From Mya arenaria (lineage: Eukaryota > Mollusca > Bivalvia > Myida > Myidae), in NCBI RefSeq assembly GCF_026914265.1, contig NC_069123.1, positions 51,902,949-51,966,948 on the forward strand: DNA of 64,000 nucleotides, given 5' to 3'. Under the pieces are notes generated by a model. It saw nothing but the letters and a program-made list of their open reading frames with translations, did not search any database and was not told where the DNA came from. Made by a program: the position numbers and the translations under genes. Of this stretch, positions 1 to 64,000 are shown one piece after another; the first letter of the stretch is position 1; each line of letters opens with the position of its first letter.

Positions 1-1473
1 AAGGTCCAGAGCCAGCCTTGTTGCACGTGTGACAAACACATTCATTCTCTGCTGGTCCATTTGGCGCATCAAATACACCAAAAACTGGCCAGTGTGTGCT
101 GCTGGATCTTGCGCAACTGTGATGGCACCACGCACGGACTCCAACTCGGACGTCAATGAGGACAGTACACGCGCTGCTTTGGGACGGCAACCAGATACTG
201 CTGATGTAGAGGGTGCTGACGAATCGGAGGCGGCGTCATCATCCTCTGTCTCCTCCAAGACAAGTTCCTTTCTCTTCTCCGCAAACTGCAAATATAGAAA
301 GTACACAGAATAAATACAGACTTTTAAGAAGGTGCCCCGATGGCAGAGAGGTTAACGCCTTGGACTGCGAATCCTGTGTCATGTGTTGGCTTGAGTTTGA
401 ATCCCGGCTCTGAAATGAACTTTTCAGAAATGTTGTATGGTATTTCTCTTGCACAAGACTTAAAACATAGGTCCACATATGGCCTTGTATAATAGAGATA
501 TGGCCTTAGCTGTCGTTAAATCCGAGTCAAACTTAGGCAAAAAAACTGAACTCCCTTTTATACCATTAAAATTTAGAAATAATTTAATGCTTGATTACGT
601 ATATTTCTTTTAAGTGTATACACATGATTTATACAGGATTTTTATTACTACATGTACTTACTTTGGATCCCCTCTGAGTTCGCAGCTGTACCAGATAAGG
701 GCGCAAGAATTCAAAGTTGTCCAAAATCCACTGTTGCCTTGCTGTGCGCTCTCCAGCACCAGATCCAGATTTGTTGGTAAGCTTAATTAGTTTCGAATAC
801 TGTGTTCTCATATTCGTGTACCAGATTGACGACAGGTCTCCAGGTTTGAGGCCCAACTCTGCCTCTTTCGCGGCCCATGTACTGTTCTTCTTCTCCTTAT
901 ACTTGAATCCTGCGGATGATTTGTCGAAGAGGAACGAGTTCTCTCTTAACCACGCTACAAGGTCATCTTCTTCATCTTGCGTGAGTGTACGATGTAGTGT
1001 CTTCCGGGGCCTGATATCAGTCTGTAAACATTAAAAGTATACTTATGAATAACAAGGAAACTTCCAATTATGTTTGTTATTTTGCGCCTAAAATATTGCC
1101 GAAAAAAACATATACATGTAGAGTACTAATTGTAAAAATACATGACAAACATAGCAGTGTGTTATGATAAAATAAACAAATTATGCATTATATCCTTATA
1201 AACACTTGACACACAAAATATAAGTCTAATGACAGTTGTTTGTTCGTATTCGAAGGGAAAGCAAAATCAAAAGCTTAGTACCTCTATCTCAGGAGAAGTC
1301 GGACGTTCTTCTACTTGCTCTTTTCTGGTTTGCTCGGCAGAAGAGTCAGTAGGGGGTATAGGCGACTCATTACTCTCTTCCTGGGTGGGTTCCACGATTT
1401 CAGGCTGAGGCGCAGCAACTGCACATTTACTCGCAATTGTACTGCCTATCGGCCTTTTGCCTTTTCTCGGCAT
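1..1473 (-). CDS. MADF/SANT-like DNA-binding protein, 5' portion (3 exons, runs off left edge)
   Basis: Three minus-strand exons join in phase 0: 1473-1282, 1021-662 and 285-1 (open at the window edge). Donors are GTACT and GTAAGT; acceptors are TTTACAG and ATTTGCAG. Exon 1 encodes a basic start (MPRKGKRP) and an acidic, Pro/Glu/Ser-rich linker. Exon 2 has the MADF layout: 'EEDDLVAWLRENSFLFDK', then 'KNSTWAAKEAELGL', then 'SSIWYTNMRTQYSKL', the spaced Trp/helix pattern of a helix-turn-helix domain related to Myb/SANT. Exon 3 is acidic, then has a short amphipathic stretch around 'FLVYLMRQMDQQRM' that could be BESS-like. MADF proteins bind DNA as transcription regulators or come from Harbinger-type transposons; which applies here is not shown. 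I start at the first ATG (1473); the frame stays open upstream but only from a non-ATG codon. No ortholog recognised. Confidence 0.75.
331..411 (+). repeat. tRNA-Ser-like SINE head
   Basis: This intronic 80-base stretch resembles a class II tRNA: GGTGCCC start, box A-like TGGCAGAGAGG, an anticodon-arm-like GGACTGCGAATCC (close to tRNA-Ser GGACTGCTAATCC), a long variable arm, and box B-like GAGTTTGAATCCC. The 3' acceptor strand that should pair with GGTGCCC is absent and box B is degenerate, so it is not a functional tRNA gene. It is best read as the pol III head of a tRNA-derived SINE lying in the intron between exons 2 and 3 of the MADF-like gene. Confidence 0.55.
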
Positions 1474-1599
1474 CTTTAGTTTGTAGTAGAAATGGCTTGG
1501 CTGAAGATGTTTTAACAGATATTGGTTTGCTAAAGATGTTATATCTTCAGCGTCCAAACAACTTATGAGACACTGGTCAGCACGCTTTTCTTGCTTTAG

Positions 1600-2085
1600 T
1601 CACGTGAGCTCGTGTATGGTCGAACAGTGATCGGGGTTTGATCGTGTGCGGTCGTGTGTGGTCGTGGAGTAGTCGGGTAGCAGTCTTGATAATCTGGACA
1701 AGAGATCGAACAGAGATCTACTTAATCGGGATGCGATCGTATATTACTCGAGTAGAAGTCGAGAAGATCGGTTACAGATCGGGTAAAAGATGTCAATCCG
1801 ACCAAACAAGATCGCTACACGATTGTTTCTCGATTAACTCGATCTTCAACTCGATCAATACACGATCGCTTCCCGAGCTCTTCTCGACCGCTTGGCTACA
1901 CGATCGCTACACGAATTTTTTTGACATGTCAAAAAAATTCGGGTAGAAAGCCCGAGCGATGCCGACCAAGGTAGACCTCCCCGACCACTCCCGATCAATC
2001 ATGCCGACCTACCCAGACAAGTACCCGATCGCTTGATCGGGCTTGATCGAGTTGATCTGATCGGCAGTGGGAGCCCAGCTTAAAA
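1600..2085. repeat. GATCG-rich element with a 30-bp perfect palindrome
   Basis: About 490 bases packed with GATCG/CGATC words (for example 'acacgatcgctacacgaat' and 'gatcgggcttgatcgag'), very unlike the AT-rich flanks. A perfect 30-bp palindrome sits at 1912-1941 (half-site CGAATTTTTTTGACA), extending to about 40 bp with one mismatched pair. Its position just upstream of the MADF-like start suggests an inserted non-autonomous element. I could not define clean terminal repeats or a target duplication. Confidence 0.5.
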
Positions 2086-2995
2086 GAGTCAACTGGCCAA
2101 AGCTCTTAACAATACAGTAAATGATACTTAAATATTCTCTTTATATAAGTCTACTAGGTCAGACTAAAACAATAGAAAACAGGCGCAACACACATTTCAA
2201 AGGACAACAAAACAATTATACAAGCCAAACAACTAAGCTCTTGAGGCGTGTCTGATCAGACCTGGCACATTGTAACAAAAATATATTTACCTTCATTCTC
2301 TGGAACTGCAGCTGTCTGCTGACGAATCCGGGCTGATCTTTGCACTTGATAGGGTACAAAAAAGAAAACTTGATTTATTTGAGTTTTTTTCTATGTGCAA
2401 TTGATAGCAAAAGCCAACACACGCATGGCTGGACAATTATCAAGTTCACCAATATGGGCCTTGCTAAACATATGCACATTCATGATTGTTATAGAACAGT
2501 AACATTTCTAAATACTAAAAGAGATAAATTGGAGCAATTTTGTTTCTAGGTGGGTTATTCAAGAATAAGACTGCACTGTTGCCAAATTGTCTTAAGTGCG
2601 AGTTGCTCCTTGCAGTTTTAATGAAGCAGCTCTCTGCATTACATAAGTAGGCAAACATAATTATTCAAATTCAGTAAAGTAACCAAGAGTTACGCAATCC
2701 TAATTTTGCCTCAATTGGACAGAGGCTGAGTACCACTGGCAGGGTTTTATATGCTCTCAAACACCACCATTGACTTGAGGGTGACTGTATAAGCTCTTCA
2801 TTCAGACTTAACGAAAGTTGAAAAAAAGTGGCAGACATTCGGTCTGACAAGACATATAAAAATCTGTCAGACCGAAAGAAAATCTGTCAGACTGAAACAA
2901 AAGGAACAAAAACAAAGTAAAAACATTGCTTTATTCATCAATACAACAGCCTGTTTCTCAATAAAGGCTTTTGAGTAGGTCTCTGATGAAAATCA

Positions 2996-3290
2996 TCAGT
3001 ATGTCAAAAGTTCATCTAGATATTCGAAACACTCCGCATCAATATCGGGGTTAAAGTCCTGTTTGTCACAAAGAGTGTTAATTCTCCATTTCAAGAGCCC
3101 GATGAAAGGACTTTCAATCGCATGATTTACAGAATCCTGTATTATCTCAGTATCAGACAGACAGGTAAAAAAATCTGAGGCGAGGTCTATTGTATCCTGC
3201 TGGAGACTTTTTCAGTGTCAGACAGTGTGACAACCTCCTGTGATGCCAATGGTTCTGGTGTAGTCTGTTTGATTATATGCGGGCACATCT
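2996..3290 (-). pseudogene. 3' coding fragment with one frameshift
   Basis: On the minus strand an open frame runs to a TGA at 2998-2996 and contains 'SVNHAIESPFIGLLKWRI' and 'FNPDIDAECFEYLDELLTY', which look like real globular protein. Upstream the reading continues only after a one-base shift near 3205-3215: 'PEPLASQEVVTLSDTEK' is in one frame and 'DTIDLASDFFTCLSDTE' in another. An AATAAA on the minus strand at 2935-2930, about 60 bases past the stop, fits a 3' end. Probably the tail of the same decayed gene as the pieces at 4.2-6.7 kb. Family not recognised; an assembly indel is the alternative. Confidence 0.4.
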
Positions 3291-4190
3291 AGACTCTGCC
3301 TAAAAGTGTAAAATTTATCATGGACAGTGGATGTACAAATAAACTTTTATCAACAATTATTATTTTTTTCTCGAATAAAATGCCTTTCAGAACATGCCAA
3401 ATATTATATTACAGTAGTGAAGTTAGATTACCAAGCATGTCTTACACTTTAATACCTTATTATGGATTTAGTTTTTTGACAAAATAAATCATTTCTTTTA
3501 ATTCATAATGATAGAGCTATTTTTTTAAAGATAGAAGTAATAACTGCCTACCAGCAAAGTGTCTATAGCTTTCTTTGGATGGAATGTTAATATTTTTGAG
3601 TTTCACCATCACCAGTGCAGGTTATTACTTGCTTTTCTTAGTCAGTAACGAGTCATTTCCTATTTCTTTGCCATTTCACAAAGGAATTATTTCATGACAT
3701 TTTGTTTCATATTCATTTTCCTTTCAGAGCGTTCATCGATTGATAATTTTCTCTTTTTTTTGACAGGCATTCGTAAAATGTTAGAGAAGCCATGTTGGAT
3801 GTGCAAATACTTCACTATTATATTTAAGTTATTTGAATTACATGATCAAAACAAAAAAGCTTAACAATATAAGCCTATAATTTTTTAAATATTTTTTTTA
3901 ATTAGTTATACCTACTTGGCCACAATTGCCTAAGATACAAAAGTTCCAAAATACAATAAATTAATATGGAATAAGTCAATTCTGTTTCCCACTCTGATCT
4001 CGCTTGAAAGAGATATATACGTAAACATGTATGAACCCTTTTATTTCCACTGCTTTGATACATTAATGTTAAGTGAGTTTTATCACATTTTGTTGTCTTG
4101 CTGCCTTTTAGGCATGAGTGTGTTACAATGTAGATGCTATCATGAATAATATAAAAGTCATCTACCATCCTGTTAACTTCACCGGCATTG

Positions 4191-4272
4191 GGTTTTCCGC
4201 GGCGACCACCGACCTTTGTGGATGTGGCTGGTTGTCAGAAATGACATCCAGGTTCTCAACCTCAGGAGCCTT
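4191..4272 (-). pseudogene. possible exon fragment of the decayed minus-strand gene
   Basis: Minus strand: a good acceptor (TCTTTGCAAG|G) precedes an open stretch reading 'APEVENLDVISDNQPHP' and 'RSVVAAENPMP', followed by a possible donor (CCG|GTGAAG). GC content and residue mix look like coding, unlike the surrounding AT-rich bases. It lies between the Myb/SANT-like piece (upstream on this strand) and the 3' fragment. Function unknown; assignment to one gene is inference. Confidence 0.3.
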
Positions 4273-4540
4273 GCAAAGACATAACATCAAATGTACTAAG
4301 AAGGCCATAAATCTGTTTAAAAGGAACACAATATAGCTTGATGTTTTTTGTTTTATTTTACTGCATAATTTTCTGTTACTCATTTGAATGATAAAAACAA
4401 AAAAAACGACAATATAAGCCTCAATAATTTGTGTTTAAATTAATTGTGACCTGGTGCAAAAGTGCCAAAATACATAAAAAAATTATAAAATAAATCATAC
4501 TGGGTTTAAAAAGATGACACATGACCAGAACACTTTGATA

Positions 4541-4913
4541 TTCTTTGATTCGCAGACAACGAATGTTGCCCCCTCCCTCCAAATCCTGAGACTCTACAGC
4601 CATCTGAACAAGCATTTGTACCTCGATCAAATCCTGTACCAGATGTATATTTCGGTGTAATTGCTTCAAAATATTGAAATGTTCTCCTTTTTTGCCCAGT
4701 TTGTTTCTTATTATCCTTCACAGTCTTGTGTGATTTAATAAGGCTGCGTCATTTACTTTCAACCTTATTCTGACTGAAACTGTACCCAGACTTCTTCATC
4801 TTCTGTGTTATTTCTAGCCACACATTTTTCTTAGGTTTCCGCATGTCTTCCAAGTCTGTCTCATGTTCTTTATATAAAGAACTTATTAATAATTATGTTG
4901 CCTCTCTAGGCCA
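4541..4913 (-). pseudogene. Myb/SANT-like DNA-binding domain with two in-frame stops
   Basis: Read on the minus strand from 4913, the frame matches the Myb/SANT-like (Myb_DNA-bind_4 type) pattern in order: 'WPREAT', stop, 'LLISSLYKEHETDLEDMRK', 'KKNVWLEITQKMKKSGYSFS', 'NKVESK', stop, 'RSLIKSHKTVKDNKKQTGQK', 'RRTFQYFEAI'. The first stop (TAA, 4895-4893) interrupts helix 1. The second (TGA, 4751-4749) stands where the family has the conserved Trp of 'KW', consistent with TGG to TGA. Such domains occur in host regulators and as partners of Harbinger transposases. The downstream reading to 4541 is Gly-rich and less convincing. I call it a pseudogene because both breaks sit inside the conserved domain. 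Confidence 0.6.
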
Positions 4914-4925
4914 AAAAATGTAGAT

Positions 4926-5721
4926 GTTTGACTGTGGCACTGAACTGTTTTCATCCTCAACATCACCTGAATTATTAAAATTCAATACAGATTTGTTTTA
5001 TATATCATGTATACATGTGTGGATTTTGACAAAGAATTCTTTCATATAACACTCTGAACAGTTACTGTCACCAATGTTTCAAAACTTTTTCAAAACCCAA
5101 TTGCCATATCTGTACCCTCATTTACTTGTGATGTTTTAAGAAAATTCTTTAGTTTTTGTTCTCTCTGTTGTTGTTTTATTTACACTGGATTTTACAGCTT
5201 ATAAATAACATTACACATTCGACTGAAGGCTGTACCAGTTAGTTTATACTAATTTATTTTAGCTTGATTATTAAGAAAGCTTGTAGCTTATCGAGTCACT
5301 CTCGAGTCCACTTCCTAGAAAAACCAGTACTATGTGTACTGTAGTTAAAAACGCTTCAATTTTTATTTGTTTTTATTATTTGTTCAAAGCGTGTTCTTTT
5401 GTTATCAAATGCAAAATCAAGCATTTTCCAAATGATATTTCTAGAAAATAATGGCAGCTCCAGATGTGCAATTGACTCTGGTGTCGACTTCAGTTGTTCA
5501 GTTGACTCTCTGGAGTCGGCTCCAGTTGAACTGTCAACTTCAAATGCAATGTTCGGGAATCGGTTTAAAAAGATTGCAGGTTCTGGACTGCGCTGCATTT
5601 GCACAGGTGACTGGGGGCGGCTCCAAATGCATCATACCCATGTGATAGTCTGAACACTTAACATTTAACAGGTTTACTATTTAACAATTTTATAACTCAA
5701 ACTGCTTATATTTATCTCCAA
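4926..5721. other. no gene supported
   Basis: AT-rich DNA apart from 5430-5650, which is less AT-rich and open on both strands (about 80 codons each). Neither strand shows a domain, splice context or a convincing residue pattern. It may be an intron of the decayed minus-strand gene. Confidence 0.4.
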
Positions 5722-6689
5722 TCACAATTTGTTAATGCTTTTTTGGCTTAACTGTCGTCTTTTCTGGTTTGGAAAAGTCAATGGACGCCACCTTGCATAA
5801 ACTTCGCCTTTCAAATTGTCCACTGCTGCTACAATGACCCTTGTATTTCGGTCCATAGCTGCAATGATCTTTGATGTGGAGGCCTGCGTGGCCTCTTCTA
5901 TTATCCAGTGGAGAGGCATCAGCCAGCTTCTTTGGCTCAGGGGCATCCTTTGTTGGCAACGCTCTCCGTTTCTTCCCCTGTCTAGGTGTTTGGTCAAGGC
6001 CGCAGAGAAGCGAGTCCGCTATGTCCTCAGGACCAGGCATCAGCAAATCACTCAGTCCCTCATCACACAGCGGCGTAGATGGGGTCTGCACTCTCAAACC
6101 TGAGGTTGGCACAGCAGGTTCTTGTGACACACAGCTTACATTCTGTTCAGGTCCTATGCTTACCATTGGCTGTGGAAAAGGGGTCATATGTGCCGTGGCC
6201 CAAGCATTTAGCATAGCAGGAGGTACAGCAAAACTAGGGTCAAAGTTCTGTTCTATTGGGATGAGCTGTGGTGCTGTGTCGTGAAATGTAGAGAACGTTT
6301 GAAATGTCTATAGTTTCAAAAGTTAGTGGAGCGGCAGACGCCTGTACTGTTGAAGCAATACTCGATATTGGCTCGGGAATCAACAAAGAACCCAGACAGC
6401 TCTGTCCATAGGAGGCGATAGGCGGTTGGATAGCCTGCAAACTTGGCTTTGGCTCCCCTGGGTAGATGGGACTCCCAGCTTCATGGGCATTGTCCCACAC
6501 TCTGCAATTACTGGCGCCGCCCTGTCCCGCTCTTTGTATTGCTTCAGGAGGTGTTGTCCCCCTTTCCATCAGCTGCGCCAAATCATCCCTGACGAATATG
6601 GGGATATTTGACATAACCCGGTACACTAGGCCCCCTTTTTTCAACCTCGTCAACGTGTCATTTCCTTCATTTAAAAAAAACTGATCCAT
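5722..6689 (-). pseudogene. frameshifted protein-coding remnant, unknown family
   Basis: Minus strand, starting at ATG 6689. Segment one begins 'MDQFFLNEGNDTLTRLKK' and continues 'GLVYRVMSNIPIFVRDDLA', staying open to about 6310. A one-base shift near 6300 leads into segment two ('TFSTFHDTAPQLIPIEQNF', then 'AMLNAWATAHMTPFPQP' and a basic 'GKKRRALP' patch). A second shift near 5910 leads into 'LHWIIEEATQASTSKIIAAM' and 'RVIVAAVDNLKGEV', a helical C-terminus ending at about 5722. Protein-like text in three successive frames points to one gene with two indels. It may be the upstream part of the same decayed gene as the Myb/SANT-like piece. I do not recognise the family. Confidence 0.45.
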
Positions 6690-7411
6690 GTTTTGAAAAG
6701 GTTCAGAGCAAGGGTAGCCAACATCTCCACCACATCAGCAAATGGATGGTTGATTCACTGTAACTTTAGAGTCCCCATGCAAATGGATTGACTTTTTATT
6801 CATTTTTGGCAACATGTACAGTGTTAAGTCACCATCTGATTCATCACCTTGTTTTTTAGTTGTGTCATTGTAATATTTATATGTACCAGGTATATTGTAA
6901 TATGTAGTGATCTGTCTGGCCCAAAAAGGATTGCATTATTATTTTGTATCAGAGTTAAAGATTGCAGAATTTAGTACACTGTCCATAATTAATTTGAATT
7001 TAATATTTTTATAAAATGAGAACCAGTTTTTCACCATTAAGTAAAATTCCTATGTTGACATCCTTTCAAGCGAGTAGGGGAAGCAAGCACTAAGGGGACA
7101 TAAGAGTGACAGGCAGGATAAAGACATGGTCAGATTTTACATTCAATGATATTAAATGCCTGGAACAACTCTGGTCCCAGAGATTTTGACTGACCTCTGC
7201 TCAAGGAATGAGATTTATAGACAATTACAAATGTACAGTTTTGTTTAAAACTCCTTGTGCCCACTGCCAACATTCAGTCTTGCAAAATTCAGAGAAGCTT
7301 AGTTTGAAACTAAAGTTGTAATATTTCATATTCAGAGCTGTGTTTCATTTAAACCAACTTGAACACGTTGAATTGTTAAAAATAATGTATATGATTAAAT
7401 GGTTTATATTT
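6690..7411. other. intergenic, nothing recognised
   Basis: AT-rich sequence with no open frame of note, no repeat seen and no RNA gene. It lies upstream of the decayed minus-strand gene. Confidence 0.4.
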
Positions 7412-7767
7412 AAAGCTGCACTCAGATTAAACATTTTGACAACTTTTTTATTTTTTTGTCTTTGAACAAGCTAATTTTTGTGAAAATCCATGGAAACCAG
7501 TTATATAAGACTGCTGACAAAACATTTGATCGCATTTTTTTATATTTAAGTTCAAAAATTGATGTTTTATCCATTTTTTTTAAACTGTTAGTAATGGTTT
7601 CAGCCATAAAACATTAATTTTCGAACGGAAATATGAAAATCTGCAATATGAGCTTTTGTCGGCAATCTTTTATCATTGGTTTGCAGATATTTACGCAAAA
7701 TTTTGCTCTTTCCATGACAAAAAAATAAAAAAGTTGTAAAATGGTAAATCTGTGAGAGTTCAGCTTT
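7412..7767. mobile_element. 356-bp fold-back element (MITE-like)
   Basis: The left end AAAGCTGCACTCAGATT matches, inverted, the right end ending TGAGAGTTCAGCTTT. The match continues inward through 'CAACTTTTTTATTTTTTTG' on each arm and on to near the middle (for example TAAAACATCAATTTTTGAA against TAAAACATTAATTTTCGAA), centred at about 7590. The whole element is therefore one imperfect inverted repeat. No coding capacity. Read-through transcription would give a long hairpin RNA. Confidence 0.75.
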
Positions 7768-7800
7768 AAGTGTTTTGTCTGTGATAAATTGTTTTATTAT

Positions 7801-7845
7801 ATTGTATTATTATTATTATTGTTATCATTATTATTATTATTGTGA
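7801..7845. repeat. TTA/ATT trinucleotide microsatellite
   Basis: Interrupted (ATT)n run with GTT and ATC variants. Confidence 0.85.
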
Positions 7846-7875
7846 ATAAAGAAAAACTGAATTGTATCTGTTTTT

Positions 7876-8455
7876 AGCTCGACTATTCGAAGAATAAGGA
7901 GGGCTATACTACTCGCCCAAACGTCGGTGTCGGCGTCCGGTTTAAGTTTTAGGGCAAGTTGGGATTTTCACTTAAAAGTCCAAAACACTTCATTCAATTG
8001 ACTTAATACTTCACACAGTCGTTCAGGGCCATCATATAATGAGTTTAGATAACTCCATATTATCCTTTATATAAATTATGGCCCCTGATTGACTATGGAA
8101 CTTAGGTTAAAGCTTTAGGGCAGGTTGGGATGTTTATTGATAACTTCTATACCCTTCATTCAATTGACTTTACAGAATTGTTCACAATTAGGTTACATAA
8201 CTCCATAGTATCCTTAATACAAGTTATGGCCCCTGATTGGCTTAGGTTAAAGTTTTAGGGCAGGTTTAAGTTTTAGGGCAAGTTGGGATTTTAATAAAGA
8301 AACCTATGTATATACCCTTCATTCAATGCACTTAATACTTCGCACAATTAATGACGACAATCTTACAATAAGGTCACATAACCCTGTTTTAACCCTAAAT
8401 AAAAATTATGGCTCTTGATTTTTTTTTAGTTTTTCTTTTAATTTCTTAACCACAT
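7876..8455. repeat. dispersed repeat beginning AGCTCGACTATTCGAAGAAT
   Basis: The start matches the start of the element at 37020-37707 nearly base for base (AGCTCGACTATTCGAAGAAT, then GGAG/GGCTATACTACTC). The interior has three or so diverged copies of a unit containing 'TTTAGGGCAGGTTGGGAT' and 'TTATGGCCCCTGATTG'. Both copies begin alike but carry different cores. Non-coding. Confidence 0.6.
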
Positions 8456-8489
8456 TTTCATAAAAGGGAAAACATGTTATTTGATTAAT

Positions 8490-9050
8490 GTGCGTCATTG
8501 TTTGGACCAAACACTTATATAAAGCATTCCATAGTAAACAAAAACTCAGTGTGACTTTGACCTTAGAGGTAGGGACACAGGTATTGCACGCAACACATCA
8601 GCTTGGTATGTGGAAGACATGTGCCAAAATCTGTCCATACATGAGAAAGTTAGGGCCCCGGACACAACCACCTATACTCTATGTCCTTATACGCAGCATT
8701 CTATTGTGAATAGACACTGTGACCTTGACTTCAGAGGTTGGGACACGCATCTTGCATGCAACACATGGTCTTGGTACTAAGAATACATGTGGCAAGTTAT
8801 TTTAAAATCTGTCCATACAAGAGAAAGCTAGGGCTGGGACACGACCGCCTATACTCTATGTCCTTACATACAGCATTCCATAGTATTCAAACACCAAGTG
8901 TGACCTTGACCTAAGAGGTAGGGACACATCCTCTTTATATGCCGAACACAAGTTATTTTAAACTCTGTCCATACAAGAGAAAGTTACAGCACTGACACGA
9001 GAAGTTGAGCCAGACACACAGATGGCCAGATGGTGTGATTTTAAAAGGTT
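8490..9050 (-). repeat. old Pearl-like element, inverted copy of the one at 30.1 kb
   Basis: About three diverged copies of a unit whose reverse complement is the 180-bp core at 30.2-31.4 kb (shared words: 'TGTGACCTTGACCTTAGAGG', 'AAATCTGTCCATACA', 'CTATACTCTATGTCC'). The right edge ('CAGACACACAGATGGCCAGA') corresponds to the decayed CCGT microsatellite end of that element. Short open frames here are repeat-derived. Confidence 0.65.
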
Positions 9051-9179
9051 TTGATTCATACTTGTTTTTCTTTTATGCAGTATGAAAATATGATAATGGG
9101 CCGATGTTCAGAACTTTGTTCAAATAAACACTATTGCAGCATCGTTAATTATGTCATATAACTTGTTAAACTTGACTGA

Positions 9180-9800
9180 CTTCAAGCAGAAGTGAGAATA
9201 TCAAGGTTTGGTTTTGGTTTCATTAGTGGTTGGGCTACAAACTCCTCAAGGCTAAGAACAAAACATTCCCCCACTAACTTTTTTTATGTATGTTAACATT
9301 TTGTAACTCTCGACTAGAGAATATAGCTTGTTATTAAATTTGTTGAAGATATTATGCCCATACACAATCTGACCAAATTTTGATGTGATTGGACAAAGGC
9401 TGATAAGAAAGACCAATTTTAGGTCATTTCTTTAATGAAAGGGCAATTACTCTTGAGTGACTAAACCGATATGGCTGGCTTGCAATCAAACTTGGTATAA
9501 AGGAAAAGTTAATGGAGACTTTTCATGGGATTGCGTTTGAGGCCCTTAGAGACAAAGACAAGGTCACCGTTATTAAAAAAAAGAAAAATGGTTGAAACTG
9601 AATAACTTGAGTGAGGGTTGACATATTGTGACCACACCTGGTATGTAGGAAGTTTTATGGAGGACTTTTATGGGATCGCATAAGGGGCCACCAGGGTCAA
9701 GGTCACTGTTTAAAATAGAAAACCCCCCAGTTCAAACTGAATCTCACAACGACGGCTGTAGTCCTTCAATCATTGAAAACCTGGTTTCGTCACTTTGCAT
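9180..9800. repeat. decayed tandem repeat of the GGTCAAGGTCACTGTT type
   Basis: Two diverged units of roughly 150-170 bp share 'CTTGGTATAAAGGAAAAGTT'/'CCTGGTATGTAGGAAGTTTT', 'GGACTTTTATGGGATCGC' and a trailing 'GGTCAAGGTCACTGTT'-like word. They resemble cores of the Pearl-like elements but without recognisable ends. Confidence 0.45.
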
Positions 9801-10244
9801 CATTAATTGTTTATTATGGGCGTCATTTTAGGTTGATGCGATACAAAAACCAATAGCACAACAGAGTGAAGGCCAACGCTTGCCTGTTCGTATTTTTTCA
9901 GTCAGACAATAATAATTATTAAAGCCAGAGACACATGCTTTTCTATACGTGTGCATATTATCCCCCCGAAACATTTATTTTACTGTACTAAGTAGCATTT
10001 AAATATCTTAAACAATTCTCTAGTTATGGCCAAGGTTAATGTTTTGCACAAAGTCTAAGACAAGAAGAATATCACAATGCCCTGCATATTTTTCCTTGAA
10101 AAAAACAGACCAGCTAACAAGGGATGAAAGAAAAGAATAAAACCACTTCAGTATTCTACTATTCTTCAATACAATTAATTCCAAACTCATCCACAAAAAT
10201 CACATAGCAATTGAAAGTGCTCTCTTTCACATATCGGTCATTGC
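9801..10244. other. intergenic, nothing recognised
   Basis: AT-rich sequence downstream of TMA16; no frame, repeat or RNA seen. Confidence 0.4.
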
Positions 10245-10250
10245 TTTATT
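10245..10250 (-). terminator. candidate poly(A) signal of TMA16
   Basis: AATAAA on the minus strand about 150 bases past the TMA16 stop. Confidence 0.5.
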
Positions 10251-10401
10251 AAAATGGGAAGACAAAAAGTTTTTAATTGTACAAGAGCTTTCCAATACAA
10301 TGGCTGCCTTTAGTTTGTGAACAAATCAGGTTGTTTTTTTAAATAAAACAACATAGAAAACATTCATATTGTATTCAAATGTTACTTCTGACTGGAAGGG
10401 A

Positions 10402-11007
10402 TCAGGATGTTTCCTTGTCTGTATCATCCTCACTCACATAGTCAGGTAGGTCAGTATCATCAGCTTCAACAGATTTAGAGTCACCTTCCATTTCTGACAA
10501 TTCTTCATTCTCACTAGACTTTAAATCAATTTTCTTCGACCTCCTTAATTTAATATTAGGGTGATATCTCGCTTCACCAGTCCAGGTTTTAAAAATGGAA
10601 AGAGCTTTCCCATTTATTAAGTCTGGCACTTCAATACCAACTGTTTCAAATTCATGACATTCTGTTTCCAGTGTCAATTTAATTGCATTTTCTCTGGCAA
10701 CATGTGAATTTCCTTGTCTATTACCAATAGAGTTTACAATGCTTATCTGCTCTAGCTGGTCATCGAATCTGTTCAGATATCTACTTGTCAGCTCTGCTAG
10801 TTCATGTTTAGTGTATGTTGCCTTCTGTGCATCTAAATTCTCCTGAAACCAGACAAGTTTCTGCTGCAGCTGGTCCTGTTTCAAGGTTGTTTCCACCTTT
10901 GATTTCATTACCCGCTGCTCTCTGTTCAACTTTTTCCGAAGCACTGTTGCCCTTCTACTGTGTGGATGGACAGCTTTGCTCACCTGAGACTTTGGTGCTT
11001 TTGGCAT
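10402..11007 (-). CDS. TMA16: TMA16 homolog, intact in a single exon (201 aa)
   Basis: The protein starts MPKAPKS, with a basic N-terminus (HPHSRRATVLRKKLNREQR) and then the TMA16 core: 'KLVWFQENLDAQKATYTKHE', 'ELTSRYLNRFDDQLEQI', 'NSIGNRQGNSHVARENAIK' and 'FETVGIEVPDLING', ending in an acidic Ser/Asp/Glu tail. Length agrees with the family (about 200 residues). TMA16 associates with pre-60S particles in the nucleus and takes part in large-subunit maturation. The coding region is uninterrupted; a strong acceptor (CAATTTCAG) ends at about 11025, just upstream of the ATG, so a 5' UTR intron is possible. Vertebrate TMA16 is multi-exon, so this copy has lost introns or is a retrocopy, but it carries no disabling change. 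Divergent to the QRICH2-like gene, 5.5 kb away. Confidence 0.92.
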   Translation of the reverse strand: MPKAPKSQVSKAVHPHSRRATVLRKKLNREQRVMKSKVETTLKQDQLQQKLVWFQENLDAQKATYTKHELAELTSRYLNRFDDQLEQISIVNSIGNRQGNSHVARENAIKLTLETECHEFETVGIEVPDLINGKALSIFKTWTGEARYHPNIKLRRSKKIDLKSSENEELSEMEGDSKSVEADDTDLPDYVSEDDTDKETS

Positions 11008-11033
11008 TCTGCTTTTTATGTTAAACTGAAATT

Positions 11034-12159
11034 GAAAATGATATAAAGTCAGTTTAAATATTTCTTTACATTGACTTTAAAAAACAACAACACTTATTGA
11101 ACATATGAAGCAAAAATACGCATTTTTCACAAAAAATCAAAATATAAATAACAATATCCAGTTTCACTGTGGTAGTACTGGTAAAGCAGTATCTGGGTGG
11201 TATAAAAAAATTAATATATTTATTATTAAAGATTTTTCTTTCTTCTGGCATTAAAAAGTCCATGGAATTAAACCTGACTAAACTGAAAAGTCAGTGTATA
11301 AGCATCAAATTTGATAAAGATTGCATAAAGACCTATAAAATCTTGGAGGAAATTGTTCTACAATTTGTCTGAGACTCAGTGTAACATGTACATCAAGTAT
11401 GTCTGAGTGTAACTGTAGAAGTGTGACATTGTAATAAAATATCCTTCTTTGAAATAAGAAATTTTACATTAAGTATAACTTGCATTACTTTGGTACTTTG
11501 ATTAACTTCAAGCTAAATGGTTGTAGTTACAATTTTCAAAACTGCTTTATCTTAGAGCTGTTTTAATTCAAACACAGACATTCTTATATTAGGTAATGTG
11601 CAAAAAGGAATGTCACAACTATAACAAATTTTAAAAAAGCTATTGCAAGCGTGTCAGAGCCGTAGTCCCCACAGAACTAATACATTTATTGTAGCCCTGG
11701 TCTTGTGGCTCCAATATATTAAAGAGCTGCACCTAACATTGTCACATGTCCTTTCACAGCAGCAGTGGACACAACATTGGTGAATGTGTCACCAGCGTAA
11801 CAAATGATACTCAACAGTATATTAGTGCATAAATTGATATATTGGTAATTTCATAACTGCTTTTAAAGTACACTAAAGAGAATAGCTATATATATATAGA
11901 CACTAATTTCAGTACAGTGAGAAAAAAATCTCATTAAAACAGACTCATTCTTATTTATGTGTTTTTTTTATTATAATACTGTCATTAATGAATGTATTAA
12001 AATGGGATTAAAATCTCTCTGAACCTCTAAAAAAAAAGTGTTAAAACTTGAGCTTATAAGAAACCTTCAAAAGTGCCTGTATAGTATTTCAAGTCATTGT
12101 TCATCCACGAATTAATCTTTATTTATGAAATACAAAAATGTGCATCTGTACTAGTAAAT
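11034..12159. other. upstream of TMA16, nothing recognised
   Basis: AT-rich, with a short (TA)n at about 11890. No protein-like frame or repeat seen. Possibly a 5' UTR intron of TMA16 (see the donor at 13823-13818). Confidence 0.35.
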
Positions 12160-12470
12160 GGTTGCCGGACAATTCGGCACCAAACAAATTCGGCATACAT
12201 ACCTTTTCGGCACTAAGTTAATTCGGCACCGCCAATTCGGCACCATCCGACTGGATATCAAGATAATTTGGCACCGTTTTATTTCATTTTTTTGCTCATG
12301 TATTAAAGCATTAAGGGTTTAAATGTTTTTCAAGAAAAATAATTATTCCCCGAAATATTTATAGAGCAACTTTATTTTTTATTTTGTTTTCAATTCTTAT
12401 TTCTGTATTCATTTTCATTGATCATGATCGCATATCGGAAATCCGACTTTTGGCGATGTTATGTGACGTA

Positions 12471-12826
12471 TGGGATCGACTCATTCGGAGCTCCTCGGCC
12501 ATTTTTGCAAAAACAACCTCGGATGTATTTGGACGGTTTACATACTCAGAAAGTGGTACGTTTAAGTCCGCTGCAAATAGATCGCGTAGTAATCTTATAT
12601 GGCAGTTAAACTTTATGACTTAACTCTTGGGAATCTTAATTATGTTTGCAATAAAACACTTAACTGGCTATCAATTTAAACTTGGATCAATAAAAACAAC
12701 TCGTAAACACTACATTTTATTAATGATATTATTAAAAAAATTACGAACTACTTCAACTTATGTACCGGCATACATCCGAGGTTGTTTTCGATAAAATGGC
12801 CGAGGAGTTCCGAATGGGATCGACTA
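12471..12826. repeat. nested inverted repeat, arms of about 56 bp
   Basis: The left arm 12471-12527 (TGGGATCGACTCATTCGGAG to AACCTCGGATGTA) is matched inverted at 12771-12826 (TACATCCGAGGTTGTTTT to TTCCGAATGGGATCGA), with a few mismatches and an AT-rich loop of about 240 bp. Probably a separate small element inserted into the larger one. Confidence 0.65.
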
Positions 12827-13149
12827 ACTACCGCAAAGGCTAATAATCAGCGAAAGTTTTTATAGTCATTTCGCTTTCAAATACCTTTTCGCTATTTAGT
12901 CGTCTCAAAATATGTCGGTCATTCGGACCGTCATTTTCGGAAGATCTGCCGGACCTGTACAAAATTTGCCGGACATGTACGGCGGACCGGCACATTTCGG
13001 GAAGACTGATATCATGTGAACAAAAAACAAAAAACATGAACAGTGCCTTGAAGGTAAATTTTTTCTTTTTATATGTTAAATGAAACTTTTTGTTGTATAA
13101 TAGATCTGTACAATAAAGTCAAACAAAGATGTCATTTTCAAGTAGCCAC

Positions 13150-13410
13150 GCCCCCCCCCCCCAAGGCCCAGAAAAGAGGATATTTTGACTTTTAGTCCAG
13201 CCAATCCTTGGTAAAACCCCGCCCTGCGGAGACAAGCTACTGGTCAAATCCCAGCCAAAATTCCCCCGCACCCCGAGGTAAGGCCCATTCACCACTATTT
13301 TCAGCGCAAAAACAAAACCACCGCCTTCACTCGGCATTGCGGGGCCACCTGGTAGGTAAAAACATGGCCCGTTTCTCTCTACATCCCCTATATACCCCCC
13401 GGACCAGGGG
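13150..13410. other. GC-rich patch, origin unknown
   Basis: C-tracts (a run of 14 C at about 13150) and words such as CCCCGCCCTGCGGAG contrast with the AT-rich flanks. It is open on both strands for 70-80 codons but low in complexity and without a domain. Read as repeat-derived rather than coding. Confidence 0.35.
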
Positions 13411-13817
13411 GGCCTTGGTTACAATTAACTGGTGCATAATGCTTGTTTAAGGAACTTTTTTAAATATTTGGATATTCATTTTACTCCCTAAATGCCACAA
13501 GTCAACTGATTCACACCAATGGTAATATATTCTTCAACTGTAACTCCACAGTATTTAACACTGCACTGTTAAATAAAAATTACACATAAATTCTTATATA
13601 TGCATGATTTTAATATGAGCATCTATACTTTTGTAGTGCTTTTAATAGTCACTGAAACTCGCACTGGCAAAACATAAGGCATCTGGCACATTGTTTGTGT
13701 CTAAAATGTTGATTAATATCATTTTGGGTAAAAATATTGAGACAAACAACACATCTGAAGAAATTAAATGTCTTTGATAATGATATACAAGAAAAGATAC
13801 GAGGTATGTAACTCAAA

Positions 13818-13823
13818 ACTTAC
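13818..13823 (-). promoter_or_regulatory. consensus splice donor (CTG|GTAAGT), orphan
   Basis: A perfect donor on the minus strand, downstream of the ATGGCGG-containing promoter-like motif at about 14360. Together they could mark a non-coding first exon spliced to the acceptor before TMA16. Low certainty, since both lie inside the 12160-14822 element. Confidence 0.3.
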
Positions 13824-14353
13824 CAGATTTCACAGTAGAGTCATTTTTTTTTAGTTTCTTAATCAACATACAAACAATCCATTTTAAAATGGGTGGCATG
13901 AAAAGAGGAGCCATTAATGCCCATTAAAAATGGTATGCGATATGTTGGTATAACTTTATTGCCTTTAGACAAACAAGCCAAATCCAATGTCACATTCTCG
14001 TCTTTTTCTGTAGTCGGAAACTGTACAGCAAATTCAAATTCTCAATGTATCCACGTGTCTACAGGTCTACACACAGAAATATTTAAGCGATTTATCCTTT
14101 GGTATAAAGAAAATACAATTCCGTTCCAAAATATCACAAAATGACAAACGCCCTGATTTTATGAACAACAGTGTCAGTCTTCAAACTAATTCCACTTTAA
14201 AATTTCTTAAAAGTGAGCCATTTTCCTAACAAGCGCTTAGATGCTGATAATAAGCAAGTTTCAAGTTTTATTTTCATCATGGCATATAATATGCATGTGA
14301 AATCACAAAACAATGAAACAATTTTCAGTTGAAACAATAAGCAAGAAGCGCCG

Positions 14354-14373
14354 GCTTCCGCCATCTTGGAAAT
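14354..14373 (-). promoter_or_regulatory. YY1-like core promoter motif (CAAGATGGCGG)
   Basis: The minus strand reads TTCCAAGATGGCGGAAGCC, which matches the YY1 site (AAGATGGCGGC) found near start sites of many housekeeping genes. Nearby CpGs (GCCGGCGC, GTGCGCGA) are unusual in this AT-rich DNA. It faces TMA16. Promoter activity is inference. Confidence 0.4.
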
Positions 14374-14916
14374 TGTGCGCGATAATTTTTTTGTTGTTGT
14401 GATATTAGCATTAGGTTAAATAACACTAAATTTTATTTTCTATCGGAGATCGAAGAAACGGCCGGCGGAAAAAATAAAAATAAAGTTAGGAATTTGAATC
14501 TTTTTCTTTTTTGGGTTGTAATATTTAGGTACAGCGCTCCCGTAAAACGAAAAATAAAGAAAACTCTGGCCTTACTGAAAAAAAAACGATACTTGATACT
14601 CATATTGGATGATCAAATGTTTTTTGAAAGGTAGATTAAATCATTAATTGAAATAAACGAACCATATAACGAATGCAAGTGAGAACAGTTGAGTTAAAGA
14701 TAATTTGAATTTTGTGCCGAATTGACTATGCTTTATGGTGCCGAGTTGACGGGGTGCCGAATGTGTTGGTGCCAAATTGACTATGCCGAATTCGTTTGGT
14801 GCCGAATTGTCCAGTTACCCTGGTAAATATACACAGAGGCTTGAAAGTATGATTCAGATCCAAACAAACTGATTTTACCCAACTGAGGCCACTGGTAGAC
14901 TAAAATAATAGATGTG

Positions 14917-15325
14917 TGTCACAGGGTGAGAAAAGTGTGCAGCCAGACTGGGGCTCGAACTCAGGACCCCTCGCTATCAGGGTGAGTGCTTTACCGACTG
15001 AGCTACCGGACCGCTAACACACCTCCTCACCACATGTGTAGGTGACATTCTTCCCCTCAAACTGGAAATTCGTCCTCAAATTTGAGGAACACCAGTGCTA
15101 AGGAATGCACATAATTATCACTGAGGGCGCATTATGCTGCCAAACAGTGCTGCCACGGACCTACGTTGGGCGCCAAATGTCACAGGGTGAGAAAAGTGTG
15201 CAGCCAGACCGGGGCTCGAACCCGGGACCCCTCGCTATCATGGCGAGTGCTTTACGTTTACCGACTGAGCTACCGGACCGCTTACACACCTTCTCACCAC
15301 ATCTGTAGGTATCGGTACCGTGACA
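14917..15325 (-). mobile_element. complete miniature LTR retrotransposon (TRIM) with tRNA-like LTRs
   Basis: Read on the minus strand: a 5' LTR (15325-15178, TGTCAC...GTGACA), a 2-base spacer, and a primer-binding site TGGCGCCCAACGT (15175-15163) complementary to the 3' end of tRNA-Lys. Then come about 100 bases of non-coding interior, a polypurine tract GAGGGGAAGAA (15058-15048) and a 3' LTR (15047-14917). The LTRs are 148 and 131 bp and differ mainly by 11- and 6-base insertions in the 5' copy. Each LTR contains box A TAGCTCAGTCGG (15272-15261; 15005-14994) and a box B (GGTTCGAGCCC at 15222-15212; one mismatch at 14961-14951), with a tRNA-like anticodon arm between. No coding capacity, so it must be moved in trans. 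A weak target duplication (GATGT/TATGT) flanks it. Confidence 0.85.
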
Positions 15326-15508
15326 TATGTAATACAGGACTCTTTCAATCCCTAACGTCTTAACGGGTTTGTGAACAACTATTTAAAGTAAGCCAGGGTC
15401 AGCTGTTGGGATCTGCATCATACTTTCAAGTCTCTAATCAAATCAAATCAAATTTTATTTTCAGTTGGTATGACATAAACAGAGAAAACATTATCTATGA
15501 ATAGCTAA

Positions 15509-15820
15509 GGCCTAAAAAAAAAAAAATGTCAGTTTCGGGTAACCTGACCCTACCTATAAAAATGCGCCGACTATTTTTTTCCGTTTCTGAGCAAAAAAAT
15601 ATTCGTTAGCGAATAGAGAGTTACAAGGGGTGGATAAATGCGTATTGGACGATCAGAATTATTGTTTATATGATAAAACAAAGTCAGGCAATGACAGTAA
15701 TGTAGGAAAGACTGCCATATGCAAGGAAACACTCTGAACTTACGACAAAAAAAAATCCCTACCTACCCTACCTAAAAATTTTGGGAAGGTTACCCTAAAC
15801 AAACAATTTTTTTTTTGGCC
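15509..15820. mobile_element. 312-bp Harbinger-type MITE
   Basis: Left end GGCCTAAAAAAAAAAA and right end TTTTTTTTTTGGCC are inverted, and just inside them GGGTAACCTGACCCTACCTA faces CCTACCTAAAAA...GGTTACCC. A TAA flanks each side (15506-15508 and 15821-15823), as expected for a 3-bp PIF/Harbinger target duplication. Non-coding. Confidence 0.65.
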
Positions 15821-15886
15821 TAATGACCGACTCTGTGTACATATACAGTGTCGCTGCTGAAATGTTTTATTATTGGGTTCAAGTTG

Positions 15887-15945
15887 ATCTTCTAATAACG
15901 CTTTTACTTGAAGTTGAACTTCAAGTAAAAGCGTTATTAGAAGAT
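15887..15945. repeat. perfect 29-bp-arm hairpin
   Basis: Arms 15887-15915 (ATCTTCTAATAACGCTTTTA, then CTTGAAGTT) and 15917-15945 are exact reverse complements around a single G. It is upstream of the QRICH2-like gene. Origin unknown. Confidence 0.95.
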
Positions 15946-16188
15946 AGAAAATCATCCGACATACATAAAATAAAACTAAATATCTTCGAGCTTTACCGTT
16001 TATGAAAAATATGTAGATGCCAAAAGTCCTCGAGTAAGTTGTTTCCAGTATTTTAAATGTATATAAAAATAACATCAATGTTCATGCCATGGGGGATTCA
16101 TGACAAAGTTGTATACAGGGGACGAAACTTTTGGACTATTTTTTTATACAAGGGACGTAATGAACTAGTCACGTGGTTTGGGCTTCAT

Positions 16189-16203
16189 GTTGCTAATAAC
16201 AAC
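16189..16203 (+). promoter_or_regulatory. RFX X-box consensus
   Basis: GTTGCTAATAACAAC fits the X-box RYYNYY-N(1-3)-RRNRAC exactly (GTTGCT, AAT, AACAAC). It lies 345 bp upstream of the ATG of a ciliary-family gene, the usual place for RFX-driven cilia genes. An E-box CACGTG sits nearby at 16170-16175. Confidence 0.5.
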
Positions 16204-16547
16204 TACCATCAACGTGAACTTTAATAATCCTCCGCATGTGAAGAAGTACCGATATTTTTGCTTTTTGTACCTTTATCATATCAAGAACGAAACTTTATAG
16301 TCCACAATATTTTCTGACATCATTGCTTAGAACGAATATTATATTTGTACGGATTTAAGTGAGCTTCCTTTCAACCGCATAAACAACAGGAAGTTTCCGC
16401 AGAATATGTTATTCGACCATGGACTACAACTTAAAATGACTGTGTAGTAAACAGAATGAGTTTTCAATTATAAGTGACATAAAAAACACTGTATGATTTT
16501 AAATTATTTACGGAATATTATTTAAGGCTAAATTGAATTAGTCCAAC

Positions 16548-17027
16548 ATGCCGACGTCGGTGTCACTCGCCCAGATGGTGGATTTGTCCCTTGGGACACC
16601 TGAGATAGGGGTTGTCAATTTCAATGTGATGCACAGTCTCCTACATGCAATTATTAAGAAATTAAATATCTCTGATGCCAGGACTGACATCAATGAACAT
16701 GACCGAGATTTTTTGGCAACATCGAAGATTAGAGCTCGCTCAACACTAAGCGATGCTGACAGTGGTAGGGGTGAAGAATCTGAAGATGGCCTCAGTGAAA
16801 AGTCTGCTCCTGCTTTTAGACCAACTCCTTATCATAGATTAGAAATTAAAGTGGAAAAGCTTTTTCAACAAATGGAAGAACTTAACAAATTGCCCTCCAA
16901 TTCAGAACTTTTTGATCGTGCAACAAAAGCAAAAGTTGAGACCGGCTCGGACCGCCCAGTTGCTGACATGTGGCAGTACATGCAGCTCAAAAAGCGTGTA
17001 GATGCTAATGAAGAAGGAGTAGGGAAG
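16548..17027 (+). CDS. QRICH2: exon 1 of QRICH2-like gene: N-terminal family domain
   Basis: 160 codons from CCAAC-ATG to the donor AAG|GTAATG, phase 0. After the conserved start come an acidic Ser-rich linker ('TLSDADSGRGEESEDGLSEK') and a helical stretch ('HRLEIKVEKLFQQMEELNK'). The ATG is the first in frame; frames upstream contain stops. Confidence 0.85.
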
Positions 17028-20000
17028 GTAATGTTATTTTAAATTCACTCTTGTGACTAAATTTGTGATTAACTCTTTAAAGATAAATGTACATCTATCA
17101 ATTAATATAGGTATACATGATTGTACATTTTTACAATTCCCAAGGACAATGCAGTTCATGTTGTTGCTCCTTTTTTGTGTCAACTTAACTAAACCTGGGT
17201 AGTTCATGGTGTATTGCTCCAACCAACAACTGCAGAAACACTAGCACAGCACTGTACGACTAGACTGATCTAACAGTGCATATGGTTCTTCAATATATCC
17301 GTCCTTGTTTTTGTGTCTACTCTACATCTCTTCAGGCTACTGTATGGAAGAATTTCAAAATAACTCCCCATTAAGTAGTGATTAAACGATTATCGAGAAC
17401 AATCGTTAAATCGTCGCTGACAATGCTATGTCGGCGAGAATCGATAGTGGGTGTCCAAAATCGATGTCGCTAATGTTACTTCCGGTAACTACGTATTTTT
17501 CTTTGTTTTGTGGTAAAAGTCGAGTAAATGTCTTTTTTTTTCATTCTCGTCGAGTTCAATTCAACAAGGAAGGTCACTCTCTTACACAAATGCGGTGAAT
17601 GTAAACACTTTTGCTTAAAAACTTACAAACTCTCCAAAAATTACAAATTGTTTTTAATTGTTTATATATTTCATAAAACCTTCTTCAATAACCTGTCTCC
17701 ATGGTGTAGTGGGTCTGGTCTTACCTGAAAATACCGGGGATCCCGGATCGGTGCATTCTGTTTTGAAACCTTTTTTGGTATCGTTTGTAATTTACTAATT
17801 TACTCTTTTTTGTGAAAGTTTTATGAAATTAAATTATTATAATGAACTCTATATATATAACAGGTTATTGAATGTTAAGCTGGTTCACAAATATTTAATA
17901 TGCTTTTACATAGATGAAATGCTAAGATAACTTACATGATGCGGTGTGCATCATTTTGCAATTGATGTGCCATTATTAAGTATGTGATGTGTTCTGTGTT
18001 TTTTTGTTAAGTTATTAAAGGCAGAAAAAGGTTATGGAAATTTACTTTCTATTGCAAAATGCATTACCATAGCATTACACATACTGATTCCAGGTTTAAC
18101 CATTTAAATGATCCTGATAATACTATGTATAAAGAATGTATTCCTTACTGATATTATGAACTTTCGATAATTGTCCGATAGTAAATCGAAATGTTTGGTC
18201 CGATTCAATTCGATTATCAATGGCAAATGGAGTCCGATTTTCAAACACTACCATTAAGTATTCACTACGGTGTTTCGACATAATGAGTGTGTGTTTGGGA
18301 CAAGGTGTTAAAGCCTTACTTTGTTGTCAAAAGTCATTGACATTTGTCTGCTCCATAATTCTTCACCAGGATTTAAAAGTAATTTTGCTAAATGTTCACA
18401 ACTTTACAACTGAAGGCAAATTTAAAATAGCAGAAATGATTGTTGACATGCTTTCAGTTTTAGATCATATTTTGTATATAGCTCTCATTTCATATTGACA
18501 CATATTGCTCAGTCTGTTACAGTGTTCTGGAGCACCACACTGGGTGCACCTTTCCTCCTAGGTTTGCTTAAAAGTTTTGTATTCTTTACTTTTAAATACA
18601 TGTATAAATCTTTTCTAAATTGAGTCAAAATAATTGTTTGGATACATTTACGATATCTCGTTATAGACATTCATTTAAGTGCATGAGCACACATGTGACA
18701 TTAACATTTCATTACTCTTACCAAACTTCTATTTAAAACATTGTATAGATTCCTATAAGTTTACAGCACTTTGGATAAAATCATTCATAAAATATAAACT
18801 GCTACCCTAATGTGGTATTAGTATATTACACAACACCAATATCGCTATATGTGATAACAGATTTGTTGTATTTAATTAGCAGCAGATTTAAAATGTTGCA
18901 TGACCAGTGCATCTACATGTATTAAGATATATATATATATAGTATAATTCGATAATATTATACACCTTGATTATAGCGCAAAATGATTAAAAGTTCAGTC
19001 ATTGAAACATCCTATTAGATACCTGGATACATTCAGTCTGTTATGGCATTCTTCATGATACAAAATGAATTTCATATGAACCTTCACTTAGGATCAGTTG
19101 CTCACAGTTTATCTGGTGTACCAGGGCTTGACATATTCAGATTAAGAGTTATTTGAATTCTAAGTTTCACTTAAAATGCTAATTAGAGCTCGATGCGGTT
19201 ACTGGCAAGCTGATCTGTAAGAATGTATTTATGTAGGAGGGAAAAGACTTATAAATGCTATTTTTAATTAATTCTGAAGAAACCAATGTTTCTGCTTAAT
19301 GTGAAACTGATGAAGAATATGTTAGTTAGTTTTTAGAAGTTAACATAGTAGTATAATATTTCATTTATTTATTTTATTTATCGAAAGTATGAAGATTAGT
19401 TACATTTTTATCCATATTGGATGATCATTAATTGACAATTATTCGACATAAACAATTATTTTTCAAGCATGAAAAAGGAAGAAAATGATTGGGTCTCAAT
19501 TATACTTACACTTGAATATGATTTGATTTCACAAATCTCACTAGATTATTTCAGCTGGGGGTCCTAGGACCTCATTGTTGACAAAATGGGTTTTTCTTGT
19601 AATCATATATATAGGGTTCCAATATATATAGTATTTATACTACACATTCACTTAATTTGGGGGTCCAAGGGATGTACAGTAAGCTGCAAATGAGAGTCCC
19701 CTTCTATGACAATGAGTCAAGAACTCAAGTTTGGATTTTTTCAAAAATTGAATTTTAGTCGTCTCATTAATTTCTTGATTGTGTTGTTGAAATATTTTAT
19801 ATACTTTATGAAGCTTAGAGATATTACTCCAACTTTTACAGCTTTCAAAAACTACATAGGTTTGCGATAAAAAATCGAACATGAAATTGCATTCATGAAT
19901 GACAAACTAACAGTCCACAAGCAAAAATGTCATGTATTAAAAGAAAAATTACAATTAAGCAACACCTCCTAGTATAGTCTTTTTTCCTTTCAACTTTTTT

Positions 20001-23000
20001 GTAGTTTATAAATTCTTTATTTACTTGTTAGTATTTATTTTTTTCTAGTTAAAAATTGATCTTTGCTTTTTTTGTCTTTTCTTTTTTATCAGTTTGTTTA
20101 ACAATAAAAAAATGTCTATTCTTTTATGTATTGACACCACTCTCACTTCTTAAATAAGCATTATATAATAAACACCATATGTTATACATTACGTATTTAT
20201 GTGATCAATTGTGTTGTGTTATGTGGGATATTAAATAAAAAAAATAAAAAAAGTTGTCTAAATCAGGGAAATCCCCCCATCTAAATTTGTATTCATTTAT
20301 TGATAGTTGTACTTGATGACATCTAAGCACCTTAAAAGCAGACAAATGTTCACTAATATTGGCCCTCAATTTTAAGCAGATGGACTCTGCTTGTGCTGGA
20401 GATTCTTGAATGAAAGAAATTTATGAGCAATAATAAACAAGTATAAATTTAATGATTTGACTTCCAACTATTCTAACTGCTCAGAGACTTAAGTCTCATC
20501 TGTTTATTATATTCTTACTGTTTATGGAACAATGATCATATATATGCATTATGATATTTCTGTACAATAACTGTATTTTGTGTGTTTCAGTTGTTTTCGC
20601 TGATTGAGGACATGATGAAGGAGATGAAGGAGCTTCGTGATGCCAACCAACTGCTCCAGGATAAGATCAAGGGGGTAAGAAATCTGGGCTGATTGGTGGC
20701 AGTCAAGCTATGGGCTTATATAAATAATGTCACTGGCATTATGAAAGTGTAAAACAAATTATATTTAAAGGGTCATAGTCTTGTTCGAAATAAAGACGTA
20801 TATATCATTTATAATTTATATATTGACCATGGTTAGGTAGAACGAAAACCAGTCTAAGGCGAACTAGTATACTTAGTATATCATTTATAATATATGAATC
20901 AGTTATGAATCTCAAATGCAAGTTGAATGTTTATATCGAATGTAGCCACTTCATTTCTAGCAGTTTGAAACAGCAATCTATTCTGGTACATCTCTATTTA
21001 AGAGAAACATCAAACATAACTTGTGCTTATATAGTTTTTTTCGGTTTTACTGAGATGTAGGTTGATTTTGTTAACTGTATTATGTAACAGATTTATTTAT
21101 AAAAATTTGCTTTATTTTTCAGCTGAATGTTGATGATTTAAAGAAGAGGTTACAAGAGTTGGAAAAAGTCACGGTAAGAGCAATATTGCTGATCTTAAAA
21201 TGATCTAAATAAAATCAAATGTTGAGAAAATATTGACATAATTCATAGATCAAGTTTGGCATTATTAGATACAGGGTTTACAACAAATATTGACAAGGGT
21301 AATTGTAGACTTTTATTCAATCTTTCTTCTATATATATATATATATAATGATTACAATAGACGTCAATGTTGAAATGAAAGGTTAAATAGGTTTTAAGGT
21401 ATGAAGAAAAGCAAATATAAAGAAACATGTGAACAATATGAATACTCTTCTGTGTCCTGCACTCTGACAATGTTAACATATCATGGTAGTGCATAAGTAA
21501 AATAGAAAAAAAATATCAAAACATGATTTCATAGTTTCCTCCAGTGAAATTTCTGTAACTGTGCTTTTACTTTTTTATCATAGTGCTAGAAGAGTAGATT
21601 TCTGGTTATGTTAGAATACTATAGTTTCAACAATTTCTTTTTTTAAATGTTGCCATATTCAAATGATTCTACTGATTGAAGAATTTAATACGGTAGATGA
21701 TTTAAAAAAAGTCACTTTTTTTAAATAGGATAGTAATGCATATATAGTGCAAGACTATCACTGTATCACATGTTAAGACTTTTGTGACTATTTTGACAGG
21801 GTGAGCTCAATGACAAGTTTGCACTGCTGCCCACACCAGAGGAGTTGAGTCAGTTTGTGACGTGGCCGTCCCTGGAAGATGCCCTCAAGGGTATTCGTGA
21901 TGACCTAACTCCACAGCAACAGCAGGAGAGGATTGTCATAGAGATGTCTAGTCAGACGGAACCGGTATGTCTCCTCCCTTTGCTCTCTGATGCTTGTTAA
22001 ATGCTAGCATAATTATCGGTACATGGTATTACTAGGGTATTTGGGGGTTTAGATAGCTTGACTTTAAAGTACTTTCTAGACAGGATGTTGAGTATTTATT
22101 TTTGCACTCCAATACATTTATTAGTTGCTTTAAGATTATACTCCAACCAAAACTGTAACCTTTTTGCATTTTATTTTGCAGCGTAAAGTAAGCTATATAT
22201 GTCTGTTTATTTGATTTTTAACTTTTAATGCTTTTTTAATGATTTTTTGTCCTTGTTTGTTTTTTTGAAAAGCAGCTGTTGTGTACTGTATGGATTTTCA
22301 AACAGCTGTTTGTCTTTTGTTACATTAATCATTCGTTATATCTTGTAATAAAAATTGTAAGAGGTTTCGATAAATCCCTCACATAAGTAACACGGAGGAT
22401 CGATGAGATTAAGGTGCTTGAGAGCTGCGAACATGATATAGTATCCATATTTTGTTTGTTTTATGTATCTAAAGGACATGAGTAGGACGGATTATCAGTC
22501 TCTGCCTGCCAATACCAAAGCAAACACAGAATTGATTAAAAACAACATTGATGGATTTATATTGACTCAGGAGAATGATAAATCAGAGATAATTACTTCC
22601 CGTAGGAGTTATGTAAGAATTCAATATTGTCCCAATAAAGAAATGCATTTTTGACCACTGTTATGATGTTTCGATGCATGTTTCCATGCAATCCATCACT
22701 GTTTGTAGTGTTATAGAATGTTTACTAGGTCATCCTGCTGTTTTTTTAGTTAAAAATCACCTAAAATAATGCATATAAGCACAATCTTCTTAAAAGAAAT
22801 GTTGTAATATTGTTGGAAAGCATTACGAGATGTATTACTGTAGATTTACAGTCTAATTAGTTTGGCATGGCATGTGTGATATGTTTTGTGTTTGAATAAT
22901 TTACTAAACATACTGTGGGTGTTCAGGGCTCTCCATCTATTCTGTTTGAGACCATACGTTAATTTCCTACAATGATGCATAAACAGATAAATGTTTGCTG

Positions 23001-26000
23001 AATAATGTGGAATTATATTGAATAAACCTAACATTATCATGATGATTTTTAAACAAAAACTTATCAAAATTATCCCATTCATTCAACTGTCTCCTATTAA
23101 AGGGCTGCAGACCCTTTCCCTTAAGGAAGAGTGAGGGCCCTGATGTTGTCAAAATATGGAGCATTTATTGTGTTTTTTGTTGTTCTTTTTGGTATTTAAA
23201 TCAAGCTTAAAGAAGAGCATTTCCACTGGCCAGACTAATCCGGCTGTGATCTTAAACATAAGTAAAGATGCCTGTTTCTGTTATGCATGTTGTATTTGCA
23301 TGACTTCTTCCTTTCATACATTATTTCTGCTTCATGCCTAGGCTAAACATCAACTTCTAAAGGTATGGGTAAGGTCACACAATACTACAATTTTCTTCAT
23401 CTGCAAGTTTTAAGATGGCGGTGGCATGTTTTATGTTTCACATGTTTATTTTCCACCAAAAACAAGATTTCAATTTCCTAAAGCAAAACATTGTTAGTGA
23501 TAAGAAACACAATATTTTGAACATATTGTATATACCACATAATTGTTTTTGGCAGAATAATATTAGGAAGGTGGGGGTCAATTATTTCAATCATGATCAA
23601 AATTATTAACTGTTTTTTTTTCCTTCTTGAATATATTGTAAAAATAAGCTTTCATAACACATTACCACCGAAAATCTTGTTCATATTTACCCCCAAAAAT
23701 ATATATTATGTGTTTCATGTGCCAGCCATTTATAATACAGATGTATATTTATTCTGTGAACACCAGATTGATTGTTGAATTAAACGATACTTACCGATGT
23801 AAGAGGGAAGCATGCTTAAATATTGTGTCTGTAACAAACAAAAGTCAAGCATATGACAAATCATGACGTTCAGAGGCAGCCTATTTGAACATTTGATAAT
23901 TGGTTTTTGGTAGCTATAAAAAGTACTTAAATATAGTTTTATTCAATCAAGTTTTCCGTAATCATTGATTGAGGTTGCTATTCGCACCACAGCCCAAATC
24001 CAATGTTATTCATGGTGCCTATTGAATAAGGCTGGAATAAATTAGGAGCTCTAAATTGGCATTTGATTGGTAATAAAAGCCTATGAGACATTTTGATTTC
24101 ACTGATGCGTTGCAGTTTTATTGGCTGTTTATTTTCTTCCCCAAATAATGGCATGAAATGAGATTTTGGACAAACAAATTAAACAGTGTTTGATTTGAAT
24201 GAATAATTCCTAGCTTTTTAAAAAACATGTTTTTTATTTACACATTTGTACTTAATTTTCTTAATAGATGTGGCAAAATTTCACCTGGTAGGGTAGTAAT
24301 AGGACAGTTCACATCATTTTCAACACATCCCTTCTCTTTTCCCTCCGGAATGGTTGGGGGTACTTGATTGTTCAATTCTGTTGGCTTTTCATGCTTTTGC
24401 TTTCAATATGTGTCCCGCCATTGACCTTGCTTTTAAAGAAAAATCCCTTAACGGGCAGAGCAATATCTCAGTTTATAGCTGGTATTTAATAATGCTACAT
24501 TCAGAAGAAGTATTAATTTATACAATCAATTTCAAATTGGTCAATGTCAACAGTCTGTTTACTGAGGTATTTGTGTAGGTGTCTGCGTCATTTTCATGCT
24601 CATTTTGTATGACAACCATATAACACATGGCTGATAAAATCAATAAGAAAAATTATCTTTCAGCACTTCAATTTTGTTAAAGCCCTCTTTTCTTTCAATT
24701 AAAAATGGCTTCTAATGCCTTTATTTGTTTGAGATTATTTTTATTTGAGAAAGAAAGATTATTGCGTTTCTATGTAAAAATGAGGAAAATTGTCATCACT
24801 TTATGCAACAATGTTAAGCATTAAATGCTCATGTAGAATGCTATATCTTTAATTTACATTAATTTACTGAACAATATGGTAATGCTTTTGCTATTGAATT
24901 ATCTCAGATAATATTTAATCTCCTTTGACAAGCTTTAGAGATAGTAAACCTTTTTACTAAAAGTTACAAAGAAAACATTGATGACAGTACTCCAGTGTAC
25001 AGTTTAAACCTTCCCAGTAACTGTTTCTATTGTGTTACAGCCATCCCGCCCTGGCTCATCACGGCCAATGTCACGGGTTAGTACGCCCGGGCCATCTGAA
25101 CAGCTCTTGGACATCCTGGAGAGGTTGGGGAGGATGGACTCTGACCACCAGACCCTGAAGGCCCGGGTGGATGCCCTCGAGGTAAGAACACTATAATGTG
25201 AGCTAAAGCAAGCAGTAATCAGCCACTGGAGATTTTTAAAAATGCTTTTATTTATGGTATAAAATAATTAGTGAAGAGAAATCACTGAAAGTTCCATAAA
25301 AATAATTATGTTAGAAATGTGAAGAAGGGGTTATTTTCTTTATAGATGAAGTTTGAATGTATTTGTTCTGCTTTCTCTTTTCAGGAGGAGCTTAAGAATA
25401 AGTTGGACAAGTCAGCCATTCAAGGCCTAGGTATTTGTCCCAAAATAAATTTTACTAATGAAATATTAAAAAGTAAAACTCAGATACCATCTGAGCCTCT
25501 TTTATGTTGTATAGCTCATGATAAAGGGAAATGATACTGCATCTTGGATTTTAACACACCAGAAAGCATTTTAAGTACAAGGTATTGGTTCAGCCATGGT
25601 GTCATTGCCAATGATGAGCAAATACCTTAGTTTGCCCAAACTCAAAAGCTGTTAAAGATATTCATTTGAAAAATTGTAAACATGTTAATATGACAATGTT
25701 TCTATTATTTTGTAGCAAGTCATCTCACTCTTGCAAATCTATCTGTCGAGTTATGGCCCCTAATTCAATAAGTGTTGACATTTACCTGTGGTGCTCTTAT
25801 GTTACAGTTTGTCAATTCCTTAAAATTGAAGAGGCACCATGTTTTGAATGTGTTGCAGGTGTTCCGGCTGAGCTGTTGGAGCAGATTGGCAAGTTGCAGG
25901 AGGACCTGGACGCCCTTGCTGCACAAAGAGACAAGGTAACCTCCCCTAACAAACATTCTTTCCTTCCCTTGCCTCTCCTAACCTTACTATTATGCTGTGT

Positions 26001-29000
26001 TTAAGTAACTGCATTAGACCTTTAGAAGCATCTTTAGTTTACTAATGACTGTCTTAATAGTTTATGTATGCATTTGTTTTATCTAATTCATAGTTTATAT
26101 GAAAGTTTTAGTTTTGGGTTATGTACTAACTACTATAATTCATGTTGATCTTACAGACAGATAATAAGAAGGAGTCTGGCTTTTCTAAACATACTAGTGG
26201 TGGGTCTGTTGAAAACAGGGATCCAAAGTCAAAAACACCTGAATCAATTTTTGGAATACAAAATGATAGACTTGCTTCACAAATTCAAGAAGCTGGAATA
26301 AACAACAATGACCACTACTATACTAGTATTTTAGATCAGTCAGTTAATAAAAATGTGAGTGCATTTTATATGTATGGTTCTTATGTCATGTATTTTTTGT
26401 GTAACTCTATGCATGTAAATTGCCTGTGGAGGAATCACTGCTTTTAATCACCTTCTTTTTCTCTATTCTCTTTGATCTTTCTCTTTCTTTCCTTTTTAAC
26501 TCAGACAACAGATGCACCTTCCCAGAAAGGTGCATTGTCACTGTTTGGTTCTGTAGTTGCAATGGTTTCCAAAATCCGAATGAAGAAACACTACGGAGAT
26601 ACATCTACTGACACGGAGAAAGAATCATCGGATGAAGAGAATATTGGTGACTTCATGCCATACAACATGCAGGTGTTTGAGGAGCGATTGAAGGTGCTGG
26701 AGGATAGATTCCGGCTGTTCCAGCAAAACATTATCGATGACAGCGCATACCAGAGTGAAGTTACTGACCTGTCCGGCTGGCTTGCACAGATGGAAAGCAA
26801 GATCCAGGGTAACCGGGACACGAGCTCGCCTGAGGAGAGTGAGGTGAACAGTGGCAAGGAGGAAGCAAAGCCTGCTGAGAAGGCTGAAGAAGCAAAGCCT
26901 GCTGAGAAGGATGAAGAAGCAAAGCCTGCTGAGAAGGCTGAAGAAGCCAAGGAACCTAAACAGGAGGAACAGGTTGATAAGAAGAAGAAGAAGCAAGAGG
27001 AATCTGTGGCTGAGAGACTAAATGAGGAGGCAGAGTTGAGGCACGAGTTGGAAGTGATCCTGGATGAGAATGACATTCAAGTCACCTCCTCACAGATTCT
27101 CCTGTCTGCCCCAGAGCTGCAGGCCACCAATGAGAAGCTCAAGAAAATGGCATACAGCCTCAATGATCAGCTTCACAGTCTACGAGACCAGGTGTTTCTG
27201 GTGGACCAAGAAATCAAGCGGATGGCCAAAGGGGTGGAGTTTGCCCTCATGAGAGCTAAAGTGGCTGGTGGTCGTAATGACATGGTCAGTCTTTCTCTTT
27301 ACTTCTTATCTATCTCTTTTCTCAATACATGTATATAATGTGTTTTAATACCATATTAGTTTCTGTAGACTATCAGTATAAAAAAGAATCTATTCATTTT
27401 TATTTCATTAGAAGTGTATGTGCATGTTAAAACTTTTAACTATTACCATTTGGTAATCGAGAGTTAAATTGAAATTTACAATCCCAGCCCACGTTTTGTG
27501 ATAATTCTTCAATATATTTTTAGTTCAAGTTTTATTTCACTTGTCATAAAATTTCAATAATGTAAGGATTGTGCAATTAAAACTATACCCCACATAAAGG
27601 TACAGCCACTTCAATATCAAGCCTTGTTTTATCTACACTTCAAGTGGTCATTTAACCCTTTTATCTGCTTATATCGACCAAGAAAACCATAATCCATATA
27701 AGTACAATCTCTCAGACATCATTATTCTGTCTTGAAAGACTGACCTTACACAGGGGTTCATGCGCAATATTCTTTATATATTGATAAATGATTGTGACAA
27801 TGCTTATTCATGTATAATGTTTATCTAGTGCAAATATTAGGTCTTTCAGAAATTATGATTTGTGTACATGAGTGTATTGAGAGTATGCCGTTGTGCATAT
27901 TGACATTCAGACATTTTGTTTACACATTCAATATTTGTATTAATAAAATTCCATGGGTTGATCCCATGATCTCGCATGAGAAACATCTATATAAAAAACA
28001 TGCTGTACACAATGTCATGTTCAATGTAGATTAACATTTTAAAGAGTTTTTCAACATATTAAAATTCAAACACAATGTTAAGTTAATTCGTTGGGTAAAT
28101 ACTTTCTCCTTGATTTAAGATATTTCTAAATATACCTTGATCATTAAATAGTTTTAATGCATTTGAAGTGGATTTTTCTCTAAATAGCGATCGTGAAACA
28201 GTGTATTTGGAAGTCGTGTTAAGAGTTAAGAGTTACACCCAAAACCTAGTGTTAAATTTGGCAGCCCATCTAATTGAATTATTGTAACTTACAAATTCTC
28301 ATTTACCAGCATATTTATCTTGCTGTTAAATCTTTAATTACCATATTTGTCATGGATATTTATATCACTTTACATGCAAATGTTACCATTCACAGATTGA
28401 TTCTTTTGCACCTATTTCTTTTGTGTATGAATGTCATATTTTTTAATTGTCACTTGCTATGTTTGTTTTTTTTATTATTATGCCTGTATTTTGTTGCTTT
28501 TCATTTGTCATGTCCTGGTTACGCTCACAGCTGATTATTGATGGTTGATTTTTGCTTTAGCAACAAACAATAGGCCATAGATTTAGAACGGTTCTTACCA
28601 ATCAATAAATCAGCAGCTATTTATTACAGCTCTATTTTATTTTCCACATCTTTGAAAGCAATAAAGTAATTGACCTTAACAGCTTTATTTTCATATAAAT
28701 GGAATTTTTATAACTTTTATGTCATAAATAAGTCATATTTCTTTTAAGTGCTATTGATGGAAACACAGAGTAGTTCTTTTCACTTAGCTTTCTAAATTTT
28801 AACAACTTCTGAAGATTTGTTTTGTTATCCTTGTCAACTGAATTGAATTCAGCATAATAAATGAGCGTAAATTTATACATGTGAATGTCACCAAATTTTT
28901 AAGCATAATATTGAACACCATCATGCTTGACATGTCTAAAAAATGTAACAAAGTAGTTTTATATAAGTTTATGTAGATATGTTACCCCTTCATAATGGAA

Positions 29001-32000
29001 TCTTGTAATCCCTGTTTACAATCATACTGGGTAATACAATTTTAATACCATATCTTAAATGATAATGTTCATTCTAACATGTTTTTCTCTATTATGATAA
29101 TCTATCCTATTTCTACAAATAATACTAAGATACCACCATTGAGGATACTTGTATAAGTACAGGAAACCTTTGTTCATATTTTAAGCCATCTAATGTTTAT
29201 GTCATGCCTATCTCATTTTGTATTGGTAGATATGAATGTGTCAAGTTGTATTTATTAGGTTTCATGTATATAAAGATATGTATATAAAGATCTGTAACAG
29301 ATGCAATGATGCTATGTTTGTCATGTATATAAAGATCAGTAACATTTGCGATGATGCTATGCTTGTCATGTATATAGGACAGTGATGCATTGAGCCGCGC
29401 CCAGCAGGCAATCCTGCAGCTACAGGCAGAGGTGGAAAAGCTGCACCATACCACAAGCGACATCATCGATGACAGTAAATACCGTACAAAACAGATAGAG
29501 GTAAGACATTATAGGCTACAAATATAGATGGTACCATTCATGATGTAGCTTCGCTAGTGAAGTGTTACCTCAAAGAGGGTACAAACCTTACTATTTTGCA
29601 TTTAATGTAGCTCCTAAACAGTTTAAACAGTTGAAAACATTCTTTGAGATAGTGACTGTTTTCTATACTTTTAAAAAAGATGGTTTCAGAAAACTCACTC
29701 CGTACTAGTGTCTTTGTTTCATATTTTGATCTAACGCAAGAAAGTTCTTCACAAGTGTGCATGTGTGTGTTTTCAGGATCTGTTGAAGTACTGTGACAAG
29801 CTGCAGGAGGAGAAGGCAGACAAGGACTATGTCCAGATGGAGGTCGATGTGGTACGTGCGGGACACTTATCTCCCCTATCATTACATGCCTTACCACAAA
29901 TAGTTACAAACTTGCATTTTTAATTCTGCTGATATGGATTGCTGCATGTACAAAAAGCATTCACTATTTTCATACATTGTGCCTGACTCTGTCATTCTTG
30001 ATACTGTGGCCATTTGATTTTGTCAGCTGCACAATGGTCTGTAATGAGGGACAGTGAGTGTATCAGTGGATTTCTTAGCAATTATTTTAAGTTGGTGGGT
30101 CTATGACAGTTTACTAAAGCATTCTTTTTATGCCCCCGAAGGTGGGCATATTAAAATCTCACCGTCCGTCCGTCCGTGTGTCCGGCTCAATAACTCGTGT
30201 CCGGGCTGTAACTTTTCCTTGTATGGACAGATTTTAAAAAGAACTTGCCACATGTGTTCCACATACCAAGATGACGTGTCGCGTGCAAGACCCGTGCCCC
30301 TACCTCAAAGGTCCAGGTCACACTTAGTCTTTATTCACAGTGGAGTGCTGCATATAGGACATAGAGTATAGGTTGTCGTGTCCGGGCTGTAACTTTCCCT
30401 TGTATGGACAGATTTTAAAATAACTTGCCACATGTGTTCCACATACCAAGACGACGTGTGGCGTGCAAGACCCGTGCCCCTACCTCTAAGGTCAAGGTCG
30501 CACTTAGTGTTTATTCACAATGGTGTGCTGCATATAGGACAAAGAGTATAGGTTGTCGTGTCCGGGCTGTTACTTTCCCATGTATAGACAGATTTTAAAA
30601 TAACTTGCCACATGTGTTCCACATTCCAAGACGGCGTGTTGCGTGCAAGACCCGTGTCCCTACCTCAAAAGTCACACTTAGTCTTTATTCACAATGGAGT
30701 GCTGCATATAGGACATAAAGTATAGGTTGTCGTGTCCGGGCTGTAACTTTCCCTTGTATGGACAGATTTTAAAATAACTTGCCACATGTGTTCCACATAC
30801 CAAGACGACGTGTCGCGTGCAAGACCCGTGCCCCTACCTCAAAGGTCAAGGTCACACTTAGTGTTTATTCACAATGGAGTGCTGCATATAGGACATAGAG
30901 TATAGGTTGTCGTGTCCGGGCTGTAACTTTCCCATGTATGGACAGATTTTAAAATAACTTGCCACATGTGCTCCACATACCAAGACAACGTGTCGCGTGC
31001 AAGACCCGTGTCCCTACCTCTAAGGTCAAGGTCACACTTAGTGTTTATTCACAATGGAGTGCTGCATATAAAGACATTGAGTATAGGTTGTCGTGTCCGG
31101 GCTGTAACTTTCCCTTGTATGGACAGATTTTAAAATAACTTGCCACATGTGTTCCACATACCAAGATGACGTGTCGCGTGCAAGACCCGTGTCCCTACCT
31201 CTAAGGTCAAGGTCACACTTAGGTGTTTATTCACAACAGAGGGCTGCATATAAGGACATAGAGTATAAGTTGTCGTGTCCGGGCTGTAACTTTCCCTTGT
31301 ATGGACAGATTTTAAAATAACTTGCCACATGTGTTCCACATACCAAGACGTCGTGTCACATGACAGACCCGTGTCCCTATCTCAAAGGTCAAGGACACAC
31401 TTGGGTGTTTATTCACAATGGTATGCTGCATATGTAAGGACATAACAGTGTTGGTTGTCAACTATGGGTGGTATTTTTTTATGTTTAGAGGCAATTTAAA
31501 ATAACTTGCCATATGTTTTTGACATGTAAAGGCAAGATCAACTTTTCATGTACTGACCTTGTTCATAGGTCAATGTCACAATCGGGGGCATTCGTCACAT
31601 ACTGTGACAGCTCTTGTTTAACTATAGTAAATGTGTGAGTTATATAGGTGTAAGCCTTTCACCCAAGAGGTCATGGGTTAAATCCCCTTTAACAAAAAAA
31701 CTGAAAATGGACACACAAGTATTGATTTCTTCCCTGTGTGATTCTATCAGATTTTATAACATTAAGCTAAAGAAATTAGTGTAACTAAACATCTCATTGT
31801 GTGTGTTCCAGAAAGCAGACAAGAAGCAGCTGGATGCGAAGGTGAACACAAAGCTGTTTGACAAGACGACGGAGGAAATCAACAATATGATCAAGGAGAT
31901 CCTTGACAAACTTGCTGGACATGTAAGTAACATACATGTAACAATATCAGATCATGTCTTCATTATGTGTCGCTCTAAACAGTGGTTTTACAGGATTCGT

Positions 32001-35000
32001 TCATTCTGTTTCCAGTGCTCATTTTGATGAAAGACAATGTATTGTTACCATTGCTTTCATATATATATATGTATGTAATTATCATGATATTTTGAATGCT
32101 TTGTGAAATATTTGTTATAGCCATAGCATATCAAATTGAAATTAAATTTTTAATCCACAGGAACTTGTAAACAATAATTTTTAGGTTGACATTGAGATAA
32201 CAATATATCTATATGTTATGTTGTATCTGCAGGATGAGGACTGGAAGAAATCTTACGCACAGTTGGCGGAGGACATTGATGGAAAGTTGGACCGCCTCGA
32301 ACTGGACCCCCTCAAGGAGTGGATGGAGGCCCGACTCAAGGCCCTTAATGACAAACTGAAGAAATACCAACAAAACACGGACTGGTCCGAGGATGATGCT
32401 GCTGGCATCAGAAAGTAAGATTCTCATCCAATAACTTTGGTGCCTGCTTAGAATTACTCAATGGACATGTTTTACATCTAGGCATTACTTTTAGGAAGCC
32501 TTACACAAGACTGTATGAAAGCAACAAATGGCATCATGCAGCTGGCTATCACAGCTGTTTGTGTTATTTTTAAACTCTGATAATTTGGTTTAGATCTTGA
32601 TGCATTTCTATGTCATGCCACTCAAGCCTAAATATGTTTCTAGTTTTGCCCTGGTAAAAAGTAAATGTATACCAATTAAACAAATAATAAGAGGTTTCCC
32701 TGGATGATCCACAATTAAGCTCCTGCTTTGTCTGGAGGATCTACAATTAGAGGTTCTGTTTTCTCTGTCTTTATTTAAAGTTTGTTTTTATGTGTTTCAG
32801 ACAACTAATTCAGAAGTTCCACTGTATTTCATGTGATCGTCCAGTTGACATGATGCCTACCGGGTAAGTCTTCCATTCTCCTTCATTTGCATCCTGGCAT
32901 TCATGGTGTCTGTAGAAATGAGTATATATTTTATAGTTTGCAAGCCCCATTTTCGGTAAACTTGAAATGCTCAATGACCAGTGATGTAAAAGAAATCAGC
33001 GATGCACAGTGTGTAGCCAACCATGAGAAATCGTCATCAAATAATGCAAAAGCAAAGTTCCATCTCAGTTGGCATCACCACCAATTTGCAATCATCACAT
33101 TTGTAATCATTTCTTGTATTGGCAGCAGGACAGCACCATCATCATCAAATTAGCATTTTTCCATTAAATTCATTAAAACATTGAACTGTATCATTCAATG
33201 TCATGTTTGAAATTACAGTTTCCAAAATCATTTGTTTCCAACCTAGCCTGTTGTTTTTCAGTGGGGTTGTATTTTAAACAGGTATCAGTTCCCATGTTTG
33301 CATGAAGAGTAAGGCTATTTCTCGATTCATCTGTATATATGTTCTAATAGTTAACGTTTTTTCAATGGGTACAATAATCTTAGATAGAGGTTTTGATGGT
33401 AGAAAGTACTAGTGTCCTGTTTCGTTACATGTTTTAAAGAATTTCATAATAATCGGATTAATCCATGTTACTTGTAATATTACTACAAAATTTGGTATCA
33501 AATGAATAAAGACACGTTTTCACAGTAAGAAAACATGAATATCAATTTTTAAAGTGGTTCAAATAAAACAGTTGTGATCTGTTAACATGTACTGTTGCAC
33601 TTGTTGACCTGTTGGTCCCTGTTTATGTTGTAGACTCAAGGGGTAAGGAGTGTTGAATCTAGATGATAACGTATAGATGTAACACCAGTCTTGTAATGGG
33701 TAAACTTGTGATGAAGTTTGAACCTTTTAAGTATTCACAATTACTGTATCTTTCACATAAAAAAAAACTGTTGCATCAAAACATTTCCTTGTTTCATCGC
33801 AAGTTTATGATGTGCTTAATAAAACTTTTCAACACATAGAATTGATACTGTGAGGATGATTGTTGAGGTTGAGCTATACCTGGGTCCATATATTCACTGA
33901 AGTCTTGAGACTGAGTTTGCCACTCAGACTAAGAAAACTGAATTCTAAAAGGTTTCATAATATCTATCATATAACTTATTTTGGCAAAAGATGTGTGCCT
34001 AATTGTAGAATGGATTATTTGTAACAGATTTTTACCATCTTAAAATACTCCTGTAGCATTTTTATATCAATATTGGTATTGCTTTTCTGAGTCATAGTCT
34101 CAAACTTTGACTCGAGATGAAATTGAATATGGGTCCTGAACTGTTGTATGTTGAAGTGAAAGACAAAATATGTAACATGTATCTTTTGTGAACCAATCTT
34201 ACAGAACTTTGCCGTAAGTGTATCCCACGGCTATTTGGCAACACATTCTGTGTTCTTATTTGTTCAGATTGAAGATTTTCGCTTCCCTTTTTATCCATTG
34301 TGTCCCTTCAGAACAAAAGTAGCACATTTTCCATATACATCTTTTCAACACCTGTTTTACATGTATTACGCTTTTTGTAGCAAAAGAAGTTAGATTTATT
34401 GAAGAGCACATATTTCGGCATTTTAGCCTTAAATTGATATAAATCACATTCTTAAAAGACAAACTTGCTTTAGATTTACAATGCTTACAGGACAGAACAA
34501 TCTTACATTGTGGGAGAACACCATTTTGTATTTTTTTTTACCAGTAGCATGCTGATTGTTTTTATGTATTGTCTTAACTTGGAAAAGAGGCAGCATATAT
34601 ACAATGTATGTTACATCAGTAAGCTGTTGACTGTTCTTTCCTGTAAGAAGTAATGTTATTTACTACTATATAATGTGCTCAGCTTGGTATGCTGCATCTG
34701 TACTCTGTAAGTAATTATGATTTTTAATATGCTTTTGATATTTGGTATTTAGAAGATTATAAGAACAAATCAATGTTCATAAAAAAGGTTTCATTTCAGT
34801 CAATTTCAATTTCAAGATTCAAACATTTAATAATATTTTAATAGGTAAATTCAGCACTTATGATGATCAGCATGTGAATGATAGGTATTGTCATACAATT
34901 GTGTTTAAACTTGCAGCCCAATTCCATCCCTGCCTGCCCAGCAGGGTCTGAATGCCACCAAGTCTCCCCGGCCCTATACAACCTTTGAGCTAGACCAGAT

Positions 35001-38000
35001 CAGGCAGCATGCCAAGAGGTGAGAGTTTGCCCCCTTTGTTTCTTGTCTGCCATGTAGGATACATCACACTATATTTTAGATGCGCTAGATTGTGTTAACC
35101 ATTTTCTGAATCTTTCTGAAATAATAAGTCGAAAAATTTAGAAATATAATTTAAAGAATGTTGAAAACATTGTGTAATTATATTCATGATTTTGAACAAA
35201 AATATTTTCTAGTGTTGAATTTTGTCAAAGCCAAAGGTTTGTAAAAAACATAAACCTCTTAAATCATTAATATTTCTTACAAGCATACTAGGGTTACAGT
35301 TAGACAATAAAGGGAATGTTTTGTAGTTATAGAATATTATCTCTTTGCACCTAACCAGCAGTATTACATAGTTGTAGTCCTTACTTACACTTTATCGCTG
35401 TTTTCTGCCAGAATATATCACAGTGGTAATAAGCATACCAGTGTTCAGTAAGCATTTTGTTATAGAAGTTTTCCCAAATTACAGATTTAATCGTGTTTTC
35501 CTCCTCCCTTTTACCAGAACTGCAAACCAGATAACTGCATGTTACAAACCAGATTAATACATCTTCTCACATGTTATTTGAAATACACCTAATTTGATAA
35601 TAGTTCTGAAAAAACTGAAAACATAAAGATAAAGCACTGACATTTGAGAGTAAATGGCATGCTTATAACACAAACAATTATTTTGTATAAATCCATCCAC
35701 ATAGAAATATCATTATCAGTTAACAATTTGAATCTAAAAAATGCAAGAATTCCAGAGTTACTTCCCATTTTGACATTTTATCTTATGCTTTTTGTGTGTT
35801 TACTTTATGCTTGTGTATTACCTGTATAAACAGTGGTGGTGTTTTGTACACTTATCATATTGGTAATAAATACATTGGGACAAAGGGTTGATAAAAAACA
35901 AAATCAAAATTAAATCTGTGAGACAGTAACAAAAACCATATTCATTTTTTATGAAAGAAAAACAAGAAAGTTGTTTTATTTATTGTAGTAATAATACTCT
36001 CCAACATTATTTGAAGACGCGGTAAGTTCTATGGATGATTTAATATTTTTCCATATAGATTTTATTGCATGTTGTATTGGAATGTTATATATTTTTCTCC
36101 AAATTTGAGCATGTAGTAGATTTCCATACAAACTATACGCAAGTTGAGAATGAGAATGGGAAAATGTGCAATTTAAATGAGTTAAATGTATATTGGACAT
36201 TTTTAGTAAAAAAAAATAACTTTTTTAGTAGCATCAAATCATTTTTTTAATGTTGTTGATTTTTAACCTATTTAATTATGGGGTTATCACATTCTGTTCA
36301 TTTAAATAAAAGTTGTTTAATGAAAGAAACAAAAATGAAAAAAAGTTGTTTTAATCCATGTATTTTTTTACTGCAGTTTTTATTTAGTTTCATCAGATTC
36401 ATTTGCAAGTATTTTCAATGATTTCCAAAGTCATAAAATTTCACCTGATTTTTATAAAAAAAAAACAGTCGTACAAACATGTGAGAACTTAATATTGTCT
36501 CAAAACAGCATTTGAATGCTCCATTGGTGAAATTATTTGTTTAAGACGTGTTACACAAAAACATCAATAGAAATGTTATAAAAGATTATTTACATTTGAG
36601 TGTTGTAACAAAAAGTTGTTACATACTTTATCCCCTAAATCCTGGCTGGTATTAACTACTCGCCAACTACAGATAGACTGAAGGTGACATCAAATGAAAT
36701 GGTGGAATTGTAATAATCATGTCTTGGAGAAGTAGTAGAAGAGTGCAGTCAAGGAATTTTCTGTAAGTCAATGGATTACAATCTTATATTATAAGAATGG
36801 ACTATGGTATTCAGGTGGGTTTTTTTTTTCAAATAAAAGTGGCAAGTTTCTTTCAGATATTCATCTTTTAAAAGCCTTTCAAAGAAATTTTGTACAGGAT
36901 AATTGTTTGTAATATGGCAATACATTTCACCAAATGAGCACCAAAAGCTGCATTTCACAAGTGATGAGGCTATGAGTTTGGTGAAATATTTTGCTATCTT
37001 ACACTGAAACTAACTATTTTTAGCTCGACTATTCGAAGAATATGGAGAGCTATACTACTCACCCAAGCGCCGGCGTCGGCGTCACACCTTGGTTAAGGTT
37101 TTGCATGCAAGCACACATAGGTTAATATCTCAGCAACTGCTTGAGGTATTTCATTCAGACTTGATAAATTGATTCTTAACCAACAAACCTACTTAATTAA
37201 CCAAGTTAGATAACTCTAGTTTGCATTTAATGCAAATAATTGCCCTTTATTATTTGATTTAGAAATTCTGGTTAAGGTTTTGTGTGCAAGCACACATTAT
37301 TTTAATGTCAAAGCAACTACTTGATGTATTGCATTGAGACTCGATACAATGGTACTCAACCATCCAACCTACTTAATTAACCATGTAAGATAACTCTAGT
37401 TTCATTTAATACAAATAATTGCCCTTTATTATTCGACATAGAAATTCTGGTTAAGGTTTTGCATGTAAGCACACATAGGTTAATTTATCAGCAACTGCTT
37501 GATGTATTGCATTGAGACTTTATAGAATGGTTTTCAGCCACTCACCGTAATTGAATAACCAAGATATATAACTGTATTTTGCAAATAATTGCCCTTTTTT
37601 ATTAGACTTAAAAATTCTGGTTGAAATTTTCCATGTAATCACATTTATGTTAATATCTCAGCACATCATGAATTGCATTGAAATCTATCTCTGTGACAGC
37701 TCTTGTTCTGTTTAATATTAATGCGGAAAATGGATTGAAAATGACGGTTAATTGTAGTCCTTCCGAAAAGTGCCCAAAATTGTTTGCAAAAGTAACACAT
37801 TTTTGGAATGACAGCATTGAAAATGAGTCCCAGCCCTGTGCGGGCTGACTGTTGATTTAGAAGTGAGAATTGATTGCTTGAAACTGTGAAGTATCATTTT
37901 TATTTTGTTGATAAATCTATAATAAATCACTTGAGAGCATATAATAAATGAAGATCATTGTAAACATTCTGTTTTCAACATAAAAAAGTTTCTGTTACTG

Positions 38001-41000
38001 AAAATACATGCGCTAAACACGCTAAAATGTCCATTTTTGCTAACTCAATGAACAATTCATTTTGTTTATTGATATGTTATTTATATAAAACTCATTAATC
38101 TTGTGTAATCTACCTGTAATCAGTCATAAAAATACACAGCAATGCATGAACATAAACAATTCATCACACTCTCAATGGAATAATGGATAAAGCTTCAATG
38201 TATTTGATAGATGAGATGGTTTCATGTGATGCTGCCATTGTTTGCTGGAAATAAGCACCAGCAGATATTTTCAGAGCTGAATAAAATCATCCAACCTCAT
38301 GCATTGTCAACTCCTTTGATGTTACATCTTTGAAATAGTAGAATTCTATATATACCTAATTCTTAGTAAAAACTAGACCTTGTGTGGCAAAAGCACTGAA
38401 ATAAACCTAAAACAGGATATTCTAGATGATTATTCAGCTATTTAGTAGCAGGCACATGTTTAGCTTGATATTATTACTTCTATGGGGGTATAGATATCCA
38501 CAACAAGGGTCTTTATTACGCCAAAGAAATGACAAAAATAAAACCATCCTCATTTGATGTATAACAATCCTGCACTATAATGTTGTTATTTCCTTTCCTG
38601 GTGTTCCCTGCTTTTTATCCACAGCAAAAGCCATAATTAGTCATTCAATAAAATGTTTCCTTTTCTAGTTCTTCAGTTTTTCAAAGCTAAAAGATGAGAT
38701 ATTGTTATAGCATTGGTGACATTATTACTCTAGTAAATTATTGTTATCAGCACCATTCAAAATCTTAAATTTTGCCATATTCAAACAGAAGCTGTAAAGA
38801 GATTATGTGTGCATTTTTATGTATATTCAGTTACGGTATGCCTGATGTGTGGAAGTCCCATTACTTTGGCAGCGATATGTCTTAATTAAGATATGCTCCT
38901 TGATAGACGTAGGAAAGCTTCTCTGTTTTGACAATTACACTCATATTGCACATGTCTTTGTGAGTTTAATCAGGTTGAAAAAATCAATAAAAAACCTTAC
39001 AGTCTTGATATATATTTTGATGAAACATTATCATTGTTTTTTTATTTGTTATTTTTCTTGTTTGTGCTAACATTTCTTCTTGTTCATCGTTTCCTATTAT
39101 TCTCACTTTTGTGCACACTAAACATTTTCATGTTCTCACTGCCTCCTTCCTTTCCTTCACTTCTCCTCCAGCTATAACTCAGGCCAGAATGTGTTGAACT
39201 TTGAGCGTGCTATAGCCGAGAAACAACTCGCCTCCCTCAAAAAGTCTGACCTAAGAGCCTTTTTTGTGCACTTTAAAAATGACTTTGATGCATTATCACA
39301 GCTTACACAGAAGTAAGTGCATGACTCACATCCATAACACCATCTTCCCACTTTAATCATTCTTTGCTTTCATTCTCTTTTTCATTATGAATAAATGTTT
39401 AAGCTTTTTATACGCCCGACAAACGAAGTTTGAAGGGGGTATATTGGAGTCACCCTGTGGTCGGTCGGTCCGGTCGGTCGGTCGGTACGTTGCAATTTCC
39501 TTGTCCGGAGCAAAACTTAAAAACTACTGGATTGAATTGGATTAAACTTCATACAATTATAGAGCATAATGAGAGAAATGGCAGTGTACAATAACCATAA
39601 CTCTATTCTTGCTTATTACTGAGTTATTGCTCTTTGTTACTTTTTTTTGTCTGGAGTTTAACTTGAAAAGTACTGGATGGAATTCATTGAAACTTCATAC
39701 AATAGTAAAGCACAATGAGAGGAAGTGCAGTGCACAAGAACCATAACTCTATTTCAGCTTATTACAGAGTTACTGCTCTTTGTTACTTTTTTCTTGTACG
39801 GAGCATAACTTGAAAACTATTGGATGGATTTTAATAAAGCTTCATACAGTGATAGATCATAATGAGAGGGAGTGCAGTGTACAGGAACCACAATTCAATT
39901 TCAGCCGATTACAGAGTTACTGCCCTTTGTTACTTTTTCTTGTCCGAGCATAACTTAAAAACTATTTTCTTGTCCGGAGCATAACTTGAAAAGTATTGGA
40001 TGGAATTTAATAAAACCTCATATAGTGATAGATCATAATGAGAGGGAGTACAGTGTACAGGAACCGCAATTCTATTTCAGCTAATTACAGAGTTACTGCC
40101 CTTTGTTACTTTTTTCTTGTCCGGAGCATAACTTGAAAAGTATTGGATGGAATTTAATAAAACTTCATACAGTGATAGATCATAATGAGAGGGAGTGCAG
40201 ATTACAGGAACAGCAATTCTATTACAGCTAATTGCAGAGTTACTGCCCTTTGTTACTTTTTTCTTGTCAGGATCATAACTTGAAAAGTATTGGATGGAAT
40301 TTAATCAAACTTCATACAGTGATAGAGCATAATGAGAGGGAGTGCAATGTTCAGGAACTGCAATTCTATTTCAGCTAATTACAGAGTTACTGCCCTTTGT
40401 TACTTTTTCTTGTCCGGAGCATAACTTGAAAACTATTGGATGGAATTTAATCAAACTTCATACAGTGATAGATCATAATGAGAGGGAGTGCAGTGTTCAG
40501 GAACCGCAATTCTATTTCAGCTAATTACAGAGTTATTGCCCTTTGTTACTTTTTTCTTGTCCGGAGCATAACTTGAAAACTACTGGATGGAATGTAATAA
40601 AACTTTATACAATGGTACAGCACAATGAGAAGGAGTTCAGTGTACATGAATCACTATACTTTTTTAGCAAATTACAGAGTTATTGCCTTTTTTTTCTGTG
40701 TTTTTTTTTGTCAAACTTTTGTCCGGACAGTAACTTGAAAACTACTAGATGGAATAGCATAAAACTTCATACAATGATAAATCATAATGAGAGGCGGCGT
40801 TCGGGGGTATTAATCACCTTCAGTGATAGCTCTAGTTTTATCCGTTTGTTTTTACGATTTTGTAGTGAATATTTTATTTTTGTATTCTTATACCTTAACA
40901 TCCCTTCTATTTTAAGCATCCTTGAAAACTGAAATTTATAACAATGCGGTAGAAAGTTTAAAAAAAAAATAATATTGATTGCTTGATAACCTGTTGTTGT

Positions 41001-42758
41001 GGCATAATGTTAACAAACAGATATCCTACAACATTGAAATGTTACATATTGAGATCTCCGTTTACTATTGTAGCTTCACAAACCCGGAGATATCAGACTA
41101 CTATGCGACCCCAAGGCCATGCGGAGGCAGCCATACGCTGACTTACCCCCACAAGCGCAACACCAAACTCACACACCTCAGGTATGTACATGTACAAAGC
41201 GGTTAACAAAACAAATTCCAGTAGTAAAAACATGTATTTTGAATCATTTTTGTAGACGTATGTTTCTTCACATATTTGAAAATAGTAATCGGAAAAGGGT
41301 TTGTAAGTTTATTAACAAATAGCTCAAAAAAGTTTGACGTACAATCACTTTTGGTCAAATAAAGATACTGTCGTTTGTTATTGTATGTCATCAATTGAGG
41401 TATGAATTATTCCTTGGAAGCTCCGTTAAAATGCAAGAAGTTGAAAAATGATTTGGCATGCGTTTCGTTGTTTCAGCCACCTGTTCAGGGAGGAGGAGGC
41501 TGTCACGATTCCAGCTCCGAGGTAACTTTAACATTGCCTTTGCGTAATGACCTTGGTTAATCATTTGCTCATATCATTATCATTAAGTTATTTTTCTTTT
41601 CATTTATAAATCCCAAAACTTGCTTGAAGGTTGTCTTTTTCCACCTATGAGTTTCTATAATGCTTATTACACTGTCATGTCCTGTATAGCCAGTCTCCAA
41701 CATGTTTTTTGCATTTTCCCAGGGAGGAGGTTGACATCCAGGGTCATGATGGGCACATCTACCGGGGGCGCTCTGACAACAACCGTTACCCTCAGAAACT
41801 GGAGGCTCGCTTCCCAAGCACCCTTGGCTCAAACAACAACAACAACATGGTATGTTGTTAGTAAGATAACAGCTGCATACCCCAATGGAGTATAGTATAG
41901 TATGTCCTGTCAGTTGGAGGGTATATCCTAAGTTCACTGAGTATAACAAAATGTAAAAGATTTTTTTTTTTACTTTTTTCTGCTGCACCTACGCAAAATT
42001 ATCAAAGTAAATACTTTTTTTTTACTCTTTTTTTTAACACATGTTTTATTTGATTGCAGGGCATCAAGGCGCGGTCCACCAGTCCCCAGCCCCATCCATA
42101 CCAACCAAAGCCTCCACAGACAGCCCCTATTATGAGCCAGCAGAGGGGTCGCCCCGTCTCTGCCCGAACCCCGCCCTCACCAAGACCCTCCTCTGCAGGT
42201 AAGCAAGATCTTCCTCTTTGTTGTTACATAACATCATCATAAATCATAAATTGTTTAGTAATGTTGTATAGATAAATACCAAATGGTTATCATTGAAAAA
42301 AAATCAGCTGTTTGTAATGACAGACCCAAAAAATAAGGTGTTTTAGTGATTAGAAAAAGATTTTCTGTTGGTGCTTAGTTGGTTTTACTTTTGTGTCTCT
42401 CTGTTGTTGTTGGTATACTATAATGAGATGCAAATTGCTCATTCTTAGCTTAACATATTGATATATTTTTTTACTGTGGCTGCAAAGTAAACAATGCCTG
42501 GCACATCTGCTGTGAACATAATGATAATGATCCTTACTGCGTTGTGGCTATGAGTTTATGTTTTAATAGTAATCAAATTGTACTTCAGGTCAAGCTTTAC
42601 AGCAGGGTTCCAGACCACAGAGTGCTAAACCCTCTGCCCGTGGTGCAGAGCAGACAACAGTTGTAGTGGAGCAGACGGCAACACAGCAAGTAGGCGAACC
42701 TGTTCCCGAGCAAACGATACAGCTGGACATGCCTTCTGCTGAAACTGCTGTGCATTAG
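16548..42758 (+). CDS. QRICH2: QRICH2/C16orf96-family protein (DUF4795), 22 exons, about 1181 aa
   Basis: Exons: 16548-17027, 20591-20674, 21123-21173, 21800-21964, 22475-22612, 25041-25181, 25385-25430, 25859-25935, 26157-26354, 26505-27284, 29378-29500, 29777-29851, 31812-31922, 32233-32414, 32801-32863, 34917-35018, 39172-39312, 41074-41181, 41477-41521, 41723-41849, 42060-42198, 42589-42758. All have AG/GT borders and matching phase, ending at TAG 42756-42758. The N-terminus ('MVDLSLGTPEIGVVNFNVMH', 'SLLHAIIKKLNI') is the family signature; the middle is coiled coil; the DUF4795 region includes 'KFHCISCDRPVDMMPTG' and 'RPCGGSHTLTYPH'. Vertebrate QRICH2 acts in sperm flagellum assembly, so a flagellar/ciliary role is inferred. 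No Gln-rich repeat block is present, and the length is nearer C16orf96, so orthology between the two is not settled. Confidence 0.88.
17028..20590 (+). other. intron 1 of the QRICH2-like gene, no exon seen
   Basis: 3.56 kb, AT-rich. Around 17380-17500 and 18150-18240 are patches rich in ATCGAT/CGATTATC words, possibly the ends of a small inserted element. A (TA)n lies at about 18930. No protein-like frame with splice borders was found. Confidence 0.5.
20591..21964 (+). CDS. QRICH2: exons 2-4 of QRICH2-like gene: coiled-coil segment
   Basis: Three phase-0 exons (20591-20674, 21123-21173, 21800-21964) encode 'LFSLIEDMMKEMKELRD', 'LNVDDLKKRLQELEKVT' and 'GELNDKFALLPTPEELSQFV', continuing to 'QQERIVIEMSSQTEP'. 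Heptad-like Leu spacing fits a coiled coil. A short (TA)n sits in the intervening intron at about 21330. Confidence 0.85.
22182..22187 (+). CDS. QRICH2: candidate 6-nt microexon (RK)
   Basis: TTTATTTTGCAG|CGTAAA|GTAAGC: a strong acceptor and strong donor separated by only six bases, phase 0 on both sides, so inclusion would add Arg-Lys between exons 4 and 5. No transcript evidence. Confidence 0.35.
22475..22612 (+). CDS. QRICH2: exon 5 of QRICH2-like gene (possibly alternative)
   Basis: 138 nt, phase 0 in and out, acceptor TATCTAAAG, donor TAT|GTAAGA. Encodes 'DMSRTDYQSLPANTKANTEL' through 'DKSEIITSRRSY'. It is polar and low in conservation signals, and could be skipped without changing frame. 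Confidence 0.5.
22613..25040 (+). other. intron 5 of the QRICH2-like gene
   Basis: 2.4 kb AT-rich DNA holding only the candidate microexon at 23342-23362. Other short open frames here lack splice borders in phase and look random. Confidence 0.5.
23342..23362 (+). CDS. QRICH2: candidate 21-nt microexon (AKHQLLK)
   Basis: Pyrimidine-rich tract and CTAG acceptor, then GCTAAACATCAACTTCTAAAG, then donor GTATGG. It is phase 0 on both sides and the peptide would extend a helix. Unconfirmed. Confidence 0.3.
25041..26354 (+). CDS. QRICH2: exons 6-9 of QRICH2-like gene
   Basis: Exon 6 (25041-25181) encodes a Ser/Pro-rich start and 'DILERLGRMDSDHQTLKARV'. Exons 7 (25385-25430) and 8 (25859-25935) share a phase-1 junction within GG|T and continue the coiled coil ('EELKNKLDKSAIQG', 'LEQIGKLQEDLDALAAQRDK'). 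Exon 9 (26157-26354; 66 codons, phase 0) is polar, Ser/Asn-rich ('KKESGFSKHTSGGSVENR') and may be alternatively spliced, since 8-to-10 joining keeps frame. Confidence 0.75.
26505..27284 (+). CDS. QRICH2: exon 10 of QRICH2-like gene: long exon with Lys/Glu/Ala repeats
   Basis: 260 codons, phase 0, between TAACTCAG and ATG|GTCAGT. It contains 'QVFEERLKVLEDRFRLFQQN', three near-identical 9-residue repeats of the type (K/E)AEEAKPAEK at about 26868-26951, a KKKKK tract and a long coiled coil ('LRHELEVILDENDIQVTSSQ', 'LRDQVFLVDQEIKRMAKG'). The repeats are 27-nt tandem DNA units, so length may vary between individuals. Confidence 0.85.
27285..29377 (+). other. intron 10 of the QRICH2-like gene with duplicated 3' end
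   Basis: 2.1 kb AT-rich DNA. The last 115 bases hold two to three copies of a 45-bp unit containing TTGTCATGTATATA (29262, 29321, 29366); the last copy supplies the true acceptor TATATAG|GAC. No exon seen. Confidence 0.6.
29378..32863 (+). CDS. QRICH2: exons 11-15 of QRICH2-like gene: DUF4795 core
   Basis: Exons 29378-29500, 29777-29851, 31812-31922, 32233-32414 and 32801-32863. They encode 'AQQAILQLQAEVEKLHHTTS', 'KYCDKLQEEKADKDYVQMEV', 'KKQLDAKVNTKLFDKTTEEI', 'EDWKKSYAQLAEDIDGKLDR' and 'KQLIQKFHCISCDRPVDMM', which are the most conserved parts of the QRICH2/C16orf96 domain. The CISC motif (CxxC) at the end could bind metal or form a disulfide. The intron between exons 12 and 13 carries a Pearl-like insertion. 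Confidence 0.88.
30126..31619 (+). mobile_element. Pearl-like element with seven 180-bp core repeats
   Basis: Starts with TATGCCCCCGAAGGTGGGCA (a near-palindrome), then a CCGTCCGTCCGTCCGTGTG microsatellite. About seven tandem units of roughly 180 bp begin GTCGTGTCCGGGCTGTAACT (for example at 30372, 30552, 30907, 31086, 31269), followed by a decayed unit and the end ACTGTGACAGCTCTTGTTT. Head, tetranucleotide run and tandem core match the bivalve Pearl type, thought to be Helitron/Helentron-related. It lies in intron 12 of the QRICH2-like gene. Confidence 0.75.
32864..34916 (+). other. intron 15 of the QRICH2-like gene
   Basis: 2.05 kb AT-rich DNA. An open stretch at 32887-33153 lacks in-phase splice borders and I leave it uncalled. 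No repeat seen. Confidence 0.45.
34917..42758 (+). CDS. QRICH2: exons 16-22 of QRICH2-like gene: C-terminal part
   Basis: Exons 16-20 keep phase 2 until 41849 and encode 'RPYTTFELDQIRQHAKR', 'FERAIAEKQLASLKKSDLRA', 'YYATPRPCGGSHTLTYPHKR' and 'DIQGHDGHIYRGRSDNNRYP'. Exons 21-22 are Pro/Ser/Arg-rich ('RPVSARTPPSPRPSSAG') and end 'MPSAETAVH'. Exon 17 (39172-39312, 141 nt) can be skipped in frame. The Pro/Ser tail is likely disordered. Confidence 0.85.
35019..39171 (+). other. intron 16 of the QRICH2-like gene, largest intron
   Basis: 4.15 kb AT-rich DNA containing the dispersed repeat at 37020-37707. No further exon recognised. Confidence 0.5.
37020..37707 (+). mobile_element. dispersed element with three tandem 180-bp units
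   Basis: Begins AGCTCGACTATTCGAAGAAT, as does the repeat at 7876, then CGCCGGCGTCGGCGTC. About three and a half units follow, each with 'CTGGTTAAGGTTTTGC', 'CAAGCACACAT' and 'AATAATTGCCCTTTATTA'. It ends CTCTGTGACAGCTCTTGTTC, nearly the same end as the Pearl-like element at 31619. Confidence 0.7.
39404..40838 (+). mobile_element. Pearl-like element with about nine 150-bp cores
   Basis: The head reads TATACGCCCGACAAACGAAG, then GGGGGTATATTGGAGTCACC, a GGTCGGTC microsatellite (39460-39486), about nine tandem units with CTTGTCCGGAGCATAACTTG and GATCATAATGAGAGGGAGTG, and the end GATAGCTCTAGTTTTA. One unit near 39940-39980 has a partial duplication. Lies in intron 17. Confidence 0.75.
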
Positions 42759-45714
42759 AGACCACTTCCATAGCACTTACTTGTTATATTTCTTAAGCAA
42801 TACTTTTGAAAAAAAAGATACATATATCAATGACTGACTTAGGTAGCAATGTATTTATTGGGTTATGAATTAAATTTTTATTTTGCAAATTGTTTCTTAT
42901 GTATCACTGGCATGCTTCTGGCATGAACTATTGAATGAATAGTTTATACTTCCTGTTATTAATCTTGATCAGCATGCACCCTTTACCTTATAATTGTTAT
43001 CAGTACCTCCAGTATTATTTTTGTGCCTTGTGATAATTGTTTCCATTGTGTTGTATTTCATGTTGAAACTTGATGTCTTAAAAAGTGCATTTTCACTCAC
43101 GCTGACGATACAGTTTAAATGAATTATTTCAAACTTAAATTATGCGCTTCAATTATGAATGAGGAGAAAATTGAAATATGCTACAATGAACTAATATGTT
43201 CTTGGAAATACCATTAACAGGAGTATTAAGATATAAGATTTATGAGAAATTTATGTATTAACTAATTCAATTTGTTCTCTTTAATGCACATAATTTATGC
43301 TTATATCTAGTTTCTGGTAAATAACTCCTTTTTTCATACGATGTGTTCTGTGTTTGAAATGTTTGCAATTGTCTTTAATTCACAAATATATTTGTTATAT
43401 TGTAAATATGTTTTATATCTTTATTACTAAACTTTATTATATTTATTCAGTCGACTGTGGTTATGATTTTTACAAGTGCCTACAGTCCATCTCTAATTGT
43501 CCCTACTAAAACGTCTGATGCAAAAATATGCATAATTTAAAATACTTATTGGCAACTGCAAGAACAGTGAAAGAAACACTCTTATGTTCAAGATTGGCCA
43601 GGTAAATGACATAAGACCCAACAGCATTGGTCAAGGCTATAGTTTTTGAAGACTTGCTTCATGAAGGGATGGGAATCAAATTTTATTTACTTAAGAAGTA
43701 GAGTTAAAAAAGATGCTTTTACAAGCTTTGATATCTGTACAAGTGCAATTCTTTCAGTTTAGATGAGTGTCTGCTAAAATAAATTTTGCTAGTTGGCCTG
43801 ATTATACAGCTTTAAAAATATAATATCGTGGCATGTGAAGCTTCTGAATGCATAATTACTGTTGCCTTCCCTTTCGTTCCATTCCAACCGTTGCTACTTT
43901 CTTGTGGCAATTGAAGAGGGGTCACCATTTGTATCCAAATTACACCTCTATTTACATCACCTATCTTTCGCAATCAAGCTAAATAATTAGCATGATCTAG
44001 ATCAGAGATGTCTCATTTCGTCAATTTTTATGACAATTTTCGGAGTGTGTCGGTTTGTCTGGTTAACAGATCTTCCAAGAACTGTGAAGTAGTGTTAGTC
44101 AGCGTTAAAGCTTTCGTTTTGTGCCTTGCTTTGTTCAATTGTTGTATTTGCTAAATCTCGTTTTCCACACGCTTTTGTATTTTTTTCTGAAATGCTTGTT
44201 TTGTACACAAGTTTTGCTCATGGATTGATCTAGTTCAGAGATATGATTGCTTACCTCACAAGTCACAAATAGTTTGTATAAACATGTTTTTAAATATGAT
44301 TATATTTTACTAAAATTATTCATGATAATAATTTATTATTTTAGTTTTTAATTCACTCCGATTGAGAGCAATCTGTGATATTTTAAACAATGAAGTCAGT
44401 GCTACTGAGCTACATGTTTCATATTGTGTTGGTTCTAAATTGTTGAGTGCTATCACAAGGGCAGAGTGATATGTCTTGTACAAAATGTTAAGAGTCCTTA
44501 TTTGGTACTGTTTATTGACTTTTGTATATGGTTCATATACATACTAGGTAGACCCTCAGGATTTGTGTTGCTTGTTACTCTGAGTCAGCCATTTTCGAAC
44601 AATTAATTCCATGCAAACAAGACACTGGTTGAGCCCATGAATCCATGAGCTATTGACATGGCGCTGAGTAGGATAGATAAATTGTTGGGCGAGGTTGTGA
44701 AACACTGCTTCTAGCTACTGTTCAGGTGATTTGAGAGTTAACTCCTTATACGTAGACCATTGTGATCAGCACATGTATAAAACACTGTTTTCGATGATTG
44801 GAAATGGCATTTCCATTGCCCATGTGTATTTTGATACACGTAAGTAACTTTGCATGAGCCTACGCACATTGTGTAACATAGATCTCATATGTAACACATA
44901 TCCTGGCTTTAAGCTACACATTTGAAACCACATGTGTTACAATCTACACACTCATGTACGTACCTCTCCAAAACAGTTTCCAGTACCCAATATACAGGCC
45001 TGTAGCGTTTCACAACCTCTACTGTTTCTGGTTTACGTTACTGCAATATGTGTGCTCCTCCATCAAAATGTAGATGTTTGAATGAGATATTAGTGTATTT
45101 AAACTTCCTCATATTTCATTGTTTTTATATCTTTACTGTGATTTACTATAGATTATTATATTATTATACATTTTAGATTATTTTAAATTGAAATTGTATT
45201 GGGATGTAAAAATTATATGATTTTTATACTGCATTGTATTTGAAAAATTGAAAAACAGAAACATGAATTGACTACCACGAGTTTGAACTGATGTGGCAGG
45301 TCTCAACTTGAGTCAGCATTTAATGCCACACTGAAAAAGACGAGTATCAAACAAGGTCATGTTTCAACTCTTTGTGGAATATTTGCAAAAACTCAATGTC
45401 CCGTTCTCAGTTACTCTAGTAAGCTGATCAGCACTTCAACAGAATGTGACCTATAACTGTTTAAATTATAGCATACATTATGTTAGATGCTGCTTTATGA
45501 CTTCTTAGTATACTAGTATTCTACAATTGTTGACTGTTTTGTGACATATTGATAGTATTTCTACAATTGTTAACTGTTTTTTCCTCTCCTGCTGTTCTAG
45601 CCTCCCACTGATTTGTATAATAAAACTGAAAATGAGAATGGTGTTCATTATTTTTCAAGTTTTGTATGGCGTATGTTGATGGGCAGAAGTGTGGCCAGGT
45701 GGGAGTCAATAATT
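42759..45714 (+). other. 3' UTR and downstream of the QRICH2-like gene
   Basis: AT-rich, with no frame. Several AATAAA-like words occur; the one at 45620-45625, followed by a T-rich stretch, is the strongest candidate signal, giving a UTR of about 2.9 kb. Earlier sites (about 43780) are possible. Confidence 0.5.
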
Positions 45715-46370
45715 AGTGTCTAGGCTATAACTCGGCACAAATGTTCACCATGAGAAGTTGTGTCATGTGCAAGACCCATGTCTGTTTGTCAAAGGTCAAG
45801 ATAATACTGAAAGAACAATGGTTAAAATTCCTTGTATTTTGGCTTGTAAAGTCGTAACTTGACCATGCATCAGGGAATTTTAAAAACTTGACACATAATT
45901 TTATGCTCAACATGAAAAGATGGTGTGTTGTGTGCAAGACCCATGTATGTAGGTCAATGGTCAAAGTCAAACCTTAAGGTCATTGGTCCTTGTAATTTGG
46001 GATGCTCAGACTGTTACTTTTCAATACATTGGGGGACTTTAAAATAACTTGGCACAAAGGTTCAACATGAGAAAGTAGTGTGTTGTGTGGAATACCCATG
46101 TCAGTATATCAAAGGTCAAGATCACGCTCAATGGTCATTGGTAAAAGAATCTTTGTATTTTGGCTCATCCAGGCTGTAAATTGTCCATCTATTGAGAGAT
46201 TTTAAAAATTTCCTGGCACAGTTGTTCCTCATGAGCCAGGGTATAAGGTCAAGGCCACACTTAAGGGTAATTGGTCAAAACTCCTTTTATTTGGACTTGT
46301 GCAGGCTTTAATCTGGCCATGCCTTTAAGATACTTTAAAATACTAGTAACTTTTATTTTACCATTAGCTG
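45715..46370. repeat. decayed Pearl-like core repeats
   Basis: Three to four diverged units of about 180 bp with 'TGTCATGTGCAAGACCCATG', 'GTCAAAGGTCAAG' and 'CACAAATGTTCACCATGAGA', related to the core at 30.2-31.4 kb. Ends not recognisable. Confidence 0.6.
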
Positions 46371-46537
46371 GCTTTTGATTAAACAATATGAGATCAAGTA
46401 TCATAAAATAACTAATATCAACAAACTTTCACAAAACTGTTCTGTCATTTCTATTGACCAGCAAGCTAGATATTGTTTACATTTTGATGTCAAAGCTTGA
46501 CTCATACAATTGGGAAATAAATTGAGTATAAGTATAG

Positions 46538-47035
46538 TCAGTGTGTGTATACCACCTGATAAATTACATCATTAATGCTGCGTCCGAAGGCAATATTTTG
46601 CTTGAAATGAAGGCTTTAAACAAAGATAACCTCACTATTTTTTCACCATTTTAAATGGAACATAGGGCAGTCTACTCCGCTTACGGGGCCCCGCCTTTGG
46701 TCTTTTACCAGAGTTTGAGAGTTTAGTTTCTTAAAACACTTTGACAAACCTTTTCACAATACGGACGTCTGACGGAGCACTGTCAAAACATTATTTTGGA
46801 AACAGGTTTGTCAAAGTGTTTGATGAAACTAATCACATTATCAAACTAATCACATTATCAAACTCAGGTAATAAAACGAAGGCGGGGCTCTTTAAGCAGC
46901 ATAGACTGCCCTTTGTTTCATTGAAAATGGTGTAGTGAAAGAAAATTTATCTTTGTTCAGTCTTCATTTTAACCAAAATGTTGCCTTCCGGTATAACATA
47001 TATGACGCAATTCATCACGTGGTAAACACACACTG
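46538..47035. mobile_element. 498-bp fold-back element
   Basis: Ends TCAGTGTGTGTATACCACCT and its inverted partner AGGTGG-like CGTGGTAAACACACACTGA match. The match continues inward (AACAAAGATAA, GGGCAGTCTA, GCCCCGCCTTTGG/CGAAGGCGGGGC, ACTTTGACAAACCT/AGGTTTGTCAAAGT) nearly to the centre at about 46785. No coding capacity. It lies between the convergent QRICH2-like and WD40 genes. Confidence 0.75.
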
Positions 47036-47176
47036 ATTGATATCTTTGTCTATATGTATGCCTTATAATCCATCACTCGTTTTATTTGCCCACCCCTTCT
47101 GATTCTGAAAATAAAACTAGAAGGAAATACACTTTTAAATCATTTAAACATTAATCAAGATACAAGATACTTCCAA

Positions 47177-47249
47177 GATACAAGGCAGGAACATGCCCTC
47201 TGCAAATCACCTAGATACAAGGCAGGAACATGCCCTCTGCAAATCACCT
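47177..47249. repeat. 37-bp tandem duplication
   Basis: GATACAAGGCAGGAACATGC plus 16 further bases occurs twice in a row at 47177 and 47214, essentially identical, so it is recent. Confidence 0.9.
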
Positions 47250-48053
47250 GGTGATACAATATTTGTGCCATAAATGTTCTTCCAAAATCCTTTAAGCAGA
47301 TGAGGAATAATGTAGTAGACACCAGAAGTAGATATCTTACCTTTGACCCCTAACTGTTGTCTTGACCTTGGAATGTACATCATCAAAATGTAAGCTTTGT
47401 GCATAAACTTGATGTGTTGATCTTTTGTGCCAAGTTACCGCTATATTAAAATCTTTTTCAGTGTAAAAAGAGTTATCGAGCAAACTTGATAGTGAAATGG
47501 ATGGACTTACAAAGTGGCAACTATAATTATGATCTCCCTTGGAGGAGCATGAAAATGAAAACAATGAGATTTTGAATGCATTATAAGCTTTATTTGATAC
47601 CATTTTCAACAAAACATTATCATATCACAGCACTTATATGCATATAATTATTGTATAATGTAAACAAAATAATTATGCTACAAAGATGGCATTTGATTTA
47701 TCAACATAAATCAAACTTAACAATTGAAAAATGTATGTAGTATTAATTTATTAAGACTATACTAAAACTATGGAAACAAAGGAGTAACTAACAAAAATGT
47801 ATAATGTAATATGTATGGACAAAAGTCATGTTAAACATCAATAAATAAAAAAAGAAATACTGATAGCATGTAAAATAATTATTTTTTACATCTTTAAACT
47901 TAAACCTTCAGATGAACAATCCCAAATCTTTACACTAGTGCTTGTCATAATAAAAAAAACAAGCGGGCATGTGCCAATGATTACTGTACATTTGTAATTG
48001 TGTTATTTTTGAAAAAGTTTTATACCAATTATTTGGCTGAGACATACACTACA
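47250..48053 (-). other. 3' UTR and downstream of the WD40 gene
   Basis: AT-rich. Minus-strand AATAAA occurs at 47752-47747 and 47594-47589, either of which could end the WD40 transcript. Confidence 0.4.
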
Positions 48054-48830
48054 TCATGCCACAGTATGATGCTTCTTGAATGTTGGAGCAAAAACTTTAG
48101 GTGTGTTTCTCACAGAGTTTCTGGACTTGTCATCCCTATTGCCCGCCCTGCTTGCAGCAACAGTTTTCCTTGGGCTGGTTACCTCTCCCTGTTCACCCAG
48201 GGGTGAGTCCCGACCCCCGTACCCAAAGTCCATCGTCATGAGGGTCTCCTCACTGATGTTGGTAGAGGAATAGCCCTTGTTGATCATGCGTGAACTCAAA
48301 GGCATGTTTGCAGGAATCTTGATGTCCGCAACATTCTGAAATGTGGCATCTCAAAATTTTGTAAATTCTGATATTATGTTTCACCAGACATGTTGGTCCT
48401 AAAAACAATCATGCTCAATTTTGTTTGTCTTCAAAACAATAGTGCCCTTTTTTTAGCTATTCTCATAAAGCACTTCAAAAACTAAAACTTGCCACTATTA
48501 ATTAATCAGTAACCTTTAGACTTAAAATTAAAGAAATAAAATGCATAGAAAATATATTTTCAAAATAAACATGTTTAGATCTTTTTCTAAATTGAATCTC
48601 TTTTCGTAAGTCAACAAAATTCTGGTTATTTATTTTTACTTGGATACTTTGCATGTGACATAAAAAGCCTGATGGCCTCATACCGGAACTGACAGGGCCT
48701 GAAATGGGGAGCACAGCTTTCCATACTGCTGCGTCTTTTTCAGCGTGATACCCCCAAAGTTTTCCCGTCGCCCCTTACGGTCTCGCTGTTTACGCTGCAA
48801 TTCGCTCTCCACTTTGATACCAAGGAAAGT
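48054..48830 (-). CDS. last two exons of WD40 gene: C-terminal tail
   Basis: Exon 48830-48684 (49 codons) holds 'TFLGIKVESELQRKQRDRKG' and the conserved FGGITLKK segment. Exon 48335-48054 (93 codons plus stop) encodes a Ser/Arg/Lys-rich tail ('MPLSSRMINKGYSSTNISEE' to 'KVFAPTFKKHHTVA'), probably disordered. Confidence 0.85.
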
Positions 48831-51800
48831 CTGCAAAACCAGGGCAGCATTGTCAAATGTCATACAACAGAATGAAGTGAAAATTAGACACTTATTTCAA
48901 GCACCAACAATTTTTGGGCTTGGGCATAAACAGTTGGCATTTCAGTACTGGCCATGTAAAATGTTTTTGGAGATTGCTATCAATGCTCATGTTATAGAGC
49001 TTACATAAAATCAGTTTATTTTTGGCAGAACATGGAAATATTTTTTAAAATGATAAGTATAGTGTTAAATAAAACATGCATGCATAATTATACAGTGGTT
49101 AGTTTCTATCTTTTTTTGTATATTTATATTATAGATCATGTTAATTTGTTACCAGAAAACAAAAATTGTTAACAATCAACATTTCAGTTAAGTATACAGT
49201 CTTTACAAATGCAATGGAAACTATAGATTTAGAAACACAGTTTAAAATGTTAATTGAATAATATAAAAAGTGCCTTGGTTAACATTAGGTTTTCAAGCAT
49301 ACAAAATTTTAATAAACAGGGGAAGATAAACAATTATGTGGACATTTCTAATAACTTTTGAATGCATTGCTAATTTTTTATGCCACTTTGTCCACAAAAT
49401 GATAAATCAACATTGAAATATTACATTCATTTTCATTCTTAAATTATGGGAAATCAACTGCTGTTACATTTTGTTTTACAATTCCATCTAAATTTCAAAT
49501 TTCCCTTCCATCTGATTTGCAAATTAAGGGCTTGAAAAAACTGCAAAGCTGTCATGTCAAATCCCTGGTGACAAAGATAAACTATTCATTAAGCATAATG
49601 ACTCAGTCACATTTGCCACAGTGGCCTGTAGGATCTGAAATATCTACGGCCTATAGCAATTATACGGCCGCCGAAGCGCTCCTACAGTCACTTATTGTAG
49701 CAGTCACAATTTTTAGGATAGTCTCACGGCATATTTTTAATTGTGGAGACAGAAAACCTGCCGCTGCTGTACGGCATTCAAGTGATGACTCACAGTCGTC
49801 TTGGGCATCCCTGCCACAGCTGTAGATTTTTTAAAAACACCAAGGCAGATGCAAGGCACCTGAAAAGAGGCCGCAAGTGGACCATACGGTGACCGTATGG
49901 CTGTTAAACCACTCTACAGCATGGCTTCGGCATGTTTATTGCTACAGCGAGAGTAGAAAAAACAACAACTCTGTGCTATAATCCTACATGACCCCTACGG
50001 CTTGTAAATTATATGGAAATGCCATATGGTTACCCTGCGGAAACCGTTAATCCTCTGCAGCAACCACACATACCTCTCAATTTCGGGAGCCGAAGACGGC
50101 CGTAGCCTAGCTGTATGGCAAATGTGACTGAGATATAAGCAGCACTTTTAAAACAATGAAGAATAACAAGTAATGGATATCCTGATTAATAAAGCATTTT
50201 GCATGTTCAGTCAGCTGTAACTTAAGAAAAGAAACACATAAATTTCAACTATTTTATGAACAAAACAACAGTAAATTAAATCTACAGAAACAGCCAACAT
50301 CATTCTCAGTAAGATTATATAGACCTATAATACAGTCAAAAAAAAAAAAAAAAAAAAAAGTTGATTAAGAACAATTTCACTAAACGCTCTTGAAATATAA
50401 GTTCCTGTTACAAAAGCACTGCAAACAAACATAACTACAGCCATGAAAGGATGTGATAAGGGCCCCAAATGATAGCAGATATGCAAATATGGGCAAGACA
50501 GTAAAATGTTGCCCTGAGATCATCAACATTTCCTCAGTCTTATTACAATGTGTCTTAAATTATATAGAGTATAAATTATGATAATTATAAGTTTTAATAT
50601 TCATTAATTCACCTACGTGTTAACATCACTTAAGGGACTTAAATTATCAATGAACAAGCAGGTTTAAGGGCCTTCCACAGTGCAAACATTAGTTTGAAGG
50701 ACCAAAACATAAAAGTCTTGAGGTTAAGGCAGGTACATTTATTTTGGAGGTGACATAATATGTTTTTGAATTGTGCACTGGCCCCTATTATTATTCTCCA
50801 ATCTTTTATTTATATTTCAATTCTTTCACAAATTTTAATGATTCATTTTTTTTTTATCAAGGGAGGCAGTTTTGTAATTATGGTTCACTGAGTTATGGTT
50901 CTTATACTACACAAACATTCACATGGCTATAATTATACTGATTTTATAGTTTCAAAAAATTCCTTTGAAAATTGCTCCAACATGTTTCTATTTTAATTGT
51001 TTCCATAAACAAACCCTTAAAGTTTGAAGTTGATATCTGAATCTTCAATGGTTTTATAGTTATTAAGAAAAACACAAAAAAATGTGACAGACAGGGTGAT
51101 TACTATAGGTCAACATCATGTTTTTGCGGGGCCCTAATGTGCAACGAAACAACACACAAGCACACACACAGGCAAGCTCGGGGTTATGTTCTACTGTGCT
51201 ACCTTGGACCTCTCTGGGCGCGCGGGACTGTATGAGAACGTCTGAGAGCGAAACTTCACTCTCAGTTTGTTCAACTCCCCTTCACCGTGCTAAGAATGGC
51301 ACAATATATGTACAACATTCAAATAAGGTCTACAAACATCTTTAAACATTGCAAGCTGACCTGTTGGGGAGTAGCTGCACTCTTGTGCAATAGTGGAAAA
51401 ATAAGCATAACTATGGTGCACAATGTTCCAAACTTTTAGATAACTTCAACAAATAGTTTGTACTTTTCATAAAAACAAGAGTGCAGCAGAATAAAAGACA
51501 ATGCTCGCCTGTTTACCGTAGTTTGAAGTAAAAAATCTGGCTTAAAGCACACAATTTGTAATGTCTGAGTTAATGATCTAACTGAACATGTGTATATTGT
51601 CTCTGGCAACAAAGGTACCAATTTTCTTTTTAATACATTAAAAGTTTAAGTTACGGCTTAGATTAAAATTTTATGAACAACAACGCCTTCCCTGCTGACT
51701 CAGACAATAAAGCAAAGGCTACAACAATGCCTCAACATTTTTTCTTCAAAAAGCAGACGAATAAAAACAGGACTGTCCCAAAAGGTCAGCTTCCTTAGAA

Positions 51801-54800
51801 TATGCCTCTTTCAATAGGATGGAATAAGAATATTAAATACAATATTGTGACAACAGTTATAACACAAAGCCATGTGTTACTTGAAAAAATATTTGAACGA
51901 AACCTACAATACATATTTATATAGATTTGCAAAAACTTTGCAAGCTTTAATGTTTCATATTTCTAGTATAAATTATTACTTCATGTATTTGTTCACCTGC
52001 TAGAAATTAGAAACACTGATAAAATTAAATTCCTTTGTGGCTACAGTATGTTTAGTTTGTTGAAACTTTAACAACGACGAAGTGTTTCATGTACTTCGAG
52101 TATCATCTTGTGTTCGCAATGGGTGAAGACCTTGTGAAAGCAGACATCACAACCCAAATGTCCAGTGGCATTTTAAGCACAAAGTGAGTTGTGGCAAACT
52201 GTTTGATATATATATATATATCACACTGAACAACAACCACCAAAAACATGGCTGATCAAGTTTACTTTAAATTCTTAAGAAAATTCACTCAAAACGATTT
52301 GTCAATTGTGAAAGAAGAATCTTTGTTCACAGCACAGAAGCAAATTTCAGCTCAATAACCAAAGCTTGTTGGTCAATATGGAAAGCAAGTTTGCGGTGTA
52401 AGTACCTTATCTACCGGCCTTAATGTTCTCTGTTTGGGTTGCTTTGTTGGTGGAGATGGCTAACAATTTGAAAAGATTGTATCATCATGAATACAGCAAC
52501 AGTCTTTTACTACGTATAAAAAGAAACTTGGAAGAGATATTGCCATAATTTTCAATACAACACTTTCCACTAGTTTTCACTCATAATTTACAGGTACATG
52601 TAGAACTTTATTTTTTGCAAAAACTCTTCCTGCACGTAAACATTATGAATTGCTCAACATGCAGATCATTTGTAAGACATAAGAATAAGTATAGTTTTAC
52701 ACATCTATTAAATATGAAGAATTAAATGCTTAAAAAGTGAACAAAAAAAATGTTACCTCATCTGGGGGTTCAGTGACCTTCACCTGTGAGGGGGGTGGGG
52801 CCTGCTCAGGGGACTTGGCGGGGAAGGTTTGGGGAATGGGTTGGGTGACCTCAGGGTCTCCATGTAGATCTAGGTCACCTTCTGTAACCTGGCTCTTACT
52901 GTCCGATGTCACCGTGGAAGCATCTGTTGACATGTACTTTATATCATGACAAAGAACTATGCATAACAGCGAATCACCAGCATGAAAAGTAGGCTTATAT
53001 CGAACTTAATGAAAGGAAAACAAGAACACCACAATCGAATGCAATGCTCGTCTGCTGTTTTTAGCCGTTTGAAAGGGGCATAACAATTCATAGTTTTTGC
53101 TAAAATTATGTGTATAATCAACAAGTTGTCACCTAAATACAAGGACTCAACTAAAATTCTTGTTTTTGAAGCACCACATTCGAATTTTTTTTTTTAAATA
53201 TCTTGAGCATATTTTGTGTTATGGCAAAAGTTTAAGTTTCTGCTCACCACCTCCCACACCAACAACAGGGCTATCACAATACACTACTTTTTGTCCTTAA
53301 AGAAGAGAAAAGTTAAAAAGTCATAATCAAAATGATAATGGAAAGAATAAAGCAAAGTGGATATTTGGATTGTTTGAAATATTTTATTTATTGAGTGAAT
53401 CAATAATTACTTTTTTTTGTTCCATTAAAACAGTCATTAAAATTAGACTTCTGGATGAACAAGCCCGAATTCTTATACTATTGCTTGGGATAAAAAAAAT
53501 TAACAAGCCCTCCTATATAAAATTCAGAATTTAAGCAAGCCGGAAAGACATTTTACCAATGCAGGGCTTGCGGGCTTGTGTTAATTTCAACCACTGTTAA
53601 AACTGCATACATTTACAGAGTTTTATTTTCAGGGAACACTAAAATTAAGAAACATGTGAAGCAGTTACTGCTAAATTACTATGCGATCTACATGCAACAT
53701 AGTTAAATGTAAAGATTTCTGACATTGTAAACTGTCCATATACATCTCAGTTTGTTTTGATTGAGAATGGTGGAGGTGCTCTTACTGGTTAACAAAGTTA
53801 GGATTAAAATGTAAGGGAGGTTAAAATGTTACCCCTTCCACCATAGGTTAGATTATACTAATATTATAACATGCAACAACTGGGCAAGTATTAAACACTT
53901 GCAATACAATTAAACAGTTAGGATTCTGGTCTGAGTTACAAATGAGTTTCACAATTACGACAAGGTATTATAACAGAAAATATACCTTCCAAGTTATACT
54001 TCACACTCCGCAAAAACTCAAAGTAGTCTGTGCAAATAGGAAAATTAGCCCATTTTGTCTTAAAACAAGAAGAATGCATGCAAACAATTGATCCTATAAA
54101 AGCTAAAAGAAATTAGTATAAAAACATGATTCTGATAGAAATGATATTATGGTAATAGTTTTGGATATTAGCAGAATTTCACTTTTGTGATAGATGGATA
54201 CACTGTAGAATGATATAAAATAAAAATCTTCTGTAAAATAGGTTCCAGAGTAACTAACTTGATATTAAAACAACAATACTTAAACCAATAAAAAACATCA
54301 CAAAAAACAAACAATCAATAAAATCATGCCAAAATATAGATACTAGATGATAAAGACAAAGTAAAATAAATTGTGACAGAATACCATGGTTTAAACATGA
54401 GATTGACAATACAATATGACGTCCACAATAAGACCATGCACAGTGGCCAGGTTTAACCTGGTGGACATGTGTCCTATCTGAAGCATGCAAGGCTTTTATA
54501 CCTGAGTCTTTCTTGGAGTCCTTGGAGTTCATGGTCCACGGCGTCTTAGGGTGGGCCCACGTTGAAGGCTCCTTGAGGTTCCAGGAACGCTTCTGTCAAC
54601 ACATGAATCAAGGGTTTGTATCTCATATTCACTATTGGCCATATGCTATTTGCTTTTATAGAATATCATGTCATTGTAATATTCACAGTAGATATTTCAA
54701 TGAAATAATATTCTATAGAAGAAAATAGCATTAGCCCAGTATATGTTATTGAACTTTATATACAAATATAGGCACATGTTCTGGAGATGAGAACAGTGGA

Positions 54801-57800
54801 TGAATTTTTGAAATAAAATAATATTAAAGACACAAATGTGTTGTAACCATTAAAGTCATTTTTCATAATTCCATCCAAATTTATTTTTTTATATATTATG
54901 CGATATAAAAATGTTTACCTTACACTAGTAGCTATTCATGTCTAAAGTTTAGAAATAAGCCATTAAAAAAGACCATATTGGTTGAACACTGAATTCTGCA
55001 CAAAAAGCTGATTTGCAAACAAAAATCTGGCTCCATAATTCACAAAAAAATACACAAGTTATTATTCAATAGATTACTCAAATCATTTTACCATATTACA
55101 ACCTACCATTGTACTATATATGTCATTATTTCATTCTGTTGGAACGCCATTTTCTTATGACATAATTATGTAAGTTGATATAATGCTTGTATAATCATTT
55201 TCATTAAATTTATTTCAGATTAAGAAATGTACTTCAGTTATAAATAAAAATAAATGAAATTATACTTAACTGTTTTTTGCATATTTTTCATAGACTTTAA
55301 CACGCAAATTTTTGGTCAAGAACTATAAAAATAAATAAAAATATGAAATAACAAGCATTTTTTTCTTTCCTTTTACATTATGGACAGGATTTAAAAATAG
55401 TGTACTCAGTTGAGAACATAAAATTATGAGAGATTTGGGGCTAGAACTAGCAAGAATACTCTATTATGAATTCAATTCTTAAGTACCTGTCCAAAGGTGC
55501 CAATATACTGTCCATCCCTGAGGGTCCACAATCGAGCGGTCTTGTCTGTGGATGCGGAGATCACATACTCCCCCGTGTCGTGTTTCGCGTATTCTACACT
55601 CACAATGGCTGCATCATGGGCACGCCAGGCGGCCTCCAGGGGGGGCTTATTCTTGATTCTCTGAATATCAGTTGTTGGTTTTAACTAACCGACATCAAAA
55701 CCTTTTTAATACTTGTTAAAACTACACAGTGGAATATAATCACACTTATACTGAATCTCTCAAAAAAAACTTTTTAATATTTTCTCTACAATTTTGAAAT
55801 ACATGTTATCCTTAACACCTGTGATACAAAGATCAGCTTTAATCATGTTTTTTCTAAGTGAAAGATCTGTAACATACCCCCTTATCCTGGAAGTGAGTGC
55901 AGTGAGCCATGATATCCCACACCTTGATGTGTCCGGTGGTGTCGCCTGTCACCAGCAGGCTATTGTTGGCATTGGTACAAATACCCAACACACTCTCATC
56001 ACCCTGGTCAGGGGCATAGAAGTAACCTGCAGTTCACAGTTACACACATATCATACATGGTAAACAAATGCTAGGTAAAATGTGACCTAAAGTTTAAAAA
56101 ATGTACAGAAGATTGGGATTCATATTAAACTAAAAATCATCATATTTTTTTTTTTTTGGAACATGAAAAAAGGAAAAGTTTTTTTTTATCCTAGTAATCA
56201 AAGCATTGTTATCTTGACCATCTCCATATAATAATTTCAAATATTGAATTTAACATTTTGATCATTCAAATGAGCTTATTTTCAGAACAGCATGTCCTAA
56301 TATTCAAATACCCATCTCATTCCTGGCCCCGTAGAGACACCAGAAGCGTATGTAGCCGCCCTCGCTGGTGACGAGAGTGGCTACCTCCATGTTACGTCCT
56401 GACGCCCGCCCACGCAGGAACAACACCTTGTCCACTGGAGCAGTCTGGCTGTCAACGTAAATAGGAATCTTTCATATAACATTTAATGCAATCATCATAG
56501 ATACAATCATCAACTGTGCCGATATGCTTTTTTATTAAATGTATAATATTCAACCTATTGAGACGATATATACGAAAATAATATTGAACTTAAATGCAAA
56601 AATGAAAAGAACGCAAATACATTTGTAACTATATCTAGTCTTGATAATGTATCATATTGGTTAATAGATGATGAATCTGAATAATACAAAATATAATATT
56701 TCTACAAAAAAATATTATAGAGAAAGAAATGGTTTACTCTTATGGTATTTTAAAGCCAATATTTTTATATATATATAAATACATAAATATATATGCTATA
56801 AAACAAAAAAACAAACATGCATAAACGGGATTCAGCATACATGTATTTCAGAACCCTACTCAATGGGGCATGCACATGCATAGGTTTAAAAATCTAAAAG
56901 GAAATACCATAAGTTCTACATCAAGTCAAAACCTAAGTCTTTGCATAAACTTATGAACAATATATATTATAACTTTGCCTATGTATAAAACATGTTATTA
57001 TTACTACCAATACTAATTTTAAAGAGCAGAATAAGGGCTGATGTATCCCCAAAGGTAGAATCTTTCTTTAAAACTGCAACTAAACCTGGATGATAATAAT
57101 TACTGCCATGGTAAACATATGATATAACTTGTAAAGCTATAAATGCAACATTCAAATAAGCAGCAAAATTGAGAAAAAAACAACATCTAGCTTGGAGGAA
57201 GAGGGCTTGGTTTCTCCGGGATATATATCTCTGTGTTTTCATGTCAGCCTTACCTACACTGTAGCAAGATTTCTTTCCATGTATTTCTGTGACATTAAAT
57301 TTCATAGTAAAAATCTAGCCTCTCCTTGCAAGACATAGAATTTATTTACATACAACAATAAAAGCTAATGGAACAAAACTCAAACAAAAGCAATAAAAAA
57401 GCTATTTGTTTTTACAAAACTGAATTTCAAGCTTATGATAATTTATGCATTACGGCATATTGCAAAATATGTATTCACTAGCAATCATTTTAATTTTACC
57501 GGCAACGCAAAGTGTAAGCAACAGCACTGCCTCCTGATTGCAAACAGCAATGACCAACTTGTTTCAATGGGTAATGTCATTGGCAGTACATACAAGAAGA
57601 TATACCTCAATGAGTAATGACATTAACAGTATGTACAAGAAGATGTACCTCAATGAGTTATTACATCACCAGTACGTACAAGAATATGTACCTCAATGAG
57701 TAATGACATTAACAGTATGTACAAGAAGATGTACCTCAATGAGTAATGACATCACCAGTACGTACAAGAATATGTACCTCAATGAGTAATGACATTAACA

Positions 57801-60800
57801 GTATGTACAAGAAGATGTACCTCAATGAGTAATGACATCACCAGTACGTACAAGAAGATGTACCTCAATGAGTAATGACATTAACAGTATGTACAAGAAG
57901 ATGTACCTCAATGAGTAATGACATTAACAGTATGTACAAGTAGATGTACCTCAATGAGTAATGACATCACCAGTATGTACAAGTAGATGTACCTCAATGA
58001 GTAATGACATCACCAGTACATACAAGTAGATAAACCTCAATGAGTAATGACATCACCAGTACATACAAGTAGATGAACCTCAATGAGTAATGACATCACC
58101 AGTATGTACAAGTAGATGAACCTCAATAAGCAATGACATCACCAGTATGTACAAGTAAATGTACCTCAATGAGTAATGACATCACCAGTACATACAAGTA
58201 GATAAAACCTCAATGAGTAATGACATCACCAGTACATACAAGTAGATGTACCTCAATGAGTAATGACATCACCAGTATGTACAAGTAGATGTACCTCAAT
58301 GAGTAATGACATCACCAGTATGTACAAGTAGATGAACCTCAATGAGTAATGACATCACCAGTATGTACAAGTAGATGAACCTCAATAAGCAATGACATCA
58401 CCAGTACATACAAGTAGATGTACCTCAATGAGTAATGACATCACCAGTATGTACAAGAAGATGTACCTCAATGAGTAATGACATCACCAGTATGTACAAG
58501 TAGATGAACCTCAATGAGTAATGACATCACCAGTATGTACAAGTAGATGTACCTCAATGAGTAATGACATCACCAGTACATACAAGTAGATGTACCTCAA
58601 TGAGTAATGACATCACCAGTATGTACAAGTAGATGAACCTCAATAAGTAATGACATAACCAGTACATACAAGTAGATGTACCTCAATGAGTAATGACATC
58701 ACCAGTATGTACAAGTAGATGAACCTCAATAAGCAATGACATCACCAGTACATACAAGTAGATGTACCTCAATGAGTAATGACATCACCAGTACATACAA
58801 GTAGATGAACCTCAATGAGTAATGGCATCACCAGTATGTACAAGTAGATGAACCTCAATGAGTAATGACATCATCACCAGTACATACAAGTAGATGTACC
58901 TCAATGAGTAATGACATCACCAGTATGTACAAGTAGATGTACCTCAATGAGTAATGACATCATCACCAGTACATACAAGTAGATGTACCTCAATGAGTAA
59001 TGACATCACCAGTACATACAAGTAGATGAACCTCAATGAGTAATGACATCACCAGTACATACAAGTAGATGATGTACCTCAATGAGTAATGACATCATCA
59101 CCAGTACATACAAGTAGATGTACCTCAATGAGTAATGACATCACCAGTATGTACAAGTAGATGTACCTCAATGAGTAATGACATCATCACCAGTACATAC
59201 AAGTAGATGAACCTCAATGAGTAATGACATCACCAGTACATACAAGTAGATGATGTACCTCAATGAGTAATGACATCATCACCAGTACATACAAGTAGAT
59301 GTACCTCAATGAGTAATGACATCACCAGTACATACAAGTAGATGTACCTCAATGAGTAATGACATCACCAGTACATACAAGTAGATGAACCTCAATGAGT
59401 AATGACATCACCAGTACATACAAGTAGATGATGTACCTCAATGAGTAATGACATCATCACCAGTATGTACAAGTAGATGTACCTCAATGAGTAATGACAT
59501 CATCACCAGTATATACAAGTAGATGTACCTCAATGAGTAATGACATCACCAGTATGTACAAGTAGATGTACCTCAATGAGTAATGACATCACCAGTACAT
59601 ACAAGTAGATGAACCTCAATGAGTAATGACATCACCAGTATGTACAAGTAGATGTACCTCAATGAGTAATGACATCACCAGTATGTACAAGTAGATGTAC
59701 CTCAATGAGTAATGACATCACCAGTATGTACAAGTAGATGTACCTCAATGAGTAGTGACATCACCAGTATGTACAAGTAGATGTACCTCAATGAGTAATG
59801 ACATCACCAGTATGTACAAGTAGATGAACCTCAATGAGTAATGACATCACCAGTACATACAAGTAGATTTACCTCAATGAGTAATGACATCACCAGTATG
59901 TACAAGTAGATGAACCTCAATGAGTAATGACATCACCAGTACGTACAAGTAGATGTACCTCAATGAGTAATGACATCACCAGTATGTACAAGTAGATGAA
60001 CCTCAATGAGTAATGACATCACCAGTACATACAAGTAGATGTACCTCAATGAGTAATGACATCACCAGTATGTACAAGTAGATGAACCTCAATGAGTAAT
60101 GACATCATCACCAGTATGTACAAGTAGATGTACCTCAATGAGTAATGACATCACCAGTATGTACAAGTAGATGTACCTCAATGAGTAATGGCATTAACAG
60201 TACGTACAAGAAGATGCAACATGATCATTTCTAACACCCAACCATGCACCATGACACCTACCCTCGTTGCAGTTTGTGTGATTTCCGATGGCGAGAGTTC
60301 GGGCGAGAGTTCATAGATTGGGGGCGGCCATTTTCCATTGGAGCTGTAGATGACATGTCCTCGATCTTTTTCACACTAAACAACAGGGAAATCACAACAG
60401 TTCTACTACACAGAATGTTTTTTTATTTTCATTATGTGGTTCATGTATATGAATATTTGTAGCGAAAGGGAGCAAATATTTTAAAAGATCAAAATTTTTC
60501 ATTTGGTCAAAGTCATTAAAAGAATGATAATATTCTTATTCTCTGATCTGTCACTTTGCAACTATCAGACAAATTAAGTGTAAAGTGTCTTTACATAACA
60601 ACATCTTTAAAAATACTGCACACCATCCCACACTTCTTGTAGACTTACAGATTTGAAGCCTGTCCTTTCCGTAATCTCACAAATATTTTTTCTGTCTCCA
60701 CATCCCAGACGATAATTTCCCCGTCAAAACTAGCGGTACACAGCAGATTAGGGGGACAGAAGTCTATAGTGAGTATGTCATCCTTGTGCAGTTGTCCCCC

Positions 60801-61392
60801 TTTCCAGTTCTTATTCGCTTGAATATACATGCTCTGGGGAAACATATCAAAGTAATAAATTTTACCATTGGGACAACAGCTCTGAATTCCTAGAGCCATT
60901 TGCAATAAAATAAATATAACTATCAACAATCTGTACATATAGATACTGAGATTTAAGCAGTGCATGCAGGAGTCCAGTTATTAAATGAGTGTAAGTTTAG
61001 TACACAAAATTATGAGCCCTTAAAGATTAAGATTCTTAATAGAATCTTACGTTAACATAATTATATGTTTAATGGAAAAAGTTTTGAGAGTGGTCATGTT
61101 AGTTTAAACCCAATGAGGGGGTACATTCTCTTGTCCACTCAAAAAGAAAACATATTGCATGTAGTTGTCTCTACAATCAAACTTTATTGGATTTCTATGA
61201 TTTTATCTAATGAGATCCTGTTTGACTGGCCATACTTACATCAGGGTCTGTGTCCTCATACAGTGTGATCTGTCTGCTCCATCCCACGGAAAGGATGATC
61301 TTCTTGTCAAGAAGGGGCATAATTCCTGTCACCTCAGCCTCTGCCACGGCCTCCAGCTTATGCAGGTTGTGCCCATTCTGGAAGTTCCACAC
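48054..61392 (-). CDS. WDR49/WDR64-type WD40-repeat protein, C-terminal 562 codons (5' end outside window)
   Basis: Twelve minus-strand exons with AG/GT borders and agreeing phase: 61392-61240, 60833-60649, 60375-60262, 56448-56312, 56026-55878, 55660-55487, 54592-54502, 54027-53986, 53295-53248, 52923-52757, 48830-48684, 48335-48054 (stop TGA). WD blades are visible as 'ASFDGEIIVWDVETEKI', 'TSEGGYIRFWCLYGARN', 'TGDTTGHIKVWDIMAHC' and 'SASTDKTARLWTLRDGQYIG' (followed by TFGQ, a family hallmark). The start is mid-blade ('VWNFQNGHNLHKLEAVAEAE', 'ILSVGWSRQITLYED'), so upstream exons lie beyond 61392. Past the blades come a Pro/Ser linker and 'FGGITLKKTQQYGKLCSPFQ', typical of this family. WDR49/WDR64 relatives are linked to cilia and testis expression. 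Which paralog is not resolved. Confidence 0.85.
49602..50132. mobile_element. 531-bp TIR element with GCCGTA/TACGGC words
   Basis: Exact 16-bp inverted ends CTCAGTCACATTTGCC (49602-49617) and GGCAAATGTGACTGAG (50117-50132). The interior has many TACGG/CCGTA words, some palindromic (CCATACGGTGACCGTATGG at about 49890; GACGGCCGTAG at about 50095). A 102-codon open frame overlapping its left half lacks any domain. Superfamily not assigned; no clear target duplication. Confidence 0.7.
50340..50360. repeat. poly(A) tract
   Basis: About 21 consecutive A, which could be the tail of an old retroposed copy, though nothing recognisable precedes it. Confidence 0.8.
52757..54592 (-). CDS. exons G-J of WD40 gene: linker region
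   Basis: Exons 54592-54502, 54027-53986 (42 nt), 53295-53248 (48 nt) and 52923-52757 all join in phase 1 until the last, which ends phase 0. They encode 'KRSWNLKEPSTWAHPKTPWT', 'DYFEFLRSVKYNLE', 'QKVVYCDSPVVGVGG' and an acidic/Pro-rich stretch ('AKSPEQAPPPSQVKVTEPPD'). The two short exons are in frame and could be skipped together or singly. Confidence 0.75.
55487..56448 (-). CDS. exons D-F of WD40 gene: blades
   Basis: Exons 56448-56312, 56026-55878 and 55660-55487, GC-richer than the introns. They hold 'APVDKVLFLRGRASGRNMEV', 'YFYAPDQGDESVLGICTNAN' and 'AAWRAHDAAIVSVEYAKHDT', each leading into a WD-type strand. Confidence 0.88.
56449..60261 (-). other. intron of the WD40 gene dominated by a minisatellite
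   Basis: AT-rich 1.1 kb (with (TA)n at about 56765), followed by the 43-bp array at 57564-60215. No exon seen in the unique part. Confidence 0.6.
57564..60215. repeat. 43-bp minisatellite, about 61 copies
   Basis: The unit reads GATGTACCTCAATGAGTAAT, then GACATCACCAGTATGTACAA, then GTA. Variants: ATTAACAG in place of ATCACCAG and AAGAAG in place of AAGTAG (frequent near the left edge, and again in the last right-edge unit); GTACATA/GTATGTA; GATGAACC/GATGTACC; and 3-base insertions (CATCATCACC, GATGATGTACC) concentrated at about 58860-59520 and once near 60105. Copies are very similar, so the array is young or homogenised. Confidence 0.95.
60262..61392 (-). CDS. exons A-C of WD40 gene (first three in window)
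   Basis: Exon 61392-61240 (51 codons, phase 0), exon 60833-60649 (ends two bases into a codon) and exon 60375-60262. The last encodes a basic, Ser/Arg-rich insert ('PMENGRPQSMNSRPNSRHRK') between blades. Donors GTAAGT and GTAGGT; acceptors TTCGCAG, CCCCAG and GTTTAG. Confidence 0.85.
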
Positions 61393-61811
61393 CTGCGAAG
61401 TTGGGGAGGAAGATAGAGGTACTAACAGGCACTAATGTAATGTATTATAAATGTGTCCCTTCTTTGTATATGTAAAGTCGATCAGTCCATATCACTAATA
61501 AAAATCCAGTTTGCTGACAACAGCGGTCCATAATTCTTTTGGCCAGTATGTAACTGACCTGGTATCGCAACTTTCACATGTTATTAAATTTTTTAAATGT
61601 TTGTGCATAATTACATTGTTCAATAAAACACATAAAAAGTGTTTTAAAATTATTAAATTGTAATATAAAACATTTGGTATAATATAAGAAATATAGCTCA
61701 CCGATTCACAATATGGCATTATAAGGACCGGCCAGTCAGCCCCGAAGGTGATATTTTAGTACATAAACACCTTGCTGACTTGCACATCTTTATGATTTTA
61801 TGTGACCATCA
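61393..61811. other. intron of the WD40 gene, nothing recognised
   Basis: AT-rich. No exon with in-phase borders for the upstream part of the WD40 gene was found here. Confidence 0.4.
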
Positions 61812-62612
61812 ATGGTGTGTAATGGAAAATATGACAGGCACTAGCTTGTAATGGAATATATGTTAGGCACTAGCGTGTAATGGAATATATGTTAGGCACT
61901 AGCGTGTAATGGAATATATGTTAGGCACTAACGTGTAATGGAATATATGTTAGGCACTAGTGGGTAATAGAATATATGTTAGGCACTAGTGGGTAATGGA
62001 ATATATGTTAGGCACTAGTGGGTAATGGAATATATGTTAGGCACTAGTGTGTAATGGAAAATATGTTAGGCACTAGTGTGTAATGGAATATATGTTAGGC
62101 ACTAGTGTGTAATGGAAAATATGTTAGGCACTAGCGTGTAATGAAACATATGTTAGGCACTAGTGGGTAATGGAAAATATGTTAGGCACTAGAGGGCATT
62201 GGAAAATATGTTAGGCACTAGTGGGTAATGGAAAATATGTTAGGCACTAGTGGGTAATTGAAAATATGTTAGGCACTAATGGGTAATTGAAAATATGTTA
62301 GGCACTGTTTGGTAATGAAATATATGTTAGGCACTATTTGGTAATGAAATATATGTTAGGCACTAGCAGGTAATGGAAAATATGTTAGGCACTAGTGGGT
62401 AATGGAAAATATGTTAGGCACTAGCGGGGTTATGAAAAATATGTTAGGCACTAGTGTGTAATGAAATATATGTTAGGCACTAGTGGGTAATGGAAAATAT
62501 GTTAGGCACTAGTGGGTAATTGAAAATATGTTAGGCACTGTTTGGTAATGAAATATATGTTAGGCACTATTTGGTAATGAAATATACGTTAGGCACTAGT
62601 GGGGTTATGAAA
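61812..62612. repeat. 29-bp tandem repeat, about 27 copies
   Basis: Unit GTGTAATGGAATATATGTTA then GGCACTAGC. Variants alternate between GGAATATATG and GGAAAATATG, and between CTAGTGGG, CTAGCGTG and CTATTTGG. Two multi-unit blocks with GTTTGGTAATGAAATATATG recur (about 62300-62340 and 62535-62585), suggesting duplication of a several-unit block. Directly abuts the Pearl-like element. Confidence 0.93.
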
Positions 62613-64000
62613 ACTAGAGCTGTCACAGGAGTGACGAATACCCCCAAATGCCGCCTGGACACAGGAATGGCAAACCATTCCTATGAAAAGAGGCCATAAC
62701 TCCAAGGTTACTGCACATTGCATCTTCTTTTATCATGCATTTTGTATTGTTTGTCCGGAAACCGTTTTTCTATTTTCGTAACAGTGCACAAAAACCTTTA
62801 CTCCACTGGCCCCATTTTCAATCACAAGCATTGTCTTCACAGAGGCTGCCTATACAGCAAGTTTCATCACAATATCTCATGCCCAATTAAAGTTATGAAG
62901 CAGAAACCATTTTTCTATTTTTAGTAACAGTGACCTTGACCCCACCAGCCCCAATATCGAACTTGACCTGTATCTTCTGATGTTACACCTGTGTACCAAA
63001 AAATGTTCAAATCTGTCAAGCCTTTCATGAGTTATCGTCCGGAAACCATTTTTCTATTTTTAGTAACAGTGACCTTGACCCCACCAGCCCCAATATCGAA
63101 CTTGATCTGTATCTTCTGATGTTACACCTGTGTACCAAAAATTGTTCAAATCTGTTTAGCCTTTCATGAGTTATCGTCCAGAAACCGTTTTTCTTTTTTT
63201 AGTAACAGTGACCTTGACCTTGGCCCCACCAGCCCCAATATCGAACTTGACCTGTATCTTCTGATGTTACACCTGTGTACCAAATATTTTTCAAATCTGT
63301 CGAGCCTTTCACGTGTTATCGTCCGGAAACCGTTTTTCTATTTTTAGTAACAGTGACCTTGACCTTGGCCCCACTGGCCCCAATATCGAACTTGACCTGT
63401 ATCTTCTGATGTTACACCTGTATACCAAAATTTTTTCAAATCTGTCAAGCCTTTCATGAGTTATCTTCCGGAAACCGTTTTTCTATTTTTAGTAACAGTG
63501 ACCTTGACCTTGGCCCCACCAGCCTCAATATCGAACTTGACCTGTATCTTCTGATGTTACACCTGTGTACCAAAAAAATTTCAAATCTGTCAAGCCTTTC
63601 ATGAGTTATCGTCCGGAAACCATTTCTCTATTTTTAGTAACAGTGACCTTGACCTTGGCCCCACCAGCCCCAATATTGAACTTGACCTGTATCTTCTGAT
63701 GTTACACCTGTGTACCAAAATTTTTTCAAATCTGTCAAGCCTTTCATGAGTTATCGTCCGCAAACCGTTTTTCTATTTTTAGTAACAGTGACCTTGACCT
63801 TGGCCCCACCAGCCCCAATATCGAACTTGACCTGTATCTTCTGATGTTACACCTGTGTAGCAAAAATTTTTCAAATCTGTCAAGCCTTTCATGAGTTATC
63901 GTCCGGAAACCATGAAAACCGACAGACCGACCGACCGACAGACCGACCGACAGACAGACCGACCGACCGACCGACCGACAAGCTCACTCCTATATACCCC
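62613..64000 (-). mobile_element. Pearl-like element, cut by the window end
   Basis: Reverse orientation: starts AACTAGAGCTGTCACAGGAG, the complement of the GCTCTAGTT end at 40838. About eight tandem units of roughly 145 bp follow ('TAACAGTGACCTTGACC', 'CAATATCGAACTTGACCTGT', 'GATGTTACACCTGTGTACC', 'TTTCATGAGTTATCGTCCGG'), then a GACCGACC/GACAGACC run (63920-63978) and TCCTATATACCCC at the edge, the complement of the GGGGGTATATTGGAGT head at 39434. Confidence 0.75.

Follow-up and report, generated by a model that had tools for sequence, protein, structure and literature searches.

A Helenus-type TRIM with tRNA-like units in its LTRs in the heterodont clam Mya arenaria

The DNA analysed here, a stretch of 64,000 nucleotides from Mya arenaria (Euheterodonta, Myida) referred to below as the window, contains a 409-bp element that we read, with a probability of about 0.88, as a Helenus-type non-autonomous TRIM, a short LTR retrotransposon that would be transcribed by Pol III from tRNA-like units within its LTRs and copied by the proteins of a Gypsy-type element. 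Helenus elements are TRIMs with tRNA-like LTRs, which in animals generate 4-bp target-site duplications (Kojima 2024, PMC10886601). The Mya arenaria copies add another family of the Helenus type, hosted by a heterodont clam and placed by its anatomy and the published description.

Results

Anatomy of the window copy

On the minus strand, from 15325 to 14917, an LTR, a tRNA-Lys-type primer site, an interior, a polypurine tract and a second LTR follow one another within 409 bp. The first-pass annotation had proposed this order and TG...CA borders, and both are borne out, each part lying at the following position.

15326..15329, minus strand: 5' target-site copy, CATA
14917..15325, minus strand: whole element, TRIM with tRNA-like LTRs (Helenus type), 409 bp
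15178..15325, minus strand: 5' LTR (LTR1), 148 bp, TGTCAC...GTGACA
15163..15175, minus strand: primer-binding site TGGCGCCCAACGT, 2 nt past the 5' LTR, presumed complement of the tRNA-Lys 3' end
15048..15177, minus strand: internal region, 130 bp, without coding capacity
15048..15058, minus strand: polypurine tract GAGGGGAAGAA, abutting the 3' LTR
14917..15047, minus strand: 3' LTR (LTR2), 131 bp, TGTCAC...GTGACA
14913..14916, minus strand: 3' target-site copy, CACA

The interior starts with TT-TGGCGCCCAACGTAGG and ends with GAGGGGAAGAA. The primer site, which presumably matches tRNA-Lys, would be expected by chance 0.26 times in the window when up to two mismatches are allowed. Alignment of LTR1 with LTR2 gave 123 identical sites, 8 mismatches (8/131) and 2 gap events. 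Relative to the 142-bp LTRs of the family, which were found in most of 25 loci, LTR1 carries 6 extra bp inside its tRNA-like unit and LTR2 lacks about 11 bp close to its 5' end. The target-site copies, CATA and CACA, agree at three of four bases, with one mismatch. The window element is an old, worn copy of its family.

At the 3' end of the interior (15048-15100, minus strand), a FEDEF...GE-like reading was seen by eye in one frame, and a similar stretch occurs in a second family (family B, described below). Some Gypsy pol genes presumably end with a similar stretch.

A dispersed family in the Mya arenaria genome

When the whole element was searched against the 1.216-Gb genome of its own host, at least 47 matches were obtained (the best 40 of 394 first-look candidates were scored), which, the window itself excepted, are 81-92% identical to the window copy and are dispersed over many contigs. 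The interior as a query gave at least 41 matches (the best 40 of 119 candidates were scored), and the LTR alone gave 405; the numbers 405 and 119 refer to candidates, not to verified copies. In total, 45 loci were examined, 30 from the search and 15 fetched, and 40 were measured after five second views of the same arrays (L006, L009, L012, L019 and L030) had been dropped.

The typical arrangement of LTR, interior and LTR is mostly 142/130/142 bp (25 loci). Only interiors of 61-199 bases were counted, 46 in all; of these, 37 open with TGGCGCC, 29 have TGGCGCCCAACG near the start and 39 close with a purine run of at least 6; the tract GCGGGGAAGTA is present in most of the 25 loci. The first-pass annotation had named copies consisting only of tRNA-like units with variable flanks as the outcome that would refute it, and the frequencies of the primer site (37/46) and of the purine run (39/46) show a different picture. 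The paired LTRs are identical in L002, L008, L015 and L018 and differ by up to 28 mismatches (L041). The identical pairs suggest, at the level of sequence, that the family has been recently active.

The tRNA-like unit and its promoter boxes

In the window copy, the tRNA family was the sole match at gathering scores among 4227 Rfam families. It was matched in both LTRs, 261-267 bp apart, at scores barely above the gathering score of 29 for RF00005.

15201..15279, minus strand: tRNA-like unit of the 5' LTR (Rfam RF00005, 29.4 bits)
15261..15272, minus strand: box A TAGCTCAGTCGG of the 5' LTR, exact
15212..15222, minus strand: box B GGTTCGAGCCC of the 5' LTR, intact
15192..15195, minus strand: TTTT immediately past the tRNA-like unit in the 5' LTR, a putative stop signal for Pol III
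14940..15012, minus strand: tRNA-like unit of the 3' LTR (Rfam RF00005, 29.8 bits)
14994..15005, minus strand: box A TAGCTCAGTCGG of the 3' LTR, exact
14951..14961, minus strand: worn box B AGTTCGAGCCC of the 3' LTR, one change
14931..14934, minus strand: TTTT immediately past the tRNA-like unit in the 3' LTR

The earlier proposal that the LTRs of a molluscan TRIM enclose a tRNA-like unit is right, both LTRs matching RF00005. Its claim that both LTRs carry both boxes holds for box A, which is exact in each, and needs correcting for box B, which is intact in LTR1 only (GGTTCGAGCCC versus AGTTCGAGCCC).

ARAGORN found no tRNA in the window copy but predicted a tRNA cloverleaf in 22 of 25 input loci (L005 and L012 among the 25 being two views of one locus), indicating that the window copy is worn. 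The predictions were called as tRNA-Ser(UGA) of about 74 nt; L080, which lies outside these 22, was read as tRNA-Ile. In the less worn L002 and L066, the Rfam tRNA model reached 47.2 bits. Because a genuine tRNA-Ser has a long variable arm, the calls of about 74 nt probably represent a tRNA-like promoter and not a tRNA gene. Disagreements in isotype have also been reported for the tRNA-like units of Helenus (Kojima 2024, PMC10886601).

Across the 40 loci, 77 of 86 LTRs have the box A pattern, 62 the box B pattern and 79 a TTTT past the unit. TTTT occurs in 1 of the 46 interiors. In the 30 interiors checked for both runs AAAA was absent as well, so that the missing T runs are not strand-specific, and no selection against them is claimed. 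For 83 mostly young LTRs, the mean non-majority fraction per column was 0.019 in box A, 0.031 in the tRNA-like unit, 0.039 in box B and 0.055 in U3; this variation would give at best weak support to constraint on the promoter. A long stem predicted around the tRNA-like unit of the LTR RNA folded better than shuffled sequences for L002 (z -3.1) and window LTR1 (z -2.7), and no better for window LTR2 (z -0.3).

These counts bear on the strongest alternative, in which the TRIM is the same, its tRNA-like unit is the fossil of a SINE insertion and the LTR drives transcription by Pol II, as it does in TRIMs of the ordinary kind. Such a fossil would fit the absence of the box B pattern from 24 of the 86 LTRs, window LTR2 among them, and the greater variation of box B than of the remaining unit. 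Conversely, the box A pattern and the TTTT are kept in most LTRs, the cloverleaf is still predicted in 22 of 25 loci, and box B is also present in the LTR of family B in the same genome. We therefore consider Pol II transcription past a SINE fossil unlikely, and prefer the reading in which the unit serves as a Pol III promoter.

Target-site duplications and a related empty site

Exact 4-bp duplications border the outer ends of the LTRs in 25 of the 40 loci measured, where 2000 shuffles of the flanks gave 0.86 on average and never more than 5; a 5-bp duplication was found in 0 of the 40. With ends set solely by BLAST, 17 of the first 25 distinct loci had an exact 4-bp duplication (shuffled mean 0.83, maximum 6). 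The flanks of L028 and L032 are alike, as are those of L040, L043 and L045, and both groups are probably segmental copies; counting these once, by hand, leaves exact 4-bp duplications in 24 of 37 loci. Among the 15 loci that lack an exact duplication are the window copy (3/4), truncated elements, arrays and elements joined to other sequence. Variable duplications with A-rich tails, of the LINE type, were not seen in the 40 loci. The genome search that the first-pass annotation had proposed returned a repeat family with mostly paired LTRs, and also a solo LTR (see below), with duplications of 4 bp where 5 bp had been anticipated.

When the window flanks were joined with one 4-bp copy, they aligned without a gap over 74 nt across the joint (60 identical, 81%) to a repeat copy in L036, and keeping both 4-bp copies produced a gap of exactly 4. 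The L036 stretch is a related empty site, which supports the insertion in the window. Since the L036 relative reads CACG, the 3' copy CACA is probably nearer the original and the 5' copy CATA would have changed. The resemblance of the joined site to the L036 stretch also suggests that the TRIM was inserted inside another repeat.

A chance tandem pair of tRNA-derived SINEs without any LTR element would account for a tRNA-like unit that is present twice, 261-267 bp apart, and is nevertheless refuted by the exact 4-bp duplications at outer LTR ends and by the related empty site; the LTR-interior-LTR order kept across copies, with the primer site and the tract in most of them, also stands against it, and we give it almost no weight.

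Tandem arrays and a solo LTR

At six of the 40 loci (L003, L005, L008, L013, L017 and L038), LTR-INT-LTR-INT-LTR arrays (INT, interior) with a period of about 272 bp were observed, and the arrays L008 and L013 are themselves flanked by 4-bp duplications. A tandem satellite with a fortuitous tRNA-like unit would predict such arrays, but is refuted by the 34 loci that are not arrays, the single copies with duplications being dispersed over many contigs, and by the duplications around L008 and L013, so that it too is extremely improbable.

Among the 30 LTR loci that were cut out, which represent the best hits only, L047 is a solo LTR with a duplication matching at 3 of 4 bases. In L005 (about 1005-1914), an inverted LTR and a partial interior lie beside a normal array, as might follow self-integration.

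A proposed replication cycle and the search for a Gypsy partner

The tRNA primer site, the purine tract and the 4-bp staggers together indicate LTR-type replication of the Helenus-type element. Pol III would initiate in the 5' LTR, slightly upstream of its box A, pass the TTTT of that LTR and end at the TTTT of the 3' LTR, in which case R would approximately coincide with the tRNA-like unit; an R of this extent requires read-through of the TTTT in the 5' LTR. Minus-strand DNA would be primed by tRNA-Lys at the primer site and plus-strand DNA by the purine tract. A putative autonomous Gypsy-type element would supply the reverse transcriptase, capsid and integrase that make and insert the copies.

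In L003, L015, C17 (L049 and L057), L076/L083 and L027, the TRIM has a stretch of Gypsy-type integrase, RNase H or gag no more than about 1.5 kb away; the Gypsy assignment was made by Pfam for L083, L027 and L049 only and by sequence similarity for the other loci. In C17, a TRIM piece flanked on either side by TTTG sits inside a Gypsy gene. The region L048-L058 of C17 (about 1.10-2.00 Mb) consists of repeated units, several of them about 31 kb apart, and each unit has an LTR, about 1180 bp, and then, within Gypsy coding sequence for RNase H/integrase, an LTR-INT piece that lacks the 3' LTR; the TTTG flanks enclose this LTR-INT piece in L049. L015, inverted and about 12 kb from L003, has a related integrase end no more than about 1.5 kb away.

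In L027, a Gypsy-type gag (Pfam PNMA) follows the TRIM, and this gag has 20 matches in the genome, including L027 itself and one between L003 and L015. The tRNA-Lys primer site was not found before the gag in L091 or L092 (330 bases) or in L085 (61 bases), and the joint between TRIM and gag in L027 looks like a short-homology fusion. The gag is therefore only a candidate partner.

LTR retrotransposons of Mya arenaria have been studied because of its transmissible cancer. One of them, the Gypsy element Steamer, is not favoured as the partner because its duplications, given as 5 bp in the accessible text of PMC10663159, differ from the 4 bp of the TRIM family.

A second family and a hybrid element

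L066 (1482-1892; C9:3321510-3321920) contains a family-A LTR (the family of the window element), a primer site TGGCGCCCAACAAGGGAC, a family-B interior, a tract and a family-B LTR (TGTAAC...GTTACA). TTAC, read by eye, stands directly at both outer sides, as a single 4-bp duplication. The family-B LTR gave 776 candidates in the genome and at least 44 matches at 96-100% identity (the best 40 were scored), the last of which is a 30-base fragment. L089 is a complete family-B element (about 154-107-154 bp) flanked by CATT on either side, and its primer site reads TGGCGCCCAACGTGGGG. The family-B LTR has a box B, its box A is a loose match only, and the Rfam tRNA model was not reached at E 0.01 in L066 or L089 for family B, which is thus Helenus-like but not proven Helenus.

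That the hybrid lies inside one 4-bp duplication suggests that the RNAs of both families were packaged together. By the simplest route, plus-strand strong-stop DNA of A, comprising the LTR and a copy of the primer site, may have been transferred onto the minus strand of B through the common tRNA-Lys primer site, a step that needs both RNAs in one particle. Alternatively, the hybrid may have arisen by recombination after insertion. We tentatively propose, at somewhat less than even odds, that Mya arenaria harbours at least two Helenus-like families whose LTRs were exchanged during reverse transcription. If such exchange were general, hybrids would reveal the partners of gene-less elements and explain the diversification of Helenus LTRs, and L066 would offer a route to finding elements that share particles.

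Other junctions also fall near the primer site. In L076 and L077, other DNA takes the place of the left LTR, at or within 1 base of the LTR/primer-site boundary, and in L034 and L027, a primer-site-like stretch after the 3' LTR is followed by other DNA. Past the 3' LTR of L034, this stretch consists of TTT and an 18-nt copy of the primer site, as if a copy of the primer tRNA had been left untrimmed before insertion. In L003 (2187-2264), TTTTGG and the reverse complement of a tRNA-Asp-like sequence lie directly past the 3' LTR of the array, with the CCA end abutting the LTR, and the tRNA-Asp-like stretch adjoins an inverted Gypsy integrase end.

Discussion

The first-pass annotation knew of no described mollusc family of this kind, a statement superseded by the 51 Helenus families reported from bivalves of five orders, all Pteriomorphia, with tRNA-Lys among their primers (PMC10886601). 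Published Helenus elements are 311-1263 bp long and have primer sites resembling those of Gypsy elements; solo LTRs are reported, and tandem arrays are described for a zebrafish family (PMC10886601). The Mya element shares with them the short, coding-free TRIM structure with two LTRs (409 bp; 148/130/131), and its family shares boxes A and B of a tRNA-derived unit within the LTRs, a primer site (presumably for tRNA-Lys), a polypurine tract, and 4-bp duplications (exact in 25 of 40 loci). The host differs, being a heterodont, whereas Table 1 and the text of PMC10886601 list only Pteriomorphia among molluscs and no heterodont. A later meeting report, in its accessible part, merely mentions Helenus, and literature searches, which covered the accessible part of a bivalve transposon survey, returned no report of Helenus in Heterodonta.

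The reported host range of Helenus is thereby widened from Pteriomorphia to a heterodont clam. If Helenus spans Heterodonta and Pteriomorphia, the origin proposed for it in the ancestor of Pteriomorphia would have to be older, repeated or horizontal. Pol III transcription of Helenus is, according to Kojima 2024 (PMC10886601), without experimental validation, and the recent activity suggested for the Mya family would make it testable in a living animal.

Cassandra, a plant TRIM described in the accessible text of PMC10886601 as carrying a 5S rRNA promoter in its LTRs, likewise combines a Pol III-type small-RNA promoter with TRIM LTRs, and differs in the promoter, since the Mya LTRs matched only tRNA in Rfam. 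Biv-TRIM, a bivalve TRIM present in heterodonts as well, resembles the Mya family in forming tandem arrays and in its tract GGGGAGA; the accessible text on it (Satovic 2019, PMC6934838) gives repeats of 202-218 bp, an interior of 77-80 bp with TGATCCCAAAGGAC in all but one species, and no unambiguous primer site. In contrast, the Mya copy has LTRs of 131-148 bp, an interior of 130 bp without TGATCCCAAAGGAC and a clear primer site. SINE2 elements resemble the Mya element in their tRNA-like Pol III unit. They are not known to possess paired LTRs, a primer site or a target duplication fixed at 4 bp.

In the window, the element lies between the Tma16 gene (10402-11076, minus strand; Pfam) and a plus-strand exon at 16542-17042; the relatives of this exon that carry names are C16orf96-like and glutamine-rich protein 2. 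Viral-contig pattern scans gave no hits. Inverted 32-bp arms (91%) surround the element at 14835-14866 and 15404-15435. Repeats of a TTGGTGCCGAATT-type motif adjoin the element at 14711-14816, and a related stretch lies 2.5 kb off, at 12167-12246.
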